Virus record (IMG/VR): IMGVR_UViG_3300025849_000016
Location: 42,705 to 106,704 of that record
Length of the DNA: 64,000 nt
Source of the DNA: a virus
Reading direction: 5' to 3' (one strand)
Shown here: one piece after another, positions 1 to 64,000 of the stretch
Layout: each line of letters opens with the position of its first letter
Position numbering within the stretch: position 1 is the stretch's first letter
Made by a program: the position numbers and the translations under genes
Notes under the pieces: model-generated
Database searches by the model: none
What the model saw: only the letters and a program-made list of their open reading frames with translations
Told to the model about the DNA's origin: nothing

Positions 1-2899
1 AATCAGATGCGGACAATGTTATACTTGTTAAGCTGCCAAACTGTGCATTGTTTTCAATTTTTCTAAAATCTGCGCCGCCTATGTTACTTGAATCGTCGCT
101 TTCTTTGATTCGTATTTCTGCTATACTTTTATATCTTGTTTTTTGATTTTGTAAAGATCCTGCAATTCCTGATCCTGTAATAGTATAAAGTGCTTCTGTA
201 TATTCTTGTCCTGCATGAGAAAATCCTACACCAACAATTTTTCCATCTGCATCTGTATATGTTTCTTTAACTACTGCTTCACTAGATCTGTTATTTAAAG
301 TAGCAGTAATAGGCAGTTCTTCTGGATTTACTCCTTCAGCAACTGATCCAAAGTCTCCGTAAGAGTTGTTTCCGTTAGTTGCTCTAAGTTTGCCACCATC
401 AGTAGCAAGATATCCTATATGACAATAATATGTAAACACAGACACAAGTTCTGATCTACCTTGTCCATCTGCCCAATACCCAATGCCGTCACTTAAAATC
501 TGTGTAAAGTCGTTAGCTACCATTGATCGATATCCACCGTTATGTAAATTTCCATCAATTTTCATTCCAACACATCCTGTGCCAAAAGAACTACAATTTT
601 GTACATATGGTGATTTATTTTCAATCCAAACTGATGTATCATCTGGTCCTTCACCAGGATCGAGTGATACATATGAACCAGCACTTGGGCGTCTTGTTAA
701 ATAATCGTTTAAATCACCAAGTGTTCCATTTAGACCTGAAAATGTCATATTACGCATTCCACTTCCGTTATTCATATAAAACATGTTTGCTGTTTCATAA
801 CTTGCGGCTGGTTTAACATTAACACTTCTTAATTCGTCGCCTATAATTGCAACTTCTCTTGGAACTATAATAGGTAATTCTTCTTCATATGTTCCAGTTT
901 TAACAAAAATAGTAGCAGGTGCTCGTCCTGGAAGATCAGCTGCAATGTACTCACATGCATACTTGATAGTTCTAAAAGGTGCACCTTCACTACCATTTTG
1001 TGTTGTATTGTTTCCTAATAAGCTAACATAGTACACTTTTGGCACATTTTGAAATTGTGCCCATTCAATCGGCGATGCTGCTCCAACTTTTAAAGTATTA
1101 CCTGCTGTGCCTATTGCAAAATTACTATCACTGGATAAATTTCTATATTTTAAATCACCGACATTAACTAGTACGTTTGTAGCACTACCTTGAATTAATA
1201 TATTCCAATAGCTATTATCAGCATCTAAATCAGGTCTAACTAATGTACTATCGTCGCTTTGATGGCCTTGAATACAGACGTATGCTGTACCTGCATATGT
1301 TGCAACATCACCTAATGCATATCTTGTTGCTAAATTCCATGGTCCTTTCCATGCAACACCTGTAATAATTTTATCCCAACTAGCACTATCATTTGTTACT
1401 ATTGCTTTACTAAAGTTATACATTCCACTATGATTTGCACAGACAGGATACAGTGTATTCCAGTTAGATTGAGGTTGAAGTTCAATTGTTCTTACATTAG
1501 CGGAACTAAAACCAGATATATATAATTCTGGAGTTACTTCTATATTATCTAATTTATACACTGGCCCTACTACATAATTATAATTTCCTTCAACATGATG
1601 TCCATTCTCTTTTGTACTAAAATACATAGGATGTGTATTATTAGTACTGTCTGATTGGTTAATTATATATGTATTTCCGATTACTAAAAATAGATTAGGT
1701 GCTAACACACCATTTAGAAAATATTTATTAGAACCTGAAGATTCTGCTACAGTAACTTCATAAGTTGTTGTTGACGGCTCTTCAATTGGGTACGAAGAAG
1801 TATCTTGGGTTGCAACATATATGTCTCCCCCGTCTCTAACTACATCACCTGTAGCGTATCTTGTATCTTCAGTCCATTGACCTCTAAAATTATAACTTGT
1901 CGATATTACATCCCAAAATGCACTATCAACTGCTGGGAAATTTCCTATGTTTAAATTAGTAATACTACTATAAGTGTATCCGCCATATAGTACCATATCG
2001 CCTATTTGATAAGATGTTGTTTCATTATATAGTGCTTCATAACCTGTGCCTGGTATGTATAATGTCCAGTTTCCAGGAGTAAATGCTACGGTTTGTTGAA
2101 CTATAGATGTAATATATAAACTATTGTTCCATTTTACAATATCGTTTGGCAAATACAAAGTACTATTCGACCAAACGCCTGCATAACGTGTACTATCTAT
2201 AACTAATTCCCAATTCGAAGAATCAATAGGTAGACCGAGTAACTCGTTTGCCGTTGATGTATGCCCTGTTATACAACGATATATTCTACCGCCGTATGTA
2301 ACTACATCTCCTTTTGTAAATCTGTTACTTATTCCCCAAGAGGTTCTAAAATTATCTGAAGGATTTATTAGCTCCCATTTTTCTTGATCTGCTTCAAGAC
2401 CGTCTGAGGTTGACCTCGACGTGTGTTCTGTTATACAATTATATGTATAACCATTATATGTAACTACATCTCCTACAAAATAACTACGTGTTACAGCCCA
2501 GCTATTACGCCATTGCGATGTTTTTGCAAGAAACTCCCATTTTTCTATATCTGCTGCAACTCCGGATGTACTTAGTGCTGCACTTGTATGACCTGTTATA
2601 CACTTATATATAGTAGCTCCGTATTTAATAACTTCACTAGTTTCGTACTTTGTATTTGCTGCCCATGTACCTCTAAATCTTTGGCCTTCTGCCATTAGTA
2701 CCCATCTAGGTTCGGGATTGCTGTACAGATCAACTGCATTTAAATCGTCGTCAAAAGAAGATAACGATGAAATATGTCCAATTAAACAAACATAAATTTT
2801 ACCGCCTACAACTGCAATATCGTCTTGACTAAATGACGTTCCGTTGGCCCAGGGACCTTTCCAAATGTATTTAAATCGTGATATATTAAATTCTGCCAT
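1..2899 (-). CDS. Giant tail-fibre/adhesin-like protein, 3' end outside window
   Basis: This gene starts at ATG 2899 and stays open to base 1, giving 966 full codons with the C-terminus missing. A TTAGGA ribosome binding site precedes the start, 12 bases after the upstream gene's stop. About seven modules (residues ~10-370) follow the pattern W...Y..GD-V-Y-G..Y-C...H-T-S, for example GDVVTYGGRIYRCITGHTS. They resemble type-3 chitin-binding/CBM5-12 modules, and an eighth lies at ~515-545. Residues ~385-495 form a cupredoxin-like domain with His423, Cys487, His490 and Met493. Residues ~600-900 resemble a right-handed beta-helix, opening with YYVSLLGNNT and continuing with IIVPREVAIIGDELRSV. The beta-helix matches segments of the 2060- and 2855-residue proteins in this window. 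I infer a virion surface fibre that binds glycans. The exact role is unknown. Confidence 0.8.
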   Translation of the reverse strand, partial: MAEFNISRFKYIWKGPWANGTSFSQDDIAVVGGKIYVCLIGHISSLSSFDDDLNAVDLYSNPEPRWVLMAEGQRFRGTWAANTKYETSEVIKYGATIYKCITGHTSAALSTSGVAADIEKWEFLAKTSQWRNSWAVTRSYFVGDVVTYNGYTYNCITEHTSRSTSDGLEADQEKWELINPSDNFRTSWGISNRFTKGDVVTYGGRIYRCITGHTSTANELLGLPIDSSNWELVIDSTRYAGVWSNSTLYLPNDIVKWNNSLYITSIVQQTVAFTPGNWTLYIPGTGYEALYNETTSYQIGDMVLYGGYTYSSITNLNIGNFPAVDSAFWDVISTSYNFRGQWTEDTRYATGDVVRDGGDIYVATQDTSSYPIEEPSTTTYEVTVAESSGSNKYFLNGVLAPNLFLVIGNTYIINQSDSTNNTHPMYFSTKENGHHVEGNYNYVVGPVYKLDNIEVTPELYISGFSSANVRTIELQPQSNWNTLYPVCANHSGMYNFSKAIVTNDSASWDKIITGVAWKGPWNLATRYALGDVATYAGTAYVCIQGHQSDDSTLVRPDLDADNSYWNILIQGSATNVLVNVGDLKYRNLSSDSNFAIGTAGNTLKVGAASPIEWAQFQNVPKVYYVSLLGNNTTQNGSEGAPFRTIKYACEYIAADLPGRAPATIFVKTGTYEEELPIIVPREVAIIGDELRSVNVKPAASYETANMFYMNNGSGMRNMTFSGLNGTLGDLNDYLTRRPSAGSYVSLDPGEGPDDTSVWIENKSPYVQNCSSFGTGCVGMKIDGNLHNGGYRSMVANDFTQILSDGIGYWADGQGRSELVSVFTYYCHIGYLATDGGKLRATNGNNSYGDFGSVAEGVNPEELPITATLNNRSSEAVVKETYTDADGKIVGVGFSHAGQEYTEALYTITGSGIAGSLQNQKTRYKSIAEIRIKESDDSSNIGGADFRKIENNAQFGSLTSITLSASD

Positions 2900-2911
2900 T
2901 TTTTTTCCTAA

Positions 2912-3277
2912 TTATACATCGTCTGAGTAAGTATACCCTTGGTTAATTCTAACAACAAATTCACCATCATCATTTATATAATAGTAAACATTCCTATCAT
3001 CCCAACGGAATTGCTCGTAGTTTAAATTTCTATATACAAGATTATGATAGGTATCTCTACCTTCAAAAAAATCTTGCCCAGGCGTAAATCCTGGATAATC
3101 CTGACTCGGGTCATCGCCTACGTTGTTTATTTGAATGCCGTCAGTAACATTTAACTGATCAACTTTTGCAAAGTGCAGATACCCGTCCGGATCTCGACGA
3201 AGTCCATAAAAATATCTAGCGCCGCCTAGTGAATCTGCAAGCATTCCGGTATCATTACCTACATAAAAATCAGCCAT
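2912..3277 (-). CDS. Small virion-associated protein, paralogue of the 15864-16373 gene
   Basis: A 121-residue acidic protein rich in Asp, Tyr and Gly. It has no signal peptide or membrane segment. It shares an ordered set of motifs with the 169-residue product of 15864-16373: FYG-R-D, KVD, GD-P..D-P-F-PG, DFFEG, a WDD block, YY and R-NQG. The two are therefore clear paralogues, although the second has an extra C-terminal tail of about 40 residues. The start at 3277 has a strong AGGAG ribosome binding site. A late-promoter-like GATAAATACA lies just upstream, overlapping the end of the 1553-residue gene. I do not recognise a named family. The context suggests a small fibre- or baseplate-associated structural protein. 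Confidence 0.75.
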   Translation of the reverse strand: MADFYVGNDTGMLADSLGGARYFYGLRRDPDGYLHFAKVDQLNVTDGIQINNVGDDPSQDYPGFTPGQDFFEGRDTYHNLVYRNLNYEQFRWDDRNVYYYINDDGEFVVRINQGYTYSDDV

Positions 3278-3292
3278 GTTAATCTCCTATAT

Positions 3293-3302
3293 TGTATTTA
3301 TC
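3293..3302 (-). promoter_or_regulatory. Putative T4-type late promoter
   Basis: The minus strand reads GATAAATACA, one mismatch from the T4 late -10 box TATAAATA. It sits directly upstream of the 121-residue gene and overlaps the stop of the previous gene. T4 spacing would put the start site near 3289, almost on the AGGAG ribosome binding site, so the leader would be very short. Confidence 0.5.
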
Positions 3303-6300
3303 AGATAGCATTGTTTGGATAAGAATATCCTGCTCCCCAAATTATTCTTATAACTCCTCTTGAACCAGAAGCTCCGAAATCGTCTGGTATACCATTACTG
3401 TTTCCTCCTGATGAGCCGCCGCCACCGCCTCCAAATTCTCCACCTGTAGCGCCACCGTTAGCGCCGCCAGATCCACCTGTACCGTTTTTGTCTGACGTGT
3501 AAGAACCCGAAGCACCTTGTGTACCTGCGTTACCGCTAGTACCGACACCATTTACTCCAACACCACCGCCGCCACCGCCGGTAGTTGGATCATAATAACC
3601 CTGGCCGTATGAAGTATAATAAAAGTTTGTAGACTCGTGGGCGCCACCGCCTCCGCCACCTGACCCATTGCCTGGATTAGACGATACTTTGCCTGCGCCG
3701 GCGCCGCCGTTTCCTTGATAGCCTCCAGCGCCGCCACCTCCGCCACCACGTTGTCCGTCTGTGTCGCCTCCGTTGCCGCCAAAACCTCCGCCATAATTAT
3801 TAGTTTGTGCATCAGATGAGTAAACAAGAGTAGTGCCTCCAAGGCCGCCATTACTACTATTACCACCAGTACTTGTAGTTGGTGGAGTAAAAGTGTCCCA
3901 TGTCTGTCTACCACCACCGCCGCCTTCGGCTCCTAGTAAAATAGTACTTCCTCTTTTAATTGAACTATCGCCGCCGTCACCGGCTGCAGGTAAAGAAGCA
4001 GCTCCAGCACTACCTCCTGCACCAACAGTAAGTGATAATGTTTCACCTGGAGTAACTGAAATTGATTCTGCCCAAGCTAGGGCGCCGCCACCTCCTCCTC
4101 CGCCTGAACCTGTGTTATTAATACCGTTTGTGCCTGCTGTAGCATGGCCTGCACCTCCGCCTCCGCCGGCAATGACTACTGCACTAATACTAGTTACGCC
4201 TCCAGGAACAACCCATTCTTGAGAAGTAGTAAATGTTTGTGTTCCTGTAGACGGAGTTTCACTTGTATCATTTATTGTTATATTAGATGAATTAAAAACA
4301 TTACTATCAGGATCTGTTACTGTTATTTTAAAATTTTCAACTCCTTCAGAAACAGCATCATTTGATATCGGAAGCTGAATAGTTGATGTGTATCCGTATT
4401 GACTTGTATTTACTTCTGGTGCAAATATCCCTGACAATGCAACTATAAAATCAGAATTATCTATTCCCGTTCCGGATACAGCCCATGAATGTGTTCCGTT
4501 TGTTGCACAGTCAATATTAGCAAATACAATCGATCCTTCGTCATATACTAACGGAGAAATTCTAAATTCAACTGTTGGTTTTATAGTAAGTTCGTCAGAA
4601 GTAAATACAGTATTTCCTAAATTATTGACTATACTTACTGTAAATGTATCTTCAGAAATTTCTGCATCTGCTACTGTTTCTAATGTAAATGATCCGCTAT
4701 TGCCTTGAAGATAAAACGGTTCACTTTGTAAAGATTCTGAAACAATATCTATTTGCCCGGACATACTAGAATGTGTGCCGCATTGATAAAATAATCTAGA
4801 AGGTGCAGTATTAGGTACTGTAAATTCTAATACACCTGATGTTACACCTTGTCCTGTTATACCTGAGGAATACAAATTTCCATTTCCGGTTACCTGATCT
4901 GTTTTAATATAAAATGGATGTGTAGGAGTATTTACTGAAAATCTATAAGTTCTTCCTCTAATAAGTGTTAAAACTGGATTGTTAAAATTAAGTAATCCGT
5001 TTCCAGTAAAAGTATAATAATCACTTAATGTATTAACTATGTTAAACGTAATAGGTAAAGTTGTGTCTCTATAAAAATCAAAATTAGAAGTTGAAATATG
5101 ATTAATTAAATAAAAGTATGTACTACCAGATATAACGCTTTCGGTTGTAACTGTTGCAGATATTGACTGGCCTGCTCTAAATATAGTATCTGAAAAATTA
5201 ACACTAATTGTAGGTTCTTCATTGTCTTCAATTAATGTTAAATCAATACTAGTAACGTCATTGAGCTCGTATAATAAGCTGGGATTATAAATTGTAAATG
5301 TTGCTACAGCATTACCAATATATACATCTGTTTGCTCTGTTTCTATAGTAATTACTAATTGATTTTCTCCTGTAACAAATCTAGATATACCGCTTGTGCC
5401 TATAAATCTATTGTCAGTATTAGTTAATGACCAAGCAATTGTCGGAGTATCTGTTAGAGAACTTATACCATCTACAAGATGTTCTCGTTCTAATGTAATA
5501 GTAAATGTTGATCCTTCATTAACAGAAATATTAGGAGTTACAATAGTCATAGTTTTAATTTCAGATATTGTATCATTTATTCTTACATTACAAACATTAT
5601 TATTAATATCAATTATATAATTATTTGTTGCACTTAATATTCTAATAGTATTAAAAGTCGATGTTTGTAAACCTGGTTCTGAACTAATCGGAATACTAAT
5701 TGAATTAGTTAATGACGTTCCTAAAATAGTCACAATTCCACTAGTAACAGAAACTCGATCATCGTTAAGAGCTGTACCGAAGCTCCAAGATATATCTGTA
5801 GAATCAGATGGTGTTGTGTCTAATCCGTTTCTTTTAAATATTCTAGTAAGATCAATATTACCTGTAGTGCCTTCTGTTAAAATTACAGAACTTTCAACTC
5901 TAATTAATTTATATAAATTATTTATTGTGATAATACTATCTCCTAAAACAGTATATCTTGAATCGTTAATCGATGTAATTTCTATAATATTTGTTATACT
6001 AGCAGCATCTGTATTTTGTGGATTAACTGAAACTATAAAAGAAGCTTCTGATTGACCTGCTGGAATAACTGTTGAACCAGTAGTACTAGACCACCGACTA
6101 TCAGCTACATCCCCTACATTTTCTCCTCTAATAGCCCAATACACTGTTACAGGTTTTGATAAATCTGTAGTACCGTTTCTAATAGATGTACGCAATAAGG
6201 TAACAGTTAAACTATTACCTTCATCAACCGAATAGGTAGTAGACAGGAAACCTATTTCTCTTATTGGTTGATTAGGATTACTTTGAACACCTAAACTTAG

Positions 6301-7962
6301 TTGAGATGTTTGTATTGTATATGAATCTGTTACTGCTGTTAAGTTAAATGCAAACGATCCTATATTTGATCCTGGAACATCAGATAATTCGTCGTCTAAA
6401 ACAGGAATAGTAATTACCTGTGTTGAATTTCCAGCAACATACTGAACTTCTCTATCTACATTTTTTGCTGCACTATTTACAGTAGTTGGTATTATTCCAG
6501 TTAATCTATAAGAAATAATCGGAGTGTCTTCATCAAAACTCATAGTAGTATTATTATCAACTTCATACACATCATCATTGTGTGCTGCACGTTGTGCAGT
6601 TTGCCCTTCATAACCTCTGTTACCGCCCCATATAATTCTTACTGCACCGTTGCCACCGCTTGGTCCAGGAAAACATTGATCAGCATCAGTTCCTGGCCAT
6701 TCATAACCTGATGCACCATGACCAAACCAACCTGTTGAGCTAGTAATATTTGAACCGTATTTTTGGTATACTAAAGATCCTGTAGATCCATTTGAACCTT
6801 TAAATCCGTTAACATTGTTGCCGCCTATACTATTTTGACAAACTTGCCATAGTCCTGTGCCTCCGCCACATTGTCTATACCCTCCGGCACCTCCGCCACC
6901 AGATCCGTCAAGTCCGTATGGTTCTGTACCACTTCTTGGCCCGGCTGCACCTCCGGCTCCGTTATATCCTCCTGCGCCGCCTCCGCCGCCAGGTGATCCT
7001 TGAGTAATAGTTCCGTCGAGTTGAGTTACTCTTTCTGTACCGCCGCCATTACCTCCAACTCCGCCGCCTTTAGGTGACAATGATGCATCAACAACATATT
7101 GACCGCCGCTGGCTAATGAACTATAACTATTAAACGACGAAGTACCACCGCCGCTGCCGCCACATGCTGCCATAAATTGACAAGTGTTTCCTATATGACA
7201 TATACGTGTAGGTTCTCCATTAGATCCTACATTACCTACTTGTCCAGTTCCTCCTGCTCCAACTTCTATTTTAATTTGATCCCCCGGAGTAACTGAAGAT
7301 GTACCCCAAGCAAGGCCGCCGCCTCCGCCACCTTTACCCCAAAATGTTTCAAGTTGCGTTCCGTATGCTCCGCCACCGGCTCCTCCGCCACCGATTGCTA
7401 CCATACTTATTTCACACACTCCATTAGGAATTTCCCAATTATAAGTGCCTGGAGAAGTATAAGCAACTTGACCTTGCGGTTGTAATCCAGTAACTTCAAA
7501 TGTTTTTAAAATAGGTATAACAAAAGACTGTTCTGCATTATCTAAAACGACAGATGTAGCATTTGCTGCATCTATAGTTACATTTTTGTTGTATGTAATT
7601 GCGCCATTAGGCGCTGATCTAATTTCAAATCTTCGACTATATGCATATACTTCGTTATTTACTGTTGCTTTTAATTTATAAAATTGATTTTGAAAGCTAT
7701 CATCTGTTTCAATTGTTAATACAGTATAATTATTGTTTGAATCATTAGTACCGTAATTTTCAAAAGTAAATGCCGGAACATTTACAATAGTACTAGCAGT
7801 ATCTTGCTCAATTGAATATGTAACTGATTTTCTATTTGATATAATTCCTACCTTAATTTGAGAGTTAATAGGTATTATTATTTCATTTAATTTTGTTTCA
7901 AATTCAATTGTTCCAGAAGTACCACTTGAAGAAACAATGCCAATTATACCAATATCAGACAT
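3301..7962 (-). CDS. Multidomain glycine-rich adhesin with Calx-beta-like and cupredoxin-like domains
   Basis: 1553 residues, started by ATG 7962 behind AGGAG. Domain order by inspection: an N-terminal beta region (1-165); glycine-rich module 1 (~167-450, opening SPGTYNWEIPNGV and closing VRIIWGGNRGY); Calx-beta-like repeats (VDEGNSLTV ~580, LTEGTTGN ~697, VNEGSTFTI ~816); a cupredoxin-like domain (~965-1075); another Calx-beta-like stretch (YDEG ~1142); and glycine-rich module 2 (~1250-1553, ending VIRIIWGAGYSYP). The cupredoxin ligands are His1015, Cys1061, His1064 and Met1067. Polyglycine modules are known in phage adhesins such as S16 gp38, and Calx-beta domains often bind calcium. I infer a receptor-binding or capsule-binding tail protein. 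Its gly-rich codons form GC-rich islands in an otherwise AT-rich gene. Confidence 0.82.
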   Translation of the reverse strand: MSDIGIIGIVSSSGTSGTIEFETKLNEIIIPINSQIKVGIISNRKSVTYSIEQDTASTIVNVPAFTFENYGTNDSNNNYTVLTIETDDSFQNQFYKLKATVNNEVYAYSRRFEIRSAPNGAITYNKNVTIDAANATSVVLDNAEQSFVIPILKTFEVTGLQPQGQVAYTSPGTYNWEIPNGVCEISMVAIGGGGAGGGAYGTQLETFWGKGGGGGGLAWGTSSVTPGDQIKIEVGAGGTGQVGNVGSNGEPTRICHIGNTCQFMAACGGSGGGTSSFNSYSSLASGGQYVVDASLSPKGGGVGGNGGGTERVTQLDGTITQGSPGGGGGAGGYNGAGGAAGPRSGTEPYGLDGSGGGGAGGYRQCGGGTGLWQVCQNSIGGNNVNGFKGSNGSTGSLVYQKYGSNITSSTGWFGHGASGYEWPGTDADQCFPGPSGGNGAVRIIWGGNRGYEGQTAQRAAHNDDVYEVDNNTTMSFDEDTPIISYRLTGIIPTTVNSAAKNVDREVQYVAGNSTQVITIPVLDDELSDVPGSNIGSFAFNLTAVTDSYTIQTSQLSLGVQSNPNQPIREIGFLSTTYSVDEGNSLTVTLLRTSIRNGTTDLSKPVTVYWAIRGENVGDVADSRWSSTTGSTVIPAGQSEASFIVSVNPQNTDAASITNIIEITSINDSRYTVLGDSIITINNLYKLIRVESSVILTEGTTGNIDLTRIFKRNGLDTTPSDSTDISWSFGTALNDDRVSVTSGIVTILGTSLTNSISIPISSEPGLQTSTFNTIRILSATNNYIIDINNNVCNVRINDTISEIKTMTIVTPNISVNEGSTFTITLEREHLVDGISSLTDTPTIAWSLTNTDNRFIGTSGISRFVTGENQLVITIETEQTDVYIGNAVATFTIYNPSLLYELNDVTSIDLTLIEDNEEPTISVNFSDTIFRAGQSISATVTTESVISGSTYFYLINHISTSNFDFYRDTTLPITFNIVNTLSDYYTFTGNGLLNFNNPVLTLIRGRTYRFSVNTPTHPFYIKTDQVTGNGNLYSSGITGQGVTSGVLEFTVPNTAPSRLFYQCGTHSSMSGQIDIVSESLQSEPFYLQGNSGSFTLETVADAEISEDTFTVSIVNNLGNTVFTSDELTIKPTVEFRISPLVYDEGSIVFANIDCATNGTHSWAVSGTGIDNSDFIVALSGIFAPEVNTSQYGYTSTIQLPISNDAVSEGVENFKITVTDPDSNVFNSSNITINDTSETPSTGTQTFTTSQEWVVPGGVTSISAVVIAGGGGGAGHATAGTNGINNTGSGGGGGGGALAWAESISVTPGETLSLTVGAGGSAGAASLPAAGDGGDSSIKRGSTILLGAEGGGGGRQTWDTFTPPTTSTGGNSSNGGLGGTTLVYSSDAQTNNYGGGFGGNGGDTDGQRGGGGGGAGGYQGNGGAGAGKVSSNPGNGSGGGGGGAHESTNFYYTSYGQGYYDPTTGGGGGGVGVNGVGTSGNAGTQGASGSYTSDKNGTGGSGGANGGATGGEFGGGGGGSSGGNSNGIPDDFGASGSRGVIRIIWGAGYSYPNNAI

Positions 7963-7970
7963 TAAAACTC

Positions 7971-8897
7971 CTAACTAAAATTCTGGCCAGCAACAAACCC
8001 ATAAAATCCGACGCCACTATCAACAGATAATAATGTAATAATATCTTTGCCGCTAGATGTTAAAGTAGGTGGCGATCCTTGTGACCAAATAATATTATTA
8101 GGCCAAGTTATATCATGTGTTGCAGTATTTGTAATAATAAGTGTTATAGTTGATCCTGCGTTAGAAGCATTTAATAAACTAAGATTAGTAATATTATTAT
8201 TTAAATTAATTGCAAATACATTAGATGTTGCTAAATCTAAATCTAATGATCCAGTAGATGACTCTAGTGTAATAGCAGGTTCATTACCTGCACCTTTTAC
8301 TTTTATGTATCCGTTCATATCAGATCTAACTTCACTTTGGTATACATATGTTCCAGCTGCATTTACTGGTATTTGCCAGTATAACGATCCAGAGTTCTTA
8401 CCTTGAGCTGAAATTCCTTGTAATACAGTTCCGTTATCAGCAACATGATATAATCCATCATTAAAATCGCTACCGGTAATATCTTGTATTCTTACAGCAT
8501 CACCTGCTGTATTAAGATCAAATCTTATAGTAGTTCCAGAAAATGCAGTTATATTAGGATTATTAGAATTTTCTGGATCTTCAGCTATTCTATAGTTTGT
8601 ACTCGAAGTAGATAAAGTAAAAGCAGCAGCACACGGGAATGCAATTTGTCTATATTTTAGAGAAGTGTTTACAAAAAAAGTACCATTATAAAATATCATA
8701 TCTCCTGATTCAAGATCTGAAAATCCTACATCAGTTAAACTTACCATTGACGTAGAGCCACCGCCACCACCGCCAGTTGCGCCACCTAATGACGTTGCCT
8801 TCCATAAATTTTTAGCTAATACATATGTGTACAAAGTATTAGATGCTATAAATTCCTGTCCATCTGTTGGATTGCTTGGAAAGTTTATTTGAGCCAT
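7971..8897 (-). CDS. Tail-fibre-like virion protein
   Basis: 308 residues. The start at 8897 follows an AGGAG ribosome binding site and a late-promoter-like sequence. The N-terminus (MAQINFPSNPTDGQEF, then YVLAKNLWKA) is a type often seen at the start of T4-like phage fibre and decoration proteins. A short Gly/Ser linker follows at ~40-48. The rest is beta-rich and Asn/Thr-rich, with TFFVNTSLKYRQIAF and a C-terminal segment, FYGFVAGQNFS. I see no enzyme motif or membrane segment. It opens a transcription unit that continues into the 1553-residue adhesin, whose start lies 9 bases from this gene's stop. The structural role is inferred from context. The precise location in the virion is unknown. 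Confidence 0.75.
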   Translation of the reverse strand: MAQINFPSNPTDGQEFIASNTLYTYVLAKNLWKATSLGGATGGGGGGSTSMVSLTDVGFSDLESGDMIFYNGTFFVNTSLKYRQIAFPCAAAFTLSTSSTNYRIAEDPENSNNPNITAFSGTTIRFDLNTAGDAVRIQDITGSDFNDGLYHVADNGTVLQGISAQGKNSGSLYWQIPVNAAGTYVYQSEVRSDMNGYIKVKGAGNEPAITLESSTGSLDLDLATSNVFAINLNNNITNLSLLNASNAGSTITLIITNTATHDITWPNNIIWSQGSPPTLTSSGKDIITLLSVDSGVGFYGFVAGQNFS

Positions 8898-8913
8898 TTG
8901 TTGTTCTCCTAAC

Positions 8914-8940
8914 TATATTTATTGAATTAGTTGTATTTAC
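8914..8940 (-). promoter_or_regulatory. Putative tandem late promoter
   Basis: Two late-type boxes lie in the gap between the 979- and 308-residue genes: GTAAATACA at 8932-8940 and AATAAATATA at 8914-8923. The distal box gives a more normal leader to the ATG at 8897. The proximal one would start transcription almost on the ribosome binding site. Confidence 0.5.
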
Positions 8941-11879
8941 TATGAAGCGTTGTCCGGGAAAGATCTTCCTGCGCCCCAGATAATTCTCACTGCTCCCGGT
9001 GCTCCGTTTTCGTGCCCGCCGCCTTTTCTAGCATAACCTCTGCCGCCTCCCCCATAGATATTTGTTCCGGCAGTAGAAGTTCTTGCTGAGCCGCTGCTTC
9101 CGCCTGTACCGTTAAGACTTAATTCAGTGCCTGCAACACCACTGTCTCCTTCTCCAAAAATGCCAACGCCGCCGCCGGCACCAGTTGTCGAGGCGGTAGC
9201 AAATCCGCCACCGCCTCCACCGCCTGCTCCGTTAGAGGGAGTGTTTGACCAGCGTTTTCCTCGGCCGCCATTGCCTGAATATCCGGCAGCTCCGCCACCA
9301 CCACCACCGTTTTGGGCATTAAAGGATCTATCACCAGATGCGCCGCCAATGCCGCCACCATCTCTTTCGGCACCAGAACTTGTTCCTCCTTGGCCATTAG
9401 TTTGTGCATCTGACCAATAAGTAGTGCCGCCGGATCCCCCGCCGCCTTCTAATAAAGTTGTCAATCCTTGTATAATTGCACTATCTCCGCCAGATACGCC
9501 AGGTCTGCCAACGCCGCCGCCTCCGCCTACCTGAATGTCTAAAGTTTCGCCAGGCGTTACTGCAAATGTACCATATGCAAGGCCTCCGCCTGCTCCGCCG
9601 CCACCGGCTTGGCCATATACATTAACTGTAGTGCCTTGACCACCGCCACCTCCGCCGCCGATGACTACTGCACTTACCGAAGTCACACCTAACGGAACAG
9701 TCCAACTAGTAACTAAATTAGTTGTATCTGATGTAGTAGTAAATATTACCTCTCCTGGTGCTGGCATGGATTCTATTGTTCCACTCATACTGATATGAAT
9801 ACCGCACTGATAGTAAAAGTTACCCGTATCTTGTATAACCCAATTAATTATTCCGTTAGCAGTTCCGTTACTTAAAATTCCAACTACTTGGTCATTTGTT
9901 CCTATAACTGGTGCCGTTTTTATATAAAACGGATGCCCGGGTGAATTTACAATAAATCTTACCGAATCACCGGATTGAAAGGTTAGGCTTGGATCATTGC
10001 CACTTACTGCGCCGTTTCGATCAGTACCTGTAAGTATATAATGAGATGCGCCGCTATTTGTTACTGATATAGTAAAGTCGGGTGGCGGTTCATATGTAGT
10101 TTCAAACCCGTTTGAATCTGCTAATGCTACATTAGTTGAGGGGAATTGTCTATTTGACCCCCAAATAATTCTTACTGCACCGCCGCCACCAGATGTATTT
10201 TCTAAACCAGGATATGAAGTTGTATAATCACTACTAGTACTAGCTCTTCTATATGTAACACCGCCGCCGCCGCCATATTCGCCCCCATTTGCTTGAGCGC
10301 CTGATGCGCCTACGGCGCCTAGATCACCACCAGAGCCGCCACCACCTGCTTCTATAGAAGTAGCCGAATTGGCAAGGCCACCTGCGCCATTTGCACCTTG
10401 TCCATAAACTCCAACACCACCACCGCCGGCGCTCTGTGCGTCCCCAGTAAAATTAACATTACCTGAGCTATAATGGCCAGCACCACCACCACCACCGCCA
10501 GTGCCTGGTTCACCAGGATCTAAAACTATAGTGGTGGCAGGATTCTGTCCATGTTCGCCTGCATGGCCGCCATCGCCAGAATATCCGCCGGCGCCACCAC
10601 CTGATTTTGATGCCGTTACATATCCGCCGCCTTGACTGCCGTATCCGCCTCTGCCGCCGCCTGATCCAATCCATTCATTGCCAGCATACGTTCTAGCTTG
10701 GCCGGCAGATCTGCCGCCAGAAGCTTTTACTGTTGATGTACTTATAAAATAACTTTGTTCAGATTGCGTTTCAACAGTACCAGTTGAGGTATTTGTTCCG
10801 CCAGCACCTACTACAATATCATACTCTTGACCAGGTATAACAGGTATAGAATTTTTCCAAGCTAGAGAGCCACCCATACCGCCGTAAGTGTTATAATCGC
10901 CAACACCGCCACCGCCGACAACAACAGTAGATACTAATGTTACATTGTCTGGCGCAGTCCATGTATACGTGCCAGGAGTATCATATAGTATACCTCCATA
11001 GACTGCTGTAGCATTAATTGTACCAGTCATTGATCCGTGGTATTGACAAATGTAATAGAAAGTAGATACTGTATGCACAGTCCATCGAATTGTACCGCTA
11101 GTTGTACCATTATTTGGTATTTCGCTTCCGTCAATAGTAATTGTATCTCCTACATCAGTATTTGCTACTGTTTTAAGAAAAAATGGATGACCTGAAGCAT
11201 TAACTACAAAATCTACAACATCACCTAAATAAAATGTTAAGGTTGGATTAGATCCACTTACTGCGCCGTTTCGATCAGTACCAGACATTGTATAAGCTGA
11301 AGCACCAGAGTTAGTTACATTAATTGTATAATCAGCTAGGGAATCATCTACAGGTGTAGTACTAGTATCAGTAATAGTAAACACAGCCGAAGTAGCATTA
11401 GTAGGGTTTCCTAACGAGTCAGTAGAATCTAAAGAAAGAGTTGCTGTTTCAATATCTTCAGTAGTTAAATCAGATTTTGCTATTAATGTTACAGTTGCAA
11501 TACCGTTGTATATAATTGCAGTTCCTTGAAAAGATCCACCTGTAACATCAGAACTACTAATCCCTTCCCATAAATAACCAACTGATGTGCCATCTGTTAC
11601 TCCAGTTGTAGATATAGTAACAGTCATAGTATCGCCTTCGTCTACAGCGCCGCCAATTGGATTTTTAATTAAAGTATAAGTAGGAGTGCCTGAATAATAA
11701 CTAGTTTCTGTTAGAGCTTTCCAATCTCCAGTATTTGTTTTTTTTATATAAAATAAATTTTCAGATGAAACATATATAATAGTACCGATATCTCTATTGT
11801 TAGCAGATAAATCATTTAATGCAGTAATTGTTTCAACACCTTCTCTTGATAACGATTTTTTAGAAGAATACTTTGCCAT
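8940..11879 (-). CDS. Glycine-rich adhesin with two cupredoxin-like domains
   Basis: 979 residues. The ATG at 11879 overlaps the upstream stop by one base (TAATG). An N-terminal module (MAKYSSKKSLSREGV, ~1-65) is related to those of the next two genes upstream. A Calx-beta-like domain (VDEGDTMTV, ~70-175) follows. Then the order alternates: cupredoxin 1 (~185-290; His231, Cys278, His281, Met284), glycine-rich module 1 (~297-590, ending VRIIWGSNRQFP), cupredoxin 2 (~605-705; His649, Cys692, His695, Met698) and glycine-rich module 2 (~712-979, ending VRIIWGAGRSFP). The cupredoxin-Gly unit looks duplicated in tandem within the gene. I infer a tail adhesin. Whether copper is bound is untested. 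Confidence 0.82.
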   Translation of the reverse strand: MAKYSSKKSLSREGVETITALNDLSANNRDIGTIIYVSSENLFYIKKTNTGDWKALTETSYYSGTPTYTLIKNPIGGAVDEGDTMTVTISTTGVTDGTSVGYLWEGISSSDVTGGSFQGTAIIYNGIATVTLIAKSDLTTEDIETATLSLDSTDSLGNPTNATSAVFTITDTSTTPVDDSLADYTINVTNSGASAYTMSGTDRNGAVSGSNPTLTFYLGDVVDFVVNASGHPFFLKTVANTDVGDTITIDGSEIPNNGTTSGTIRWTVHTVSTFYYICQYHGSMTGTINATAVYGGILYDTPGTYTWTAPDNVTLVSTVVVGGGGVGDYNTYGGMGGSLAWKNSIPVIPGQEYDIVVGAGGTNTSTGTVETQSEQSYFISTSTVKASGGRSAGQARTYAGNEWIGSGGGRGGYGSQGGGYVTASKSGGGAGGYSGDGGHAGEHGQNPATTIVLDPGEPGTGGGGGGAGHYSSGNVNFTGDAQSAGGGGVGVYGQGANGAGGLANSATSIEAGGGGSGGDLGAVGASGAQANGGEYGGGGGVTYRRASTSSDYTTSYPGLENTSGGGGAVRIIWGSNRQFPSTNVALADSNGFETTYEPPPDFTISVTNSGASHYILTGTDRNGAVSGNDPSLTFQSGDSVRFIVNSPGHPFYIKTAPVIGTNDQVVGILSNGTANGIINWVIQDTGNFYYQCGIHISMSGTIESMPAPGEVIFTTTSDTTNLVTSWTVPLGVTSVSAVVIGGGGGGGQGTTVNVYGQAGGGGAGGGLAYGTFAVTPGETLDIQVGGGGGVGRPGVSGGDSAIIQGLTTLLEGGGGSGGTTYWSDAQTNGQGGTSSGAERDGGGIGGASGDRSFNAQNGGGGGGAAGYSGNGGRGKRWSNTPSNGAGGGGGGGFATASTTGAGGGVGIFGEGDSGVAGTELSLNGTGGSSGSARTSTAGTNIYGGGGRGYARKGGGHENGAPGAVRIIWGAGRSFPDNAS

Positions 11880-13228
11880 TATGAATAATCCTGTTCTTGC
11901 ACAACACTATCTGTATTTGCTGCATTAGTTGCAGGGAAATTACGGGCAGCTCCCCATATTATTCTTACTGCGCCGCCTGCTCCGTTTTTTCCAAAACCTG
12001 CTGCTGTGTTAGTAGTTACGGCTGTCCCACTACCGCCGCCACCTGGAAACCCACCTGCTCCTGTATCACCATTACCGCCACCAGATCCGCCGCCTCCACC
12101 GCTTCGGAGTACCGGAGTTCCGTCTAATCCAAGTCCGTTAAATCCTGTTCCACCGCCGCCAGACAACCCCGGGGATGAAATAGATTCACTACCACCTGCG
12201 CCACCGCCGCCTATACCTGCTGTTCCATTTTGTCCATTTACTGGAAGATTTTGAATAAATGACGAGCTTCCACCTGTGCCGCCAGCACCGCCATATCCAC
12301 CGGCCCCTCCGCCACCGCCACCTGTACTTCCAACACTTGTTGCTCCACTTCCGCCATCGCCTCCAGAATATGCTGAATTTAGTCCAGCAACACCGCCGCC
12401 TGCACCAGCAGTACCAAACGATCCGCCCTGACCACCTGATGCTTCTATCAGTACTTGTCCGTTTCCAGTTTTTGAAACTCTAGTGAATCCACCGTTAGAA
12501 CCTGGAAAGTTTCTTACACCTCCGCTGCCTCCAGTACCAACTGTAATTGTTAGTGATGACCCGTCATTTTCAACATTATTAACATAAGATAGTGTACCAC
12601 CGCCTCCGCCTGCACCAGATGTATTAGTTGAAGATTGCATACCAGAACCGCCGCCACCTGCTCCTACACAAACAATATGTATTAATTCAGGAGTTCCTTG
12701 AGGAGGAACCCATGTATACACACCCGGCTTTGTCCAAATTGCTCCGCCATCTGCTGCTGTAGTAACTGTTTGAGAAAGTAATAACAATACATCTTTTGAT
12801 ACAGTATTAATCCCGTCAGTAACAGTTACTCTAATAAGTTTTTCACAAGTGTCTGTTGTTATAATAGGTGTAATAACTAATACACCTGTATCTATGTCAA
12901 ATGTTAATGAATCAACCGGATCTGTACCTGTGTTATCGCTAGTAAATGTTGGATAAGATAATTCATAATTTAATAAGGCACCCTCAGGATCTGTTACGCC
13001 AAAGTCTAAAGTTGTAGTAGCACCTGCTTGTTCTAAAAATACTGTTGCATCTATTCTATTATTCCATGTAGGAGCAATATTAGATGTTTCAACATACCCC
13101 CACTCATCTCCGTCCCATAGAAATACTTCTCCGGATATAAAAGATTTACTACCGTCTGGTACTCCGATACTAGGCAAGCTGCCTATGTACTCTCGTTGAT
13201 ACTGTTTTCGATCGCTGTAGTTTGCCAT
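11879..13228 (-). CDS. Glycine-rich adhesin with Ig/cadherin-like domain
   Basis: 449 residues. The start at 13228 lies 9 bases after the upstream stop, with a weak AGAG ribosome binding site. The N-terminal module (MANYSDRKQYQREY, then FLWDGDEWGYVETSN, ~1-50) matches the pattern of its neighbours, in which a short Tyr-Ser-Lys start is followed by a W-N/D-G-W segment. Residues ~50-160 look like an Ig/cadherin-type domain (FGVTDPEGALLNYELSYP; RVTVTDGINTVSKDVLLL). Residues ~165-449 form one glycine-rich module, opening YTWVPPQGTPELIHIVCVG and closing VRIIWGAARNFP. The stop overlaps the next gene's ATG by one base. Probable receptor-binding tail protein, in tandem with three related genes. Confidence 0.8.
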   Translation of the reverse strand: MANYSDRKQYQREYIGSLPSIGVPDGSKSFISGEVFLWDGDEWGYVETSNIAPTWNNRIDATVFLEQAGATTTLDFGVTDPEGALLNYELSYPTFTSDNTGTDPVDSLTFDIDTGVLVITPIITTDTCEKLIRVTVTDGINTVSKDVLLLLSQTVTTAADGGAIWTKPGVYTWVPPQGTPELIHIVCVGAGGGGSGMQSSTNTSGAGGGGGTLSYVNNVENDGSSLTITVGTGGSGGVRNFPGSNGGFTRVSKTGNGQVLIEASGGQGGSFGTAGAGGGVAGLNSAYSGGDGGSGATSVGSTGGGGGGAGGYGGAGGTGGSSSFIQNLPVNGQNGTAGIGGGGAGGSESISSPGLSGGGGTGFNGLGLDGTPVLRSGGGGGSGGGNGDTGAGGFPGGGGSGTAVTTNTAAGFGKNGAGGAVRIIWGAARNFPATNAANTDSVVQEQDYS

Positions 13229-13237
13229 TATTACTCT

Positions 13238-14908
13238 CTATACTATATTATCTGGAAACGATTTATTAGCTCCCCAAACAATTCTAACTGCTCCATTACT
13301 ACCGCCTCCTGCAGATCTTGTACCGGCGGTATAATATGCATACATAGTTCCGCCCGATCCTCCACCTCCATATGTTGCAGATGTTTTTACCGATCCAGCG
13401 CCGCCGTTTTGTGGAGTTCCGTAGTTTAAATTGTAGTCATATACTCCTCGTGTACCACTTGTGCCTTCTCCAAGTGTTCCGGTACTTCCGCCATTGCCAC
13501 CAGTTTGAGAAAAACCGCCAGCATACTGATAATCGTCTGAACAAGCACCTCCGCCGCCACCGCCACTTCCGTTACTGCCTTGGTTGGGTCCGCCGGAGCC
13601 ACCATTGCCTGAATATCCGCCAGCTCCGCCACCGGCGCCGCCGTCCCAACCATTTGAAATTCCAAAGCCATTTCCGCCGTTGCCGCCGCCACCTGACACT
13701 GTGCCACTTCCTCCTATATAAGTGCCGCCATTTACTGTTGACGAGTTACCGCCGTTGCCACCATTACCCTGAGCGTAAGTTACACTATTGTATCTAATTA
13801 GACTATTGCTTCCATTTTGTCCATTTGTACGACCTGACCGTTGTGCATCTCTTGCACCTCCGCTGCCTCCGGCACCTACTACAATTTCGACTGTGTCTCC
13901 TGGAGTTACTGATAACGCATTAAAATAACCTAACCCACCACCTGCGCCGCCAGCCGCAGTTACTTGTGTTCCTGAACTTGTTCCTCTACTACACATCCCA
14001 CCGCCACCGCCACCGATAGCTACTCCGCATATAGATGTAACACCTTCTGGTACAGTCCAACTAAACGTACCGGGACTAGAAAAAGCAGCAGATCCGCTCG
14101 GTACTGTAGCACTACTGTCATTAATAGCAACTTCAGCAGTTGCTAAACCGTTATTTAAACTTATTGTAAATGTTTCATCACCTTCACCAATACTTGCATC
14201 TTCAACAATATTAAATTGTTTAGTGCTAGATCCGACTGCATCGATTGTAAAAGATCCAGTAAGAGATTCTTCTCCTGGTGCTTCTAAATCTTCTGATTGT
14301 ATGCCTGTAATTGTATACGGCAATACAGTTCCTTGAGAAACATTTTGAGTTGCTAGTTGTATTGTAAATGAATTACCTTCATTTACAGTAGTAACACTTG
14401 GAGTTAATGTGTAAGTTGGAACAGGTGTTGTACTAGTATCTGCAATTGTTATTAAAATACTATCTTGGTCGTTATCTAAACTTAGTATTAATACTTTATC
14501 TCCGTCAGTACTAGAGTCTTCTGTAACATTAAATTGAACCTGTGCTGAATTATTAATTATAGTAAATATTCCAGTTAATGGCACATTTCCAATATCAGCC
14601 GAAGTAACTGAGCCTGTAATGCTCCAGCCAATTGTTGTATTACTTTCAATATTAGTTGTTTGTAAATTAATAACAATTGTATCGCCTTCATCTACTGTTT
14701 TATCATCTGCTGTCAAATTATATGTTTGCACTAATAAAGAATCAGGAGCATCTAATAAATTAGTTTCTACCCAAAAATTACCATTCCAAAGATATATATC
14801 ATCGTTAACAATGTATCGATCGCCGATTAAATTATTTGTTAATGGGAGATTTTCTCTAGATGTTAAAACTGGAAGTTCAAAATATTTTTCAGCACTATAA
14901 CGTGTCAT
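13238..14908 (-). CDS. Glycine-rich adhesin with two Calx-beta-like domains
   Basis: 556 residues. The ATG at 14908 overlaps the upstream stop by one base. The N-terminal module (MTRYSAEKYFELPV, YLWNGNFWVETN, ~1-55) is shared with its neighbours. Two Calx-beta-like domains follow, at ~65-165 (VDEGDTIVINLQT) and ~168-270 (VNEGNSFTIQLAT), each ending in acidic turns that could bind calcium. Residues ~280-556 are a glycine-rich module that opens FSSPGTFSWTVPEGVTSI and closes VRIVWGANKSFPDN. That pattern fits the 'Gly_rich' domain family found at the ends of phage fibres. Probable host-recognition protein. There is no cupredoxin domain in this copy. Confidence 0.8.
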   Translation of the reverse strand: MTRYSAEKYFELPVLTSRENLPLTNNLIGDRYIVNDDIYLWNGNFWVETNLLDAPDSLLVQTYNLTADDKTVDEGDTIVINLQTTNIESNTTIGWSITGSVTSADIGNVPLTGIFTIINNSAQVQFNVTEDSSTDGDKVLILSLDNDQDSILITIADTSTTPVPTYTLTPSVTTVNEGNSFTIQLATQNVSQGTVLPYTITGIQSEDLEAPGEESLTGSFTIDAVGSSTKQFNIVEDASIGEGDETFTISLNNGLATAEVAINDSSATVPSGSAAFSSPGTFSWTVPEGVTSICGVAIGGGGGGMCSRGTSSGTQVTAAGGAGGGLGYFNALSVTPGDTVEIVVGAGGSGGARDAQRSGRTNGQNGSNSLIRYNSVTYAQGNGGNGGNSSTVNGGTYIGGSGTVSGGGGNGGNGFGISNGWDGGAGGGAGGYSGNGGSGGPNQGSNGSGGGGGGACSDDYQYAGGFSQTGGNGGSTGTLGEGTSGTRGVYDYNLNYGTPQNGGAGSVKTSATYGGGGSGGTMYAYYTAGTRSAGGGSNGAVRIVWGANKSFPDNIV

Positions 14909-15867
14909 TATCTATCTTTCAATACCCATCCGTTTAAAGAACTATGATAAAGTAACCCCAAACTAGCACGGGTAATATCAATAATTAAATTTTCACTGTC
15001 GCCTTGAATAGGTGAAGACGACGATACAGTACATGGATTTGATGCAAAAGTTCCTTTGATATCAACTATTCTTACTTCGTCACCTTTAGACGGTCCAGAA
15101 GGTAGTGTAATAGTTATCGGACCATCTGTTGAATCTACAAATATTAAATCATAAGCTGATGCTGAATATGGTGATGTTGCCGAATCAACATCTACCGGGT
15201 TTAATGCATCAGCTGCCTGACTGCTTGCTGATATAAATTCTAATGCTGTCCCAGTTGAATTTACTCTTACTATATTATTTTCTTGACCAGTAAAGCTATT
15301 AGGAGTATCAGACATACCTAAAAACGTAGTAATACCTGCTTGGACATCGCCATTAAAGTTTTCAATTACGTTACCACCGTTAGATTGTACCCAAACTGCT
15401 TCTTCAGAAAACCATACTGCTAGTATACCTAATTCACTATCGTACCATAAATCTCCTGCTGTAGGATTTGATGGAGCAGATGTACTAACTGTTACACTAG
15501 CTCCGCCGCCACCTGCACCGCCACTACTAGAAATTGTAAGTATATTTCCTGTAATAGAAGTTGATACTCCGCCAGCGCCTTGAATACCTAATGTAGTATT
15601 GCCTGCTGAAGCTGTCCCCGTACCTGTATCAGCTTGTATTGCATTAAATGCAATTGTACTTGATGAACTTGGAACAAAATTTGCTCCGTTGTATGCTAAA
15701 ATTTGTCCTGCTTGTGCGCCTGACAGATTAAGTTGTAGAGAATTTCCATTTCCTAATGCATTATACAGTTCTGTAAAATTATTATTTACTTTTCCGGCGC
15801 CGTCTCTTAAACTATCACCAGTACCGTCATTTGCGCCTGCACCTGTGTTAATTATTTGCTTTGTCAT
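14908..15867 (-). CDS. Tail-fibre/baseplate-type virion protein
   Basis: 319 residues. The ATG at 15867 overlaps the previous stop by four bases (ATGA), and the gene's own stop overlaps the next start by one base. The N-terminus (IINTGAGANDGTGDSLRDG followed by KVNNNFTELYNALG) is a well-known opening of T4-like fibre and wedge proteins. A Gly/Ser-rich linker lies near ~130-150. A repeated motif then follows (SAPSNPTAGDLWYDSE... AVWVQS), of the type seen in fibre shafts. The C-terminus (~240-319; GPITITLPSGPSKGDEVRI) resembles a capping beta domain. I infer a structural fibre or connector protein. Confidence 0.78.
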   Translation of the reverse strand: MTKQIINTGAGANDGTGDSLRDGAGKVNNNFTELYNALGNGNSLQLNLSGAQAGQILAYNGANFVPSSSSTIAFNAIQADTGTGTASAGNTTLGIQGAGGVSTSITGNILTISSSGGAGGGGASVTVSTSAPSNPTAGDLWYDSELGILAVWFSEEAVWVQSNGGNVIENFNGDVQAGITTFLGMSDTPNSFTGQENNIVRVNSTGTALEFISASSQAADALNPVDVDSATSPYSASAYDLIFVDSTDGPITITLPSGPSKGDEVRIVDIKGTFASNPCTVSSSSPIQGDSENLIIDITRASLGLLYHSSLNGWVLKDR

Positions 15868-16373
15868 TCTGTCGGTTCCTTATTATCAAAATTGATATCA
15901 TTATTGTCAAATGTTACTGTATTATTATCAAATGTTGGGAATACTCCAAAACGTCTATAATCTTTTTGTATTGGATTAATTGGCACATTTGGTACTAAGA
16001 CATCACCTTCGTCAATTCCTTGATTGACTCTTAAAGTTAATTCTCCATTATCATCTACATAGTAAGAATAATTCCCATCATCCCATTTATACTGTTGATA
16101 TATTAAACTAGGATATCTTTCAGCATGATTTTCGTCGTTACCTTCAAAAAAATCAATACCTGGTATAAAATAAGGAAAGTCATCTAAAGGATTATCTCCT
16201 ATTTCATTAACTAAAACACCGTCATTGCTATCAAATGCATCTACCTTGCATAATACAAGCTCTTCGCCGTCTGATCTCATGCCGTAAAAAAATCTTTGGC
16301 TTCGTGTTTGCTTTGCTACCGTCCTAGGTGTATTGCCTATGTAATATACCGAGTCTAACTTTTTTACTGTCAT
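15864..16373 (-). CDS. Small acidic virion protein, paralogue of the 2912-3277 gene
   Basis: 169 residues. The ATG at 16373 overlaps the upstream stop by one base, and the stop overlaps the next ATG by four. The core shares FYGMRSDGEE, KVDAFDSNDG, IGDNPLDDFPYF, DFFEG, WDD and RVNQG with the 121-residue protein at 2912-3277, so one copy was duplicated and moved about 13 kb. The extra C-terminal tail (~130-169) is rich in Asp and Asn with a short repeat (VTFDNNDINFDNKE). No known domain is recognised. The structural role is inferred from the tight overlap with fibre genes on both sides. Confidence 0.75.
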   Translation of the reverse strand: MTVKKLDSVYYIGNTPRTVAKQTRSQRFFYGMRSDGEELVLCKVDAFDSNDGVLVNEIGDNPLDDFPYFIPGIDFFEGNDENHAERYPSLIYQQYKWDDGNYSYYVDDNGELTLRVNQGIDEGDVLVPNVPINPIQKDYRRFGVFPTFDNNTVTFDNNDINFDNKEPTE

Positions 16374-16702
16374 TAGAGGATTTCCACATAACTCACTATT
16401 GCATCAACACTTGCTGCTAGATTACTTTTAATCTTTAACTGATTGTCGTTACCTAATATAAGTTTTTCACCACCTGCAATTAGTCTTAAACTACTATTTG
16501 GTGGTAACATTACTTCTTTTACATAATAACCTTCGATATCTAGTTCATTAGTAACAGTAACATCAATAAACAAGTTGCTTTCTGACACATTTGCTAAACT
16601 GATACCTACAATTGTCATTTTACTATTATTTGTATTATCCACTAGTGTTACTGGTGTTGGACCAATATCTTTTGCTATACTATTTCTAAAATAATTTGCC
16701 AT
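16373..16702 (-). CDS. Small beta-rich virion protein
   Basis: 109 residues, opening MANYFRNSIAKDIGPTPVTL. It is a compact, all-beta, hydrophobic/Thr-rich sequence without cysteine, signal peptide or membrane helix. In size and general pattern (a hydrophobic strand, then a 'VTVTNE...VKEVMLPPNSSLRLI' turn, then a C-terminal VSYVEIL) it resembles the 112-residue protein at 52864-53202, which ends ATLSYVDI. I suspect the same fold but cannot show homology by eye. It lies 4 bases after the 2134-residue gene and overlaps the next gene by one base. It could be a fibre connector or trimer cap. Confidence 0.7.
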   Translation of the reverse strand: MANYFRNSIAKDIGPTPVTLVDNTNNSKMTIVGISLANVSESNLFIDVTVTNELDIEGYYVKEVMLPPNSSLRLIAGGEKLILGNDNQLKIKSNLAASVDAIVSYVEIL

Positions 16703-16706
16703 TTCT

Positions 16707-19700
16707 TTATCCCATTATAAGTGCTGCTGTAAAACTTAGATCTTCAGCTTCTGAAGTTGAAATACCAGAACTTTCTCCTGGTGATACTGGTAGCCATTTT
16801 CCTTGAATTGAATCCCAACGCAGATAATCTCCATTTGATACTCCGGTAGTATCTATGTCTCCAATTTGATCTAATATAATATCAATACTAGCACCATCAA
16901 CTGTGCCAGGCTCCCAAGCAAGTGTAAAATTGTTCCAAACTAACGCTTGGCCGCTTGTTGCACCTGCTTGATCTAATTTTGATGTATTTAGAACACTATT
17001 TACACCATCAACTAGTAATGTCGAGTCATCACCAAATATACTACCTGTAACATCACCGTCAAACCCGCCGCCAGTTGCACTAATATAACCTGCATCATTT
17101 GTAAAATGACTTACATTTGTAGGAGCACCGTTTAGATCTGCATAGTTACCTGTTAACCCAACTTGTGCAATACTCGGAGTACCTGATATATTACTATATG
17201 TTATTTGCTTAAATGTAACATCACCGCTACCATCAGTGCCTAAAAACTCTCCGTTATTACCGTCTGCTGTAGGCAATGTGTATGCATTATTAATACGTAT
17301 TGCCCCATTATTTCCTTGAATTTTAAAACGCTCTTGTAATATATTAGTTACATTGTTATTTGCTGACCCTTGTGATCCTGTTTTAAATACAATACTACCA
17401 GATGCTGCTGTACCAGTTGAAGATCCAGCAACTATTTCTATAGTACTACCTGATATATTTGTTCCTACACCGTTAGATGATGCTATAGTTTTTGTAGATC
17501 CGCCTATACTATCTGTTGCGGCTCTACCAAGTGTAATATCACTTTCTACAAAGAAATCATTGTTGTTTTCTAATCTAAAAAAGTCTGACCCTATTTCTAA
17601 TTGAGGAACGTTTGCACTATTACTATATTTTAAAGCAACGCCTTGAGTATAAATTTCATTTTGTACAGTTATACTATTATTAACAACTAATGCACTTGAT
17701 GTAGTATTACCTCTACCAGTTACTGTTCCAAGAGTATCTGCTTCAGATGTAAGGTAATTACTAGTATTATTAAAACTAATAACTCCTGTACCTTGATCAA
17801 AACTAATATCTCCAGTGCCACTAATATCAGTAAGTGCTAAAAATGATAAATCATTATTTAGATCACTTAGATTAACAGGGAAACTTGAATAAGTTGATCC
17901 ATCATTTGTGTACTGCCATCTATCTAAACTTTCATTCCAACGCAACGAAACAGTACTATTACTTCCTCTTAATACTTCGATACCTGCATTTTCTGTAGGT
18001 GTGCCTGAATTAAAATCACTATTTAGTGTTATAATGTTGTCAGCAAGATTGATTGTAGTACTATTAATAGTAGTTGTAGTTCCAGCAACGGTTAAATTTC
18101 CGTTTACTTGCATATCGTTTACAGCAATACTATTAGTAGTAGTAGATCCTCTACTTGTTACACTTTGTAATGTATCTGTTTCTGTAATACTAGCACTTGT
18201 AATATATCCGCTAGTATTATTAAAACTAAACTCGCCTGTAGTACTATTATAACTAATATCTCCAGTACCACTAACTAATCCACGTATAGTTGCATCAGTA
18301 CGTTCAGTAAATGATATGGTACCTGTAGCAGCATCGTAACTTAAATCACCGCTTGCACTTAATAATCCACGTACTTGTGAGTCTGTTCTTTGAGTAAATG
18401 ACATAATACCAGTAGCATTGTCATAACTTAGATCGCCACTTGCACTGATTAATCCACGTATAGTTGCATCAGTACGTTCAGTAAATGACATAATACCAGT
18501 AGCATTGTCATAACTTAGATCGCCATCTGCACTAATACCTGTTCGTGTAATAAATCCGGCAGTGTTTGTTAAATCACCTGTATCAACAGCAATAACTTGA
18601 TAATTAGTACCATCGTTAGTAAATTCCCACTCGTCGTTAGTTTCATTCCAACGAATATCAACAGCTGATGACACTCCTCTGTTTATAGATATGCCTGCAT
18701 TTTCTGTTGGAGTACCCGTTACGTCACTATTTAATGTTATAATGTTATCTGCAACATCAAGTGTAGCAGTATTAATAGTTGTTGTAGTTCCGCTTACTGT
18801 TAAATCACCGCTAACTATTAATCCACCTACAGTAAGATTATTAGTTGTAGTTGCACCTCTATCTGTTACGCTATCAAGGGTGTCAGTTTCAGTATAAGTA
18901 GTTATAAATCCGCTATTATTACTAAAGCTAATAACACCTGTCGAATTATCATATCCAATATCACCAGTTCCACTGATTAATCCACGTATAGTTGCATCAG
19001 TACGTTCAGTAAATGACATAATACCAGTAGCATTGTCATAACTTAGATCGCCACTTGCACTGATTAATCCACGTACTTCTGTATTTGTTCTTTGAGTAAA
19101 TGATATAACACCAGTAGCACTGTTATAACTTAGATCACCACTAACACTTAGTGCATTTCTTGCACGACTAGCTAAAAAGTATTGATTACTTCCTGACTCT
19201 GATATATCACCGGTACTTAAAACAACAGCACCAGTTTGTGTGTTTACACTAGTAACAGGTGCTGATGCTTGTGTAAAGCTAATAACACCTGTAGTACTAT
19301 TATAAGTGATATCGCCTGTTGCACTTATAAGCCCACGTATAGTTGCATCTGTTCTTTCTGTATAACTAAATACACCTGTTGAATTATCATAACTTAGACT
19401 TCCAGAAGCACTAAACAATGCTCTAATATCTGAGTCTGAACTCGACGCTGGAGTATCAGTTAGGTCATTATAACTTCCTGAAGTTGCTACTGTAGCTAAA
19501 GTCGGAGTTCCGGATATAGCTGAATATGCAATTTGTCCAAAAGAGGTACTGCCCGACCCGTCTGTAACAAGTGCTTGGCCAGTTGTACCGTCACTTGTTG
19601 GTAATGCATAAGCAGCGTTAATAGTAATTTTTCCATCAGCGCCGCTTATTTTTAACCTTTCGGATAATGCATTAGTAGCAGTTCCTGATACACCGGTACT

Positions 19701-22700
19701 ACCTGTTTTAAAAATAACATTGCCGCCAGCGGCAGTACCTGTAGAACTACCTGCTTCAATATTTAAATTGTTACCTGCAATATTTGTACCTAATGCATTT
19801 GCTGTTGCTATTTTTTTTGTATCACCGCCTGAAGTATTTTGCTGTGAATTTGCTAACCAAAGATCACCGTCTGAGTATAATTGGTTAATGTAATTTAATT
19901 GCACATATCCGTTAACCATTGATAGGTTAGTTTTGTTAGCACCTGATTCAGTTTGTAGCGCAATACCATTAGTAAATATTTCATTAGTAATTGTTAGCGC
20001 ACCTGTCATTGCTACAGTATTGTTAAACGCAACATGGTTATCTGTACTATTACCTCTATCAGTTACTGTTTGTAAAGTGTCAGTTTCTGATGTAAGAAAT
20101 CCTGTACCATTATTAAAAGAAATAACACCAGTACTACTATCATAATTAATATTACCGGTTGCACTTATTCCAGATCTAGAAATAAATTCCGAGTCGTTAT
20201 TAAATATGCTTATGTTAGCACCTGATAACGCAACACTAGTTCCGCCTACTGTTAACCCACCAAATTCTGCACTATTTGAAGTAGACGAACCACGACCAGT
20301 TACAGTGTCTAATGTATCAACTTCGGTATAACTAGTTAAATACCCGCTACTGTTATTGAAACTAATTACACCGGTACTATTATTATATGTAATGTCACCG
20401 GTAGCACTAATGCCGGAGCGTGTAATAAACCCAGTGCCGCTGTTATCAATCGAAATTTCACCAGTACCGCTATTATACGAAATACCAGTACCACCACTTA
20501 AAGAACTTAAAGATATATAATTTGCATCGTTATTAAGTTCTGACACAGAAGATGCTAATACTTGATAGGTGCTACCGTCATTTGTAAATTCCCATTTACT
20601 ATTTGTTTCATTCCATCGTAGTACAACATTTGTTGATGTTCCTCTTTCAACTTCGATACCTGCATTTTCTGAAGGAGTGCCAGTTACGTCACTGTTAAGT
20701 GTCATAATATTATCAGCAATGTTAAGTGTAGCAGTATTAATAGTTGTTGTAGTTCCGCTTACTGTTAGATTACCGGTAACAGTCATATCGCCAACTTGAA
20801 TATTATTTGAAGTTGTTGCTCCGCGGCTAGTTACAGTATCTAACGTATCAACTTCTGTGTATTCGGTTATGTAACCGCTTGTGTTACTAAAGCTAATAAC
20901 ACCAGTAGTATTATTATATGTAATGTCGCCACTTGCACTAATTAATCCGCGTACTTCTGCATCTGTGCGCTCAGTAAATGATATAACACCAGTACTATTA
21001 TTATATGTTAAGTCACCACTTGCACTTATCAATCCACGCACTTCAGCATCAGTACGTTCAGTAAAACTAAATGCACCTGTTGCATTGTTGTAAGATAAAT
21101 CGCCGGTTGCACTTAAATCTGATAATATAATAAAATTAGTGTCATTAGTAAAATCACTTAAATTGCTAGGAGTCGTATAACTGATTACACCCGTTGCACT
21201 ATTATAAGCAAGATCGCCTCCTACACTTATAGAGCCTCTTGCTCTTGCCTGTGTAAAATATTGGTTAGTAGATCCTTCAGATAAATCATCTGTATCTTTT
21301 GCTGCAAAGTTTGTATCAAAGTTAGTTGATGTATAAGGATCTGCAGGTTCCCAATACTGATTTGCATTGTCCCAAACAAGTATTTGTCCATTAGTTGCAG
21401 TACTTGTATAATTTACATCTGCTAAATCGTCAAGTGTTGCTAACGCTATTCTTGCATCAGCATCAGCATCTTTATATGTAGTAACACTAATTACACCTGT
21501 TGCGTTGTTGTATGTTGCATCTCCGGTTGCACTTATCAATCCACGCACTTCAGCATCAGTACGTTCAGTAAAACTAAACTCTCCGCTAGAATTGTTATAT
21601 GATAAATCGCCTCCTGCGCTTAGGTCAGCAAGTTTAATAAATCCTGCATTATTTGTTAAATCACCTAAATCATCAGGAGCAGTATAACTTATAATGCCAG
21701 TAGCATTGTCATAACTTAAATCACCACCTGCACTAATTAATCCGCGTACTTCAGAATCTGTTCTTTCAGTAAATGATATAACACCAGTTGAACTATCATA
21801 ACTTATATCGCCCAATGCACTTATTGCTGAACGTGCTCTAGCATTTGTAAAATATAAGTTTGCACCTTCAGATAAATTAGTAGTTGATTTATTTCCAAAT
21901 GCTGTATCAAATCTTGCTTGTGTATAGTAAAGGTTGGTTGTTCCTTCAGCTAAATCGTCTGTAGTGACTCCACTTAAATCTAAGTTAGCACCTGCTTGTA
22001 AATTAATACGTGCATCTACCCTAGCATCTGTATAATATAAATTTGTTAAACCTTCACTAAGAGCATCAGTATCATGATTTGAAATATCGCTAACTGTACC
22101 TGTTACATTACCTGTTAGCGCACCTGCAAAGTTTGTACTTGCTGTAATTACAGTACCGTTAATTGTTGTACCTGTAATTGCCGCGGCAGAAGTAGCACCA
22201 ATAATAGTACCATCAATATTGCCGCCGTTTATGTCAACTGTAGTAAATGTACTAGTACCAGTAGATGTTACATCACCTGCTAAATCACCCGTTACGTTAC
22301 CAGTTACGTTACCAGTTACATTACCTGTTAAATCACCTGTTACATCGCCAATTAGACTTGTATCAAGTGATTTGTTCATTACAAACTTATCACCTGTTGC
22401 AGCGTATGTTAATGTAGCATCAGCTCCGTCAATTGTTAACCCTGCGCCATTAGCTGCTGCTGCATCAGCTGCTCCGCTTGCAACTACAATATTAAGATCT
22501 TCAACTGTTAAAGTTGCCGTGTTTAATGTAGTAGTTGTACCGTTAACAGTTAAATTACCTGATACAATTAAATTATCGTCAACTGTAACATCTGTTCCAG
22601 ATCCTACTGCTGTAATAGTATCTGTAAGAATTTTATCAGTTAAGGTAATGGTATTAAATGTTACATCTTGATCAGTTGCAATGTTTTGTGCAATGCTAAA

Positions 22701-23111
22701 TTCACCAGTAGCATTATTATATGTAATACCTGTGCCACCACTTAAATCTGTAAGAGTAATGTATCCAGTTGTATTGTTAAAACTTATTTGGCCATTTGTA
22801 CTTTCGTAAGTAATATCACCTGTGCCGCTAAATAAATTTCGCACTTGTTGGTCAGTACGTTGTGTAAAGCTAATAACACCTGTACTATTATTATACGTAA
22901 TATCACCACCTGCTGATAAATCAGTAAGTGTTATATAATTTGCATCGTTAGTTAATTCACTTACATTATCAGCATCTGTTAATACAGTATCGCTTCCTAT
23001 TGTAATTGTGTATCCGTTAGCGAATGCAGCGGTATTACTATCAATGTCAACATTGAAGTCGCCCGACCCTACCTGCAGGCCTTTTTTGACCTTAAAATCA
23101 CTAGTTGCCAT
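16707..23111 (-). CDS. Giant repetitive fibre-shaft protein (2134 aa)
   Basis: I chose ATG 23111 (MATSDFKVKKGLQVG) rather than the in-frame GTG at 23120, because the GGGGAG ribosome binding site is about 10 bases from the ATG but nearly touches the GTG. A repeat of roughly 30 residues, based on GDLSYDNATGIMSFTERTDA followed by RGLISASG, occurs at least 11 times with small changes. It alternates with GNLTVSGTTTTINTATL blocks that are also found in the 3586- and 322-residue proteins. The C-terminus carries a GDYLRWDSIQGKWLPV segment. The composition is Thr/Ser/Asn/Gly-rich with no cysteine-rich or membrane segment. Such repeats suit a long trimeric beta shaft. The role as a long fibre or whisker is inferred. 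The gene contains an 83-base exact direct repeat, so the assembly deserves checking. Confidence 0.82.
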   Translation of the reverse strand: MATSDFKVKKGLQVGSGDFNVDIDSNTAAFANGYTITIGSDTVLTDADNVSELTNDANYITLTDLSAGGDITYNNSTGVISFTQRTDQQVRNLFSGTGDITYESTNGQISFNNTTGYITLTDLSGGTGITYNNATGEFSIAQNIATDQDVTFNTITLTDKILTDTITAVGSGTDVTVDDNLIVSGNLTVNGTTTTLNTATLTVEDLNIVVASGAADAAAANGAGLTIDGADATLTYAATGDKFVMNKSLDTSLIGDVTGDLTGNVTGNVTGNVTGDLAGDVTSTGTSTFTTVDINGGNIDGTIIGATSAAAITGTTINGTVITASTNFAGALTGNVTGTVSDISNHDTDALSEGLTNLYYTDARVDARINLQAGANLDLSGVTTDDLAEGTTNLYYTQARFDTAFGNKSTTNLSEGANLYFTNARARSAISALGDISYDSSTGVISFTERTDSEVRGLISAGGDLSYDNATGIISYTAPDDLGDLTNNAGFIKLADLSAGGDLSYNNSSGEFSFTERTDAEVRGLISATGDATYNNATGVISVTTYKDADADARIALATLDDLADVNYTSTATNGQILVWDNANQYWEPADPYTSTNFDTNFAAKDTDDLSEGSTNQYFTQARARGSISVGGDLAYNSATGVISYTTPSNLSDFTNDTNFIILSDLSATGDLSYNNATGAFSFTERTDAEVRGLISASGDLTYNNSTGVISFTERTDAEVRGLISASGDITYNNTTGVISFSNTSGYITEYTEVDTLDTVTSRGATTSNNIQVGDMTVTGNLTVSGTTTTINTATLNIADNIMTLNSDVTGTPSENAGIEVERGTSTNVVLRWNETNSKWEFTNDGSTYQVLASSVSELNNDANYISLSSLSGGTGISYNSGTGEISIDNSGTGFITRSGISATGDITYNNSTGVISFNNSSGYLTSYTEVDTLDTVTGRGSSTSNSAEFGGLTVGGTSVALSGANISIFNNDSEFISRSGISATGNINYDSSTGVISFNNGTGFLTSETDTLQTVTDRGNSTDNHVAFNNTVAMTGALTITNEIFTNGIALQTESGANKTNLSMVNGYVQLNYINQLYSDGDLWLANSQQNTSGGDTKKIATANALGTNIAGNNLNIEAGSSTGTAAGGNVIFKTGSTGVSGTATNALSERLKISGADGKITINAAYALPTSDGTTGQALVTDGSGSTSFGQIAYSAISGTPTLATVATSGSYNDLTDTPASSSDSDIRALFSASGSLSYDNSTGVFSYTERTDATIRGLISATGDITYNSTTGVISFTQASAPVTSVNTQTGAVVLSTGDISESGSNQYFLASRARNALSVSGDLSYNSATGVISFTQRTNTEVRGLISASGDLSYDNATGIMSFTERTDATIRGLISGTGDIGYDNSTGVISFSNNSGFITTYTETDTLDSVTDRGATTTNNLTVGGLIVSGDLTVSGTTTTINTATLDVADNIITLNSDVTGTPTENAGISINRGVSSAVDIRWNETNDEWEFTNDGTNYQVIAVDTGDLTNTAGFITRTGISADGDLSYDNATGIMSFTERTDATIRGLISASGDLSYDNATGIMSFTQRTDSQVRGLLSASGDLSYDAATGTISFTERTDATIRGLVSGTGDISYNSTTGEFSFNNTSGYITSASITETDTLQSVTSRGSTTTNSIAVNDMQVNGNLTVAGTTTTINSTTINLADNIITLNSDFNSGTPTENAGIEVLRGSNSTVSLRWNESLDRWQYTNDGSTYSSFPVNLSDLNNDLSFLALTDISGTGDISFDQGTGVISFNNTSNYLTSEADTLGTVTGRGNTTSSALVVNNSITVQNEIYTQGVALKYSNSANVPQLEIGSDFFRLENNNDFFVESDITLGRAATDSIGGSTKTIASSNGVGTNISGSTIEIVAGSSTGTAASGSIVFKTGSQGSANNNVTNILQERFKIQGNNGAIRINNAYTLPTADGNNGEFLGTDGSGDVTFKQITYSNISGTPSIAQVGLTGNYADLNGAPTNVSHFTNDAGYISATGGGFDGDVTGSIFGDDSTLLVDGVNSVLNTSKLDQAGATSGQALVWNNFTLAWEPGTVDGASIDIILDQIGDIDTTGVSNGDYLRWDSIQGKWLPVSPGESSGISTSEAEDLSFTAALIMG
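18443..18525. repeat. 83-base exact direct repeat, copy 1
   Basis: This stretch is identical to 18971-19053, 528 bases away, within the 2134-residue fibre gene. It encodes part of the FTERTDATIRGLISASG repeat. Exact DNA identity, where other units of the same protein repeat differ, points to recent duplication or gene conversion. Confidence 0.85.
18971..19053. repeat. 83-base exact direct repeat, copy 2
   Basis: Second copy of the 18443-18525 sequence. The bases after both copies diverge (ATCTGC versus ACTTGC on the plus strand), so the repeat ends are well defined. Confidence 0.85.
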
Positions 23112-23141
23112 CTGGTTCACTCTCCCCTAATTGGCTTATAT

Positions 23142-23151
23142 TGTATTTATC
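23142..23151 (-). promoter_or_regulatory. Putative T4-type late promoter
   Basis: The minus strand reads GATAAATACA followed by ATATAAGCC, close to the T4 late box TATAAATA. It lies in the 42-base gap before the 2134-residue fibre gene, about 30 bases upstream of its ATG. The expected start site near 23138 leaves room for the GGGGAG ribosome binding site. Confidence 0.6.
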
Positions 23152-23153
23152 GG

Positions 23154-26100
23154 TTACAATGTAATCATAGTTTTAGCTACTTTGTAAACCAATGTATTTG
23201 CTGTTGACGGTGTAGCCAACAACTCAATATTGCCCCCTGAAACTTGTGTGCTGAAGGTTGCAAGTGCTGAACTGCCAGTAAATAAAACTGCATATTCTGT
23301 TGATTTTACGCCTGCATTATTTGTGCTATCATGTAATATTAACATTTCTTGTGCTTGATATTCGCCATCTGATGCATTATTAATTTGTATTAAAACTTTT
23401 GCAGTTCTAAAGTCTGCCACTGCCCATTCTGCAATTTTAACAGCATTTGTACCGCTTGCTGTTGTTGTTTCAGTGTCTAATGCAACATCTTGAACTTGCA
23501 ACGGTGCTTTAGGTGTTGATGTTTGCACGCCAACAAAATCAGAACTCCCGTCAACAAATAATGCATGAGTTTGTTGATTTGTTTCAACTCTAAAATCTAC
23601 ACTTGCTCCGGCATCATTAATAGTTACAGCACCTTCAATCGACGCACCTTGGTCTACTGTTAATGGATTTTGTATATCAATAGTGCCAGTACCTGCTGCA
23701 CGTAATTCTAAATTACTATTAGAAACTGTTGTTCCTATATAGCTACTATTAATTTCAATATCGCCAACATCAAGTCTGCCAAATCCTGTTTCAGTTAATT
23801 CGGCTGCCATTACGCCATTTGCAAAAAACTTAATAGTATCATTATCTGCGCCAGGAGTTGTTTCTGTGCTAATATATGTATCTCCATCTACATCGCCGGT
23901 GTTTTGCAAACTAATCCAATTAGCTCCATCATATCCTTCATAATAATTGTTAGTTGTATTAAATCTAATTTGTCCTTGAACAGGAGTTGGTCGCTGTACA
24001 GTTGTACCTACTGGTACTTTTATTGCATCAGTGCCATTGATATCAACACTAACGCCCGGAGTTAAAGTATTAACTCCTATTCTGTGCTCAACACCATCTA
24101 CAAATAATGTGTCTGTATCAACTGTTAATTCGTCAAGTGTTAATGCATCAAGTGTAATACTATTTGACCATACTGGAACTGATCCGTTACTTTTTAATAC
24201 ATACCCGTCAGGTCCAATTCCTAACTTAGTTAAAGAATCACTATTTAAACTTAAATTACTAGCAGCGTATAATATATCACCTGTTGAGTAACTATTTAAG
24301 TTTGTACCACCTTTTGTAATAGGCATTGAACGTGTATTGTTTTCCGGATTTAGATAGTACGAACCTGACTGTCCATTAAGTGTACTTGCATCTAATTGGC
24401 CGCCGTCTGCTGTGCTAAGAACACTAACTTCACCGTCAGCTGTAATATCAAACTGAGATTTATTAAATGCTGCAACTCCAAAATTAGTATAGGTAACATC
24501 TCCAGCAGTAGGATCAATAGGATCAACTTGTATTTCAAGTTCTCCAAAATATTTTAATTCGCCGCCTTCGGTAACACTATCACCTACAATTGATATTGGA
24601 TTATTTGTTGCAATAGTCATACTACGTACAGTTCTTTTATACGTTCCGTCGCCGTACAATGCAGTATTTTGGTTAGCTGTACCTGTACCTAATCGTGTAG
24701 TTGAAATAGTTCCACTAACAATATTAGTTGCATCAATATTTAAGCTATTTAAACTAGAATAATTATCTACATTTTGACTAGATGTGTTTATAGTACCAAT
24801 AATTTTTACATTTTGTTCACGGAAGTTTGTTGTACCAGAATTTTCTGCGGTAATGTCAACTACTGATTGTATTGTTCCGTTTACGCTTTCAATTGCATCA
24901 TTTCTTAGAGTATGAAGTGTAAATGAATTAGTTGTAATACTACCTATAAAATAAAAGTTACCGTCAGTTAATCCTGTAGGCGGTGTTGATGAAATTAGTC
25001 TAATTCCTGTACCAGTAGCATATCCGTGATTGGGAAGAAATATTCTATTACCGCTTGTGCTAACATTACGTACTCTAAATAAATGAGTTCCATTACTACT
25101 TGTTCCAAAGTCTACTTGACTTGCAACAGATAAAGTATATGATGTATATACTTCAAACGTATCAGCATCTATTTTCTTTACAAAATATACTACACCATTT
25201 TCTAATCCGCCAATTTCAGTATTGCCATTTGCGTTATATTCTATAGGATCTCCGTTTATAAGACCGTGTGCTGTTTTAATAATTTGATTACTAGTGTAAT
25301 TAATTTCATTGTCTACAGCATTTGCGCTAAACGTTGTTGTTGTAAATCCTGCTTGGTTAATATTTTGTATAACTGCATTATTGTCTTCAATGTATTCGTT
25401 AGTTGTAACACTTGCAACAAATTTTACATTGTTTCCAGTAAGATTAACATATAATCTATTTTCAACTGTTTGCACATCGACAGTAAATGCACTACCGCCT
25501 GATCTTCCACCTAAGTTAGCATCACTTGCGCTAAGAGTATCGCCTGTTGTATACCCAGTGCCGCCTCTAGTTAGATCGACTACAGTAACAACACCTGTTC
25601 CGTCAACTGTAATGTCAGCTTTTGCTCCACTACCGGTGCCGCCTGTTAATGGTACATTTATATATGTACCTGCTGAGCCGTATCCACTACCGCTAGGCAA
25701 CGTATTTGTATTTGTAAATGTAGCAACGCCTTCTCTATATTCTACAATTGTACCTTCTGCAAGTGTATTTGCTCCTGTTACATCTGTACCATTTACAAAA
25801 TTATGTATTGTACTATCATCAGGATCATCGATTATTAAGAATTGACTTTCACTGTCATTTGATAAGAAATAATTGTCCTGTGCATCAACACTACCAGTTG
25901 TAGCTGTTGGATAAACATTCAACGCACCTGTTGTACTTCCGCTAAGTGTATCTGCTACGTTTGTTGTAAACGTACCGCTAACATTTACAAGAGTAATGCT
26001 TGTATCTGAGCTTACCGCAGCTTTAACTTCACCTGTTGCTCCGCTATTTGCTTGCGTTATTGTTTCACCTTTTACAACAGATGTAGCTGTATCAACTGTT

Positions 26101-29100
26101 AAAACTTCTTGAGTATATGCTTCAATAACATTGTCGCCTGATAATACTTCGTCAGCAGGAATATTTTCAAATAAAGTTAATCTTTCTTCAAATTTATCTA
26201 AAGTAAAACTACTGTTTGTTCTAATAGGCGGTATTAAGTCGCTGTTAATTTTACCAGAACTATTTAATTGTACAACAGCACCCGGCACACTTGAAGACGT
26301 AACTTGTTTATCTAAGAAATCTCCTAGTCTGTTGTTCATAAAGGTTCGTTGAGCTAACTGGGTAGTTAATCTACCATGACTTGCTCCGCCTGGGTCATTA
26401 TCACCTAGTGTAACATCTGTAGATATAGCTTCAATAGTTACATCTGATAAACTTAATTGTAAACTATCTAACTGAGCAATAGAAACTTTGTTTGTAAATG
26501 TAACATTACCTGTTCTATTTTGAGCTGTAATGAATTTACCAACTTTAAAATCACCTAGTTCTGTTGTACCTGAAGTATATACTCTTCCAGGCAAATCTTC
26601 GTATTGTTCATAATCAGGAATACTCTGGCCGCCATTGATTGGCATAGCGTTATAATCTGTACCGGACCCTGCATATTCCCAAGTATGTGCAGAACTATTA
26701 ACAATAGACGGGCGATGTAAAAAACACTGGAAGCCTGGTAACAACGCAATATTGTTAACTGATCCGCCTGATAATGTTGAACGAATAAGTATTTTAGCAC
26801 TATGTAAATTTGTTTTATCAGCAACACTAGATATAGAAATATTAGTATTACCATTAGCATCAACATTAATAGTACTGCTTGCTGTAAATTTAACATAGCT
26901 AGTAACACCTGAAACAACAACTTGGTTAATACTAACAACAAGAGTGTTAGTGCCGCTATCCCAACTATACACATACGCATTATTTGTGTTGCCACTAACT
27001 GTACCTGTAATTTCTTGACCTACTGTAAAGTTATATGAGCCTGCTCCTAATACTATAGTTTGATATATTGTATGAGCATTTTTAATTTCATTAATAAAAA
27101 ATTCTTCGTCGCCTGATATAAATTTATGCGTGCCAGAAGATGTAGTGCCTAGTTCTGCTAAATTACTTAATTCTTCATCTTCATATAACTGAAATTCGTT
27201 AGTATTAATTAAACTTACATAATAATAGGTTTCGTCGTAAATGCCAAATATATCTGCATTACCATTAGAATCATATCTTACTCTATCTCCGTTAGAAAAC
27301 CCATGTGTTGTAATAACAAATTTATTATTGGCTATATCTACTGTACTGCTATTTGCACTAAATGTTTTTGTTGTAGTGCTTGTTTTGTAATCATCAGTAA
27401 CATCATCTCCGTTACTGTTTACAAATCTTGTAATGTAGTGTTCTGTTACTGCCCTGTCAAACCCTATTAAATCGAATGTTTGGAATACTCCGTCAACGCC
27501 ATTTGTTGCTATTATTCCTCTATCAAATTCAAATGCTTCGCTCCTAAAGCCACTTGCTCTTAGTGCGTAAGTACCAAAGTTTGTTGCAGAGTTTGTAATT
27601 GATAAGTAGCCGCCGCTTTGAGCATAAGAACCATTTTTACAAAAAATCTGGAAACAACTAACAATTTGTGAATATGCATTATTTGATACTCTATAACCAG
27701 TTCCTCCAAAAGATAAGATAGTAAATGCGTTACCAACAATACTTGGATTTTGTACTGGCGCTGCGCCTGCAACAGGATTTTCAGCTTCTAATTGATTAAC
27801 AGGAGTATTTGGTTGGAATACTTTTGACCCATCTACATTACACCCGTTTCCTCCTAAAAAACTAATGATAGAACAGTTTTGTACATAAGGTGAAGCTGTA
27901 ATTATTGTTTTTTGTATAGGTAACCCTGGATACGAATGTCTACTCACACCATGGTCGTCTGGATCATCAAATGCTACAGCAAAATTATATGTTCCTGTAG
28001 GTATTCCGTTTGCATCTAGTTTATCTCTAAATGTAAATCCGCTCATATACGCTGCATTACGAATACGGAAAATATCTTTTTGAACATTTTGAGGACGTAT
28101 AACTACAGAGCGCAACGCATCGCCCATTATAGAAACGTTGTCTGGTACGACAATAGGATTGTCTTCTAAATATTCTCCAGTGCCTATTTTAATAGATACA
28201 AGATTAACAGTAAAAGTTCCATAAACTATTGCACTGGCCTGTCCTATACCTAGATCAAGAATAGTAATTGTTTCGTCCCATAAATCGTCGTGAGCAGTTT
28301 TCGAACTTGCGCCGTCGTCATATGTATTATTTGTTACTTGTGTAACAGTTGTTTGGAAAGGAGCATTAGCATTGCCGTCTTGATCATCAGTTAATGCAAT
28401 ATTTCTAATAATATCACCTGCGATATGTTTTGCATACTCTAACGCCGCAACAGTTTGTGGTTTTTGATTATCAATTACTTCTTGCGTAGATGTTGTTCCT
28501 AAATAATACTTTTTACCAGCTTCAATAGATTTACTATTACCACCAAATTTTAAATCGTATATTACTGCGTCAACAATATATCCTACATCTCTTTCACAAG
28601 TTGTACTGTTATAAGTAAAGCCACTCCATATTCCGCCTGCATTTGCAACTTGATATGTAATGTATGCTATAACTTCTTTTTGTATAAACGTTTTGTTTAA
28701 TGTTAAAAGTTGAATCGCATCATTTTTTGTGTCAGTAACTGTAACTTTTGGCACATAAACATTTTCACTAGCAATTTCACATGCTTTCTTAATGCTTGCT
28801 ACGGGCTTTATAAATCCATCATTACTGTCACTACCTGCAACACTATCAACATAGATCATGTTTGAAGTGATGCCAGGATTCTCAAAACTTAGTGTTCCAG
28901 ATCCGTCTGTAGTGATAACTTGCCCGGGCGCACCTGCTGTAGGTGGAAGTTTAAAATCATAGGTGCTAGTAATACTTTCAGGTACTTTAATTACAACACC
29001 GTTAGTTCCGTTTGCACTAGCTTCTCTAATTGTAATAGAATCATTATCTTCAATGACAACAGGAACTTTAATATTCATTGCTGCGTTTGCAACTTCAACA

Positions 29101-29336
29101 ACATTAGATCCGTCTGCTTCTAATACAATTTTACCGTTTGCACCGCTTTCGTCAATGCTTACACTAGTGTCACCGTCGTGTATTTGTTTTGTAATTTCTC
29201 TAACTGAACTGTCAGATTTTTTCATAAACAGTTTACCATCAGCAGTATTAAGAGCTAATTGCCCTTCATCCATTTGTCCTGCTGTTGGTGCTCTACCTGC
29301 AACACTAGAGCGGAGATGCTTAATCTTACTTGCCAT
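23154..29336 (-). CDS. Giant tail-fibre protein with Mtd_N-like start and beta-helix (2060 aa)
   Basis: The ATG at 29336 follows TAGGAT. Residues ~10-60 (GRAPTAGQMDEGQLALNTAD, GKLFMKKSDSSVREI) match the N-terminal domain type of phage tropism determinants (Mtd_N), usually the virion-attachment end. Residues ~165-620 look like a right-handed beta-helix (MIYVDSVAGSDSNDGF, IVVPDNVSIMGDALRSVVI), shared with the 2855-residue protein and the partial gene at the left edge. The middle contains repeated 'THGFSNGDRVRYDSNGN' type units. Toward the C-terminus lies VQRPTPVQGQIRFNTTNNYY, followed by YEGYDGANW. This motif recurs in the 2855- and 176-residue proteins. I infer a trimeric fibre or tailspike. 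No catalytic residues can be assigned. Confidence 0.82.
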   Translation of the reverse strand: MASKIKHLRSSVAGRAPTAGQMDEGQLALNTADGKLFMKKSDSSVREITKQIHDGDTSVSIDESGANGKIVLEADGSNVVEVANAAMNIKVPVVIEDNDSITIREASANGTNGVVIKVPESITSTYDFKLPPTAGAPGQVITTDGSGTLSFENPGITSNMIYVDSVAGSDSNDGFIKPVASIKKACEIASENVYVPKVTVTDTKNDAIQLLTLNKTFIQKEVIAYITYQVANAGGIWSGFTYNSTTCERDVGYIVDAVIYDLKFGGNSKSIEAGKKYYLGTTSTQEVIDNQKPQTVAALEYAKHIAGDIIRNIALTDDQDGNANAPFQTTVTQVTNNTYDDGASSKTAHDDLWDETITILDLGIGQASAIVYGTFTVNLVSIKIGTGEYLEDNPIVVPDNVSIMGDALRSVVIRPQNVQKDIFRIRNAAYMSGFTFRDKLDANGIPTGTYNFAVAFDDPDDHGVSRHSYPGLPIQKTIITASPYVQNCSIISFLGGNGCNVDGSKVFQPNTPVNQLEAENPVAGAAPVQNPSIVGNAFTILSFGGTGYRVSNNAYSQIVSCFQIFCKNGSYAQSGGYLSITNSATNFGTYALRASGFRSEAFEFDRGIIATNGVDGVFQTFDLIGFDRAVTEHYITRFVNSNGDDVTDDYKTSTTTKTFSANSSTVDIANNKFVITTHGFSNGDRVRYDSNGNADIFGIYDETYYYVSLINTNEFQLYEDEELSNLAELGTTSSGTHKFISGDEEFFINEIKNAHTIYQTIVLGAGSYNFTVGQEITGTVSGNTNNAYVYSWDSGTNTLVVSINQVVVSGVTSYVKFTASSTINVDANGNTNISISSVADKTNLHSAKILIRSTLSGGSVNNIALLPGFQCFLHRPSIVNSSAHTWEYAGSGTDYNAMPINGGQSIPDYEQYEDLPGRVYTSGTTELGDFKVGKFITAQNRTGNVTFTNKVSIAQLDSLQLSLSDVTIEAISTDVTLGDNDPGGASHGRLTTQLAQRTFMNNRLGDFLDKQVTSSSVPGAVVQLNSSGKINSDLIPPIRTNSSFTLDKFEERLTLFENIPADEVLSGDNVIEAYTQEVLTVDTATSVVKGETITQANSGATGEVKAAVSSDTSITLVNVSGTFTTNVADTLSGSTTGALNVYPTATTGSVDAQDNYFLSNDSESQFLIIDDPDDSTIHNFVNGTDVTGANTLAEGTIVEYREGVATFTNTNTLPSGSGYGSAGTYINVPLTGGTGSGAKADITVDGTGVVTVVDLTRGGTGYTTGDTLSASDANLGGRSGGSAFTVDVQTVENRLYVNLTGNNVKFVASVTTNEYIEDNNAVIQNINQAGFTTTTFSANAVDNEINYTSNQIIKTAHGLINGDPIEYNANGNTEIGGLENGVVYFVKKIDADTFEVYTSYTLSVASQVDFGTSSNGTHLFRVRNVSTSGNRIFLPNHGYATGTGIRLISSTPPTGLTDGNFYFIGSITTNSFTLHTLRNDAIESVNGTIQSVVDITAENSGTTNFREQNVKIIGTINTSSQNVDNYSSLNSLNIDATNIVSGTISTTRLGTGTANQNTALYGDGTYKRTVRSMTIATNNPISIVGDSVTEGGELKYFGELEIQVDPIDPTAGDVTYTNFGVAAFNKSQFDITADGEVSVLSTADGGQLDASTLNGQSGSYYLNPENNTRSMPITKGGTNLNSYSTGDILYAASNLSLNSDSLTKLGIGPDGYVLKSNGSVPVWSNSITLDALTLDELTVDTDTLFVDGVEHRIGVNTLTPGVSVDINGTDAIKVPVGTTVQRPTPVQGQIRFNTTNNYYEGYDGANWISLQNTGDVDGDTYISTETTPGADNDTIKFFANGVMAAELTETGFGRLDVGDIEINSSYIGTTVSNSNLELRAAGTGTIDIQNPLTVDQGASIEGAVTINDAGASVDFRVETNQQTHALFVDGSSDFVGVQTSTPKAPLQVQDVALDTETTTASGTNAVKIAEWAVADFRTAKVLIQINNASDGEYQAQEMLILHDSTNNAGVKSTEYAVLFTGSSALATFSTQVSGGNIELLATPSTANTLVYKVAKTMITL

Positions 29337-29396
29337 TTTTCAATCCTATATAGTATGGGTCAGGTCCTAAGACGCCCGGTGGTCAAAAGTTGTTAT

Positions 29397-29406
29397 TGTA
29401 TTTATT
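29397..29406 (-). promoter_or_regulatory. Putative T4-type late promoter
   Basis: AATAAATACA on the minus strand lies in the 74-base gap between the 3586- and 2060-residue genes, about 60 bases upstream of ATG 29336. It belongs to the same motif series as the other boundary sites in this window. Confidence 0.6.
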
Positions 29407-29410
29407 GCAT

Positions 29411-32400
29411 TTAGAAAGTGCCTTCGTCAATTGTGTCTGTCCAAACTGGAACTCCGCTACCGTCAGTTGTAAGTATTTGATTACTTGTTGATGCGTCTGC
29501 ATCTCCTGATGCTGCTGTAACTTGAACATCCCCTGTGCCGTTACCATATAAAATGCCTTTTGATGTTAGTGTGCTTACACCTGTACCACCATGTTCAACT
29601 GCTAGATCACCGCTTGTAACAATGCTGTTAACAGTTAAGTCTTGTACATATAAATCGTTAAACTCTGCATCGCCAGCATTACCACTGAATATTTCGTTTG
29701 AGTTAGTTGAGTCTGGCTTAAATGTAAATCGTCCTGTTGATTCATCATATCCAAAGAATCCAACCTTTGCATCTGTTCCATTGTGCCAAAGGAATTCTAT
29801 ACCTCTGTCTTTCGAATCGTTAATGCTCGGAGCTGTATCACCACCTAAAGTAAACACCGGATCATCAATAGTAACTGTTGTACTATCTACTGTGGTAGTT
29901 GTACCTTGAACAGTTAAGTTACCAGCAATAGTCACTGTACCGCCAACTCCTGCTGTGTCAGGATCAATTATTAATCCGCCTGTAGTAGTACCAATTGTAG
30001 TTCCATTAATAGTAATATCATCAATGTCTGCTTGACCGGTAACATTTAATGTTCCATTTAGTCCTAGTGTGTTGCTTGAGAATGTAAAGTTTGCACTGTC
30101 AATTAATCTACCACCTGTGCCAGCTACTGGCACTCTATGCTGTGTTAGATCTTCTACTACTGATCCTGCTACGGTTGCAACTCCGTCAACATTAATAGTA
30201 CCACTAACTGTAGCATCACCTGTTATAGCAAGTGTATCAGAAGTAAATGTTAAGTTTCCGCTATCTTCTACTTCTCCATTAGTGCCAGCTAGTAAAACCC
30301 TACCATCTGTTAAGTCACTTATTTTAGCTGTTGCTAAAGTAGTTGCGCCTTGCACATTTAGTGTTGTGCTTACATCTAAAGCACCAGTAATATTTGTCGA
30401 ATCTTGTAATTCAATTGTGCCTGATCCATTAGTTCTTAATTCTAAATCAGTTGCACTTACTGTAGTTTGAATTACATTTGTATCAATTAATATATCACCA
30501 ACATCAACTCTGTTTGAATAAGTTGTATCGTTATATAGATCCATCAATGTAGATGAACTTGGCATATGAACCCTTAGTCCGTTATTATACGAACTCATAG
30601 TAGTATCACCTAAGTAAATTGAATTACCATTTAAGTATAGATCATTCCAACGTAAATCTTCAGTACCTAGGTCATATGTATTTGATACACTTGGAACAAT
30701 ATGGCTATCAACTCTACCACCAAATGTAATAGTTTGAGCAGTAGTTGCACCTAAATCAACATTACCATTAACTTGTATATTACCTGTAATTGTTGCTGCG
30801 GCGTCAACAGTTAGCAACGAGCTACTAAATGTAAGCTGTGCAGTATCTTCTACTTCGCCATTACCGCCTGCAATTAAAATACGATCCTCAGTTAAATCAG
30901 TGACAGCTAGAGTTGGAAAACTAGATCCTGATGATGATTCTAATTGTGGTACAGTAAGTGTTGTACCATCAAAAGTAAATCCAGAATCGTCAACTAATGC
31001 ACCGTCTGTTCCGACAAATATAACACGACCTGCTGTTAAATCTGAAACAATTGCACTTGCTAAAGTAGTTTCTCCTGTTACGCCTAATGTACCTGCAATT
31101 GCTGTATCGCCACTTGCAGACGCTACTGTTAGCTTGTTAGCACCAACTACAAAGGTTGTGCCGTCATATGTTAAGTTACTACTACCACTTAGTCTGCCGC
31201 CTGTACTAGGAACAACAATTTGATTGATTGTTAAATCTTCAACAGTTGCTTCGGCTAGTGTTGCCAGTCCGTCTATATCAACAGTGCCGCTTACTGTAGC
31301 ATCACCTGTAATATTTGTGCTATCAAGTAATTCAATTGCACCTGTACCTGCAACACTTAATTCTAAATTAGCATTTGATGCAGTTGTTCTAATTTGGTTA
31401 CCACTAATTGTAATATCATCTAATTCAATAGTATTAGAACCAAATATTGTACCGTTTATAGTAAGTGTTCCATCAACTAGTAAATCGTTTGTTACACTTG
31501 CTATTGCAAGGGCAGTACTAGGTTTAAATGTATCTGCTGCTGCATCATAAATTAGTGCTTGTCCGTCTATTATTCCTGATGTATCAACATCAATTAAGTC
31601 ATTTATGTTCGGAGTTACATTTTCAAATTCTGTACCAAGTGTACCAGCATATGTATATGCAGCTCTTTCAGGGGTTATATAGTTACTTGAATCATAACGT
31701 GCTGATGTTGTAACTCTAAAGTCGTCAATGTTACCATTTATATAACCTTCTAAACCATTTGCTGCTGCTGGGTTACCACCAATGTTCCAATCTGTGGCTG
31801 TTAATTCTCTAGTGTAAGCTGAACTTGCACTTATTGTACCGTTAATGTGTCTATATAGTGTGCCGCCTGTTCTTGTAAAACTTACATAATACCATGTATT
31901 TGGAGTTAAAGATGTTGCTGTTAAAATATTTCCATTACTGTCGGTTACACCAAGTGACCCACTAATTTGAAACGATGTAGTGTCATCTGCAGAGTAAATA
32001 TAACCTGATACACTACTATCATGGTACACCCAAAAATCAATTGTAAAATCACTAGTACCAATTGCTGTTCGTGTTACATTTAGATAAGAATTAGTACCGT
32101 TACCTAAATAACTACCAGTTCCGAATTTTTTAACTGTTTGTGTAATTTTTGCATCACCATTGGCAGTAATTGTGCCAGCAATATTACTTTCATCTAAGAA
32201 TGTTGTAGCATCTTCACTACCATTACTAGGAATTAACAATAATGTGTTTCCGTATGCAGTATCACCAAACGATCCGCCATAGCGTAAATATTGTCCTGGT
32301 TTAATATTTGATATTGAAACATCACCGATACCATCAACACTTGCTGCTGCTAAGTCAGTTGTAAAATCAGCTGTTTTATATGTTGTAACACTAAACACAC

Positions 32401-35400
32401 CTGTGCCACTATCAAACGATAGATCACCGCCTGCACTTACTGCTGCACGTACTCTAGTGTCAGTATAATATTTGTTTGTACCTTCGCTTAAATCAGATGT
32501 GCTATGATTGCTTATATCACTTACAGTGCCAGTAACATCACCAGTTAAGTCACCTATAAATGTCGCAGCAACAAACGTTTCTGTTCCTATAGTCCATCTA
32601 TTATTTGTTTCGTCCCATAGCAATGTAACATTAGTGTCGTCACCACGTTCAATTTCAAGTCCTGCATCTTCAGTTGCACTACCTGTTGCATTTGAATTTA
32701 ATTTAATTGTATTGTCAGCTAAATTAATTTCTTCTGTGTTTACAGTTGTTGTAGATCCACTTACAGTTAAGTTGCCACTAATAACAACATTGCCACTTGC
32801 TGTAACTGTAGCTGCTGTAATATCGTCTGTTGTTAATGTACCAGCTACAGTAACATCATTAAATTCAACATCATCAGATGTTCCTACTGCTTGACCAATA
32901 CTAATTACACCTGTTGCATTATTATATGTTACACCTGTACCGCCACTTAAATCAGCAGAAGTAATATAAGCAGAGCCAGAATTGTCAAATCCTATTTCAC
33001 CTGTTGCACTATTATATGTTATCGGAGATGCTGCTGCACTAATTAATCCACGCACTTCTGCATCTGTACGCTCAGTAAATGATATAACACCAGTTGTGTT
33101 ATTATAATTAATATCACCGCTTGCACTAATTTTTGCTCTTACTTCTGCGGCACTTGGACCTGTATAAGTAAACGCACCAGTAGCAGTATTATATGTCATA
33201 CTTCCGTCGCCGCCGGCATCAGTTAAAGTAATTGCTTGTCTTGCTCTAGCTTGTGTAAAGTATTCGTTAGTAGAACCTTCTGATAAATCGTCAGTTGATT
33301 TATTACCAAAATCAGTATTAAAATCAGATGTTTTATATGTAGTTACACTAAACAAGCCTGTTGCACTATTATATGTTAAGTCGCCACCTGCACTAAAGTT
33401 TCCTCTAATATCTGCTGCACTTGGACCTGTATACGTAAGTGCACCAGTTGAATTATTATATGCAAAAGATCCAAACCCTCCTGCATCAGTAGCACTTATA
33501 CTAGTTCTTGCTCTAGCTTGTGTAAAGTATTGATTAGTAGAACCTTCTGATAAATCGTCGGTGTCAAAATTGCTAATATCACTTACTTGTCCAGTAATGT
33601 TACCAGTAACAGCAGCATAAACTCTGTTAAACTGTGCATCACCTAGTGTTCCAGTAAACACTTCTGAAGTGTTAGTAGCATTTGGTATAAAGCTAAAGCG
33701 CCCTGTACCTTCGTCTAATCCAAAAAATCCTACTTTTGCAGATGTATCCCAGTGTAGGAATTCAATACCTCTGTCTTTACCATCACTTGCACTTAGACCA
33801 CTTATGCCAACTCTTAGTACTGGATCTTCAGTTGTTGTTACAGTTGATTCTACAGTTGTAGTTGTACCTTGGACAGTTAAGTTTCCTGTAACAGTTAGAT
33901 TATTGTCAACACTTACATTTTGATTTGCTGCATCAATTACAATCCCGCCACCTGTTTCACCGTTTGCACGTAGGTAAAGTGTGTTTGATGCGAAAATTCT
34001 AAAGTTATCACTACCGTCATTGTCAAACGCACCAACGTTTGTCATACGTAATCCGCTACCGGTTTGTGCAATACGTAATGTATCTGCTACTGTAAGAGAA
34101 TTGCCTGTGGCATTTGCTGCTATTACACCACTTGCTGTTATAGCTGCGGTAGTTGTTTCACCTGTTACTCCAAGTGTTCCGCCAACTGTAGTATTATTAG
34201 TAACTTCTAATGTGTTGCTCGGTATTAAAACGCTACCTGTACCAGCTGCTTTAAGTTCTAGATCGGTATTTGTATTGTATGTTTCAATAAAATTATCATC
34301 TATACGAATTTGATCTGTTTCAAAAATTGCAGAACTAATTGTACCACTTGCATTAATATCTACACCACTTAGTGTTGCATATGTTAAAGTTCCGCCTGCT
34401 GTAATGTCACCTGTAACAACTAAGTTACGCCCAACTGTTGCATCTCTTGTTAGAATTAAATCATTACTAATTGTTACATCATTTCCTATTGTAACATCAT
34501 CTGGTAAACTAACAGCAATTTTATTATTACTTACTGTTACAGTTATTTCATTAGTAGTTCCTTCAACAGTTAATTGTTCAGTTAATAAGTCAATAGTAGT
34601 TGAATTTGATCCGTCTGTAATATCTAATGTTTCTACTAATGTTGATGTTGAAACACCTGTAACTCTACCGTATTCATCTACAGTTAACACAGGTATAGAA
34701 GTTGCACCTCCATAAGTGCCTGACGGATCAACACTTAATGCATCTAATGCATATGTAACTTCATTGTTTGAAATTGCGCTTGAAAGACCAGTGCCACCTG
34801 TAAATGTTATAGTTTCGCCACCTGCTACTACATCAGTGTTAGACCCGTCACTTAACCCTATACTTGTAGTTATTGACTGTGTTGTTACTGTTGTAATACG
34901 CCCTTGCGCATCAACAGTAATAACTGGAATTGAAGTTGTAGAACCGTATGTTGCTGCTGTTACACCCGAGTTAGGCAATGACAATACAGGAGTACTACTT
35001 TCGCCACTACCGCCTGTTATAGTTATATGTCCAGATGTAGCACTAATTGATTCGATATAATCACCAGTTGTATCTGTACCTAATGCTACACTGTTTGCAC
35101 CTATTGTAAGTGCAACGTTTGATACGTCTGCGCTTCCATCAATACTAAACGATCCAGTTACGTCACCTGTAGCAAAAGTTACTGTTCTAGAATTTTCCCA
35201 AGCACTTGCAGTATCAGCATTACCTGTTACATCTCCTGTTACGTCACCTGTTACATCTCCTGTTACGTCACCTGTAAATGTTGCATTAGTTCCATCAGTG
35301 CCATTTTCTAATATTTTACTAGTACCATTACTTGCAAATATATCACCAATTATACTGCCTGAAAGTTTATTAACACCTAAACTTACTGGTTTATTAAACG

Positions 35401-38400
35401 CAATATGTTGACCTACATGATTCCATACTAAAGTAGCTTCACCGTCAGTACCTAAGTCAATAGTTAGACCTGCACCGTTTGCTGTTGAACTATCAGTTGT
35501 TCCTTTTGCAACAGTTATGTTAATATCATCTACATCAAGTGTTGTACTATTAATAGTAGTTGTGTTGCCATTTACTGTTAGATTGCCTGTAATAACAACA
35601 TTACCACTTGCTGTAACTGTAGATGCAGTAATGTCATCAGTATTTAAAGTACCATTTGCTGTTATGTTATTAAATATAACATTGTCAGTAGTTCCAACAG
35701 CCTGTCCGATTGCAAGTGTAGGTGTAGTACCTTCACCTGTATTGTTTGTTATAGTTACGCCAGTACCAGCAACTAATGATTCTACGTAATCACCGGTTGT
35801 ATCTGTTCCTAATACTAAGTTACCTGGGTTAAATGTAGTTGTAAGACTAACATTTCCTGACCCGTCAAAAGTAACAGTATCTGAAGTTACATCACCTGTT
35901 AAATTAAACGATCTTGCTGTAGCAAGAATTGTTGCAGTGTCGGCGTTACCAGTAACATCGCCAGTTACGTCACCAGTAAATGTTGCATCAGATCCATCAG
36001 TTCCGTTTTCAAGCACTTTACTAGTGCCATTACTTGCAAATACATCACCAGTTAAATTGCCAACAACGTTACCAACTACTGCACCAGTGTGTACGCCAAC
36101 AGTGTCACCTGTAATATCTCCAGTTGCATCTATTGTTGTAAAATTACCTGCTGCTGCTGTTGTTGCACCTATTACACTATTATTAATTGCAACGCCATCA
36201 ATAGTGCCGCCGTTAACGTCAATTGTAGTAAATGTACTTGTGCCTGTAGATGTTACATCACCAGTTACATCACCAGTTAAATCACCAGTTACATCACCAG
36301 TTACATCACCAGTTAAGTCACCAGTAACATCACCTGTAAACGTTGCATCAGTGCCATCTGTACCATTTTCTAATATCTTGCTTGTGCCGTTGTTTGCATA
36401 AACATCACCAACTAAGTCACCAGTAATATCGCCCGTAACTGCACCTTCAAATGTTGCTGCTTTTACAGTTTGATATACAGGAGTTCCTGCTGCATCTTTA
36501 AATTCAAACTTGTCTGTAGTTTCATTCCAAAGTATTTGTACGTCAACAACAGAACCTCTGTTAATAAGTAAACCTGCATCTTGTGTAGGAGCAGTACCTG
36601 CACCTAAATTACTGTTAAGTTCAATTTGATTATCAGCAAGTTTAATTTCTTCTGTGTTGACTGTTGTAGTTGTACCACTTACTGTTAAGTTACCACTAAT
36701 AACAACGTTGCCGCTTGCTGTAACTGTTGCTGCTGTAATGTCGTCTGTTGTTAATGTACCAGCTACAGTAACATCATTAAATTCAACATCATCAGTTGTA
36801 CCTACTGCTTGACCTATTGCAATTGTAGGAGTTGCGCCTTCGCCTGTGTTATTTGTTAGAGTTACGCCAGTACCTGCAACTAGTGATTCAACATAGTCAC
36901 CAACTGTGTCTGTTCCTAGGTCAACACTATTAGCTTGTATTACACTATTAAGAACAACATTTCCAGTGCCGTCAAAACTTATTGGGCTTGCAACAACATC
37001 ACCAGTTATACTAAAGTTTCTTGCAGTTTCTAATGCAGTTGCAGTATCAGCATTACCTGTTACGTCACCTGTAACATCACCTGTAAATGTTGCATCAGTT
37101 CCATCGGTTCCGTTTTCTAGAATTTTTGTTCCGTCATTACTATAAATGTCACCTGTAATATCACCGCTGATTGTAGCAGTAACAATATTATTAATAGCAT
37201 CTACAAGTAATGTACTATCGTCACCAAACACACTACCTTTTACATCACCTAAATGGTAACCTGTAGTATCACCTGTTAAATCACCAGTTACATCACCAGT
37301 TACATTACCTGTTAAATCACCAGTCACATCACCTGTGAACGTTGCATCGGTACCATCAGTGCCACTATCTAAAACAGTAGTACCTCCAGTGGCCTTAACG
37401 TCGCCTTTAAAGAATGCATTTGTACCGTCAGTGCCACTATCTAAAACTGTCTGTCCACCAGTAGATTTAACATCACCTGTTAATGAACCAGCAAATGATG
37501 TAGATGTAATTATGCCACCTGCAGGATTATATGATAATCCGTTATCAACTTCTAATCCGTTTACACCTGTTGAAGAACTATCAGCAAAAACAAGATATAC
37601 ATTTTCGTTTGCAGTTGCATTTGCTGTTATAGTAACTTCAGTTGCACTGTCAGCGTTACCAACTAAGTCAGCTGTAATAGTGCCTGCTGCAAAATCTCCA
37701 CTTGCATCTCTAGATACAATTGTACTAGCAGTATTAGATGCAGTTGCATTTGAAACTATTTCATATTGAACTGCTTCGCCTGCTACTTGTGCAACACTTA
37801 AACCAACACCACTTACAGTAATATCTTCAGCATAATTACCTGTTGTGTCAGTACCTAAAAGAACTGCATTTTCTCCAACTGTAGCTGTCAATGTAACATT
37901 TTGTGAGCCGTTTATTGATACACTACCTACTAAATCTCCACCTAATGTAATGGTTCTAGCAGTAGCCCAAGACCCTGAAGTACCAGTTACATTACCAGTT
38001 ACGTCACCTGTAACATCGCCAACTAAGTCAGCATGTACTGTTCCAAATTGAGCATCTCCAGCATTTCCACTAAAAACTTCTGAATTGTTAACTGCTTCAG
38101 GGATGTAAGTAAACCTTCCCGTGCTGTTATCAAATCCAAAAAATCCTCTTTTTGATGCTGATCCATTATGCCAAAGGAATTCACTACCTCTATCTTTACT
38201 ATCATTTGCTAGTAAACTACTTACACCTAACCGTATAACTGGATCTTCTATTGTCATTACAGTTGTATCAACTGTTGTTGTAGATCCGCTTACTGTTAAA
38301 TTTCCGTCTACAAATAAATCATTACCAACAGTAAGATTTGTTGTAATTTCTACTGTACTAGGAAGTCCTACGGTTACTTTGTTATTTGATACAACAACTT

Positions 38401-40171
38401 CTGTTTCAAGTGCTGTGCCTTCAAATGTAAGTGTATCAGTAAGCAAACTAACAGTATCATTGTTTGTTCCGTCAGTTATACTTAATTGTGTAGCAACATT
38501 AATTTCTTCTGCAAATGTAAGTCTGCCATAATTATCTACAGTAAAGCTAGGTATAGCAGTAGCACTACCATATGTACCAGTGCTAACACTTGTAGTGTTT
38601 AATCCTATTGTAACTGATGCACTTTCTAATCCACTTCCTGATAATACAAGTGTTGCATTTCCGTCATCTGTTATTGTTTCTACGTAGTTACCAGTTGTGT
38701 CATCTCCTAATACTATTGAATCTAATTCAATAGTTGTAGTCAAAATTGCATTTGCAGATCCGTCAAATGATGCTGTACCAGTAACATCGCCTTGTAGTGT
38801 GATATTTCTTGCTGTTGCTAATGCTGTAGCAGTATCTGCGTTACCAACTAAGTCACCTGTAAATGTAGTAAATGTTGCATCAGTTCCAAATAGTGTAGTA
38901 ATGTATCCTTCACTCCAGTATGCACTCGAAGAACCTATGTTTAGTGTGTTGCTACCTGATGGTATTACATCAGATGCTAATACAGCATTTAACGTAATAG
39001 TATCTGAACTTCCATCACCTAATTCTGTATTTCCGCTTACTGTTAATATAGGCGTTGTTATTCCGCCTTGTGATATTTCTAAACCTGTTGAAACAAATCT
39101 AGCAACTTCTGTGCTGTTTATTTCTGCAAGTATAGCATTACCTGCATCAAGTACAATGTTTGTTGCACTTTCTAAAGTCGGAGTACCTGTACCGTCACTT
39201 ATAAAACTTTCAGCTGTAACAGCACCATTTACTTCAAATGTTGTACCGTCCCAAGTTACATCACTACTAGTTGTTAACTCGCCGTTAGCTGATGCAATTA
39301 CAATCCCTTCGTCTGTTAAATCACTAACTTCTAATGATGTAACTTTAACTGCATTTAATATATCTATAATACCAGAGCCACTCGCTGCTAATTCTAAATT
39401 AGCATTAGTATTAAATGTTTCGATTCTATTTCCGTTAATTGCAATTTGATCTAAAGTTAAATTACCATTAGGATCAATACTTACATTATCACCAATATTA
39501 GTAGTACCACCGCCACCAATATTAGTAGTGCCGCCATCGCCTGCACCTATATCTAAATCATCGCCTGGAGGAGTTGTAATTTCAGTGCCGCCATCGCCTC
39601 CGCCAATAGTAATACCACCTATTTGTGTACCACCAGAAGATGATGGACCAAATGTTCCTGTGTATACTGCACCTACAACATATATAACTTTTGATGCAGT
39701 TAGGACACTTGGTAGATTATCTCCTATAAAATGTACTGTACCTGCTTGATAGTCAAAAAACCATTCGTCGCTATTACCAGCACCAACAGCAAATAATTGT
39801 GTACCTGTGCTAGTTGGATCAGCTGCGCTAGGACTATCAACATATACTTTAACATTATATGTAGCACCAAATTCTGTAGGTATCCAATCAGTACTTCCAG
39901 TTAACCATGTACGCCTAGTACTTGCTGTTCCGTCTTCAGTACATTCTACAGCATTAGCACCTGTGTATATTGTTACCGGATTTGAAGTTGTAGTAGGTAT
40001 CGTTGCAGGTATATTAGCACTGTCTCCCCATATCTTATCGCTTCTTATAAGTAAAGGACTTGCTATGGCTTCGTTTGTAGCACCTTTGTTAGATTCAACA
40101 TCTGACTTGCTAACTCCGTATCCTATCTTTTTCCAAAGGTAGTCAATTTTTTGTATATCGCTTATAGCCAT
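29411..40171 (-). CDS. Giant repetitive fibre protein with LamG-like domain (3586 aa)
   Basis: The largest gene here, starting at 40171, 4 bases after the previous stop, with AGAAGG as ribosome binding site. Residues 1-~230 (MAISDIQKIDYLWKKIGYGV; DEWFFDYQAGTVHFIGDNLP) are paralogous to the start of the 2855-residue protein and are probably the attachment domain. The body has tandem VTGD/LTGD/VTGN strings, NGTSKILENGTDG units and LTVSGTTTTVNTEEI blocks. At about residues 2630-2840 a LamG/concanavalin-like jelly roll appears (FTIDFWVYHDSSVSGYIYS, TWYYVSFTRTGG), a fold that often binds carbohydrate. SIYLGDTTMSSYNNGLRVHM and RGIEFLWHNGTDAKVGFFGY segments recur along the chain. The architecture suits a very long trimeric fibre. 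That role is inferred. Confidence 0.83.
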   Translation of the reverse strand: MAISDIQKIDYLWKKIGYGVSKSDVESNKGATNEAIASPLLIRSDKIWGDSANIPATIPTTTSNPVTIYTGANAVECTEDGTASTRRTWLTGSTDWIPTEFGATYNVKVYVDSPSAADPTSTGTQLFAVGAGNSDEWFFDYQAGTVHFIGDNLPSVLTASKVIYVVGAVYTGTFGPSSSGGTQIGGITIGGGDGGTEITTPPGDDLDIGAGDGGTTNIGGGGTTNIGDNVSIDPNGNLTLDQIAINGNRIETFNTNANLELAASGSGIIDILNAVKVTSLEVSDLTDEGIVIASANGELTTSSDVTWDGTTFEVNGAVTAESFISDGTGTPTLESATNIVLDAGNAILAEINSTEVARFVSTGLEISQGGITTPILTVSGNTELGDGSSDTITLNAVLASDVIPSGSNTLNIGSSSAYWSEGYITTLFGTDATFTTFTGDLVGNADTATALATARNITLQGDVTGTASFDGSANAILTTTIELDSIVLGDDTTGNYVETITDDGNATLVLSGSGLESASVTIGLNTTSVSTGTYGSATAIPSFTVDNYGRLTFAEEINVATQLSITDGTNNDTVSLLTDTLTFEGTALETEVVVSNNKVTVGLPSTVEITTNLTVGNDLFVDGNLTVSGSTTTVDTTVMTIEDPVIRLGVSSLLANDSKDRGSEFLWHNGSASKRGFFGFDNSTGRFTYIPEAVNNSEVFSGNAGDAQFGTVHADLVGDVTGDVTGNVTGTSGSWATARTITLGGDLVGSVSINGSQNVTLTATVGENAVLLGTDTTGNYAEDITVSGVGLSVAQVAGEAVQYEIVSNATASNTASTIVSRDASGDFAAGTITADLVGNADSATEVTITANATANENVYLVFADSSSTGVNGLEVDNGLSYNPAGGIITSTSFAGSLTGDVKSTGGQTVLDSGTDGTNAFFKGDVKATGGTTVLDSGTDGTDATFTGDVTGDLTGNVTGDVTGDLTGDTTGYHLGDVKGSVFGDDSTLLVDAINNIVTATISGDITGDIYSNDGTKILENGTDGTDATFTGDVTGDVTGNADTATALETARNFSITGDVVASPISFDGTGNVVLNSVIQANSVDLGTDTVGDYVESLVAGTGVTLTNNTGEGATPTIAIGQAVGTTDDVEFNDVTVAGTLTTDDITAATVTASGNVVISGNLTVSGTTTTVNTEEIKLADNQIELNSNLGAGTAPTQDAGLLINRGSVVDVQILWNETTDKFEFKDAAGTPVYQTVKAATFEGAVTGDITGDLVGDVYANNGTSKILENGTDGTDATFTGDVTGDLTGDVTGDVTGDLTGDVTGDVTSTGTSTFTTIDVNGGTIDGVAINNSVIGATTAAAGNFTTIDATGDITGDTVGVHTGAVVGNVVGNLTGDVFASNGTSKVLENGTDGSDATFTGDVTGDVTGNADTATILATARSFNLTGDVTSDTVTFDGSGNVSLTTTFNPGNLVLGTDTTGDYVESLVAGTGVTITNNTGEGTTPTLAIGQAVGTTDNVIFNNITANGTLNTDDITASTVTASGNVVITGNLTVNGNTTTINSTTLDVDDINITVAKGTTDSSTANGAGLTIDLGTDGEATLVWNHVGQHIAFNKPVSLGVNKLSGSIIGDIFASNGTSKILENGTDGTNATFTGDVTGDVTGDVTGDVTGNADTASAWENSRTVTFATGDVTGSFSIDGSADVSNVALTIGANSVALGTDTTGDYIESISATSGHITITGGSGESSTPVLSLPNSGVTAATYGSTTSIPVITVDAQGRITTVTTQSITTSIGLSDGSNTDVVAGGETITFTGGTGLSSAISNNEVTYALDALSVDPSGTYGGATSIPVLTVDEYGRVTGVSTSTLVETLDITDGSNSTTIDLLTEQLTVEGTTNEITVTVSNNKIAVSLPDDVTIGNDVTISNDLILTRDATVGRNLVVTGDITAGGTLTYATLSGVDINASGTISSAIFETDQIRIDDNFIETYNTNTDLELKAAGTGSVLIPSNTLEVTNNTTVGGTLGVTGETTTAAITASGVIAANATGNSLTVADTLRIAQTGSGLRMTNVGAFDNDGSDNFRIFASNTLYLRANGETGGGIVIDAANQNVSVDNNLTVTGNLTVQGTTTTVESTVTTTEDPVLRVGISGLSASDGKDRGIEFLHWDTSAKVGFFGLDEGTGRFSFIPNATNTSEVFTGTLGDAQFNRVYAAVTGNITGQVSDISNFDTDDLSEGSTNQYFTQARARTSISATDAGGFGSFAYNNSTGALTYTGPSAADIRGNFSAGGDLTYNSATGLFSVTTYKTSDFNTDFGNKSTDDLSEGSTNEYFTQARARQAITLTDAGGDGSMTYNTATGAFTYTGPSAAEVRAKISASGDINYNNTTGVISFTERTDAEVRGLISAAASPITYNSATGEIGFDNSGSAYITSADLSGGTGVTYNNATGVISIGQAVGTSDDVEFNDVTVAGTLTTDDITAATVTASGNVVISGNLTVSGSTTTVNTEEINLADNTIKLNSNATGSATEDAGLEIERGDDTNVTLLWDETNNRWTIGTETFVAATFIGDLTGDVTGTVSDISNHSTSDLSEGTNKYYTDTRVRAAVSAGGDLSFDSGTGVFSVTTYKTADFTTDLAAASVDGIGDVSISNIKPGQYLRYGGSFGDTAYGNTLLLIPSNGSEDATTFLDESNIAGTITANGDAKITQTVKKFGTGSYLGNGTNSYLNVTRTAIGTSDFTIDFWVYHDSSVSGYIYSADDTTSFQISGSLGVTDSNGNILTATSLTPNTWYYVSFTRTGGTLYRHINGTISASSAYTRELTATDWNIGGNPAAANGLEGYINGNIDDFRVTTSARYDSSNYITPERAAYTYAGTLGTEFENVTPNINDLIDVDTSGIIDGQALIYDAAADTFKPSTALAIASVTNDLLVDGTLTINGTIFGSNTIELDDITISGNQIRTTASNANLELSVAGTGAIELLDSTNITGDATVSGTVDIDGLATLAEATVEDLTINQIVVPSTGGRLSGSSNLTYDGTTFVVGANKLTVASASGDTAIAGTLGVTGETTLASAIVSDLTAGRVIFVGTDGALVDDSGFTFDGTTLTVPQLESSSGSSFPTLAVTDLTEDRILIAGGNGEVEDTAQLTFSSSLLTVDAAATITGNIQVNGNVDLGATTAQTITFGGRVDSHIVPSVSNTYDLGTEDLRWNDLYLNGNSIYLGDTTMSSYNNGLRVHMPSSSTLMDLYNDTTYSNRVDVGDILIDTNVIQTTVSATDLELRTNGSGTIELQDSTNITGALDVSTTLNVQGATTLATAKISDLTDGRVLLAGTNGEVEDSGNLTFTSDTLAITGDATVSGTINVDGVATVAGSVVEDLTQHRVPVAGTGGRLIDSANFTFSSNTLGLNGTLNVTGQADIDDITINGTTIGTTTGGLIIDPDTAGVGGTVTIAGNLTVQGTTTTVDSTTVTIDDPVFTLGGDTAPSINDSKDRGIEFLWHNGTDAKVGFFGYDESTGRFTFKPDSTNSNEIFSGNAGDAEFNDLYVQDLTVNSIVTSGDLAVEHGGTGVSTLTSKGILYGNGTGDVQVTAASGDADASTSNQILTTDGSGVPVWTDTIDEGTF
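36253..36336. repeat. Seven-unit 12-base tandem repeat (VTGD/LTGD)
   Basis: Seven consecutive 12-base units of the plus-strand form TTACATCACCAG, with one- or two-base variants, encode alternating Val/Leu-Thr-Gly-Asp on the minus strand. Shorter or more degenerate runs occur near 22280-22347, 35227-35274 and 37268-37335. The unit length is a multiple of three, so slippage would change fibre length without breaking the frame. Confidence 0.85.
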
Positions 40172-40175
40172 TTAA

Positions 40176-43100
40176 TTATACGCCTTCTAATATTGACAAA
40201 CTGCTAACACTTTGCCCTGCTGTTAATGCTATTCTAATTAACACAACGTTACCAGTTGTGCTTGTAGTACTTACTGTTCCTAAAGTCATTTGATAGTTTC
40301 CACTTAAACTAGTACCTGTTCCGATTATATTTGCTGGACCGTCTGCAACTCCATCACTAGTGTTGCCTCCAGTGCCTGAACCAGGTTTACCATTTCCGCC
40401 ATATGGAGTGCTACAATCTAACCAACCATTTAGACCGCTGGTTGTATCTGTATCACTGCCTGGTAATGCTAACCACATACCTGCAATTCCGCTTGATGAA
40501 ATATTAATTCTAAACTTACTTACTGCACTTCTTCTAAATGCCATTGTAAAATATTGTGTGCCAGTGTCACCACTTCTATCAGGACCTACTGGTAAATATG
40601 AGCTATAATTTTCTACATTATGCTCTAACACACCTAAACGTATAGTTGCTTCTTGAGTACCTTCTACGCCAGGATCAGTTGATTCTGTGTACGGATTATT
40701 TGTATAGAAATTTGTACTATTAACATATGCTGGATTATCAGTTGTTGCTGCATTAAAATCAAATATTCTTACAGCATCATCAGTGTGTGTAGAACCTAAG
40801 CTGTTTGAAACACTAATTGCAATTTCACTTATTCCAGTTTGTGCAGCAGTGTGTACAGCAATTTTTTCACTTTGTGCTTGGTAATCGCCGTAGCCGTTAA
40901 CATTTAATCCTCTTGTGCGTAATTGTTCAACTGTACGAACTGAGCTAGATGTAATATTAATATCAACTGGTCCTATTGAATAAGGTGTACCATTACCTGT
41001 ATTTGCATTTGGTATTCCGCCTGTTAAAAATGTTGTTGCTCCGTCAATTAATGCATATGAATATGACTGAGGTGATGTAATAGCACTTTGACTTGTTCCT
41101 TCAAGATTTGTTCCGCTTTCTACAGTAAACGGACTTGGTGTATCCATATATGTTTGGCCAATCCAATCATCTATTGTAACACCCGATAATGTTATTACTG
41201 GAGATCCAGTATTATAATATGGAACTCCACTAATATATCTATAAGTACCTGCTGTTTTTTCTGCTATTGTTCCTTCAGTTACAATAGGTGTATCAGTCAT
41301 TGTATCTTTAACAAATTCTACCAAGTTTGTATCTCCTGTAGCAGTATGGCTTAATTGAAATGTGTTTATTCCTACGCTTGTACTATTTGTTGCTTTTTTA
41401 ACTCTAGCTTTAAATCCTGAATATAATGCAGGATGGTATATACTACTACCAAAACTTGTACTACTTCCGCTTGCATTTAATAAATTATAATCTGATTCTT
41501 CTGTTAAGTCAAGAGCGCCAATATGCGCTGTATCGTCTCCTGATGATAAAGTTATAGTACCATCGTTAGCACCATTTACTTTTGCGTGTAGTGTACCTGC
41601 ACTAGCATTGTATGCAAATGTTGGTATAATACTACTTTCGATAAATCCAGTTGTTGCAGTATTTCTTTGGACATCATCACCAGCAGTTAATGTACTAGAT
41701 CCATTTGAATTATCAGTAGCGCCTGCTGCTAGTTTCGGACTTGAACCGCTTGGTATTGCTAAGGAAATTGTTTTTGTACTTAACCCTTGCGGTGCTGCAA
41801 TGTTTGGGTCATATACTTTTAAAGTTGTAGTTGTTGACATTGGAAATAATGCAGGTGTTGCTGTTGTATGTGTTAACAATTGCAATGTTAAAGTATCTGA
41901 TCCTGTTCCAGTAGCAGTGCCGCCTGCCCATGTATGTTGTAATCTACTTCCTGCTACACCGCCAGCGGCTGCATCACTTGCAATGCTATCATTTGAACTT
42001 CCGTCACCCCAATTCATAGAATAAGTTACATCTGCCATTGAAGTATTTGTAGTTAGATTTTCTAAATATAAACTATCGCCTTCAATAACATACTTTTCAT
42101 TGCCAGTTAATGCACTTCCTCCAGTTGATGCATTATAAAGACTAAATGCCATTACAGGATCTGCTGTGTAAATTACGATGTAATCGGTATTAGTTGCACT
42201 TGCTTCACTACCGTATCCACTACCAGAATTATTAAAAGCACGTACTACAACTGTATAAGGTGATCCTGCATTACTTGTATAAGTGTGGCTCGGTGTGTTA
42301 TCTGAAGTAGCTGACGTTGTATTACCGTCGCCCCAGTCAATATCATATCTATTTGAATTGCCATCAACTGTTAAACTAAGAGTAACAGTTGTTCCTTCGC
42401 CTCCAGCTTGTGGTGATGCACTAAATGTTACACCTCTAACAAATGTATCGTTTGCTACATTAAACATTGTTTCGTTAAGTTGATCTAATGCTTCTGCAAT
42501 GTTGCCGCTTGCTGATAACTCTTTGTAAGCACCATCTGCAAATCCGCCATCTGATGGTGCACCTAAAGTAATTTGATTACCAATTTGTGAACCACTTACT
42601 AACGATACTTCGCTATCAACATATGCTTTAACACTTTGTTGTGTAGGTATAGCTGTTGCACTATCACTTACTAGATCATCTTCATCTAAAATTGCATCAA
42701 CTTCTGTAGTATTTTCAATGTTAAATCTACCAATAACTTCTACTGCACCTGTTCCTGCTGCTTTTAGTTCTAAAGCCGAATTTGTATTGCTAGTTGCAAT
42801 TGTGTTATCAGTAATTGTAATAGACGGAGTAATAATATCTCCATCTACATTAATATTTGATCCGACTGTGACAGTTTGTGTTGTTTCAATTGTTGTAGCT
42901 GTAATTGCTGCTGTATCAACATCTGATAAGATTGTAGTACCTGTAACATTAAATGTGCCTTCAATAGTTGTATTAGCTTTTAGTTCTATTTCGCCTGTTC
43001 CCGAAACACCTAATTGCAAGTTACTATTTGATTCAGTAGTTTGAATCAAATTTCCATCAATTCTAATATCGTCAAGTATCAAAGAACCTGCATTTATTTC

Positions 43101-46100
43101 GGCTGCATAAAGATCCATCATAACATCAGAATCTGGCATGTGTACCATCATACCATCAATGTGTTGACTCATTGTTACGTTGCCCAAATAAATTGAATTT
43201 CCGCTTAGGTACAAATCTTTCCATCTTTTTAAATCAGTACCTAAGTCGTATGTTACATCATCATTAGGTATTAAATCTGAGTCAAACTCGCCGGCAATTG
43301 TTATTCCGTCTGAATCGCTATCGCCTATTGTAATGTTGCCACCGATAACAACATTACCTGTTGCATTAATATCTACTGCATCAATATTGCCAAATTTTAC
43401 ATTACCTAGTGTGCCTGCAAATACTTCTGACGAGTTTGTAGCATCCGAAATAAAGGTAAATTTTTCATCTGTTCTATCAAATCCAAAAAATCCAACTTTT
43501 GCATCAGTACCAGTATGCCAACGGAATTCAACACCTTTATCCTTAGTATCATCAGTTGCAGGAGCAGTGTCGCCTCCTAATGTAAGTATAGGATCGTCTA
43601 ATGTTGTTACTGTACTATTAATTGTAGTTGTAGTACCCATAACTTGCAAGTCGCCTTGTATAGTTAGTGTACCTGCAGAACCAGCTGGTGTTGGATCAAT
43701 TACAAGTGTTCCTGATGATGTACTAATAGTATTTCCATCAATTGTAATATTATCTACTACTACTGCTGTAGCTGTAAGTGTGGTTCCGTCAAATGTTAAG
43801 TTTGCATTATCTTCAATTTCAGATGCACCCATTAGCAATACACGACCGTTTGTTAAACTTTCTAAGTTTAGTCCTGCTAGTGTTGTTGTGCCGTCTACGT
43901 GTAAGTCGCCTGACACAAGTGTATCACCTGATGCTTGTTGTACTGTAAAGTTTCCTGCACCAATGCTAAACTCAGTTCCATCAAACGTTAAATTTGCATC
44001 ATCTTCAATTGCGCCGCCGCTTCCAGCAATAACAATACGATTGTCTGTTAAGTCTTCTACAATAGCACTTGCTAATGTAGCTTCATTGTCAACATCTAAT
44101 GTTCCTTGTAGTGTAGCATTGCCTGTAACGTCAATTAACCCAGCAACAGTTAGTGTACCGCCTGCTCCGCTTGGATTAGGATCAATAGTAATATCTGTAC
44201 TTGCTGAAATAGTGCTTCCGTCAATATCAATATTGTCAATTGATGCATTACCAGTTATTGATAATGTACCAGTAATATCAACATTAGTTAATGTAGATGT
44301 TCCTGTAACACCTAATGTACCGCCGATAGCAGTGTCACCAGTTGCTTGAGCAATTGTAAATTCAGTTAAGTTTGGACCAAATCCTAAATCACCAGTAGCG
44401 CCAATTTGCATACGCACTGACCCGGCAGTATAAAAATCTAATTCGTCGTTGTCAGTACCCGGTGACGATTCGGCAATAATCTTTGTGTCTTGATCAACAT
44501 CTTTTACACCACCTAATGACGCCCACGCAGTACCGTCATATCCTTCAAATGCAGTGTCAGTAGAGTTGAAACGCATTTGTCCAGTTACTGGCGTAGGACG
44601 TTCTAATGTTGTACCTACTGGAATTTGTAATGAACTTGTAGTGCCGATAATCATATCGGTGCCGTCGAATGTTAATGCTGCACTATCTTCAATTGCGCCT
44701 GATGTGCCAGCAAGAACAATTCTGTTTGCAGTTAGATCTGATATTGTTGCACTACTTAAAGTTGTTTCTTGTGCGTCTAATACTTGTAATGTAGTATCAC
44801 CTGTTACATCTAATGTGTCAGATACTGTTACTGCGCCTGTTATATTTGTATCTGATAATAATTCAACAGTTCCTGTTCCTGCTGCAATTATTTCAACAGG
44901 TGAGTTTGTAGAAGTAGTTGCAATTCTATTTCCAGTTATTAATATATCTTCGCCAACTAATCTATCAGCATATACTTCGCCTGCTGTAATGTTTACTTCG
45001 TTTCCTGCTGCATCAACAACTTTAAATCCGCCACTTTCTTCTTTAAGTTGAATACCGCCTAGATGAATTTGTCCAGCGACATATAACTTACGCCAATTTT
45101 TTGTAGCACTACCTAAGTCATATGTTTCGTTTGCATTTGGAATTAAATGACTCTCAAAATCAGCAGCAACAGTGATGCCATCTGTGTCTGCATCGCCTAT
45201 TGTAATGTTACCACCGATTGTAACGTCACCGCTTACATCAAGGTTACCTGTAACATCTAATGTAGTGCCGTCAAATGTTAAGTTGCCGCTATCTTCAATT
45301 GCACCCGATGTACCTGCAAGCACTATTCTGCCTGCTGTTAAGTCTGATACTGTTACACTGCTTAGTGTTGTTTCTTGTGCATTTAAAACTTGTAGGGTAG
45401 TATCGCCTGTTACATCTAATGTTCCTGTTGTGTTTATATTACCTGTTGTGTCTGCAACAGTGAATGCACCGTCAACATCAATACCTCCATCTAAGGAAGC
45501 TAGACCTACAACGTCTAGTGCATCATTAATTGTAGTAACACCTGTTATTTCTAACGTTCCGCTGACAGTTGCATCGCCTGTTATGTTTGTATCAGTCTGT
45601 AATTCAATTGTACCTGTGCCAGCTGCATCTAATTCTAGTGGACTGTTTGTATTAACAGTTTCAATTCTGTTACCGTTAATTTGTACATCTTCGACGTTTA
45701 ACTGCCCAATGTTAACTAATGATGCATATAATTTATTCCAAGGTTTTGTTGTACTACCTAGATCGTATTTGTCAGCTTCGTCAGGAATAAGATTAGATTC
45801 AAAGTCAGCTGCTACTGTAATTGCATCTGTATCTGCATCACCGATTGTAATGTTACCGCCAATATTAACATTACCTGTTACATCTAAATTTCCTGCAAGA
45901 TTTGTGTCGCCTGTTACAGTCAAAGTTTGTCCAACAGTTACAGTTCCGCTTACTTCAGTGTCTGCACTTAAATTAATATTTGATGTTCCAGAAGGAGTAA
46001 GATTTATATCTCCTGTAATAGTAGAAATACTATTGCCTGCTAATCTAAGATTTCCTGTTTCAATTTTAAATGGATCAACTGTACTTGTGTTAACACCGCT

Positions 46101-48743
46101 TACAAAATTAATACCTGTAAGAGTAGTTACATCAAATGTGCCGCCTTGGAATGTAGTGTTTCCAGTTTGTTGGTCAACTGTAAAGTGTGCGCCAATTCTA
46201 AAATCACCTCGTTGGTCAACTGTTGAATAATATACTCTACCGCCGTTTGTTTCAGTAATTTCGTTTGCTTGTACAACAGCAGTATCGTCATTATCTAATC
46301 TCTTGCCAACACCGATATAACCAAAATTGTGAGATACCATTCTCAAACTTGTATCTGGGCCGTCTGCAACTATACCAAAGTTACCATAGACGTTTGCCGA
46401 TGCAATTGAGCGCATTTCAGCAGCAAACTCTTTTCTGTCATAACGTAAGATACTTGTAGCAGTAGCACCGCCGTTAAAAACAATTGAATCTGGTGTAAAA
46501 TCAAATCCTTCTAGATCATCGTTACGCCCGTTTTGTAAAAGAGTAGTTCCGTTTTCAACTGCATCAACTGTCATTGTTACAACAGTTGATCCGTCAGTAG
46601 ATGTAAATGTTGCAACGTCACCTGCTGCTATTGTTCCTACTACTCCGCCTAGTGTAATATGTGTCTTGCCAACGCCGCCGCGACCTGTAGTTCCTGTAAT
46701 ACCTTTAATTGCCTCGTGTGCAAAATATGTAAAACAATTTAACCATTCAACTCTTGCACCATTAGTCATAATTAAACCAACTGAGTTAGGAACAATAAAT
46801 GTTACACTGTCAAATAGCATTGCAGGTTCTATTGAGCCAGGTGAAATACTTGCACCGTCAACTAATGCTCCGCGGCCTGCATCGCCTGCATCAAAACCGT
46901 ATGGATCATCACTAGCATTAGTACTAAGTCTTACACTTGAGCCAAAGTTAGCAACAGTAATATCTTTAATGTATGCTGACCGTATTGAAACACTTGCTGT
47001 TGGCTTGTAACGTATAGCATACCCAGTATCATTAGTACTGTTGTATTCCATTTCACGAATTGTCATACTTTCAATAACAACACCGCCATCAACACGGAAA
47101 CAGTCTAAATCTCTAGTAGCCGCACTAGGTTTAATTTGTGTTGCACGTAATCCTTCACCAACAACAGAAACATTTTCTGGTACATCTAACGGAAATGTTT
47201 CTGTAAATGTACCTGCACTAATTCGAATTGTATCTCCTGAATTTGCTTGTGATAGTGCATGTTTAATAGTTGCATATGCATCGTTAGGAAGACTGCCACT
47301 GTTAGTATCATTACCGTTTACTGTTACATAAATGATATTACCTTCTGGCATGTTTAAATCTATACCTTTAGCAAGTATTCTGCCAGTGCCGGCTGCATCG
47401 AGTTCTAAATCTGCATTTGTATTTAAAGTTCTAATTCTGTTGCCGTCAAGTTCTATTTCGTCTACAACAATACTGTGTGCATCAATTACACTTGCTTCAA
47501 AATCTGTTCTTGATCCATCTTCGCTTATAATTACAAGACCGCCGCTGCCGTTGTCCTGCATTTTTAATCCACCTAAGTAGATTGTACTTCCGCTTACATA
47601 CAGCGAGCGCCATCTTTTTGCATCTGAACCTAGATCGTAAGTGCCATCGTCGTTTGGTATAAGATGTGATTCAAAATCAGCAGCAACAGTAATCGAATCC
47701 GTGTCTGCATCGCCTATTGTAATGTTACCACCTAATGTAAGATTACCTGTAATTTCTGTGTCACCTGTAACAACAAGTGTAGTGCCGTCAAATGTTAAGT
47801 TAGCACTATCTTCTAGTTCTCCGTCTGTGCCTGCTAGTAATACTCTACCTGATGTTAAATCACTTACAGTCAAGCTAGGAGCTACAACATCACTTAGTAT
47901 ATCTATAATGCCAGTGCCAGCAGCAAGTAATTCTAAATTTGCGTTAGAATCATAAGTTTCAATTCTATTGCCATTAATTGCAATTGCAGAGAGTTTTAAA
48001 TTTCCGTTTGGGTCAACTTCAACATTTTCACCAATAGTAGTTGTGCCACCACCACCACCAATTTGTGTATTACCACTATCGTCAATTACAATATCGTCGT
48101 CACCAATAGTAGTTGTACCACCGGTACCTGCACCAATTTTTAAATTTTCATACGGTAAACTAACAATTTCAGTTCCGCCTGTTCCAGCTCCAACAATAAC
48201 AGATCCAAATTGTGTACCGCCTGATGCTGATAGACCTAATCCACCTTCATAAACTGCACCTTCTATATAAACAACATTACCAGTTAATCCAGAAGGTAAG
48301 TTATCTCCAATGAAGTTTAGTACACCTGATTGATAATCAAAGAACCATTCGTCGTTGTTTCCAGAACCAGCAGCAAATATTTTTGTTCCTGTTGAAGCTG
48401 GACTAGCTGCACCTGCACTATCAATGTACACGTTTACTTGATATGTAGCACCAAACTGTGGAGGGATCCAGTTTTCGTATCCTGTTTTCCAAGTTCTATT
48501 TGGAGTAGCAGTTGCGTCTTGTGTACACTCGGCTGTATAAAGTGCTACAGGTGCAGCAGCAGTTAACGGTTTTATGTTAGGTACGCTGCCACTATCAGCC
48601 CATAATTGATCTGAACGCAATAGCAATCCACTTGATATACTTTCATTAACAGCACTTTTAATGCTATTGACGTCAGTTTTAGCTACACCATAACCTACTT
48701 TTTTCCAAAGCCAGTCAATTTTTTGTATGTCACTTATTGCCAT
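40176..48743 (-). CDS. Giant fibre protein with beta-helix and PKD-like domains (2855 aa)
   Basis: Starts MAISDIQKIDWLWKKVGYGV at 48743. The first ~230 residues are paralogous to the 3586-residue protein. Residues ~480-890 form a beta-helix-like region (IIYVTVNGNDTNSGS, TIRISAGTFTETFPLDVPEN, VSVVGEGLRATQI). The body repeats units such as VSDLTAGRIVLAGTSGAIED with NLTFDGTTLDVTG, and YDLGSDAKRWRSLYVSGSTI. The last ~830 residues match the C-terminal part of the 1132-residue neighbour: SATAIPTQQSVKAYVDSE, then a PKD-like domain (RYDIDWGDGNTTSATSDN, SHTYTSNAGSPYTVVVRAF), then a second WGDGS-type domain. PKD and beta-helix domains are common in adhesins and tailspikes. I infer a large receptor-binding fibre. 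Confidence 0.83.
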   Translation of the reverse strand: MAISDIQKIDWLWKKVGYGVAKTDVNSIKSAVNESISSGLLLRSDQLWADSGSVPNIKPLTAAAPVALYTAECTQDATATPNRTWKTGYENWIPPQFGATYQVNVYIDSAGAASPASTGTKIFAAGSGNNDEWFFDYQSGVLNFIGDNLPSGLTGNVVYIEGAVYEGGLGLSASGGTQFGSVIVGAGTGGTEIVSLPYENLKIGAGTGGTTTIGDDDIVIDDSGNTQIGGGGGTTTIGENVEVDPNGNLKLSAIAINGNRIETYDSNANLELLAAGTGIIDILSDVVAPSLTVSDLTSGRVLLAGTDGELEDSANLTFDGTTLVVTGDTEITGNLTLGGNITIGDADTDSITVAADFESHLIPNDDGTYDLGSDAKRWRSLYVSGSTIYLGGLKMQDNGSGGLVIISEDGSRTDFEASVIDAHSIVVDEIELDGNRIRTLNTNADLELDAAGTGRILAKGIDLNMPEGNIIYVTVNGNDTNSGSLPNDAYATIKHALSQANSGDTIRISAGTFTETFPLDVPENVSVVGEGLRATQIKPSAATRDLDCFRVDGGVVIESMTIREMEYNSTNDTGYAIRYKPTASVSIRSAYIKDITVANFGSSVRLSTNASDDPYGFDAGDAGRGALVDGASISPGSIEPAMLFDSVTFIVPNSVGLIMTNGARVEWLNCFTYFAHEAIKGITGTTGRGGVGKTHITLGGVVGTIAAGDVATFTSTDGSTVVTMTVDAVENGTTLLQNGRNDDLEGFDFTPDSIVFNGGATATSILRYDRKEFAAEMRSIASANVYGNFGIVADGPDTSLRMVSHNFGYIGVGKRLDNDDTAVVQANEITETNGGRVYYSTVDQRGDFRIGAHFTVDQQTGNTTFQGGTFDVTTLTGINFVSGVNTSTVDPFKIETGNLRLAGNSISTITGDINLTPSGTSNINLSADTEVSGTVTVGQTLTVTGDTNLAGNLDVTGNVNIGGNITIGDADTDAITVAADFESNLIPDEADKYDLGSTTKPWNKLYASLVNIGQLNVEDVQINGNRIETVNTNSPLELDAAGTGTIELQTDTNITGDATVSGTLEITGVTTINDALDVVGLASLDGGIDVDGAFTVADTTGNINTTGTLDVTGDTTLQVLNAQETTLSSVTVSDLTAGRIVLAGTSGAIEDSGNLTFDGTTLDVTGNLDVSGDVTIGGNITIGDADTDGITVAADFESHLIPNANETYDLGSATKNWRKLYVAGQIHLGGIQLKEESGGFKVVDAAGNEVNITAGEVYADRLVGEDILITGNRIATTSTNSPVEIIAAGTGTVELLSDTNITGAVTVSDTLDVTGDTTLQVLDAQETTLSSATISDLTANRIVLAGTSGAIEDSAALTFDGTDMIIGTTSSLQIPVGTTLERPTPVTGQMRFNSTDTAFEGYDGTAWASLGGVKDVDQDTKIIAESSPGTDNDELDFYTAGSVRMQIGATGDLGFGPNLTEFTIAQATGDTAIGGTLGVTGTSTLTNVDITGTLSITGNASIDNIDIDGSTISASTDITIDPNPSGAGGTLTVAGLIDVTGNATLQGTLDVDNEATLASAIVEDLTDNRIVIAGSGGAIEDDANLTFDGTEFSIGAGNFTVQQASGDTLVSGDLHVDGTTTLAGLNLESLTNGRVLLMGASEIEDNANLTFDGTTLTATAVVVDNITIDGNTISTSSGTLVIDPTPAGSAGTLTIQGDLQVMGTTTTINSTVTTLDDPILTLGGDTAPATDDTKDKGVEFRWHTGTDAKVGFFGFDRTDEKFTFISDATNSSEVFAGTLGNVKFGNIDAVDINATGNVVIGGNITIGDSDSDGITIAGEFDSDLIPNDDVTYDLGTDLKRWKDLYLSGNSIYLGNVTMSQHIDGMMVHMPDSDVMMDLYAAEINAGSLILDDIRIDGNLIQTTESNSNLQLGVSGTGEIELKANTTIEGTFNVTGTTILSDVDTAAITATTIETTQTVTVGSNINVDGDIITPSITITDNTIATSNTNSALELKAAGTGAVEVIGRFNIENTTEVDAILDEDDLVSDSATAIPTQQSVKAYVDSEVSLVSGSQIGNQITLGAPSDGGFADGAYKELSASGNIAEALDQLNETMFNVANDTFVRGVTFSASPQAGGEGTTVTLSLTVDGNSNRYDIDWGDGNTTSATSDNTPSHTYTSNAGSPYTVVVRAFNNSGSGYGSEASATNTDYIVIYTADPVMAFSLYNASTGGSALTGNEKYVIEGDSLYLENLTTNTSMADVTYSMNWGDGSSNDSIASDAAAGGVAGSRLQHTWAGGTATGTGSDTLTLQLLTHTTATPALFPMSTTTTLKVYDPNIAAPQGLSTKTISLAIPSGSSPKLAAGATDNSNGSSTLTAGDDVQRNTATTGFIESSIIPTFAYNASAGTLHAKVNGANDGTITLSSGDDTAHIGALDLTEESDYNLLNASGSSTSFGSSIYHPALYSGFKARVKKATNSTSVGINTFQLSHTATGDTNLVEFVKDTMTDTPIVTEGTIAEKTAGTYRYISGVPYYNTGSPVITLSGVTIDDWIGQTYMDTPSPFTVESGTNLEGTSQSAITSPQSYSYALIDGATTFLTGGIPNANTGNGTPYSIGPVDINITSSSVRTVEQLRTRGLNVNGYGDYQAQSEKIAVHTAAQTGISEIAISVSNSLGSTHTDDAVRIFDFNAATTDNPAYVNSTNFYTNNPYTESTDPGVEGTQEATIRLGVLEHNVENYSSYLPVGPDRSGDTGTQYFTMAFRRSAVSKFRINISSSGIAGMWLALPGSDTDTTSGLNGWLDCSTPYGGNGKPGSGTGGNTSDGVADGPANIIGTGTSLSGNYQMTLGTVSTTSTTGNVVLIRIALTAGQSVSSLSILEGV

Positions 48744-48754
48744 TTATTTCAACC

Positions 48755-51700
48755 TTACGATATCGAAAGTGCTGTAACACTTTCGCCTGCTGCTAATGCT
48801 ATTCTTACTAACACAACGTTACCTGTTGCATCTGTCATGTTTGCTGTACCTAGTGTCATCGAAAACGATCCACTAAGTGATTGCCCTGGAATTATTCTTT
48901 CACCTGGGTTTACTGCACACCCATTTGTGTTTGTAGGTGATCCTGATGCACCCGGAAGTCCTACACCATTATAAACTCCTGCACACTCTAACCAGCCGTT
49001 GATTGTACTACTACCATCAATTCCTGATCCAGGAGCAGCAATGAAAACACCTGTTACACCTGTTGAACTTGTAATATTAATATCAAAGTTTGCAACAACT
49101 TGACGTCTAAATGCCATTGTAAAATATTGTGTACCTGTATCGCTACTTCTGTCTGGTCCTACTGGTAATAAGACACTAAAATCATCAATGTTATGTTCTA
49201 GCACACCGTACCTTATTGTTGCTTCTTGTGTTCCAGCTACGCCAGGATCTGCTGATTCAGTATATATGCTATTTGTATAAAAGTTTGTTGAACTATTGTA
49301 TGCAGGAGTGTTTGTTGTATCTGCGTTAAAGTCAAATATTCTTACAGCATCATCACTAAAGCCTGTACCTAAACTTGCACTTACGTCGATTGCAGTTTCA
49401 TTTATTCCTGATTGTGATGCACTATGGACTTGAATTACTTCTGGTAAGCTAACATATGAACTATATCCATTAACATTACGGACTCTATATCTTAGTTGCT
49501 CTGAAACTCTTGTATTGCTTGCATTAATATTAACAACTAAATCTCCAAAGGCATATGCTCCACCTACACCTGTATCTGCATTAGGTATGCCTCCTGTTAA
49601 CATTGAGGGTGTTCCGTCTACATCGCTATAATCAAAGTTTTGTTCTACGATACCGCTACCACTTCCTTCAGTATCTGTTCCGCTTGTAACTTCTACAACA
49701 TCAGATATGTTTGCATATGTTTGACCAACTAAGTTAGTTGCTGTTGTTCCACTAAGTGTTAAACTTGCACCTGTGTTGTAATGAGGTACTCCGCTAACAT
49801 AACGAAGAGTTCCGGCTACATTTTCTGTTAGGGTGCCGCCTGTTGCAGTAGGATTAGTAGTGATATCGTCTTTAACAAATACTACTGTGTTTGTATCACC
49901 AGTAGCATCATGGCTAAGTTGAAAACTATTAATGCCTTTCGGAGTAGATGCATTAGATTTACTTACACGAGCTTTGAACCCGCTGTATAGTCCTGGATGG
50001 TATATACTAGAAGAAAAACTTGTAGAGCTGCCACCTGCATTTAGCAAGTTGTAGTCTTGTTCATCTGTAATTGTTACACTGTCTGTTGTACCTGTGTTAT
50101 CAGCTGCACTTAATCCTATTGCTCCGTCGGCTGTACCGTTGACTATAGCACTTAATGTTCCTGCTGCTGCATTATATGCAAATGTACTTGTAGCACTAGT
50201 CTGAATATTACCAGCTGCACTTTCTATTCTAGATATATTGTCACCTGCATTTAATCCAGATGTACCGCTTGTGTTGTCAGTTGCACTAGCTGCAAGTTTA
50301 GGACTTGTACCTTGTGTGCCTGTGATACTAATAGTTTTTGTGCTTAGTCCTTGCGGAGCAGCAATATTTGGATCATAGACTTTTAAGCTAGTAGTTGTTG
50401 ACAATGGAAATATACCAGGTGTAGCAGTTGTATGCGTTAACAAAGTAAGTGTTAATGTATCATTGCCGGTACCTGTGTTTGTAGCAGCGCCCCAAGTATG
50501 TTGCAATCTGCTTCCTGATACTCCGCCTGGATCGCTATCACTAGCAATGCTGTCTAGTGACGAACCATCACCCCAGTTCATTGAATAGGTAACAGCAGCC
50601 ATTGTTGTGTTTGTTGTTATGTTTTGTAAGTATAAGCTATCACCTTCAATAACGTATTTGTCATTACCGGTAATAGCACTGCCACCCGATGCTGCTCTGT
50701 AAAGGCCAAATGCCATAACAGGATCTGCTGTGTAAATTATTACATAATCTTCCTGAGTAGCACTAGCTTCGCTACCATAACCAGTACCATTATTATTAAA
50801 CGCACGTACAATTACAGTATATGGTGATCCTGTATTACTTGTATATGTATGACTAGGTGTACTGTCAGTAGTGTTTAATGTTACATCACCGTCGCCCCAT
50901 GTAATATCGTATCTATTTGAATTACCGTCTACTGTTAAGTTTAATGTAACTGTTAACCCTTCACCGCCTGCTAATGGTGATCCAGTAAATGATACACTTC
51001 TTACAAAAGTGTTGTTAGCAACATTACGCATTGTTTCGTTAAGTTGATCAAATGCTTCGGCTATATCTTCTGCAGGATCCAATCCAACATACGCTCCGTC
51101 GGTATATGTTCCGTCTGATGGTGTTCCGACAACAATTTGATCACCTATCAAAGATGAAACAGTGTTACCTATGTTTGTATCTACATATGCTTTTACACTT
51201 TGTTGTGTTGCTAATGCTGATGCACTATCACTTACAAGATCGTCTTCGTCTAATATATTATCAATTGATACACCTGCATTAACTCTAAAGTTGCCTTGTA
51301 CTTGTATTTGTCCTGTACCAGCTGCGGAAAATGTTAAATCACTGTTACTTGCTGTAGTTTGAATAGTGTTACCGTCAATAAGAATGTCATCATCTATAGT
51401 AACTGCTCCTATAGATAAGTCAGCTTGTACAATAACCTTTCCAGTGCCAGCAGTTTTAATAAAAATATCGCTGTTTGACTGTGTTGTTTGTAAGGTGTCG
51501 CCTGTAATTAATAAGTTTGCATCAATTAATGCACTTTCAGCTTCTGTTAATCCGCCAAGTTCACCTACAAGCTCGCCTTCGGGCAATTGAAATACTTGTA
51601 AACTACCATTACCAGAATCTTTCAATTCTATATTACCTAGTGTAATAGTTTGACCAGATAGATAAATGTCACGCCATCTTTTGTCTATAGAACCTAAGTC

Positions 51701-52153
51701 ATATGTTTCTGTAGTATCTGGAAGTATATGACTTGCTATATCTGCATTAATTGTAATACTATCTGTATCTGCATCACCTAATGTTAAATTACCGTCAGCA
51801 GTAATGCTTCCAGTAGCATGTATGTCACCTGTTACTTCTACGTTACCATTTAAATTAATAAAATCTGTAGCTGTAGCAGGTGCAACATTAACATCACCTA
51901 CTGTTGTTGTAATTAAACTATTATTTAGAGAAAGATCGTCTACAAGTAAAGAACCTGAACGAATGTCGGTTGCATTAATTGTTCCTGTAACGTCTAGTTC
52001 ATATCCAGGTGAACCGTTTATAATACCAATTTTAGGATTCGCTGGGTCTGATGTTACATCAAAGTAAATTAAATTACTATTAATAGCTAGGTCCTCATCA
52101 CGTAAGAGATTACTCTTAAGTAACGGACCTGAAATTCTTCCTACGTTGGCCAC
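48755..52153 (-). CDS. Fibre protein with PKD-like domains, GTG start (1132 aa)
   Basis: The in-frame start is GTG at 52153 (Met-Ala-Asn-Val-Gly), 5 bases after a GAGGAG ribosome binding site. The ATG two bases upstream is in another frame. Residues 1-~295 carry shaft motifs (NLTLGDADTDSITINADI, YDLGSIDKRWRDIYLSGQTI) and two short LLITGDTLQTTQSNSDIFI-type units. Residues ~300-1132 are paralogous to the end of the 2855-residue protein, including LNETMRNVANNTFVRSVSF and a PKD-like domain (RYDITWGDGDVTLNTTDS). The two adjacent genes therefore share one large C-terminal tip on different shafts. The leader of about 100 bases is hairpin-rich, and a late promoter and terminator lie upstream. Confidence 0.82.
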   Translation of the reverse strand: MANVGRISGPLLKSNLLRDEDLAINSNLIYFDVTSDPANPKIGIINGSPGYELDVTGTINATDIRSGSLLVDDLSLNNSLITTTVGDVNVAPATATDFINLNGNVEVTGDIHATGSITADGNLTLGDADTDSITINADIASHILPDTTETYDLGSIDKRWRDIYLSGQTITLGNIELKDSGNGSLQVFQLPEGELVGELGGLTEAESALIDANLLITGDTLQTTQSNSDIFIKTAGTGKVIVQADLSIGAVTIDDDILIDGNTIQTTASNSDLTFSAAGTGQIQVQGNFRVNAGVSIDNILDEDDLVSDSASALATQQSVKAYVDTNIGNTVSSLIGDQIVVGTPSDGTYTDGAYVGLDPAEDIAEAFDQLNETMRNVANNTFVRSVSFTGSPLAGGEGLTVTLNLTVDGNSNRYDITWGDGDVTLNTTDSTPSHTYTSNTGSPYTVIVRAFNNNGTGYGSEASATQEDYVIIYTADPVMAFGLYRAASGGSAITGNDKYVIEGDSLYLQNITTNTTMAAVTYSMNWGDGSSLDSIASDSDPGGVSGSRLQHTWGAATNTGTGNDTLTLTLLTHTTATPGIFPLSTTTSLKVYDPNIAAPQGLSTKTISITGTQGTSPKLAASATDNTSGTSGLNAGDNISRIESAAGNIQTSATSTFAYNAAAGTLSAIVNGTADGAIGLSAADNTGTTDSVTITDEQDYNLLNAGGSSTSFSSSIYHPGLYSGFKARVSKSNASTPKGINSFQLSHDATGDTNTVVFVKDDITTNPTATGGTLTENVAGTLRYVSGVPHYNTGASLTLSGTTATNLVGQTYANISDVVEVTSGTDTEGSGSGIVEQNFDYSDVDGTPSMLTGGIPNADTGVGGAYAFGDLVVNINASNTRVSEQLRYRVRNVNGYSSYVSLPEVIQVHSASQSGINETAIDVSASLGTGFSDDAVRIFDFNADTTNTPAYNSSTNFYTNSIYTESADPGVAGTQEATIRYGVLEHNIDDFSVLLPVGPDRSSDTGTQYFTMAFRRQVVANFDINITSSTGVTGVFIAAPGSGIDGSSTINGWLECAGVYNGVGLPGASGSPTNTNGCAVNPGERIIPGQSLSGSFSMTLGTANMTDATGNVVLVRIALAAGESVTALSIS

Positions 52154-52254
52154 ATCAGCTCCTCAATAAACGGCGATCCTGTCGCTCCAACCACCTTACC
52201 TTGCGGGTTGACCACAGTTTGACCTGCAACTTAGACCAACTACGTTGCATTAAT
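52154..52254 (-). promoter_or_regulatory. Structured 5' leader of the 1132-residue fibre gene
   Basis: Between the late promoter and the GTG start, three short stems follow one another on the minus strand. They are GCAAC/GTTGC (52244-52248 with 52226-52230), CAACC/GGTTG (52206-52210 with 52188-52192) and GCGA/TCGC with a five-base loop (52082+3 to 52085 region: 52082-52085 with 52073-52076 offset by 100, that is 52182-52185 with 52173-52176). The ribosome binding site is just beyond the last stem. This may be a translation-control leader or simply a stabilising 5' structure. Confidence 0.35.
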
Positions 52255-52264
52255 AGTATTTATC
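52255..52264 (-). promoter_or_regulatory. Putative T4-type late promoter
   Basis: GATAAATACT followed by ATTAATG on the minus strand matches the late box. It starts 5 bases after the terminator that ends the small virion-gene unit, a terminator-promoter arrangement repeated at 54671-54720. It would drive the giant fibre genes. Confidence 0.65.
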
Positions 52265-52268
52265 CAAT

Positions 52269-52299
52269 CAAAAAAATAAGAGCTAATAAGCCCTTATTT
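52269..52299 (-). terminator. Rho-independent terminator after the small virion genes
   Basis: On the minus strand a 7-bp stem AAATAAG/CTTATTT (52299-52293 with 52280-52274) closes a 12-base loop and runs into a T tract (52276-52270). It lies 32 bases after the stop of the 176-residue gene. Confidence 0.7.
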
Positions 52300-52331
52300 C
52301 AAAATCATTACTTTAAAGTAGTTTAAATGCA

Positions 52332-52862
52332 CTATTTGTCAAAATTATGTAGTACTGTTATATCTTTTCCGGTAGGAGGAGCAGTTCCAAAATCTAAATA
52401 CCAGCCAGCTACTTTGCCTGCCGGATTTTGTACTAATGTGTAGTTTGTTGTAGGAATTTGGAATACATTTTCAATATAAACAAAAATACTTCTTGGATTA
52501 TTAGCAAAACTTAATGGATTTTCTACGTCTTGATTATCTAATGGTCCGAATAATGTTTCAATATCGTCTGCTCCAGTAAACGTTTGTTGATTAATAGCTG
52601 TTGCTGTACCCATGCGTATCTTTTTCCAACTGCCACCTTGATAAAATTCTAATTTTCCGTCAATAGGATCACCCGGTGATGATTGTATAAGATAGCGCAT
52701 CATACCTTCTTCTGGTACAAGAGGTCTAGTTGTAGCATCTCCTCTTGGTACTCTAACACTTTTAGGAGTATCTAATACAATTTCATCATTAATGCCTTTA
52801 ACAATTATGCCTCTGCCATTTATGTTCTTTATATTAGTAACTTGCTTCTTATAAAATTTCAT
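52332..52862 (-). CDS. Small virion protein with fibre-type motif (176 aa)
   Basis: 176 residues, starting MKFYKKQVTNIKNINGRGI, one base after the previous stop, so probably translationally coupled. The central motif VRVPRGDATTRPLVPEEG, with MMRYLIQSS and LEFYQGGSWKKI, matches the VQRPTPVQGQIRFNTTNNYY and YEGYDGANW type segments of the giant fibre proteins. A fibre or neck-associated role is therefore likely. The C-terminal half (SIFVYIENVFQIPTTNYTLV; VAGWYLDFGTAPPTGKDITV) resembles a small beta domain seen in phage tail proteins. No enzyme motif is visible. It is the last gene before a terminator. Confidence 0.75.
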   Translation of the reverse strand: MKFYKKQVTNIKNINGRGIIVKGINDEIVLDTPKSVRVPRGDATTRPLVPEEGMMRYLIQSSPGDPIDGKLEFYQGGSWKKIRMGTATAINQQTFTGADDIETLFGPLDNQDVENPLSFANNPRSIFVYIENVFQIPTTNYTLVQNPAGKVAGWYLDFGTAPPTGKDITVLHNFDK

Positions 52863-52863
52863 T

Positions 52864-53202
52864 TTAGATATCCACGTAGCTTAGTGTTGCAACTAAATTA
52901 TTAGGTGATCCGCTTAAAACTTGCATACTGTCACCTGCTTCTAACACAAGTTTTTCTGTATCCATTACAAATGTTTCTCCGGCTGATATAGGTAATGCAT
53001 TGATTATCATATTAGACGAACCAAGTGAGCCACCACTTTCAACTAAATGAGCAGTAAGTGTTGTTTCGCCTGCTGTATCATCTGCTGGATCTGCGTTTGC
53101 TGTATTTGTAAAAATTACTGTTGTAATAACGTATGTCTTATCAGCAGGAACTAGAAGCAATGTTGATGCGCTGCTTGTTAAACTTAGATTTGCTAATGCC
53201 AT
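52864..53202 (-). CDS. Small beta-rich virion protein (112 aa)
   Basis: 112 residues, starting at 53202 after AAGGA. It is hydrophobic and beta-rich (LLLVPADKTYVITTVIFTNT; AGETFVMDTEKLVLEAGDSM), with an Ala/Thr/Ser-rich composition and no cysteine. Its layout and end (ATLSYVDI) resemble the 109-residue protein at 16373-16702. Both sit beside fibre genes, so they may be equivalents at two positions in the tail. Homology is uncertain and no named family is recognised. It lies 12 bases from the preceding gene. Confidence 0.72.
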   Translation of the reverse strand: MALANLSLTSSASTLLLVPADKTYVITTVIFTNTANADPADDTAGETTLTAHLVESGGSLGSSNMIINALPISAGETFVMDTEKLVLEAGDSMQVLSGSPNNLVATLSYVDI

Positions 53203-53214
53203 TTCTTATTTTCC

Positions 53215-54183
53215 TTAAAATATTAGTGCAAACAATGCAGCAGTTTTTCTACTTACAAGGTCGCCTTGTCTAGTTGGTGTTATAAATTTTAGTCCTGTAT
53301 CTTTTACATCAGCTTCATCATGATATATTTTTGAACCTGCAGATGGAGAAGCAGGTGCACCAGCACCATTTTCATCTATATGTAACGAATCTGGTATACG
53401 AACACTACCACCTGCTGTGCCAACTAGAACTAAATCGTCACCGCTATTTGTTGAAGAAATTGTGCTTCCTTCAAATTTAAGATCATACATAAATGCTTCT
53501 GCTGTACCTACAACTAAACGATTAAACCCGTCTACTTGTAATCTACATACACTCGGTACTGCTGTATTGTCAAAATCTTCAGCTGCTACTAGTGTATCAC
53601 CTTGTCTAATTTGTGACGGAGGGTTCTGTCCTGAAAATTGTGTAACATAATCAACTACCCATTTACTATTAGGTATGTCATCGTCATCTACAACATAGTT
53701 TTCATAGTCAGCGGCGGCGGCACGTAATGGATTATTACCTGCATCAAATTGAATTGCTCCGCCGCCACTGTCTATACTGTTTGTTTGAATACCAGCAATG
53801 CTTGAAAGACCATTGCTGTCAACTTTTTTAAAACTAAATGCACCTAAACCTTGTGTACCAGTTACGTCATCTTCGTATGGTGCTGATTCGTCCCATACCA
53901 TCATAGCATCAGGCAAACTGCCTCTTACAATTTGTAATCCTGACCACTGCTGAACTCCTACTCCAGGTGTAACACCTGCACCAGTTTCTCCGTAGTTAAC
54001 TCTAACGATGCGATCTTCTACATCTAGTTCTGTTGTATTCAATGTTGTTTGTTCACCTTGGACTAACAAATCACCTGTTATAATAACTTGACCCTCATCT
54101 ACGCCTGTGTTTAACGTAATGTTACCGCCTGGCTGTACTGCAATTTTATAATTACTATTAGGTATATCAAGTATTTTAGTCAT
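53215..54183 (-). CDS. Virion structural protein with fibre-shaft motif (322 aa)
   Basis: 322 residues, starting MTKILDIPNSNYKIAVQPGG after an AGGAA ribosome binding site. Residues ~25-65 contain GQVIITGDLLVQGEQTTLNT and TELDVEDRIVRVNYGE. This is a single copy of the motif that is repeated in the giant fibres as GNLTVSGTTTTINTATLNIA, so the giants may have grown by duplicating a unit of this kind. A later segment (QIRQGDTLVAAEDFDNTAVP) and a C-terminal KTAALFALIF complete it. There is no membrane helix. It belongs to a four-gene unit of small virion proteins. The exact position in the particle is unknown. Confidence 0.77.
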   Translation of the reverse strand: MTKILDIPNSNYKIAVQPGGNITLNTGVDEGQVIITGDLLVQGEQTTLNTTELDVEDRIVRVNYGETGAGVTPGVGVQQWSGLQIVRGSLPDAMMVWDESAPYEDDVTGTQGLGAFSFKKVDSNGLSSIAGIQTNSIDSGGGAIQFDAGNNPLRAAAADYENYVVDDDDIPNSKWVVDYVTQFSGQNPPSQIRQGDTLVAAEDFDNTAVPSVCRLQVDGFNRLVVGTAEAFMYDLKFEGSTISSTNSGDDLVLVGTAGGSVRIPDSLHIDENGAGAPASPSAGSKIYHDEADVKDTGLKFITPTRQGDLVSRKTAALFALIF

Positions 54184-54204
54184 TAGTTATTCCTATAAAC
54201 AAAC

Positions 54205-54585
54205 TTAGCTAAATGCGTCTACTGCTGCGCCTGAATCAGCTGCACCAGGATGTACGCCTGCTGCCCAACGAACTTTACCAACATCTGTTGTTCCGCCTTC
54301 ATACTGAATTTTTCTACCGTATAAACGTGTAACTTGTACTGTTGTTGAATCATCTAAAACAGCATCAATTCGCATTTCACCAGCAACTAATGCAGCATTA
54401 GCTTTGTTAACTAATGTTAATACTTCTGTTGTTGAGCCATTTGTAACTGTAAATTTATTTGATGATCTTTGGTTTACAATCCATGCATCAGTTGTTGCTT
54501 CTGAGCCACCTGTAAAAAAGTGACGAGTCACTTTAATTGATCCTGCATCGTTGCCAAAATATTTCTTATTTAGTGGTCTTCCCAT
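54205..54585 (-). CDS. Small virion protein, MGRPLNKKYFG type (126 aa)
   Basis: I chose ATG 54585 because AAAGGAG lies 6-7 bases upstream and the product then begins with the basic MGRPLNKKYFGN motif. A longer reading from 54669 would run through the leader and has no ribosome binding site. The 126-residue product has a basic N-terminus, a beta-rich middle (WIVNQRSSNKFTVTNGSTTE) and a DSTTVQVTRLYGRKIQYEGG segment. I have an impression, not a database result, that proteins with this opening are frequent in marine T4-like phages as unassigned virion proteins. It is first in a four-gene unit behind a late promoter, with an 85-base leader containing a CCGTA/TACGG hairpin near 54645-54657. Confidence 0.75.
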   Translation of the reverse strand: MGRPLNKKYFGNDAGSIKVTRHFFTGGSEATTDAWIVNQRSSNKFTVTNGSTTEVLTLVNKANAALVAGEMRIDAVLDDSTTVQVTRLYGRKIQYEGGTTDVGKVRWAAGVHPGAADSGAAVDAFS

Positions 54586-54670
54586 TTGTTTCTCCTTTAA
54601 AAACGTTCTAGGTTTACGCAGTAGGTCAATTCTGCATAAGTCCGTATCATACGGCACGATTATCGACACT

Positions 54671-54680
54671 AGTATTTATC
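54671..54680 (-). promoter_or_regulatory. Putative T4-type late promoter
   Basis: GATAAATACT on the minus strand begins 7 bases after the T tract of the terminator at 54688-54720 and precedes the four small virion genes. It has the same form as 52255-52264. Confidence 0.65.
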
Positions 54681-54687
54681 AAATAAG

Positions 54688-54720
54688 AAAAAAGCCTTAA
54701 CAAATAAATGCTAAGGCTTT
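54688..54720 (-). terminator. Rho-independent terminator of the noncoding transcript
   Basis: A perfect 9-bp stem AAAGCCTTA/TAAGGCTTT (54720-54712 with 54699-54691) with a 12-base loop is followed by TTTCTT on the minus strand. The nearest minus-strand genes are far away (gp23 ends at 55183 and has its own terminator), so this one ends a separate short transcript. Confidence 0.8.
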
Positions 54721-54931
54721 AAATAAAAGTGATAGGTTGGACTCTGAGAATACCAACAACCTCCTAGTAGCTCTCGCATAATTCGGAGGAGCCTAGTATC
54801 GGATAGTTACTTCCAAAAACATATCTTTGTATCTCTACACTCATATGTTGCTACTACAGCTACTAGCCAAGTTGTGTCACTACGCAACACCGTTCCTTGC
54901 ACTATCTAATCTAAACCGTCGTTTAGCTTAT
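54690..54931 (-). ncRNA. Candidate structured noncoding RNA, about 240 nt
   Basis: The region lies between a sigma70-type promoter (54938-54966) and a strong terminator, and has no convincing ORF. Stems I can draw are as follows. CTAAAC/GTTTAG has a GACG loop (54926-54911). GTTG..GT/AC..CAAC spans 54888-54871. AACATAT/ATATGTT pairs 54849-54843 with 54824-54818; it encloses a 3x3 internal loop, a TGTA/TACA stem and a GAGA (GNRA-type) tetraloop at 54835-54832. CTCCT/AGGAG pairs 54791-54787 with 54765-54761. A GGTTG/CAACC hairpin spans 54761-54735 and can shift register to GTTGG/CCAAC. It is not a tRNA: no T-arm signature is present. I recognise no known RNA family. Folding is by eye only. Confidence 0.55.
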
Positions 54932-54937
54932 GTATTA

Positions 54938-54966
54938 AATATAACAAACTATTAAGCAGAAGTCAA
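54938..54966 (-). promoter_or_regulatory. Sigma70-type promoter for the noncoding RNA
   Basis: TTGACT (54966-54961), a 17-base spacer and TATATT (54943-54938) on the minus strand form a near-consensus host-type promoter, with an expected start near 54931. Its -35 box overlaps the last codons of the 32-codon ORF. It is the only site of this quality I noticed in a region otherwise served by T4-type late boxes. Confidence 0.65.
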
Positions 54967-55050
54967 CCTCTTTTTTAATAAAAAGTTAATTTTTTTTATG
55001 TGGTGCTGTTTAATGATTCGTTGAAAGCACCAAAGCGTGTAATTATCCAT
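54952..55050 (-). CDS. Candidate 32-residue small protein downstream of gp23
   Basis: The ORF starts at ATG 55050, 6 bases after GAGGAG, and ends in tandem stops TAA-TAG. The product begins MDNYTLWCFQRIIKQHHIKK and continues with a Leu/Lys-rich basic tail. It is strongly basic and could form one amphipathic helix. It sits between the gp23 terminator and the noncoding RNA promoter, and a weak late-type box lies about 75 bases upstream. The good ribosome binding site supports translation, but the size is small and I recognise no family. It could instead be a leader peptide or a chance ORF. Confidence 0.45.
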   Translation of the reverse strand: MDNYTLWCFQRIIKQHHIKKINFLLKKRLTSA

Positions 55051-55123
55051 AACACTCTCCTCGTTAAAGGGTTAAGTGCGTTCCTTCGCTTATGCTACTC
55101 CCGGCCTGTTGGCTGAACGTAAT

Positions 55124-55134
55124 ATTATTTAGTC
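55124..55134 (-). promoter_or_regulatory. Weak late-promoter-like box before the 32-codon ORF
   Basis: GACTAAATAAT on the minus strand has the TAAATA core but lacks the full late box. It lies immediately after the gp23 terminator, the same arrangement as the other terminator-promoter pairs. Confidence 0.3.
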
Positions 55135-55163
55135 ATAAAAATAGGCGCCGTAGCGCCTATTTT
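55134..55163 (-). terminator. Rho-independent terminator of the capsid operon
   Basis: A perfect 11-bp stem AAAATAGGCGC/GCGCCTATTTT with a TACG tetraloop spans 55163-55138, and further T residues follow on the minus strand. It starts 20 bases after the gp23 stop and is the strongest terminator in the window. Confidence 0.88.
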
Positions 55164-55182
55164 AAAGTTTGTAAGTTAAATC

Positions 55183-56349
55183 TTAACTAAAAGATACGTT
55201 ACCGTTAGTAATAGCAACTTTACCTAAGTAATCAGCTGCGTTACCAAGCGATGACGCTGTGTTTGATAGTTCAACATAACCATAACGTGTCATAAATGAT
55301 ACGACTGGCTCGAATGAATTTGGATCAAGTACAACACCTGAACTCATTAGCGGGATGTATGGGCAGTAGAACGCCGGAGCGTCTGACTCTGAACCACCTT
55401 TGTAGCCAATAAGAACGTCTGTGCTGTCTGCTGCATATGAATCTACATACACTTTCATTGCGTTGTTTAATGTACCAACGAATTTTGTGTTTGTAGGTGC
55501 TTCAAATGCACCTTCAGTTGTACGAGCAAATGCACTTGTAGTTGCAGACTGTAGGATTGTTAATGCAAATGGGCTAACCACTGCATAGTTACCTGCGCCT
55601 CTGCGTGTACGCTGAGCAATCTCGTTTGCAACTTTGTTGACTTGTACTGCTAATGCAGCATGTTCGTCACCAACAAATGTTGCTGTACCTGAAACAGCAG
55701 CTTGATCATAAGTCTGTGTTGCGTTTCCGGCTAATGCACGTAGTGAAGCAAGAACTTCTTGGTCGATCTCAGCAGTAATTTCTTGTGCTAGAGCAGCCAT
55801 AATTTCAGCTTCGATATCAATACCGTGCTGTGCTTGTGCATCTTGTGCAGATTCAAAAGTCCAACGAGCTGATAGCTTGCGAGTTTTTGCTTCTACAGTT
55901 TGCTTTAAGATCTGGATGCTTAGTCTGTTACCAGCTTCACCTTCCATTGATCCTGTTGAGCTAGGTGCACCATTTGAAGATGGATTGCCTGAATAGCTCT
56001 CAGCAATTTTGAATGGGCTTAGAGCCTCTTCACCTGCTGTTGCGCCGTTATTGCCATCGGCATAACGTACACGTAGTGTGTGGATCTGACCCACTGGTCC
56101 TGTCATTGGCTGTACGCCAACTAGTTCGTTTGCGATGACTGTTGGCATCACACGACGAATGACTGGTAGAATAACACGGTTAAGTGTTGCGACATTACCG
56201 GCAGAAGTAGCACCAGCTGTTGCACTTTCTGAAAGATACCTACGAGTATTTTCCAGTGTGCTTTCCATTACAGCTTTCTTGTTTCCAGTTAAACCTTCAA
56301 CAAGAGCGGTTTTAGTTTCCTGCCAGCGACTTTCTAGTAGTTCTGACAT
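55183..56349 (-). CDS. gp23: Major capsid protein gp23
   Basis: 388 residues, behind AGGAG. The hallmark gp23 stretch is present: LPVIRRVMPTVIANELVGVQ followed by PMTGPVGQI and LRVRYADG. The shell-forming protein is processed by gp21, which cuts after (I/L)-x-Glu. The best site here is Leu39-Ser40-Glu41, just before SATAGATSAG, and would remove a 41-residue propeptide, which is shorter than the 65 residues in T4. Total length is well below T4 gp23 (521), so an insertion region is probably missing. It is last in the core-gp21-gp22-gp23 unit, followed by a strong terminator, as expected for the most abundant product. Confidence 0.96.
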   Translation of the reverse strand: MSELLESRWQETKTALVEGLTGNKKAVMESTLENTRRYLSESATAGATSAGNVATLNRVILPVIRRVMPTVIANELVGVQPMTGPVGQIHTLRVRYADGNNGATAGEEALSPFKIAESYSGNPSSNGAPSSTGSMEGEAGNRLSIQILKQTVEAKTRKLSARWTFESAQDAQAQHGIDIEAEIMAALAQEITAEIDQEVLASLRALAGNATQTYDQAAVSGTATFVGDEHAALAVQVNKVANEIAQRTRRGAGNYAVVSPFALTILQSATTSAFARTTEGAFEAPTNTKFVGTLNNAMKVYVDSYAADSTDVLIGYKGGSESDAPAFYCPYIPLMSSGVVLDPNSFEPVVSFMTRYGYVELSNTASSLGNAADYLGKVAITNGNVSFS

Positions 56350-56361
56350 AATTTTCTCCTA

Positions 56362-57456
56362 TTAATTTAATCCAGCTAAACGCTTGATGTCCACGACGTT
56401 TCCATCAGATGCGTTAGCTTGTGAACTAACGTCAATTTTATTGCCTGTAATTTCTTTGCCTTCTTTTAGGGGTGCCTTCTGCTTCGCTGGAGCTTTACTG
56501 TCGATAACTGACGGTAGGTATTTGTCGAACGATGATCTTAACTTCGCCGTTTGAACTGATTCCAGTAAGTCTGTCATAATCTCACGCTGTGCTGTACCTA
56601 ACGGTGCAACCAATTCGTTTAGAATATCTTTTCGTGTAGCTGATTCAACTAATGCTGATTTTTCAGCTTCTTTTGATTCAACTAGTTGTGTAGCTTTAGC
56701 AGCTATCTTTTTTGCTTCTGCTAGTTGTTTATCTTTTAGTTCAACAACTTTTAGTAGCTTCGATGTCTCTGATTTTTCATTCAGATGACTTGTGCTATAT
56801 TCAGAAGCAAACGCTTCGAATAATTTACGACCAAAGTCGTTTTCACGTGCAGAATCAATATCTTCTTTAAGTGCAGTAATTTCTTTTGCAAGAGTTTCCT
56901 TCACTGTTTCTGATACCATTTTTGCACTGCGTTCAATGAATTTAGATTTAACTTTGTTAATATGAGCTTTACCTTCGCGGACAAGGCGCACTTTAGTTTC
57001 TGCTAAGTCTTTTTTGTCTTCATCAAATTCTGCTATTTCTTTAGCTAGAGCTTCAACAACGAACTCTTCAAGTTTAGAAAAGTTTTCAGCCATTCTAACT
57101 TGATCAGTATGTAGTTCGTTAACTTCTTTGCCTAGTTGTGACATAACAAAACCTTTTAATAGTTCTGCATTTTCACGCATTGCAACAGCATATTTTGCTT
57201 TTGCTTCTGCTAGTTGTTTGCGATCGTCTGCAAACTCAGCAATTTCTTCTGAAAGTTTTTCAGAAATCATAGTATCTATTGCTTCAACCATCACGGATTT
57301 GTCATGCTCATATTTTTGAGCAAACTCTTCGCGAAGTTCAGCAGTAGCAGCAAGTTTATTTTCTTTAATCTTGTTTTCCCACGCTTCTTCAATTTGAGCT
57401 CTGATATCTGCTGAAACAACATCGTTTTCAAAAAGTGTTTTTAGTGCATCTATCAT
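56362..57456 (-). CDS. gp22: Prohead scaffold protein gp22
   Basis: 364 residues, starting MIDALKTLFENDVVSADIRA behind GAGGAG. It is almost entirely charged, Glu/Lys/Ala-rich predicted coiled coil. Repeated blocks of the type EALAKEIAEFDEDKKDLAET occur at ~60, ~130 and ~185. Near the end is KRLAGLN. The position between gp21 and gp23 and the composition match the T4 scaffold, which forms the prohead core and is degraded by gp21. It is longer than T4 gp22 (269), consistent with the internal repeats. The gap to gp23 is 12 bases. Confidence 0.92.
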   Translation of the reverse strand: MIDALKTLFENDVVSADIRAQIEEAWENKIKENKLAATAELREEFAQKYEHDKSVMVEAIDTMISEKLSEEIAEFADDRKQLAEAKAKYAVAMRENAELLKGFVMSQLGKEVNELHTDQVRMAENFSKLEEFVVEALAKEIAEFDEDKKDLAETKVRLVREGKAHINKVKSKFIERSAKMVSETVKETLAKEITALKEDIDSARENDFGRKLFEAFASEYSTSHLNEKSETSKLLKVVELKDKQLAEAKKIAAKATQLVESKEAEKSALVESATRKDILNELVAPLGTAQREIMTDLLESVQTAKLRSSFDKYLPSVIDSKAPAKQKAPLKEGKEITGNKIDVSSQANASDGNVVDIKRLAGLN

Positions 57457-57470
57457 TACGTTTCTCCTCG

Positions 57471-58094
57471 TTATTGGAGTTTACTGATTATGTTAATCAG
57501 TGATTCCTTAAGATACTTTTGTGCCTTTTCGTCATTTTTTGTTGCCTGCGCTAATTCGTATGCCTGATATCCTCCGCGAGCGTTCATTAAATGCTCATAG
57601 ATTGGTGTTGGATATGCACCAGGGGCGCTGGGCTGAGCCACAACGTCCACAGTGATTATTTCAAAGTCCGATACTTCACCGGACCCATCTTCTCGTACAT
57701 TGCCAGAGCCCCTAGAGGAGACACCTAATTTAACTCCGCTTTGCAGCATTGTTTCAACTAACTGTCCCATAGGGGTTGGCAGAATTTTTAACTTACCATA
57801 TCCGTTAGCATCGTCCATCCAAGTTTCAGATATCATATGACTAACACGATCTAAGTTAATATTAAGTCCTTCAGGATGATCAACTTCTCCGAGAACACTA
57901 TATCCTCCTTGTATTTGATCATTGAGAGTTTTGACAGCCCTGCCAATTTCATTTACAGGATATACACGCTGATTTGCATTGCGTATCCCTCCTTGAATGA
58001 TAATTCCCTTCATATAAAGGTCCTTACCTTCGTTAGCAGACTCGACAACAATCTTTGCCTGGTCGAATGTCAAGTTCTCTCGTAAGTTTCTCAT
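57471..58094 (-). CDS. gp21: Prohead protease gp21
   Basis: 207 residues (T4 gp21 is 212). It is a serine protease of the herpesvirus/phage prohead type that matures the head by cutting scaffold and capsid proteins. Candidate catalytic residues are His73 in GEVDHPEG, Ser126/Ser127 in GVSSRGSG and Asp150 in ITVDVVAQPSAPGAYP. The N-terminal MKGIIIQGGIRNANQRVYP strand is also typical of the family. The start at 58094 follows AAGGA with a TTAGG nearer the ATG. It lies 16 bases after the acidic core gene and 14 bases before gp22. Confidence 0.95.
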   Translation of the reverse strand: MRNLRENLTFDQAKIVVESANEGKDLYMKGIIIQGGIRNANQRVYPVNEIGRAVKTLNDQIQGGYSVLGEVDHPEGLNINLDRVSHMISETWMDDANGYGKLKILPTPMGQLVETMLQSGVKLGVSSRGSGNVREDGSGEVSDFEIITVDVVAQPSAPGAYPTPIYEHLMNARGGYQAYELAQATKNDEKAQKYLKESLINIISKLQ

Positions 58095-58110
58095 TACCTA
58101 ATTTCCTTAA

Positions 58111-59073
58111 TTAAGAACCAATAGTCGACTTTTTGTTTTGTCCATTGTCGCCTGCGGCTTTTTTCTCTGCACCATGTCCTGGAGCAGGTTTATTAGCTTT
58201 TGAAGCTTTTCCGCCTGGTACGTTTACGTTCCCTGCGTTATCTTCTTTTTCACTCATGTCACCTAATCCATCATGAGCACCGGCTTCGTTGTCTTTACCT
58301 TGTGTCATGTTAGATGCTGTTCCACCCATGTCGTTTTTACTTGCAACTGGTGATTTTGTATTGTCGCCGTTGTCACCCATGTTACCATAAGCATGGTAAT
58401 GGTCGCCACCGATTTTTTCTACATATTCACGCATTTGCTCTGTTGGTGATTTTTCAACATTGTCTGAAGCTTCTTCAACTTCATCGTCAGCTTCAAAAGC
58501 CATTGCTTCTTCTTCGCCTTCTTCGTCGTCGCCTGCATCCATATCCATTTCTGGTTCTTCTGCATCGTCGTCGTCGCCGCCGTCACCCATCATTGCTGCA
58601 AACTCATCTTTTAATGCGTCTAATGCTGCTTCTAGGTCGTCAAGTGCAGCTTCTGCTCCACCTTCGTCGCCGTCTGCATCATCGTCGCCTTCTTCGTCGT
58701 CACCGGCCATAGCTGCTAGATCACCCATCATATTGTCTGTTGGGTCTGCTTCCATTGCTGGTTCCATGTCCATGAATTCTTCAACTTCTTCGTCAGCTGC
58801 TTCGTCTAGGTCTTCATCTGACTCGTCTACTTCTTCATCAGTTGCTTCATCTAGATCTTCGTCATCTGACTCGTCTACTTCTTCATCAGTTGCTTCATCT
58901 ACTTCTTCATCAGTTGTTTCTTCAACTTCTTCGTCAGCTTCTTCTGAAAGTAACTTTTCATATATATCTCTTGATTTTTCTACCACAATCTCGTGGAATA
59001 ACTCTTCAGCACCTACACGATCTTCGTTTACAAGGCGCTCGAGCATTTCTTCGAACTTATTTGTTTCTGACAT
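58111..59073 (-). CDS. Acidic prohead core protein (gp68-position)
   Basis: 320 residues. The N-terminal ~45 residues are a normal helical segment (FEEMLERLVNEDRVGAEELF, then HEIVVEKSRDIYEKLL). The next ~170 are extremely acidic, with DEEVDEATDEEVDES-type repeats, and Asp/Glu/Gly-rich low-complexity sequence follows. The C-terminus contains GGDHYHAYGNMGDNGDN and a Lys-rich end. Its place between the portal region and gp21 is that of T4 gp68/gp67, so a role in the prohead core is likely. The homology is positional plus the N-terminal segment. The TATAGGAG ribosome binding site is good. Repeats of Glu/Asp codons could vary by slippage. Confidence 0.75.
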   Translation of the reverse strand: MSETNKFEEMLERLVNEDRVGAEELFHEIVVEKSRDIYEKLLSEEADEEVEETTDEEVDEATDEEVDESDDEDLDEATDEEVDESDEDLDEAADEEVEEFMDMEPAMEADPTDNMMGDLAAMAGDDEEGDDDADGDEGGAEAALDDLEAALDALKDEFAAMMGDGGDDDDAEEPEMDMDAGDDEEGEEEAMAFEADDEVEEASDNVEKSPTEQMREYVEKIGGDHYHAYGNMGDNGDNTKSPVASKNDMGGTASNMTQGKDNEAGAHDGLGDMSEKEDNAGNVNVPGGKASKANKPAPGHGAEKKAAGDNGQNKKSTIGS

Positions 59074-59118
59074 TATAATCTCCTATAAATGTATGTACCT
59101 ATGGCTAGGCTGTCAATA

Positions 59119-59127
59119 GTATTTACA
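59119..59127 (-). promoter_or_regulatory. Weak late-promoter-like site before the core-gp23 unit
   Basis: TGTAAATAC followed by TATTGAC on the minus strand lies in the 84-base gap upstream of the acidic core gene. The core motif is conserved but the upstream TA is not. Confidence 0.4.
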
Positions 59128-59154
59128 CAATTGAAAGAAAAGTACACAGAAATA

Positions 59155-59169
59155 GGCTCAAAACGAGCC
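59155..59169 (-). terminator. Weak hairpin at the end of the portal unit
   Basis: GGCTC/GAGCC with a GTTTT loop overlaps the TGA stop of the 196-residue gene and is followed by TATTTCT on the minus strand. The stem is short and the T tract interrupted, so it would be a leaky terminator at best. Confidence 0.35.
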
Positions 59170-59748
59170 GTTTTGAAGATTTTTAAGAAATACTGATATA
59201 TCTTGTGTTCTGTAATTGCTATTATTTAGTTGTGTTGGATTGTAATTATATGGTGCTATAACACGAATATAAGTTTTTTCTTGATAACTTGTTATTACAG
59301 TTCTTGTTTGTTTAACCCAATTTCCGTAATATGTTGCCTTTGCGTCTGATGGTTTGTAATTTTTAGATCCTGAAAATATATTATTAACTGTAGTATTATC
59401 TTCTAAACCATGATAATCAAAACCTAAAATATATATTGTTTCGTGGTTGTGTTGACTTGCCAACCATAATGCAGTCGGCCCACTACTCCAACCTTTTGAA
59501 GGATTAAAAAAATTAAGGCGTCTAAAATCAGAATATCTTTTATTTGGATTAGTCCATACAGTATTGTATATTTGATAATTGTTATTACAGATTTCAATAA
59601 CCATTTTAGGATCTACTGCAATTAAATAATCAGGAGAAAAGTCTCTATACACTGCATTGCAAGCATATACAGGTCCGTGTTTTTGTAATTCTGTAAGATC
59701 GATAGGAGATCGGCTTACGCCGTTACCTACAACAAATGCAATAGTCAT
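59158..59748 (-). CDS. MptE-like/DUF115-type Rossmann-fold protein
   Basis: 196 residues starting MTIAFVVGNGVSRSPIDL. The G-N-G-x-S-R strand-loop, the CNAVYRDFSPDYLIAVDP motif, and GPTALWLASQ with IYILGFDYHG are the pattern of MptE-like/DUF115 proteins, related to 6-hydroxymethylpterin pyrophosphokinase-type and sugar-handling enzymes. There are no membrane segments. It lies between the gp67-position gene and the acidic core gene, where T4 has no such gene, so it is an insertion in the head cluster. It may modify a virion or host glycan. The assignment is by motif only, and substrate is unknown. Confidence 0.6.
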   Translation of the reverse strand: MTIAFVVGNGVSRSPIDLTELQKHGPVYACNAVYRDFSPDYLIAVDPKMVIEICNNNYQIYNTVWTNPNKRYSDFRRLNFFNPSKGWSSGPTALWLASQHNHETIYILGFDYHGLEDNTTVNNIFSGSKNYKPSDAKATYYGNWVKQTRTVITSYQEKTYIRVIAPYNYNPTQLNNSNYRTQDISVFLKNLQNGSF

Positions 59749-59767
59749 ATATTATATATTTTAAAAA

Positions 59768-60013
59768 TTATATAGCTGCTTCAGCATTGGCAGCTACGCC
59801 ATACATTTGACGAACAAATTCTAGTTCTTTAACTTTTTCGTCGTTATGATAATCACTTGCTTTGCGCATTTTATTAATTTGTCGCAATGATAGTCGTGTT
59901 TTACGAGTATCTTCTTTTTCTAATTGAGATTCATCGTTTTCTAAATCAAGATGTGGTTCGTCACTAGGTTCTAGTGTTTCTTTATCAAAGTAATATAGTT
60001 CACGTATTATCAT
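59768..60013 (-). CDS. Conserved-type small protein at the gp67 position
   Basis: I chose ATG 60013 (MIIRELYYFDKETLEPSDEP), giving 81 residues, the same size as T4 gp67 (80). The alternative ATG at 60061 would overlap gp20 by about 40 bases, and its AGGAG touches the codon directly. The product is acidic at first and then helical and charged (RKTRLSLRQINKMRKASDYH, ELEFVRQMYG). Position directly after gp20 suggests a prohead-core or portal-associated role, but I see no clear sequence link to gp67. The start has no good ribosome binding site, and a late box ends 2 bases upstream. Confidence 0.68.
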   Translation of the reverse strand: MIIRELYYFDKETLEPSDEPHLDLENDESQLEKEDTRKTRLSLRQINKMRKASDYHNDEKVKELEFVRQMYGVAANAEAAI

Positions 60014-60015
60014 AC

Positions 60016-60025
60016 TGTATTTATA
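60016..60025 (-). promoter_or_regulatory. T4 late promoter, exact box, overlapping the gp20 stop
   Basis: TATAAATACA on the minus strand contains the exact T4 late box TATAAATA (60025-60018), and its TAA is the gp20 stop codon. T4 spacing would start transcription near 60012, at the ATG of the next gene, so the message would be leaderless for that gene or serve genes further on. Confidence 0.55.
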
Positions 60026-61760
60026 CCGTTTGGTCCATTGTCGGCGGTGATGAAATGTCATCTCCTGTTACCGTCGACGGTCCTTCCCCGGCTCCTCCAT
60101 CTATTGCTCCGTCGGTATCTGGAATTTCTTCTTCGCCTGCACCAAGATCATCCTCAATGCCAGCACTACTAATTCCAGCGCCTCGCATTTCACCGCTAGA
60201 ATCTGTTGCCGGAGTTTCTAAGTTTTCTTCATTTTCTTCACGCCATAGACGTTCGTTTTCTGCAATTTCTTGATCAGTCATTCCTAAGAAACGTTTCATT
60301 GCAAATCTATTACTAACAAAAGGAATAGCACTCATTGTTTGGAATGTTGGAATACGTGCATTATCAACTTCGCTTTGTCTATATGCTGCAAAGTTCTGTG
60401 GAGGTTGAAATTCTAAATCAAACATTCCAACATCAACATTAACACCTTTTTCCAATAAGTAACGTTTAAATTCTTGATTAAATTGTTCGTTAATTAGTCC
60501 TTGTAAACGCTTGCAATATTCATTAAATCTTAATTCTTGAATATATGCTGTTCCGACTCTACCGTCATTGTATTGACTAGCTGAGTCATCAGCCCCGGTT
60601 GGCAAATAACTGCTAGGAATTCGTAAACCACGTACGAGCTTATTAGTAAAATATCTGAGATCGTCAATTTCTCCTAAATTTGTGCCGCCCGGTAATGTTT
60701 CAACTTTTGATCCTCTACCTTCAGCAGTTTGTGGAAAGAAGTAGTCTTCGTTGATTGACAGTGGATTATAGCTTGAGTCTATGACATTAGTTCCGCCACC
60801 TGTCTTGGATGGGATTCGTCTTTGATGAATTTCCGTTTTAACACGCTCAACAAATTGCATCGCAAGGTGTGATGGCATGTTACCCACATCAACGTAGAAT
60901 ACTCTGCGCTCTGGCGCACGTTGGACACGATAGATGATAATCGCATCTTCAAGCAATTCTTTTTGCTTGTATACTTTAAAAATTGTTTCTAATAAACTAT
61001 TACCAAACGGATAGTTTTGATCTAATCCTTCCGACAATGAAAGATGTATAACATTTTCTGCATTAACTGATACTTCGCCTTCGCCTTCGTTAAATCTACT
61101 TCCAGTTGATTTACTAACAGTTCCTGTCATTCCTCTAGAACCGCCGGTTATATAATTTCCTTGCGGGCCTGTACTATTTGTATTTGTTTGGAAAGGAGTT
61201 GTAGCAACCATGTCTTTAAAGTTTAAATTAAAATCTTTAATTACATATTGTTCTGGAGTTTTTCCTTCACTTTCGTTTACAATAATTCTTACAACATTTG
61301 CAGGGTCAACATGAAACCACTTCTTAGTTTCTGGATCTCTAACAAAAAATGCATCACCATACTTAAAAACATTACGCACAATACGAAACAATCGTGTTTC
61401 AAAACTTTGTAATTTTGTCCACTGTTTTAAATATTGTTCTAGAATTGTAATTTCGCTATTCGTAGCTTTTGTATTAAAATTCATATTAAAACTTAAATGA
61501 GTTTCATCATGTTTTTGTGTGCAAAACTCTGCAAGAATATCTAATGCTGCATTTACTTCTGAATCTAAATCCATTGTGTTATATTGGCCGTAACGTTCAA
61601 CACGATTAGGTGTACCAATATACACATCTGGTAAGTATGAGGAATAATTAGAACGAGCCGGGCCTGGTTGACTTCCATTACTTGGTCCGCCTAGCGGTCC
61701 GTAATTTCCATTATTTCCGTTGCCAACAGGCACAGGGGTGAAATGTTTCTTCCAACTCAT
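60021..61760 (-). CDS. gp20: Portal vertex protein gp20
   Basis: 579 residues (T4 gp20 is 524). It forms the dodecameric portal through which DNA is packaged and on which the head assembles. Family segments are clear: VERYGQYNTMDLDSEVNAAL near residue 55, LSEGLDQNYPFGNSLLETIF and VYKQKELLEDAIIIYRVQRA in the middle, RRVFYVDVGNMP, then SSYLPTGADDSASQYNDGRV and EYCKRLQGLINEQFN toward the C-terminus. The N-terminal ~35 residues are Gly/Asn-rich and the last ~65 are acidic and Gly-rich. The start at 61760 lies 9 bases after the upstream stop. The gene's own stop lies inside a late promoter box. Confidence 0.97.
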   Translation of the reverse strand: MSWKKHFTPVPVGNGNNGNYGPLGGPSNGSQPGPARSNYSSYLPDVYIGTPNRVERYGQYNTMDLDSEVNAALDILAEFCTQKHDETHLSFNMNFNTKATNSEITILEQYLKQWTKLQSFETRLFRIVRNVFKYGDAFFVRDPETKKWFHVDPANVVRIIVNESEGKTPEQYVIKDFNLNFKDMVATTPFQTNTNSTGPQGNYITGGSRGMTGTVSKSTGSRFNEGEGEVSVNAENVIHLSLSEGLDQNYPFGNSLLETIFKVYKQKELLEDAIIIYRVQRAPERRVFYVDVGNMPSHLAMQFVERVKTEIHQRRIPSKTGGGTNVIDSSYNPLSINEDYFFPQTAEGRGSKVETLPGGTNLGEIDDLRYFTNKLVRGLRIPSSYLPTGADDSASQYNDGRVGTAYIQELRFNEYCKRLQGLINEQFNQEFKRYLLEKGVNVDVGMFDLEFQPPQNFAAYRQSEVDNARIPTFQTMSAIPFVSNRFAMKRFLGMTDQEIAENERLWREENEENLETPATDSSGEMRGAGISSAGIEDDLGAGEEEIPDTDGAIDGGAGEGPSTVTGDDISSPPTMDQTV

Positions 61761-61769
61761 ATTACAATC

Positions 61770-64000
61770 CTAATCTAATCCCAATTGTAGATCACCACCT
61801 TTAAGTGCTTTTGCAGTGTCTTTATTGTAATCTCTATTTTCCATTAATATCATCTTTACGGCATCAAGTGTTGTATTTAACCGATTTAACTGTTCTGCGT
61901 TCATTTGTGAACCACCGCCACCACCGCCACCGATACTGTCCATTTTACCAAGAACATCGCCAGCATTAGTTCCTGTTCCAAGTCCAACTTTATTATCTTT
62001 AGAAAGTTCATCGTTTAATTCACTAAGAACTTTTACTAATTGTGTCATACTTTCAGTATACTGTATAACACTTGAATTGTCAAGTGTATTCAACGCATTT
62101 ACACCTGTAGCAATACTTACATTACTTAACGCATTTATTGATGTTGCAAATGTAGTTAAATCAGGTACTTCTGCTAGAGCTGTAAGTCTTTGTGCCAAGT
62201 ATGCATCTATTGTTACACCTTCTATATCTGTAAAAGTACTTAATGCAGTACTCATTGACGACATAGCTTCTGCATTTGTCTTAACATTTTTTGCATTTAG
62301 ATCTAAAGCGCCAAATGCCTTTAATTGATCGAATGGTGTATCTGTTCCAAACAGTCCGCTTATTGCACTTGAGAAACTTGAAAATATTCCCTTTTCAGGC
62401 ATCATTACAACACCACTCATTGCTGCACTAAATGATGCCATTGCTTCAGCATTTGACTTAACTTTTGCATTATCAATGTTTAATGCGCCAAATGCAATCA
62501 ACTGATCAAACGGTGTGTTTACTCCCAAGAACCCTGATATTGCAGAACCAATACTTGCAAAAATTCCTTTTTCAGGCATCATAGTAACGCTCGACATTGC
62601 AGTGCTAAATGCTGACATAGCTTCTGCATTTGTTTTAATTCTTGCAGTATCTAATTCTAGAACAGAAAACTTTGTAAGTTGCGTTAGTGGATCTTCTGCT
62701 CCAAATAGTTTACCTATGCCGCCTGCTATTCCGCTTACAAGTGTACCTAGACCTTCACCTGCAGAACTCTGAGATGCTACATTCATTGCTGTACTAAATG
62801 CAACCATTGCTTCTGCATTAGTTTTAACTTTTGCAGTATCTATGTCATAGCTTGCAAATTTAACCATATCTGCAAAAATATCATTGTTATCTTTGCCGCC
62901 AAATAGTTTACCTATGCCACCTGCTATTCCGCTTACTAGAGTTCCTAGACCATCAATTGCATTACTTCCCGATGCTAGTGCCATTGCTGTACTAAATGCA
63001 ACCATTGCTTCTGCATTAGTTTTAACTTTTGCAGTATCTATGTCATAGCTTGCAAATTTAACCATATCTGCAAAAATATCATTGTTATCTTTGCCGCCGA
63101 ATAAACTTCCAATGCCACCTGCAATACCAGATACTAAAGATCCAAGACCTTCTGCTGCGGATGCTCCTCCTGCTGCTGCCATTGCTTTACTAAATGCAAC
63201 CATTGCGTCTGCGTTATTTTTAACTTTAGCTCCGTCAATATTTGCTGCTGCAAAAGTTTTTAATTGTTCTAGAGGATCGTCGGCACCAAATAGTTTTCCT
63301 ATAGCACCTGTAATACCCCCAACCATTGCGCCTAGACCTGCAACGGCTGATCCTGCGCCAAATGCTGCCATTGCTGCACTTAATGCTAACATTCCTGTAG
63401 CAGCACTAGCTAATGCGTCTCCATCTATGTCTTCAAATGATTTTAATCCGTCAACAAACGTAGGTAATGATTTACCTAATAACCATGCAGCACCTGCTAT
63501 ACCGGCACCAACTGCTGTAATAGCACCTCCGAGTATACCAGCACCGATTAATATCTGCGGATTAGCAAATGCTTTTAGACCAGCAGCAGCGCCTTTCATT
63601 ACGCCTGCACCCATTTGTCCTACAAAGTTACCAATTTGTGCACCTGCTCTGCCGCCAGCTGCTCCTGGTTTTCCTTTTGGTGCTTTAGGTGTACTACCAC
63701 CGCCTGCTGCATCTCCGCCACTGAATATTTTACCAGCTATATTAGATACAGTTCCGCCAATTGCAGATTTAAATGCACCAGCTAATGCACCTGTAACTGC
63801 TTTAGCAGCAAATAATGCACCTATTCCGGCTACTATGCCTGCAACTAAACCTTTGTTTTCCCATACTTTACCAAGGCCATCACCTAACATTTCAAATATA
63901 GTACCAAAAGGATCTTCTGAAAACTTTGTAAGCATATCTGCAAAGTATTCTGTTGCGCTAAGTAGTTGTTCTGAGAATGTAACAAGTAAGTCTGATAATT
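61770..64000 (-). CDS. Large repetitive virion protein, 5' end outside window
   Basis: The frame is open to base 64000 with no stop. The first Met in the window (63935) has no ribosome binding site, and in-frame codons precede it (LSDLLVTFSEQLLSATEYFA), so the true start lies outside. Near the window edge are hydrophobic Gly/Ala segments (GLVAGIVAGIGALFAAKAVT) that could enter membranes. Six clear repeats of about 66-75 residues, each with KTNAEAMVAFSTAM and LVSGIAGGIGKLFGG, follow, plus a degenerate seventh. The C-terminus has a polyglycine stretch and a helical end. It could be a tape-measure-like or tail-lumen protein, but T4's tape measure (gp29) lies elsewhere. Function unknown. Confidence 0.72.
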   Translation of the reverse strand, partial: LSDLLVTFSEQLLSATEYFADMLTKFSEDPFGTIFEMLGDGLGKVWENKGLVAGIVAGIGALFAAKAVTGALAGAFKSAIGGTVSNIAGKIFSGGDAAGGGSTPKAPKGKPGAAGGRAGAQIGNFVGQMGAGVMKGAAAGLKAFANPQILIGAGILGGAITAVGAGIAGAAWLLGKSLPTFVDGLKSFEDIDGDALASAATGMLALSAAMAAFGAGSAVAGLGAMVGGITGAIGKLFGADDPLEQLKTFAAANIDGAKVKNNADAMVAFSKAMAAAGGASAAEGLGSLVSGIAGGIGSLFGGKDNNDIFADMVKFASYDIDTAKVKTNAEAMVAFSTAMALASGSNAIDGLGTLVSGIAGGIGKLFGGKDNNDIFADMVKFASYDIDTAKVKTNAEAMVAFSTAMNVASQSSAGEGLGTLVSGIAGGIGKLFGAEDPLTQLTKFSVLELDTARIKTNAEAMSAFSTAMSSVTMMPEKGIFASIGSAISGFLGVNTPFDQLIAFGALNIDNAKVKSNAEAMASFSAAMSGVVMMPEKGIFSSFSSAISGLFGTDTPFDQLKAFGALDLNAKNVKTNAEAMSSMSTALSTFTDIEGVTIDAYLAQRLTALAEVPDLTTFATSINALSNVSIATGVNALNTLDNSSVIQYTESMTQLVKVLSELNDELSKDNKVGLGTGTNAGDVLGKMDSIGGGGGGGSQMNAEQLNRLNTTLDAVKMILMENRDYNKDTAKALKGGDLQLGLD
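62784..62900. repeat. 117-base exact direct repeat, copy 1
   Basis: Identical to 62982-63098, 198 bases away (66 codons), inside the repetitive virion gene. It encodes the NAEAMVAFSTAM part of one repeat unit. Confidence 0.88.
62982..63098. repeat. 117-base exact direct repeat, copy 2
   Basis: Second copy of 62784-62900. Flanking bases differ on both sides, and the other units of the same protein repeat are diverged, so this pair is recent. Confidence 0.88.

Follow-up and report, generated by a model that had tools for sequence, protein, structure and literature searches.

What does a compact structured RNA, preceded by a promoter of the host type and closed by a strong terminator, do within the late region of a phage genome? 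The RNA in question lies in a window of 64,000 nt, which is the whole stretch of DNA that was analysed and part of a 106,704-bp IMG/VR virus record (IMGVR_UViG_3300025849_000016) whose long ORFs are nearly all encoded by the minus strand. A sequence-only reading had proposed that promoter, hairpin-rich RNA and terminator constitute one unit in the late region downstream of gp23, a self-contained, probably early-expressed structured RNA. All three elements were found in place on the minus strand, and the proposal was upheld by the conservation of the promoter and terminator and by covariation; the early timing is what the promoter type suggests. That reading had recognized the structured RNA and had missed its membership of the manA family (RF01745), as well as a glutamine riboswitch and a freshwater-2 RNA close by.

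Layout of the region downstream of gp23

The gp23 gene, which encodes the major head protein (phrog_138; 55183-56349, minus strand, as are all features of the locus), has a product about 70% identical to gp23 of jumbo T4-like phages. Its terminator (55138-55163), seen directly in the sequence, parts the gp23 mRNA from the downstream elements. These comprise the aptamer of a glutamine riboswitch (RF01739; 55075-55121; 42.3 bits, gathering score 35) and, 3' of it, a 32-aa micropeptide ORF with a Shine-Dalgarno sequence (54952-55050), the end of which overlaps the sigma70-type, early-type promoter (54938-54966) of the RNA studied here. This manA-family structured non-coding RNA, of about 206 nt (54726-54931), is followed by an intrinsic terminator (54691-54720). 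A T4-type late promoter motif, GATAAATAC (54672-54680), lies outside the RNA gene and serves the next gene, which starts MGRPLNKK (MGRP gene, 54585-54205) and has a freshwater-2 RNA as its leader (RF02980; 54583-54656; 45.8 bits, E 7.5e-6). No tRNA or tmRNA was found at the manA locus.

The glutamine riboswitch and the freshwater-2 RNA are, like the manA RNA, phage RNA elements of the same intergenic region; unlike it, they are leaders read with the gene behind them, and freshwater-2 has late, not early, promoters. The freshwater-2 RNA scores above its gathering score in eight related loci. In most loci related to this one, it is found downstream of gp23 and immediately 5' of the MGRP gene, and it may act as a translation leader for a late gene. 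The interval from gp23 to the MGRP gene is a hot spot for insertions (L008, L010, L020, L022, L028, L040, L053, L060); those of L008 and L040 encode a NifU-like and a DUF7487 protein, respectively, and unknown proteins occur in the others. A basic peptide of 28-32 aa (MDNYTLWCFQRIIKQHHIKKINFLLKK...) is conserved after the glutamine riboswitch in the window (55121-54952, minus strand) and in L009, L011, L013, L030 and L081 (3988-4155). In the Melnitz phage (MZ577096), a glutamine riboswitch was reported to control the tmRNA (PMC9004378). As it is placed there after ssrA and before an unannotated, Shine-Dalgarno-bearing ORF of about 31 aa (MTLYQQWCYLKAQKEYRRRQK..., read by eye), the micropeptide may be its real target.

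The RNA is a divergent member of the manA family

The window RNA matched the Rfam manA model over positions 1-192 of 192 (extent 54926-54726) with 37.1 bits and an E-value of 4.8e-8 in 551 nt, a score below the Rfam gathering score of 55.2 bits. Scores above this value were obtained for syntenic homologues that follow related gp23 genes (L011, 79.9; L076, 78.6; L041, 56.4; L020, 55.7; L010, 55.5), and model positions 1-192 were covered in every manA match, the full-length consensus architecture being present throughout. In the reciprocal direction, 634 kb of sequence with 14 cyanophage manA RNAs were searched with R1, a covariance model whose sole source was 16 gp23-linked loci of this clade; ten of the RNAs were recovered at E 1.9e-7 to 2.7e-5 and two more weakly, with matches falling at the Rfam coordinates. 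Because of the full-length match, the orthologues above the cut-off and the reciprocal recovery by R1, the RNA was filed as manA and, judged by these comparisons, is a divergent manA RNA. No other Rfam family gave a significant match across it. A direct search of its own record with the manA family, using a fast first pass, missed the RNA, and R1 found it there.

The window RNA shares with Rfam manA the 1-192 architecture, the closing helix, the GNRA-capped arm, the loop-loop pseudoknot and the 3' GGUA...AGUCC hairpin, and the hosts of the family are likewise marine T4-like phages. It differs in having diverged below the cut-off, in its extended GNRA arm, in its own terminator and in adjoining no controlled gene. 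The phage group is also distinct from the cyanophages, to whose gp23 the window gp23 is about 37% identical. The gathering score of 55.2 shuts out typical members of this clade (30-54 bits), and a manA sub-family or a lower Rfam cut-off seems justified. The clade has diverged too far for a DNA-similarity search with the L011 RNA, which found no match among sequenced phages; cyanophage-type manA copies in IMG/VR, used as queries, did match sequenced phages by this approach. Among bacterial genomes, 12 pattern matches included one real manA only. It lies on a 188-kb contig of Nonlabens xiamenensis (L277, NZ_RMVE01000006), filed under Bacteroidetes, which also bears a PhotoRC-II RNA and is probably a cyanophage genome inside the assembly.

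Covariation supports the structure

The predicted fold has an energy of -70.9 kcal/mol (z = -3.3), and none of 200 shuffled sequences folded equally well. The minimum-energy structure includes the hairpin pointed out from the sequence, with a 7-bp stem, a 3x3 internal loop and a GAGA tetraloop (hairpin 54819-54849, tetraloop 54832-54835). Compensatory changes in homologues had been set beforehand as the check on such a structure, and this check came out in its favour. With 65 distinct sequences aligned to the R1 consensus (alignment A4), a fit that biases toward the R1 helices, 92.1% of the cells of a 44-pair structure (the R1 consensus plus three helices added by inspection) were paired, 35 of the 44 pairs changed on both sides and the covariation score was 0.415. 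Shuffled controls gave 77.9% paired cells, 21.4 pairs with double changes and a score of 0.169, and slid partners at most 43.2% and at most 0.079.

Helix 7, helix 3 and the pseudoknot are absent from the R1 model. All six pairs of helix 7 show double changes, with 92% paired, as do all 10 pairs of the GNRA-capped arm that it forms with helix 8. In 64 of the 65 sequences, the tetraloop reads GAGA, GAAA or GUGA, and all four pairs of its stem carry double changes; helix 3 is only 57% paired in the alignment register used. The loop-loop pseudoknot of manA carries a question mark in Weinberg 2010 (PMC2864571). Here, GURGU pairs with ACYR, the R-Y pair being A-U, G-C or G-U in most sequences and unpaired in 14 of 65 under the strict alignment register. 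No conserved ORF was found across the homologues, the longest ATG-initiated ORF having a median length of 24 aa.

The promoter and terminator are conserved with the RNA

The promoter comprises a -35 element TTGACT (54966-54961), a 17-nt spacer and a TG-extended -10 element TATATT (54943-54938), with 10 of 12 consensus matches, and is the sole intergenic match to the strict TTGAC-N-TATANT pattern in the whole window. Since 34 matches of this kind were found in the region and 29 were expected, a single match is not significant by itself; its significance comes from its recurrence at homologous loci. The same promoter type precedes early-looking genes elsewhere in the record (13,761 and 17,906, plus strand). 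The terminator, a stem of 12 pairs (54720-54691) with a T-run after it to about 54685, ranks first in the region. Transcription from the inferred start would yield an RNA of about 245 nt, from about 54931 to about 54685. For both promoter and terminator, the call is a match to a consensus and is backed by conservation, and the IMG/VR loci used for this are without assigned hosts.

The distance from gp23 to the downstream RNA, which is encoded on the same strand, is 111-1003 nt in 17 gp23-linked loci. A promoter, counted when at least 10 of 12 positions matched within 85 nt upstream, was present in 16 of these 17 loci, in all 14 isolated cyanophages and in 33 of 40 contigs found by the manA sequence pattern, compared to 2.0% of dinucleotide shuffles; as the loci are related, these counts are not independent events. 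A second pattern yielded 39 non-redundant loci, with gp23 visible upstream in 30 and a promoter in 36 of 36. As a control, the neighbouring freshwater-2 RNA was preceded by an early-type promoter in 0 of 23 cases and by the late motif in 22 of 23. A terminator begins 5-11 nt after the RNA in 16 of 16 non-redundant gp23-linked loci, its stem sequences being wholly different between loci, and shuffled downstream sequence yields one in 11 of 320 cases (3.4%). In the second set, a terminator lies within 30 nt after the RNA in 26 of 36 loci, and about a quarter have none directly after it. The near-consensus promoter and the strong terminator claimed for this unit thus both recur far above shuffled controls. 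The features of a stand-alone RNA gene, namely its own promoter and terminator, a non-coding transcript and conservation, are all found here. It is an accessory gene, carried by 10 of the 29 loci in which gp23 and the MGRP gene are both in view.

manA in cyanophages

In isolated cyanophages, manA is likewise at the start of its transcript, with its own promoter in all 14. It lies directly after gp23 in five of them (P-HM1, S-SSM5, MED4-213, P-RSM4 and MbCM1) and after pstS, regA, a ferredoxin gene or nrdB in others. Downstream of manA, the content varies and includes terminators, tRNAs, gp32, talC, purL and a carbamoyltransferase gene, among others. In several contigs and in S-SSM7, a tRNA-Gly, -Asn or -Asp follows manA by 2-9 nt (L083, L085, L090, L095, L098, L107, L123, L128, L143 and L185 have a tRNA start at this distance), and in L048, which belongs to the present clade, a tRNA-Gly-like sequence read by eye comes directly after it (5493-5570). 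Processing of such an adjoining tRNA by RNase P would free the 3' end of manA. In four cyanophages (L175, L177, L178 and L179, around 880-905), the gp23 terminator is fused with the manA promoter, in that the hairpin of the terminator (AGAGGGTG-CTTGA-CACCCTCT) contains the -35 element TTGACA and the promoter spacer contains the T-run; three more cases are weaker.

Since the RNA is at the start of its transcript in almost every context and what lies downstream varies, its function appears independent of the downstream gene. Besides the lack of a terminator directly after the RNA in about a quarter of the second set, a further observation counts against a stand-alone RNA: manA lies 15-50 nt before a gene, often gp32, in 23 of 45 contigs and 6 of 13 isolates, and such short spacing, found in many cyanophages, is what a leader would have.

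Does the RNA act in cis?

The manA RNAs were found commonly in potential 5' UTRs and rated a probable riboswitch in Weinberg 2010 (PMC2864571), and Rfam types the family as Cis-reg. At the present locus, a cis-acting riboswitch or attenuator would let a ligand set termination at 54720-54691 against read-through into the MGRP gene. The order of promoter, aptamer-like domain, terminator and gene is the classical one, and a glutamine riboswitch adjoins. However, a riboswitch would be expected in the 5' UTR of a gene that it can control, and here a terminator (16 of 16 loci) and a separate late promoter stand between the RNA and the next gene, which also has its own leader RNA. An expression platform would exclude part of the aptamer, and the terminator has no overlap with the RNA; its stem is predicted to be formed with a probability of 0.92-1.00 in the full transcript. 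A swap test, in which the 5' arm was paired with its own or a swapped RNA, gave mean energies of -10.2 and -10.1 kcal/mol, respectively, the 3' arm also showing no significant difference, so that no antiterminator signal was detected at the manA terminator by this test. Orthologues end at tRNAs or other genes, and where a tRNA or a fixed terminator sits behind manA, control of the gene behind is hard to reconcile with it. By sequence comparison, the locus lacks an attenuator. Given the RNA's own promoter and terminator, the lack of any antiterminator sign and the separate late promoter, the Cis-reg class does not fit here, and we consider a riboswitch unlikely.

A promoter-proximal RNA could also exert a cis effect on its own transcribing polymerase, carrying the latter past later terminators. 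The put RNA of phage HK022, a promoter-proximal pair of short hairpins, works by such read-through. The manA RNA resembles it as a promoter-proximal structured phage RNA and starts its transcript nearly everywhere, which is the position that such an element requires. Unlike put, it is followed at once by a strong terminator, and beyond this lie, in this clade, only late structural genes with late promoters, so early read-through would gain nothing here; this explanation is somewhat less probable than a riboswitch.

Finally, the RNA would very improbably be a 3' element of the gp23 mRNA or a replication-origin primer rather than a regulator: it does lie directly after gp23 in two distant phage groups, and a transcript from a promoter of its own could serve as a primer for replication, but gp23 has its own terminator before the RNA, many cyanophage manA copies are elsewhere in the genome, and an origin at the locus was rejected because GC skew is unchanged there.

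Discussion

The reading that we favour, with a probability of about 0.66, is an autonomous, early-expressed manA-family RNA gene that acts in trans. It is preferred because the early-type promoter in front of the RNA is the common factor among its varied contexts. Host RNA polymerase with the housekeeping sigma factor would transcribe manA from this promoter before, or regardless of, the phage late switch, and would stop at the dedicated terminator, releasing the RNA of about 245 nt. Its core would consist of several helices in a single closed domain, which includes a pseudoknot and an arm capped by a GNRA tetraloop. With a promoter and a terminator of its own and no visibly controlled neighbour, it is probably functional as an RNA by itself, and the folded RNA would most likely work in trans by binding a protein or the host gene-expression machinery early in infection. 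We infer the early expression, the nature of the target and the action in trans, the last from genomic context; the role may, as had been suggested, be regulatory.

Other stand-alone structured phage RNAs are GOLLD and ROOL, which often lie near tRNA genes and to our knowledge have no known function. They have this stand-alone organization in common with the window RNA and are much larger, and neither matched it in sequence or structure, manA being the only family to score. What is described here is a known family in a new arrangement, with its own early promoter and terminator. A search of the open-access literature found no functional study of manA and no ligand for it; earlier work may exist outside that literature.

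With these loci, the manA family reaches beyond the cyanophages and takes in a second group of gp23 phages that is distant from them. There are about even chances that the whole family is a widespread accessory, early-transcribed RNA gene of marine T4-like phages, acting in trans on host gene expression, that its members are not riboswitches, and that the cis-regulatory label arose from chance gene neighbourhood. Since 2010, manA has figured among the riboswitch candidates. Should it be an early RNA that functions autonomously, searches for a ligand would be misdirected, and one would rather ask to which protein or host RNA it binds and how the phage benefits. The position of manA directly downstream of gp23 in the cultured Prochlorococcus phages P-HM1 and MED4-213 makes this testable.
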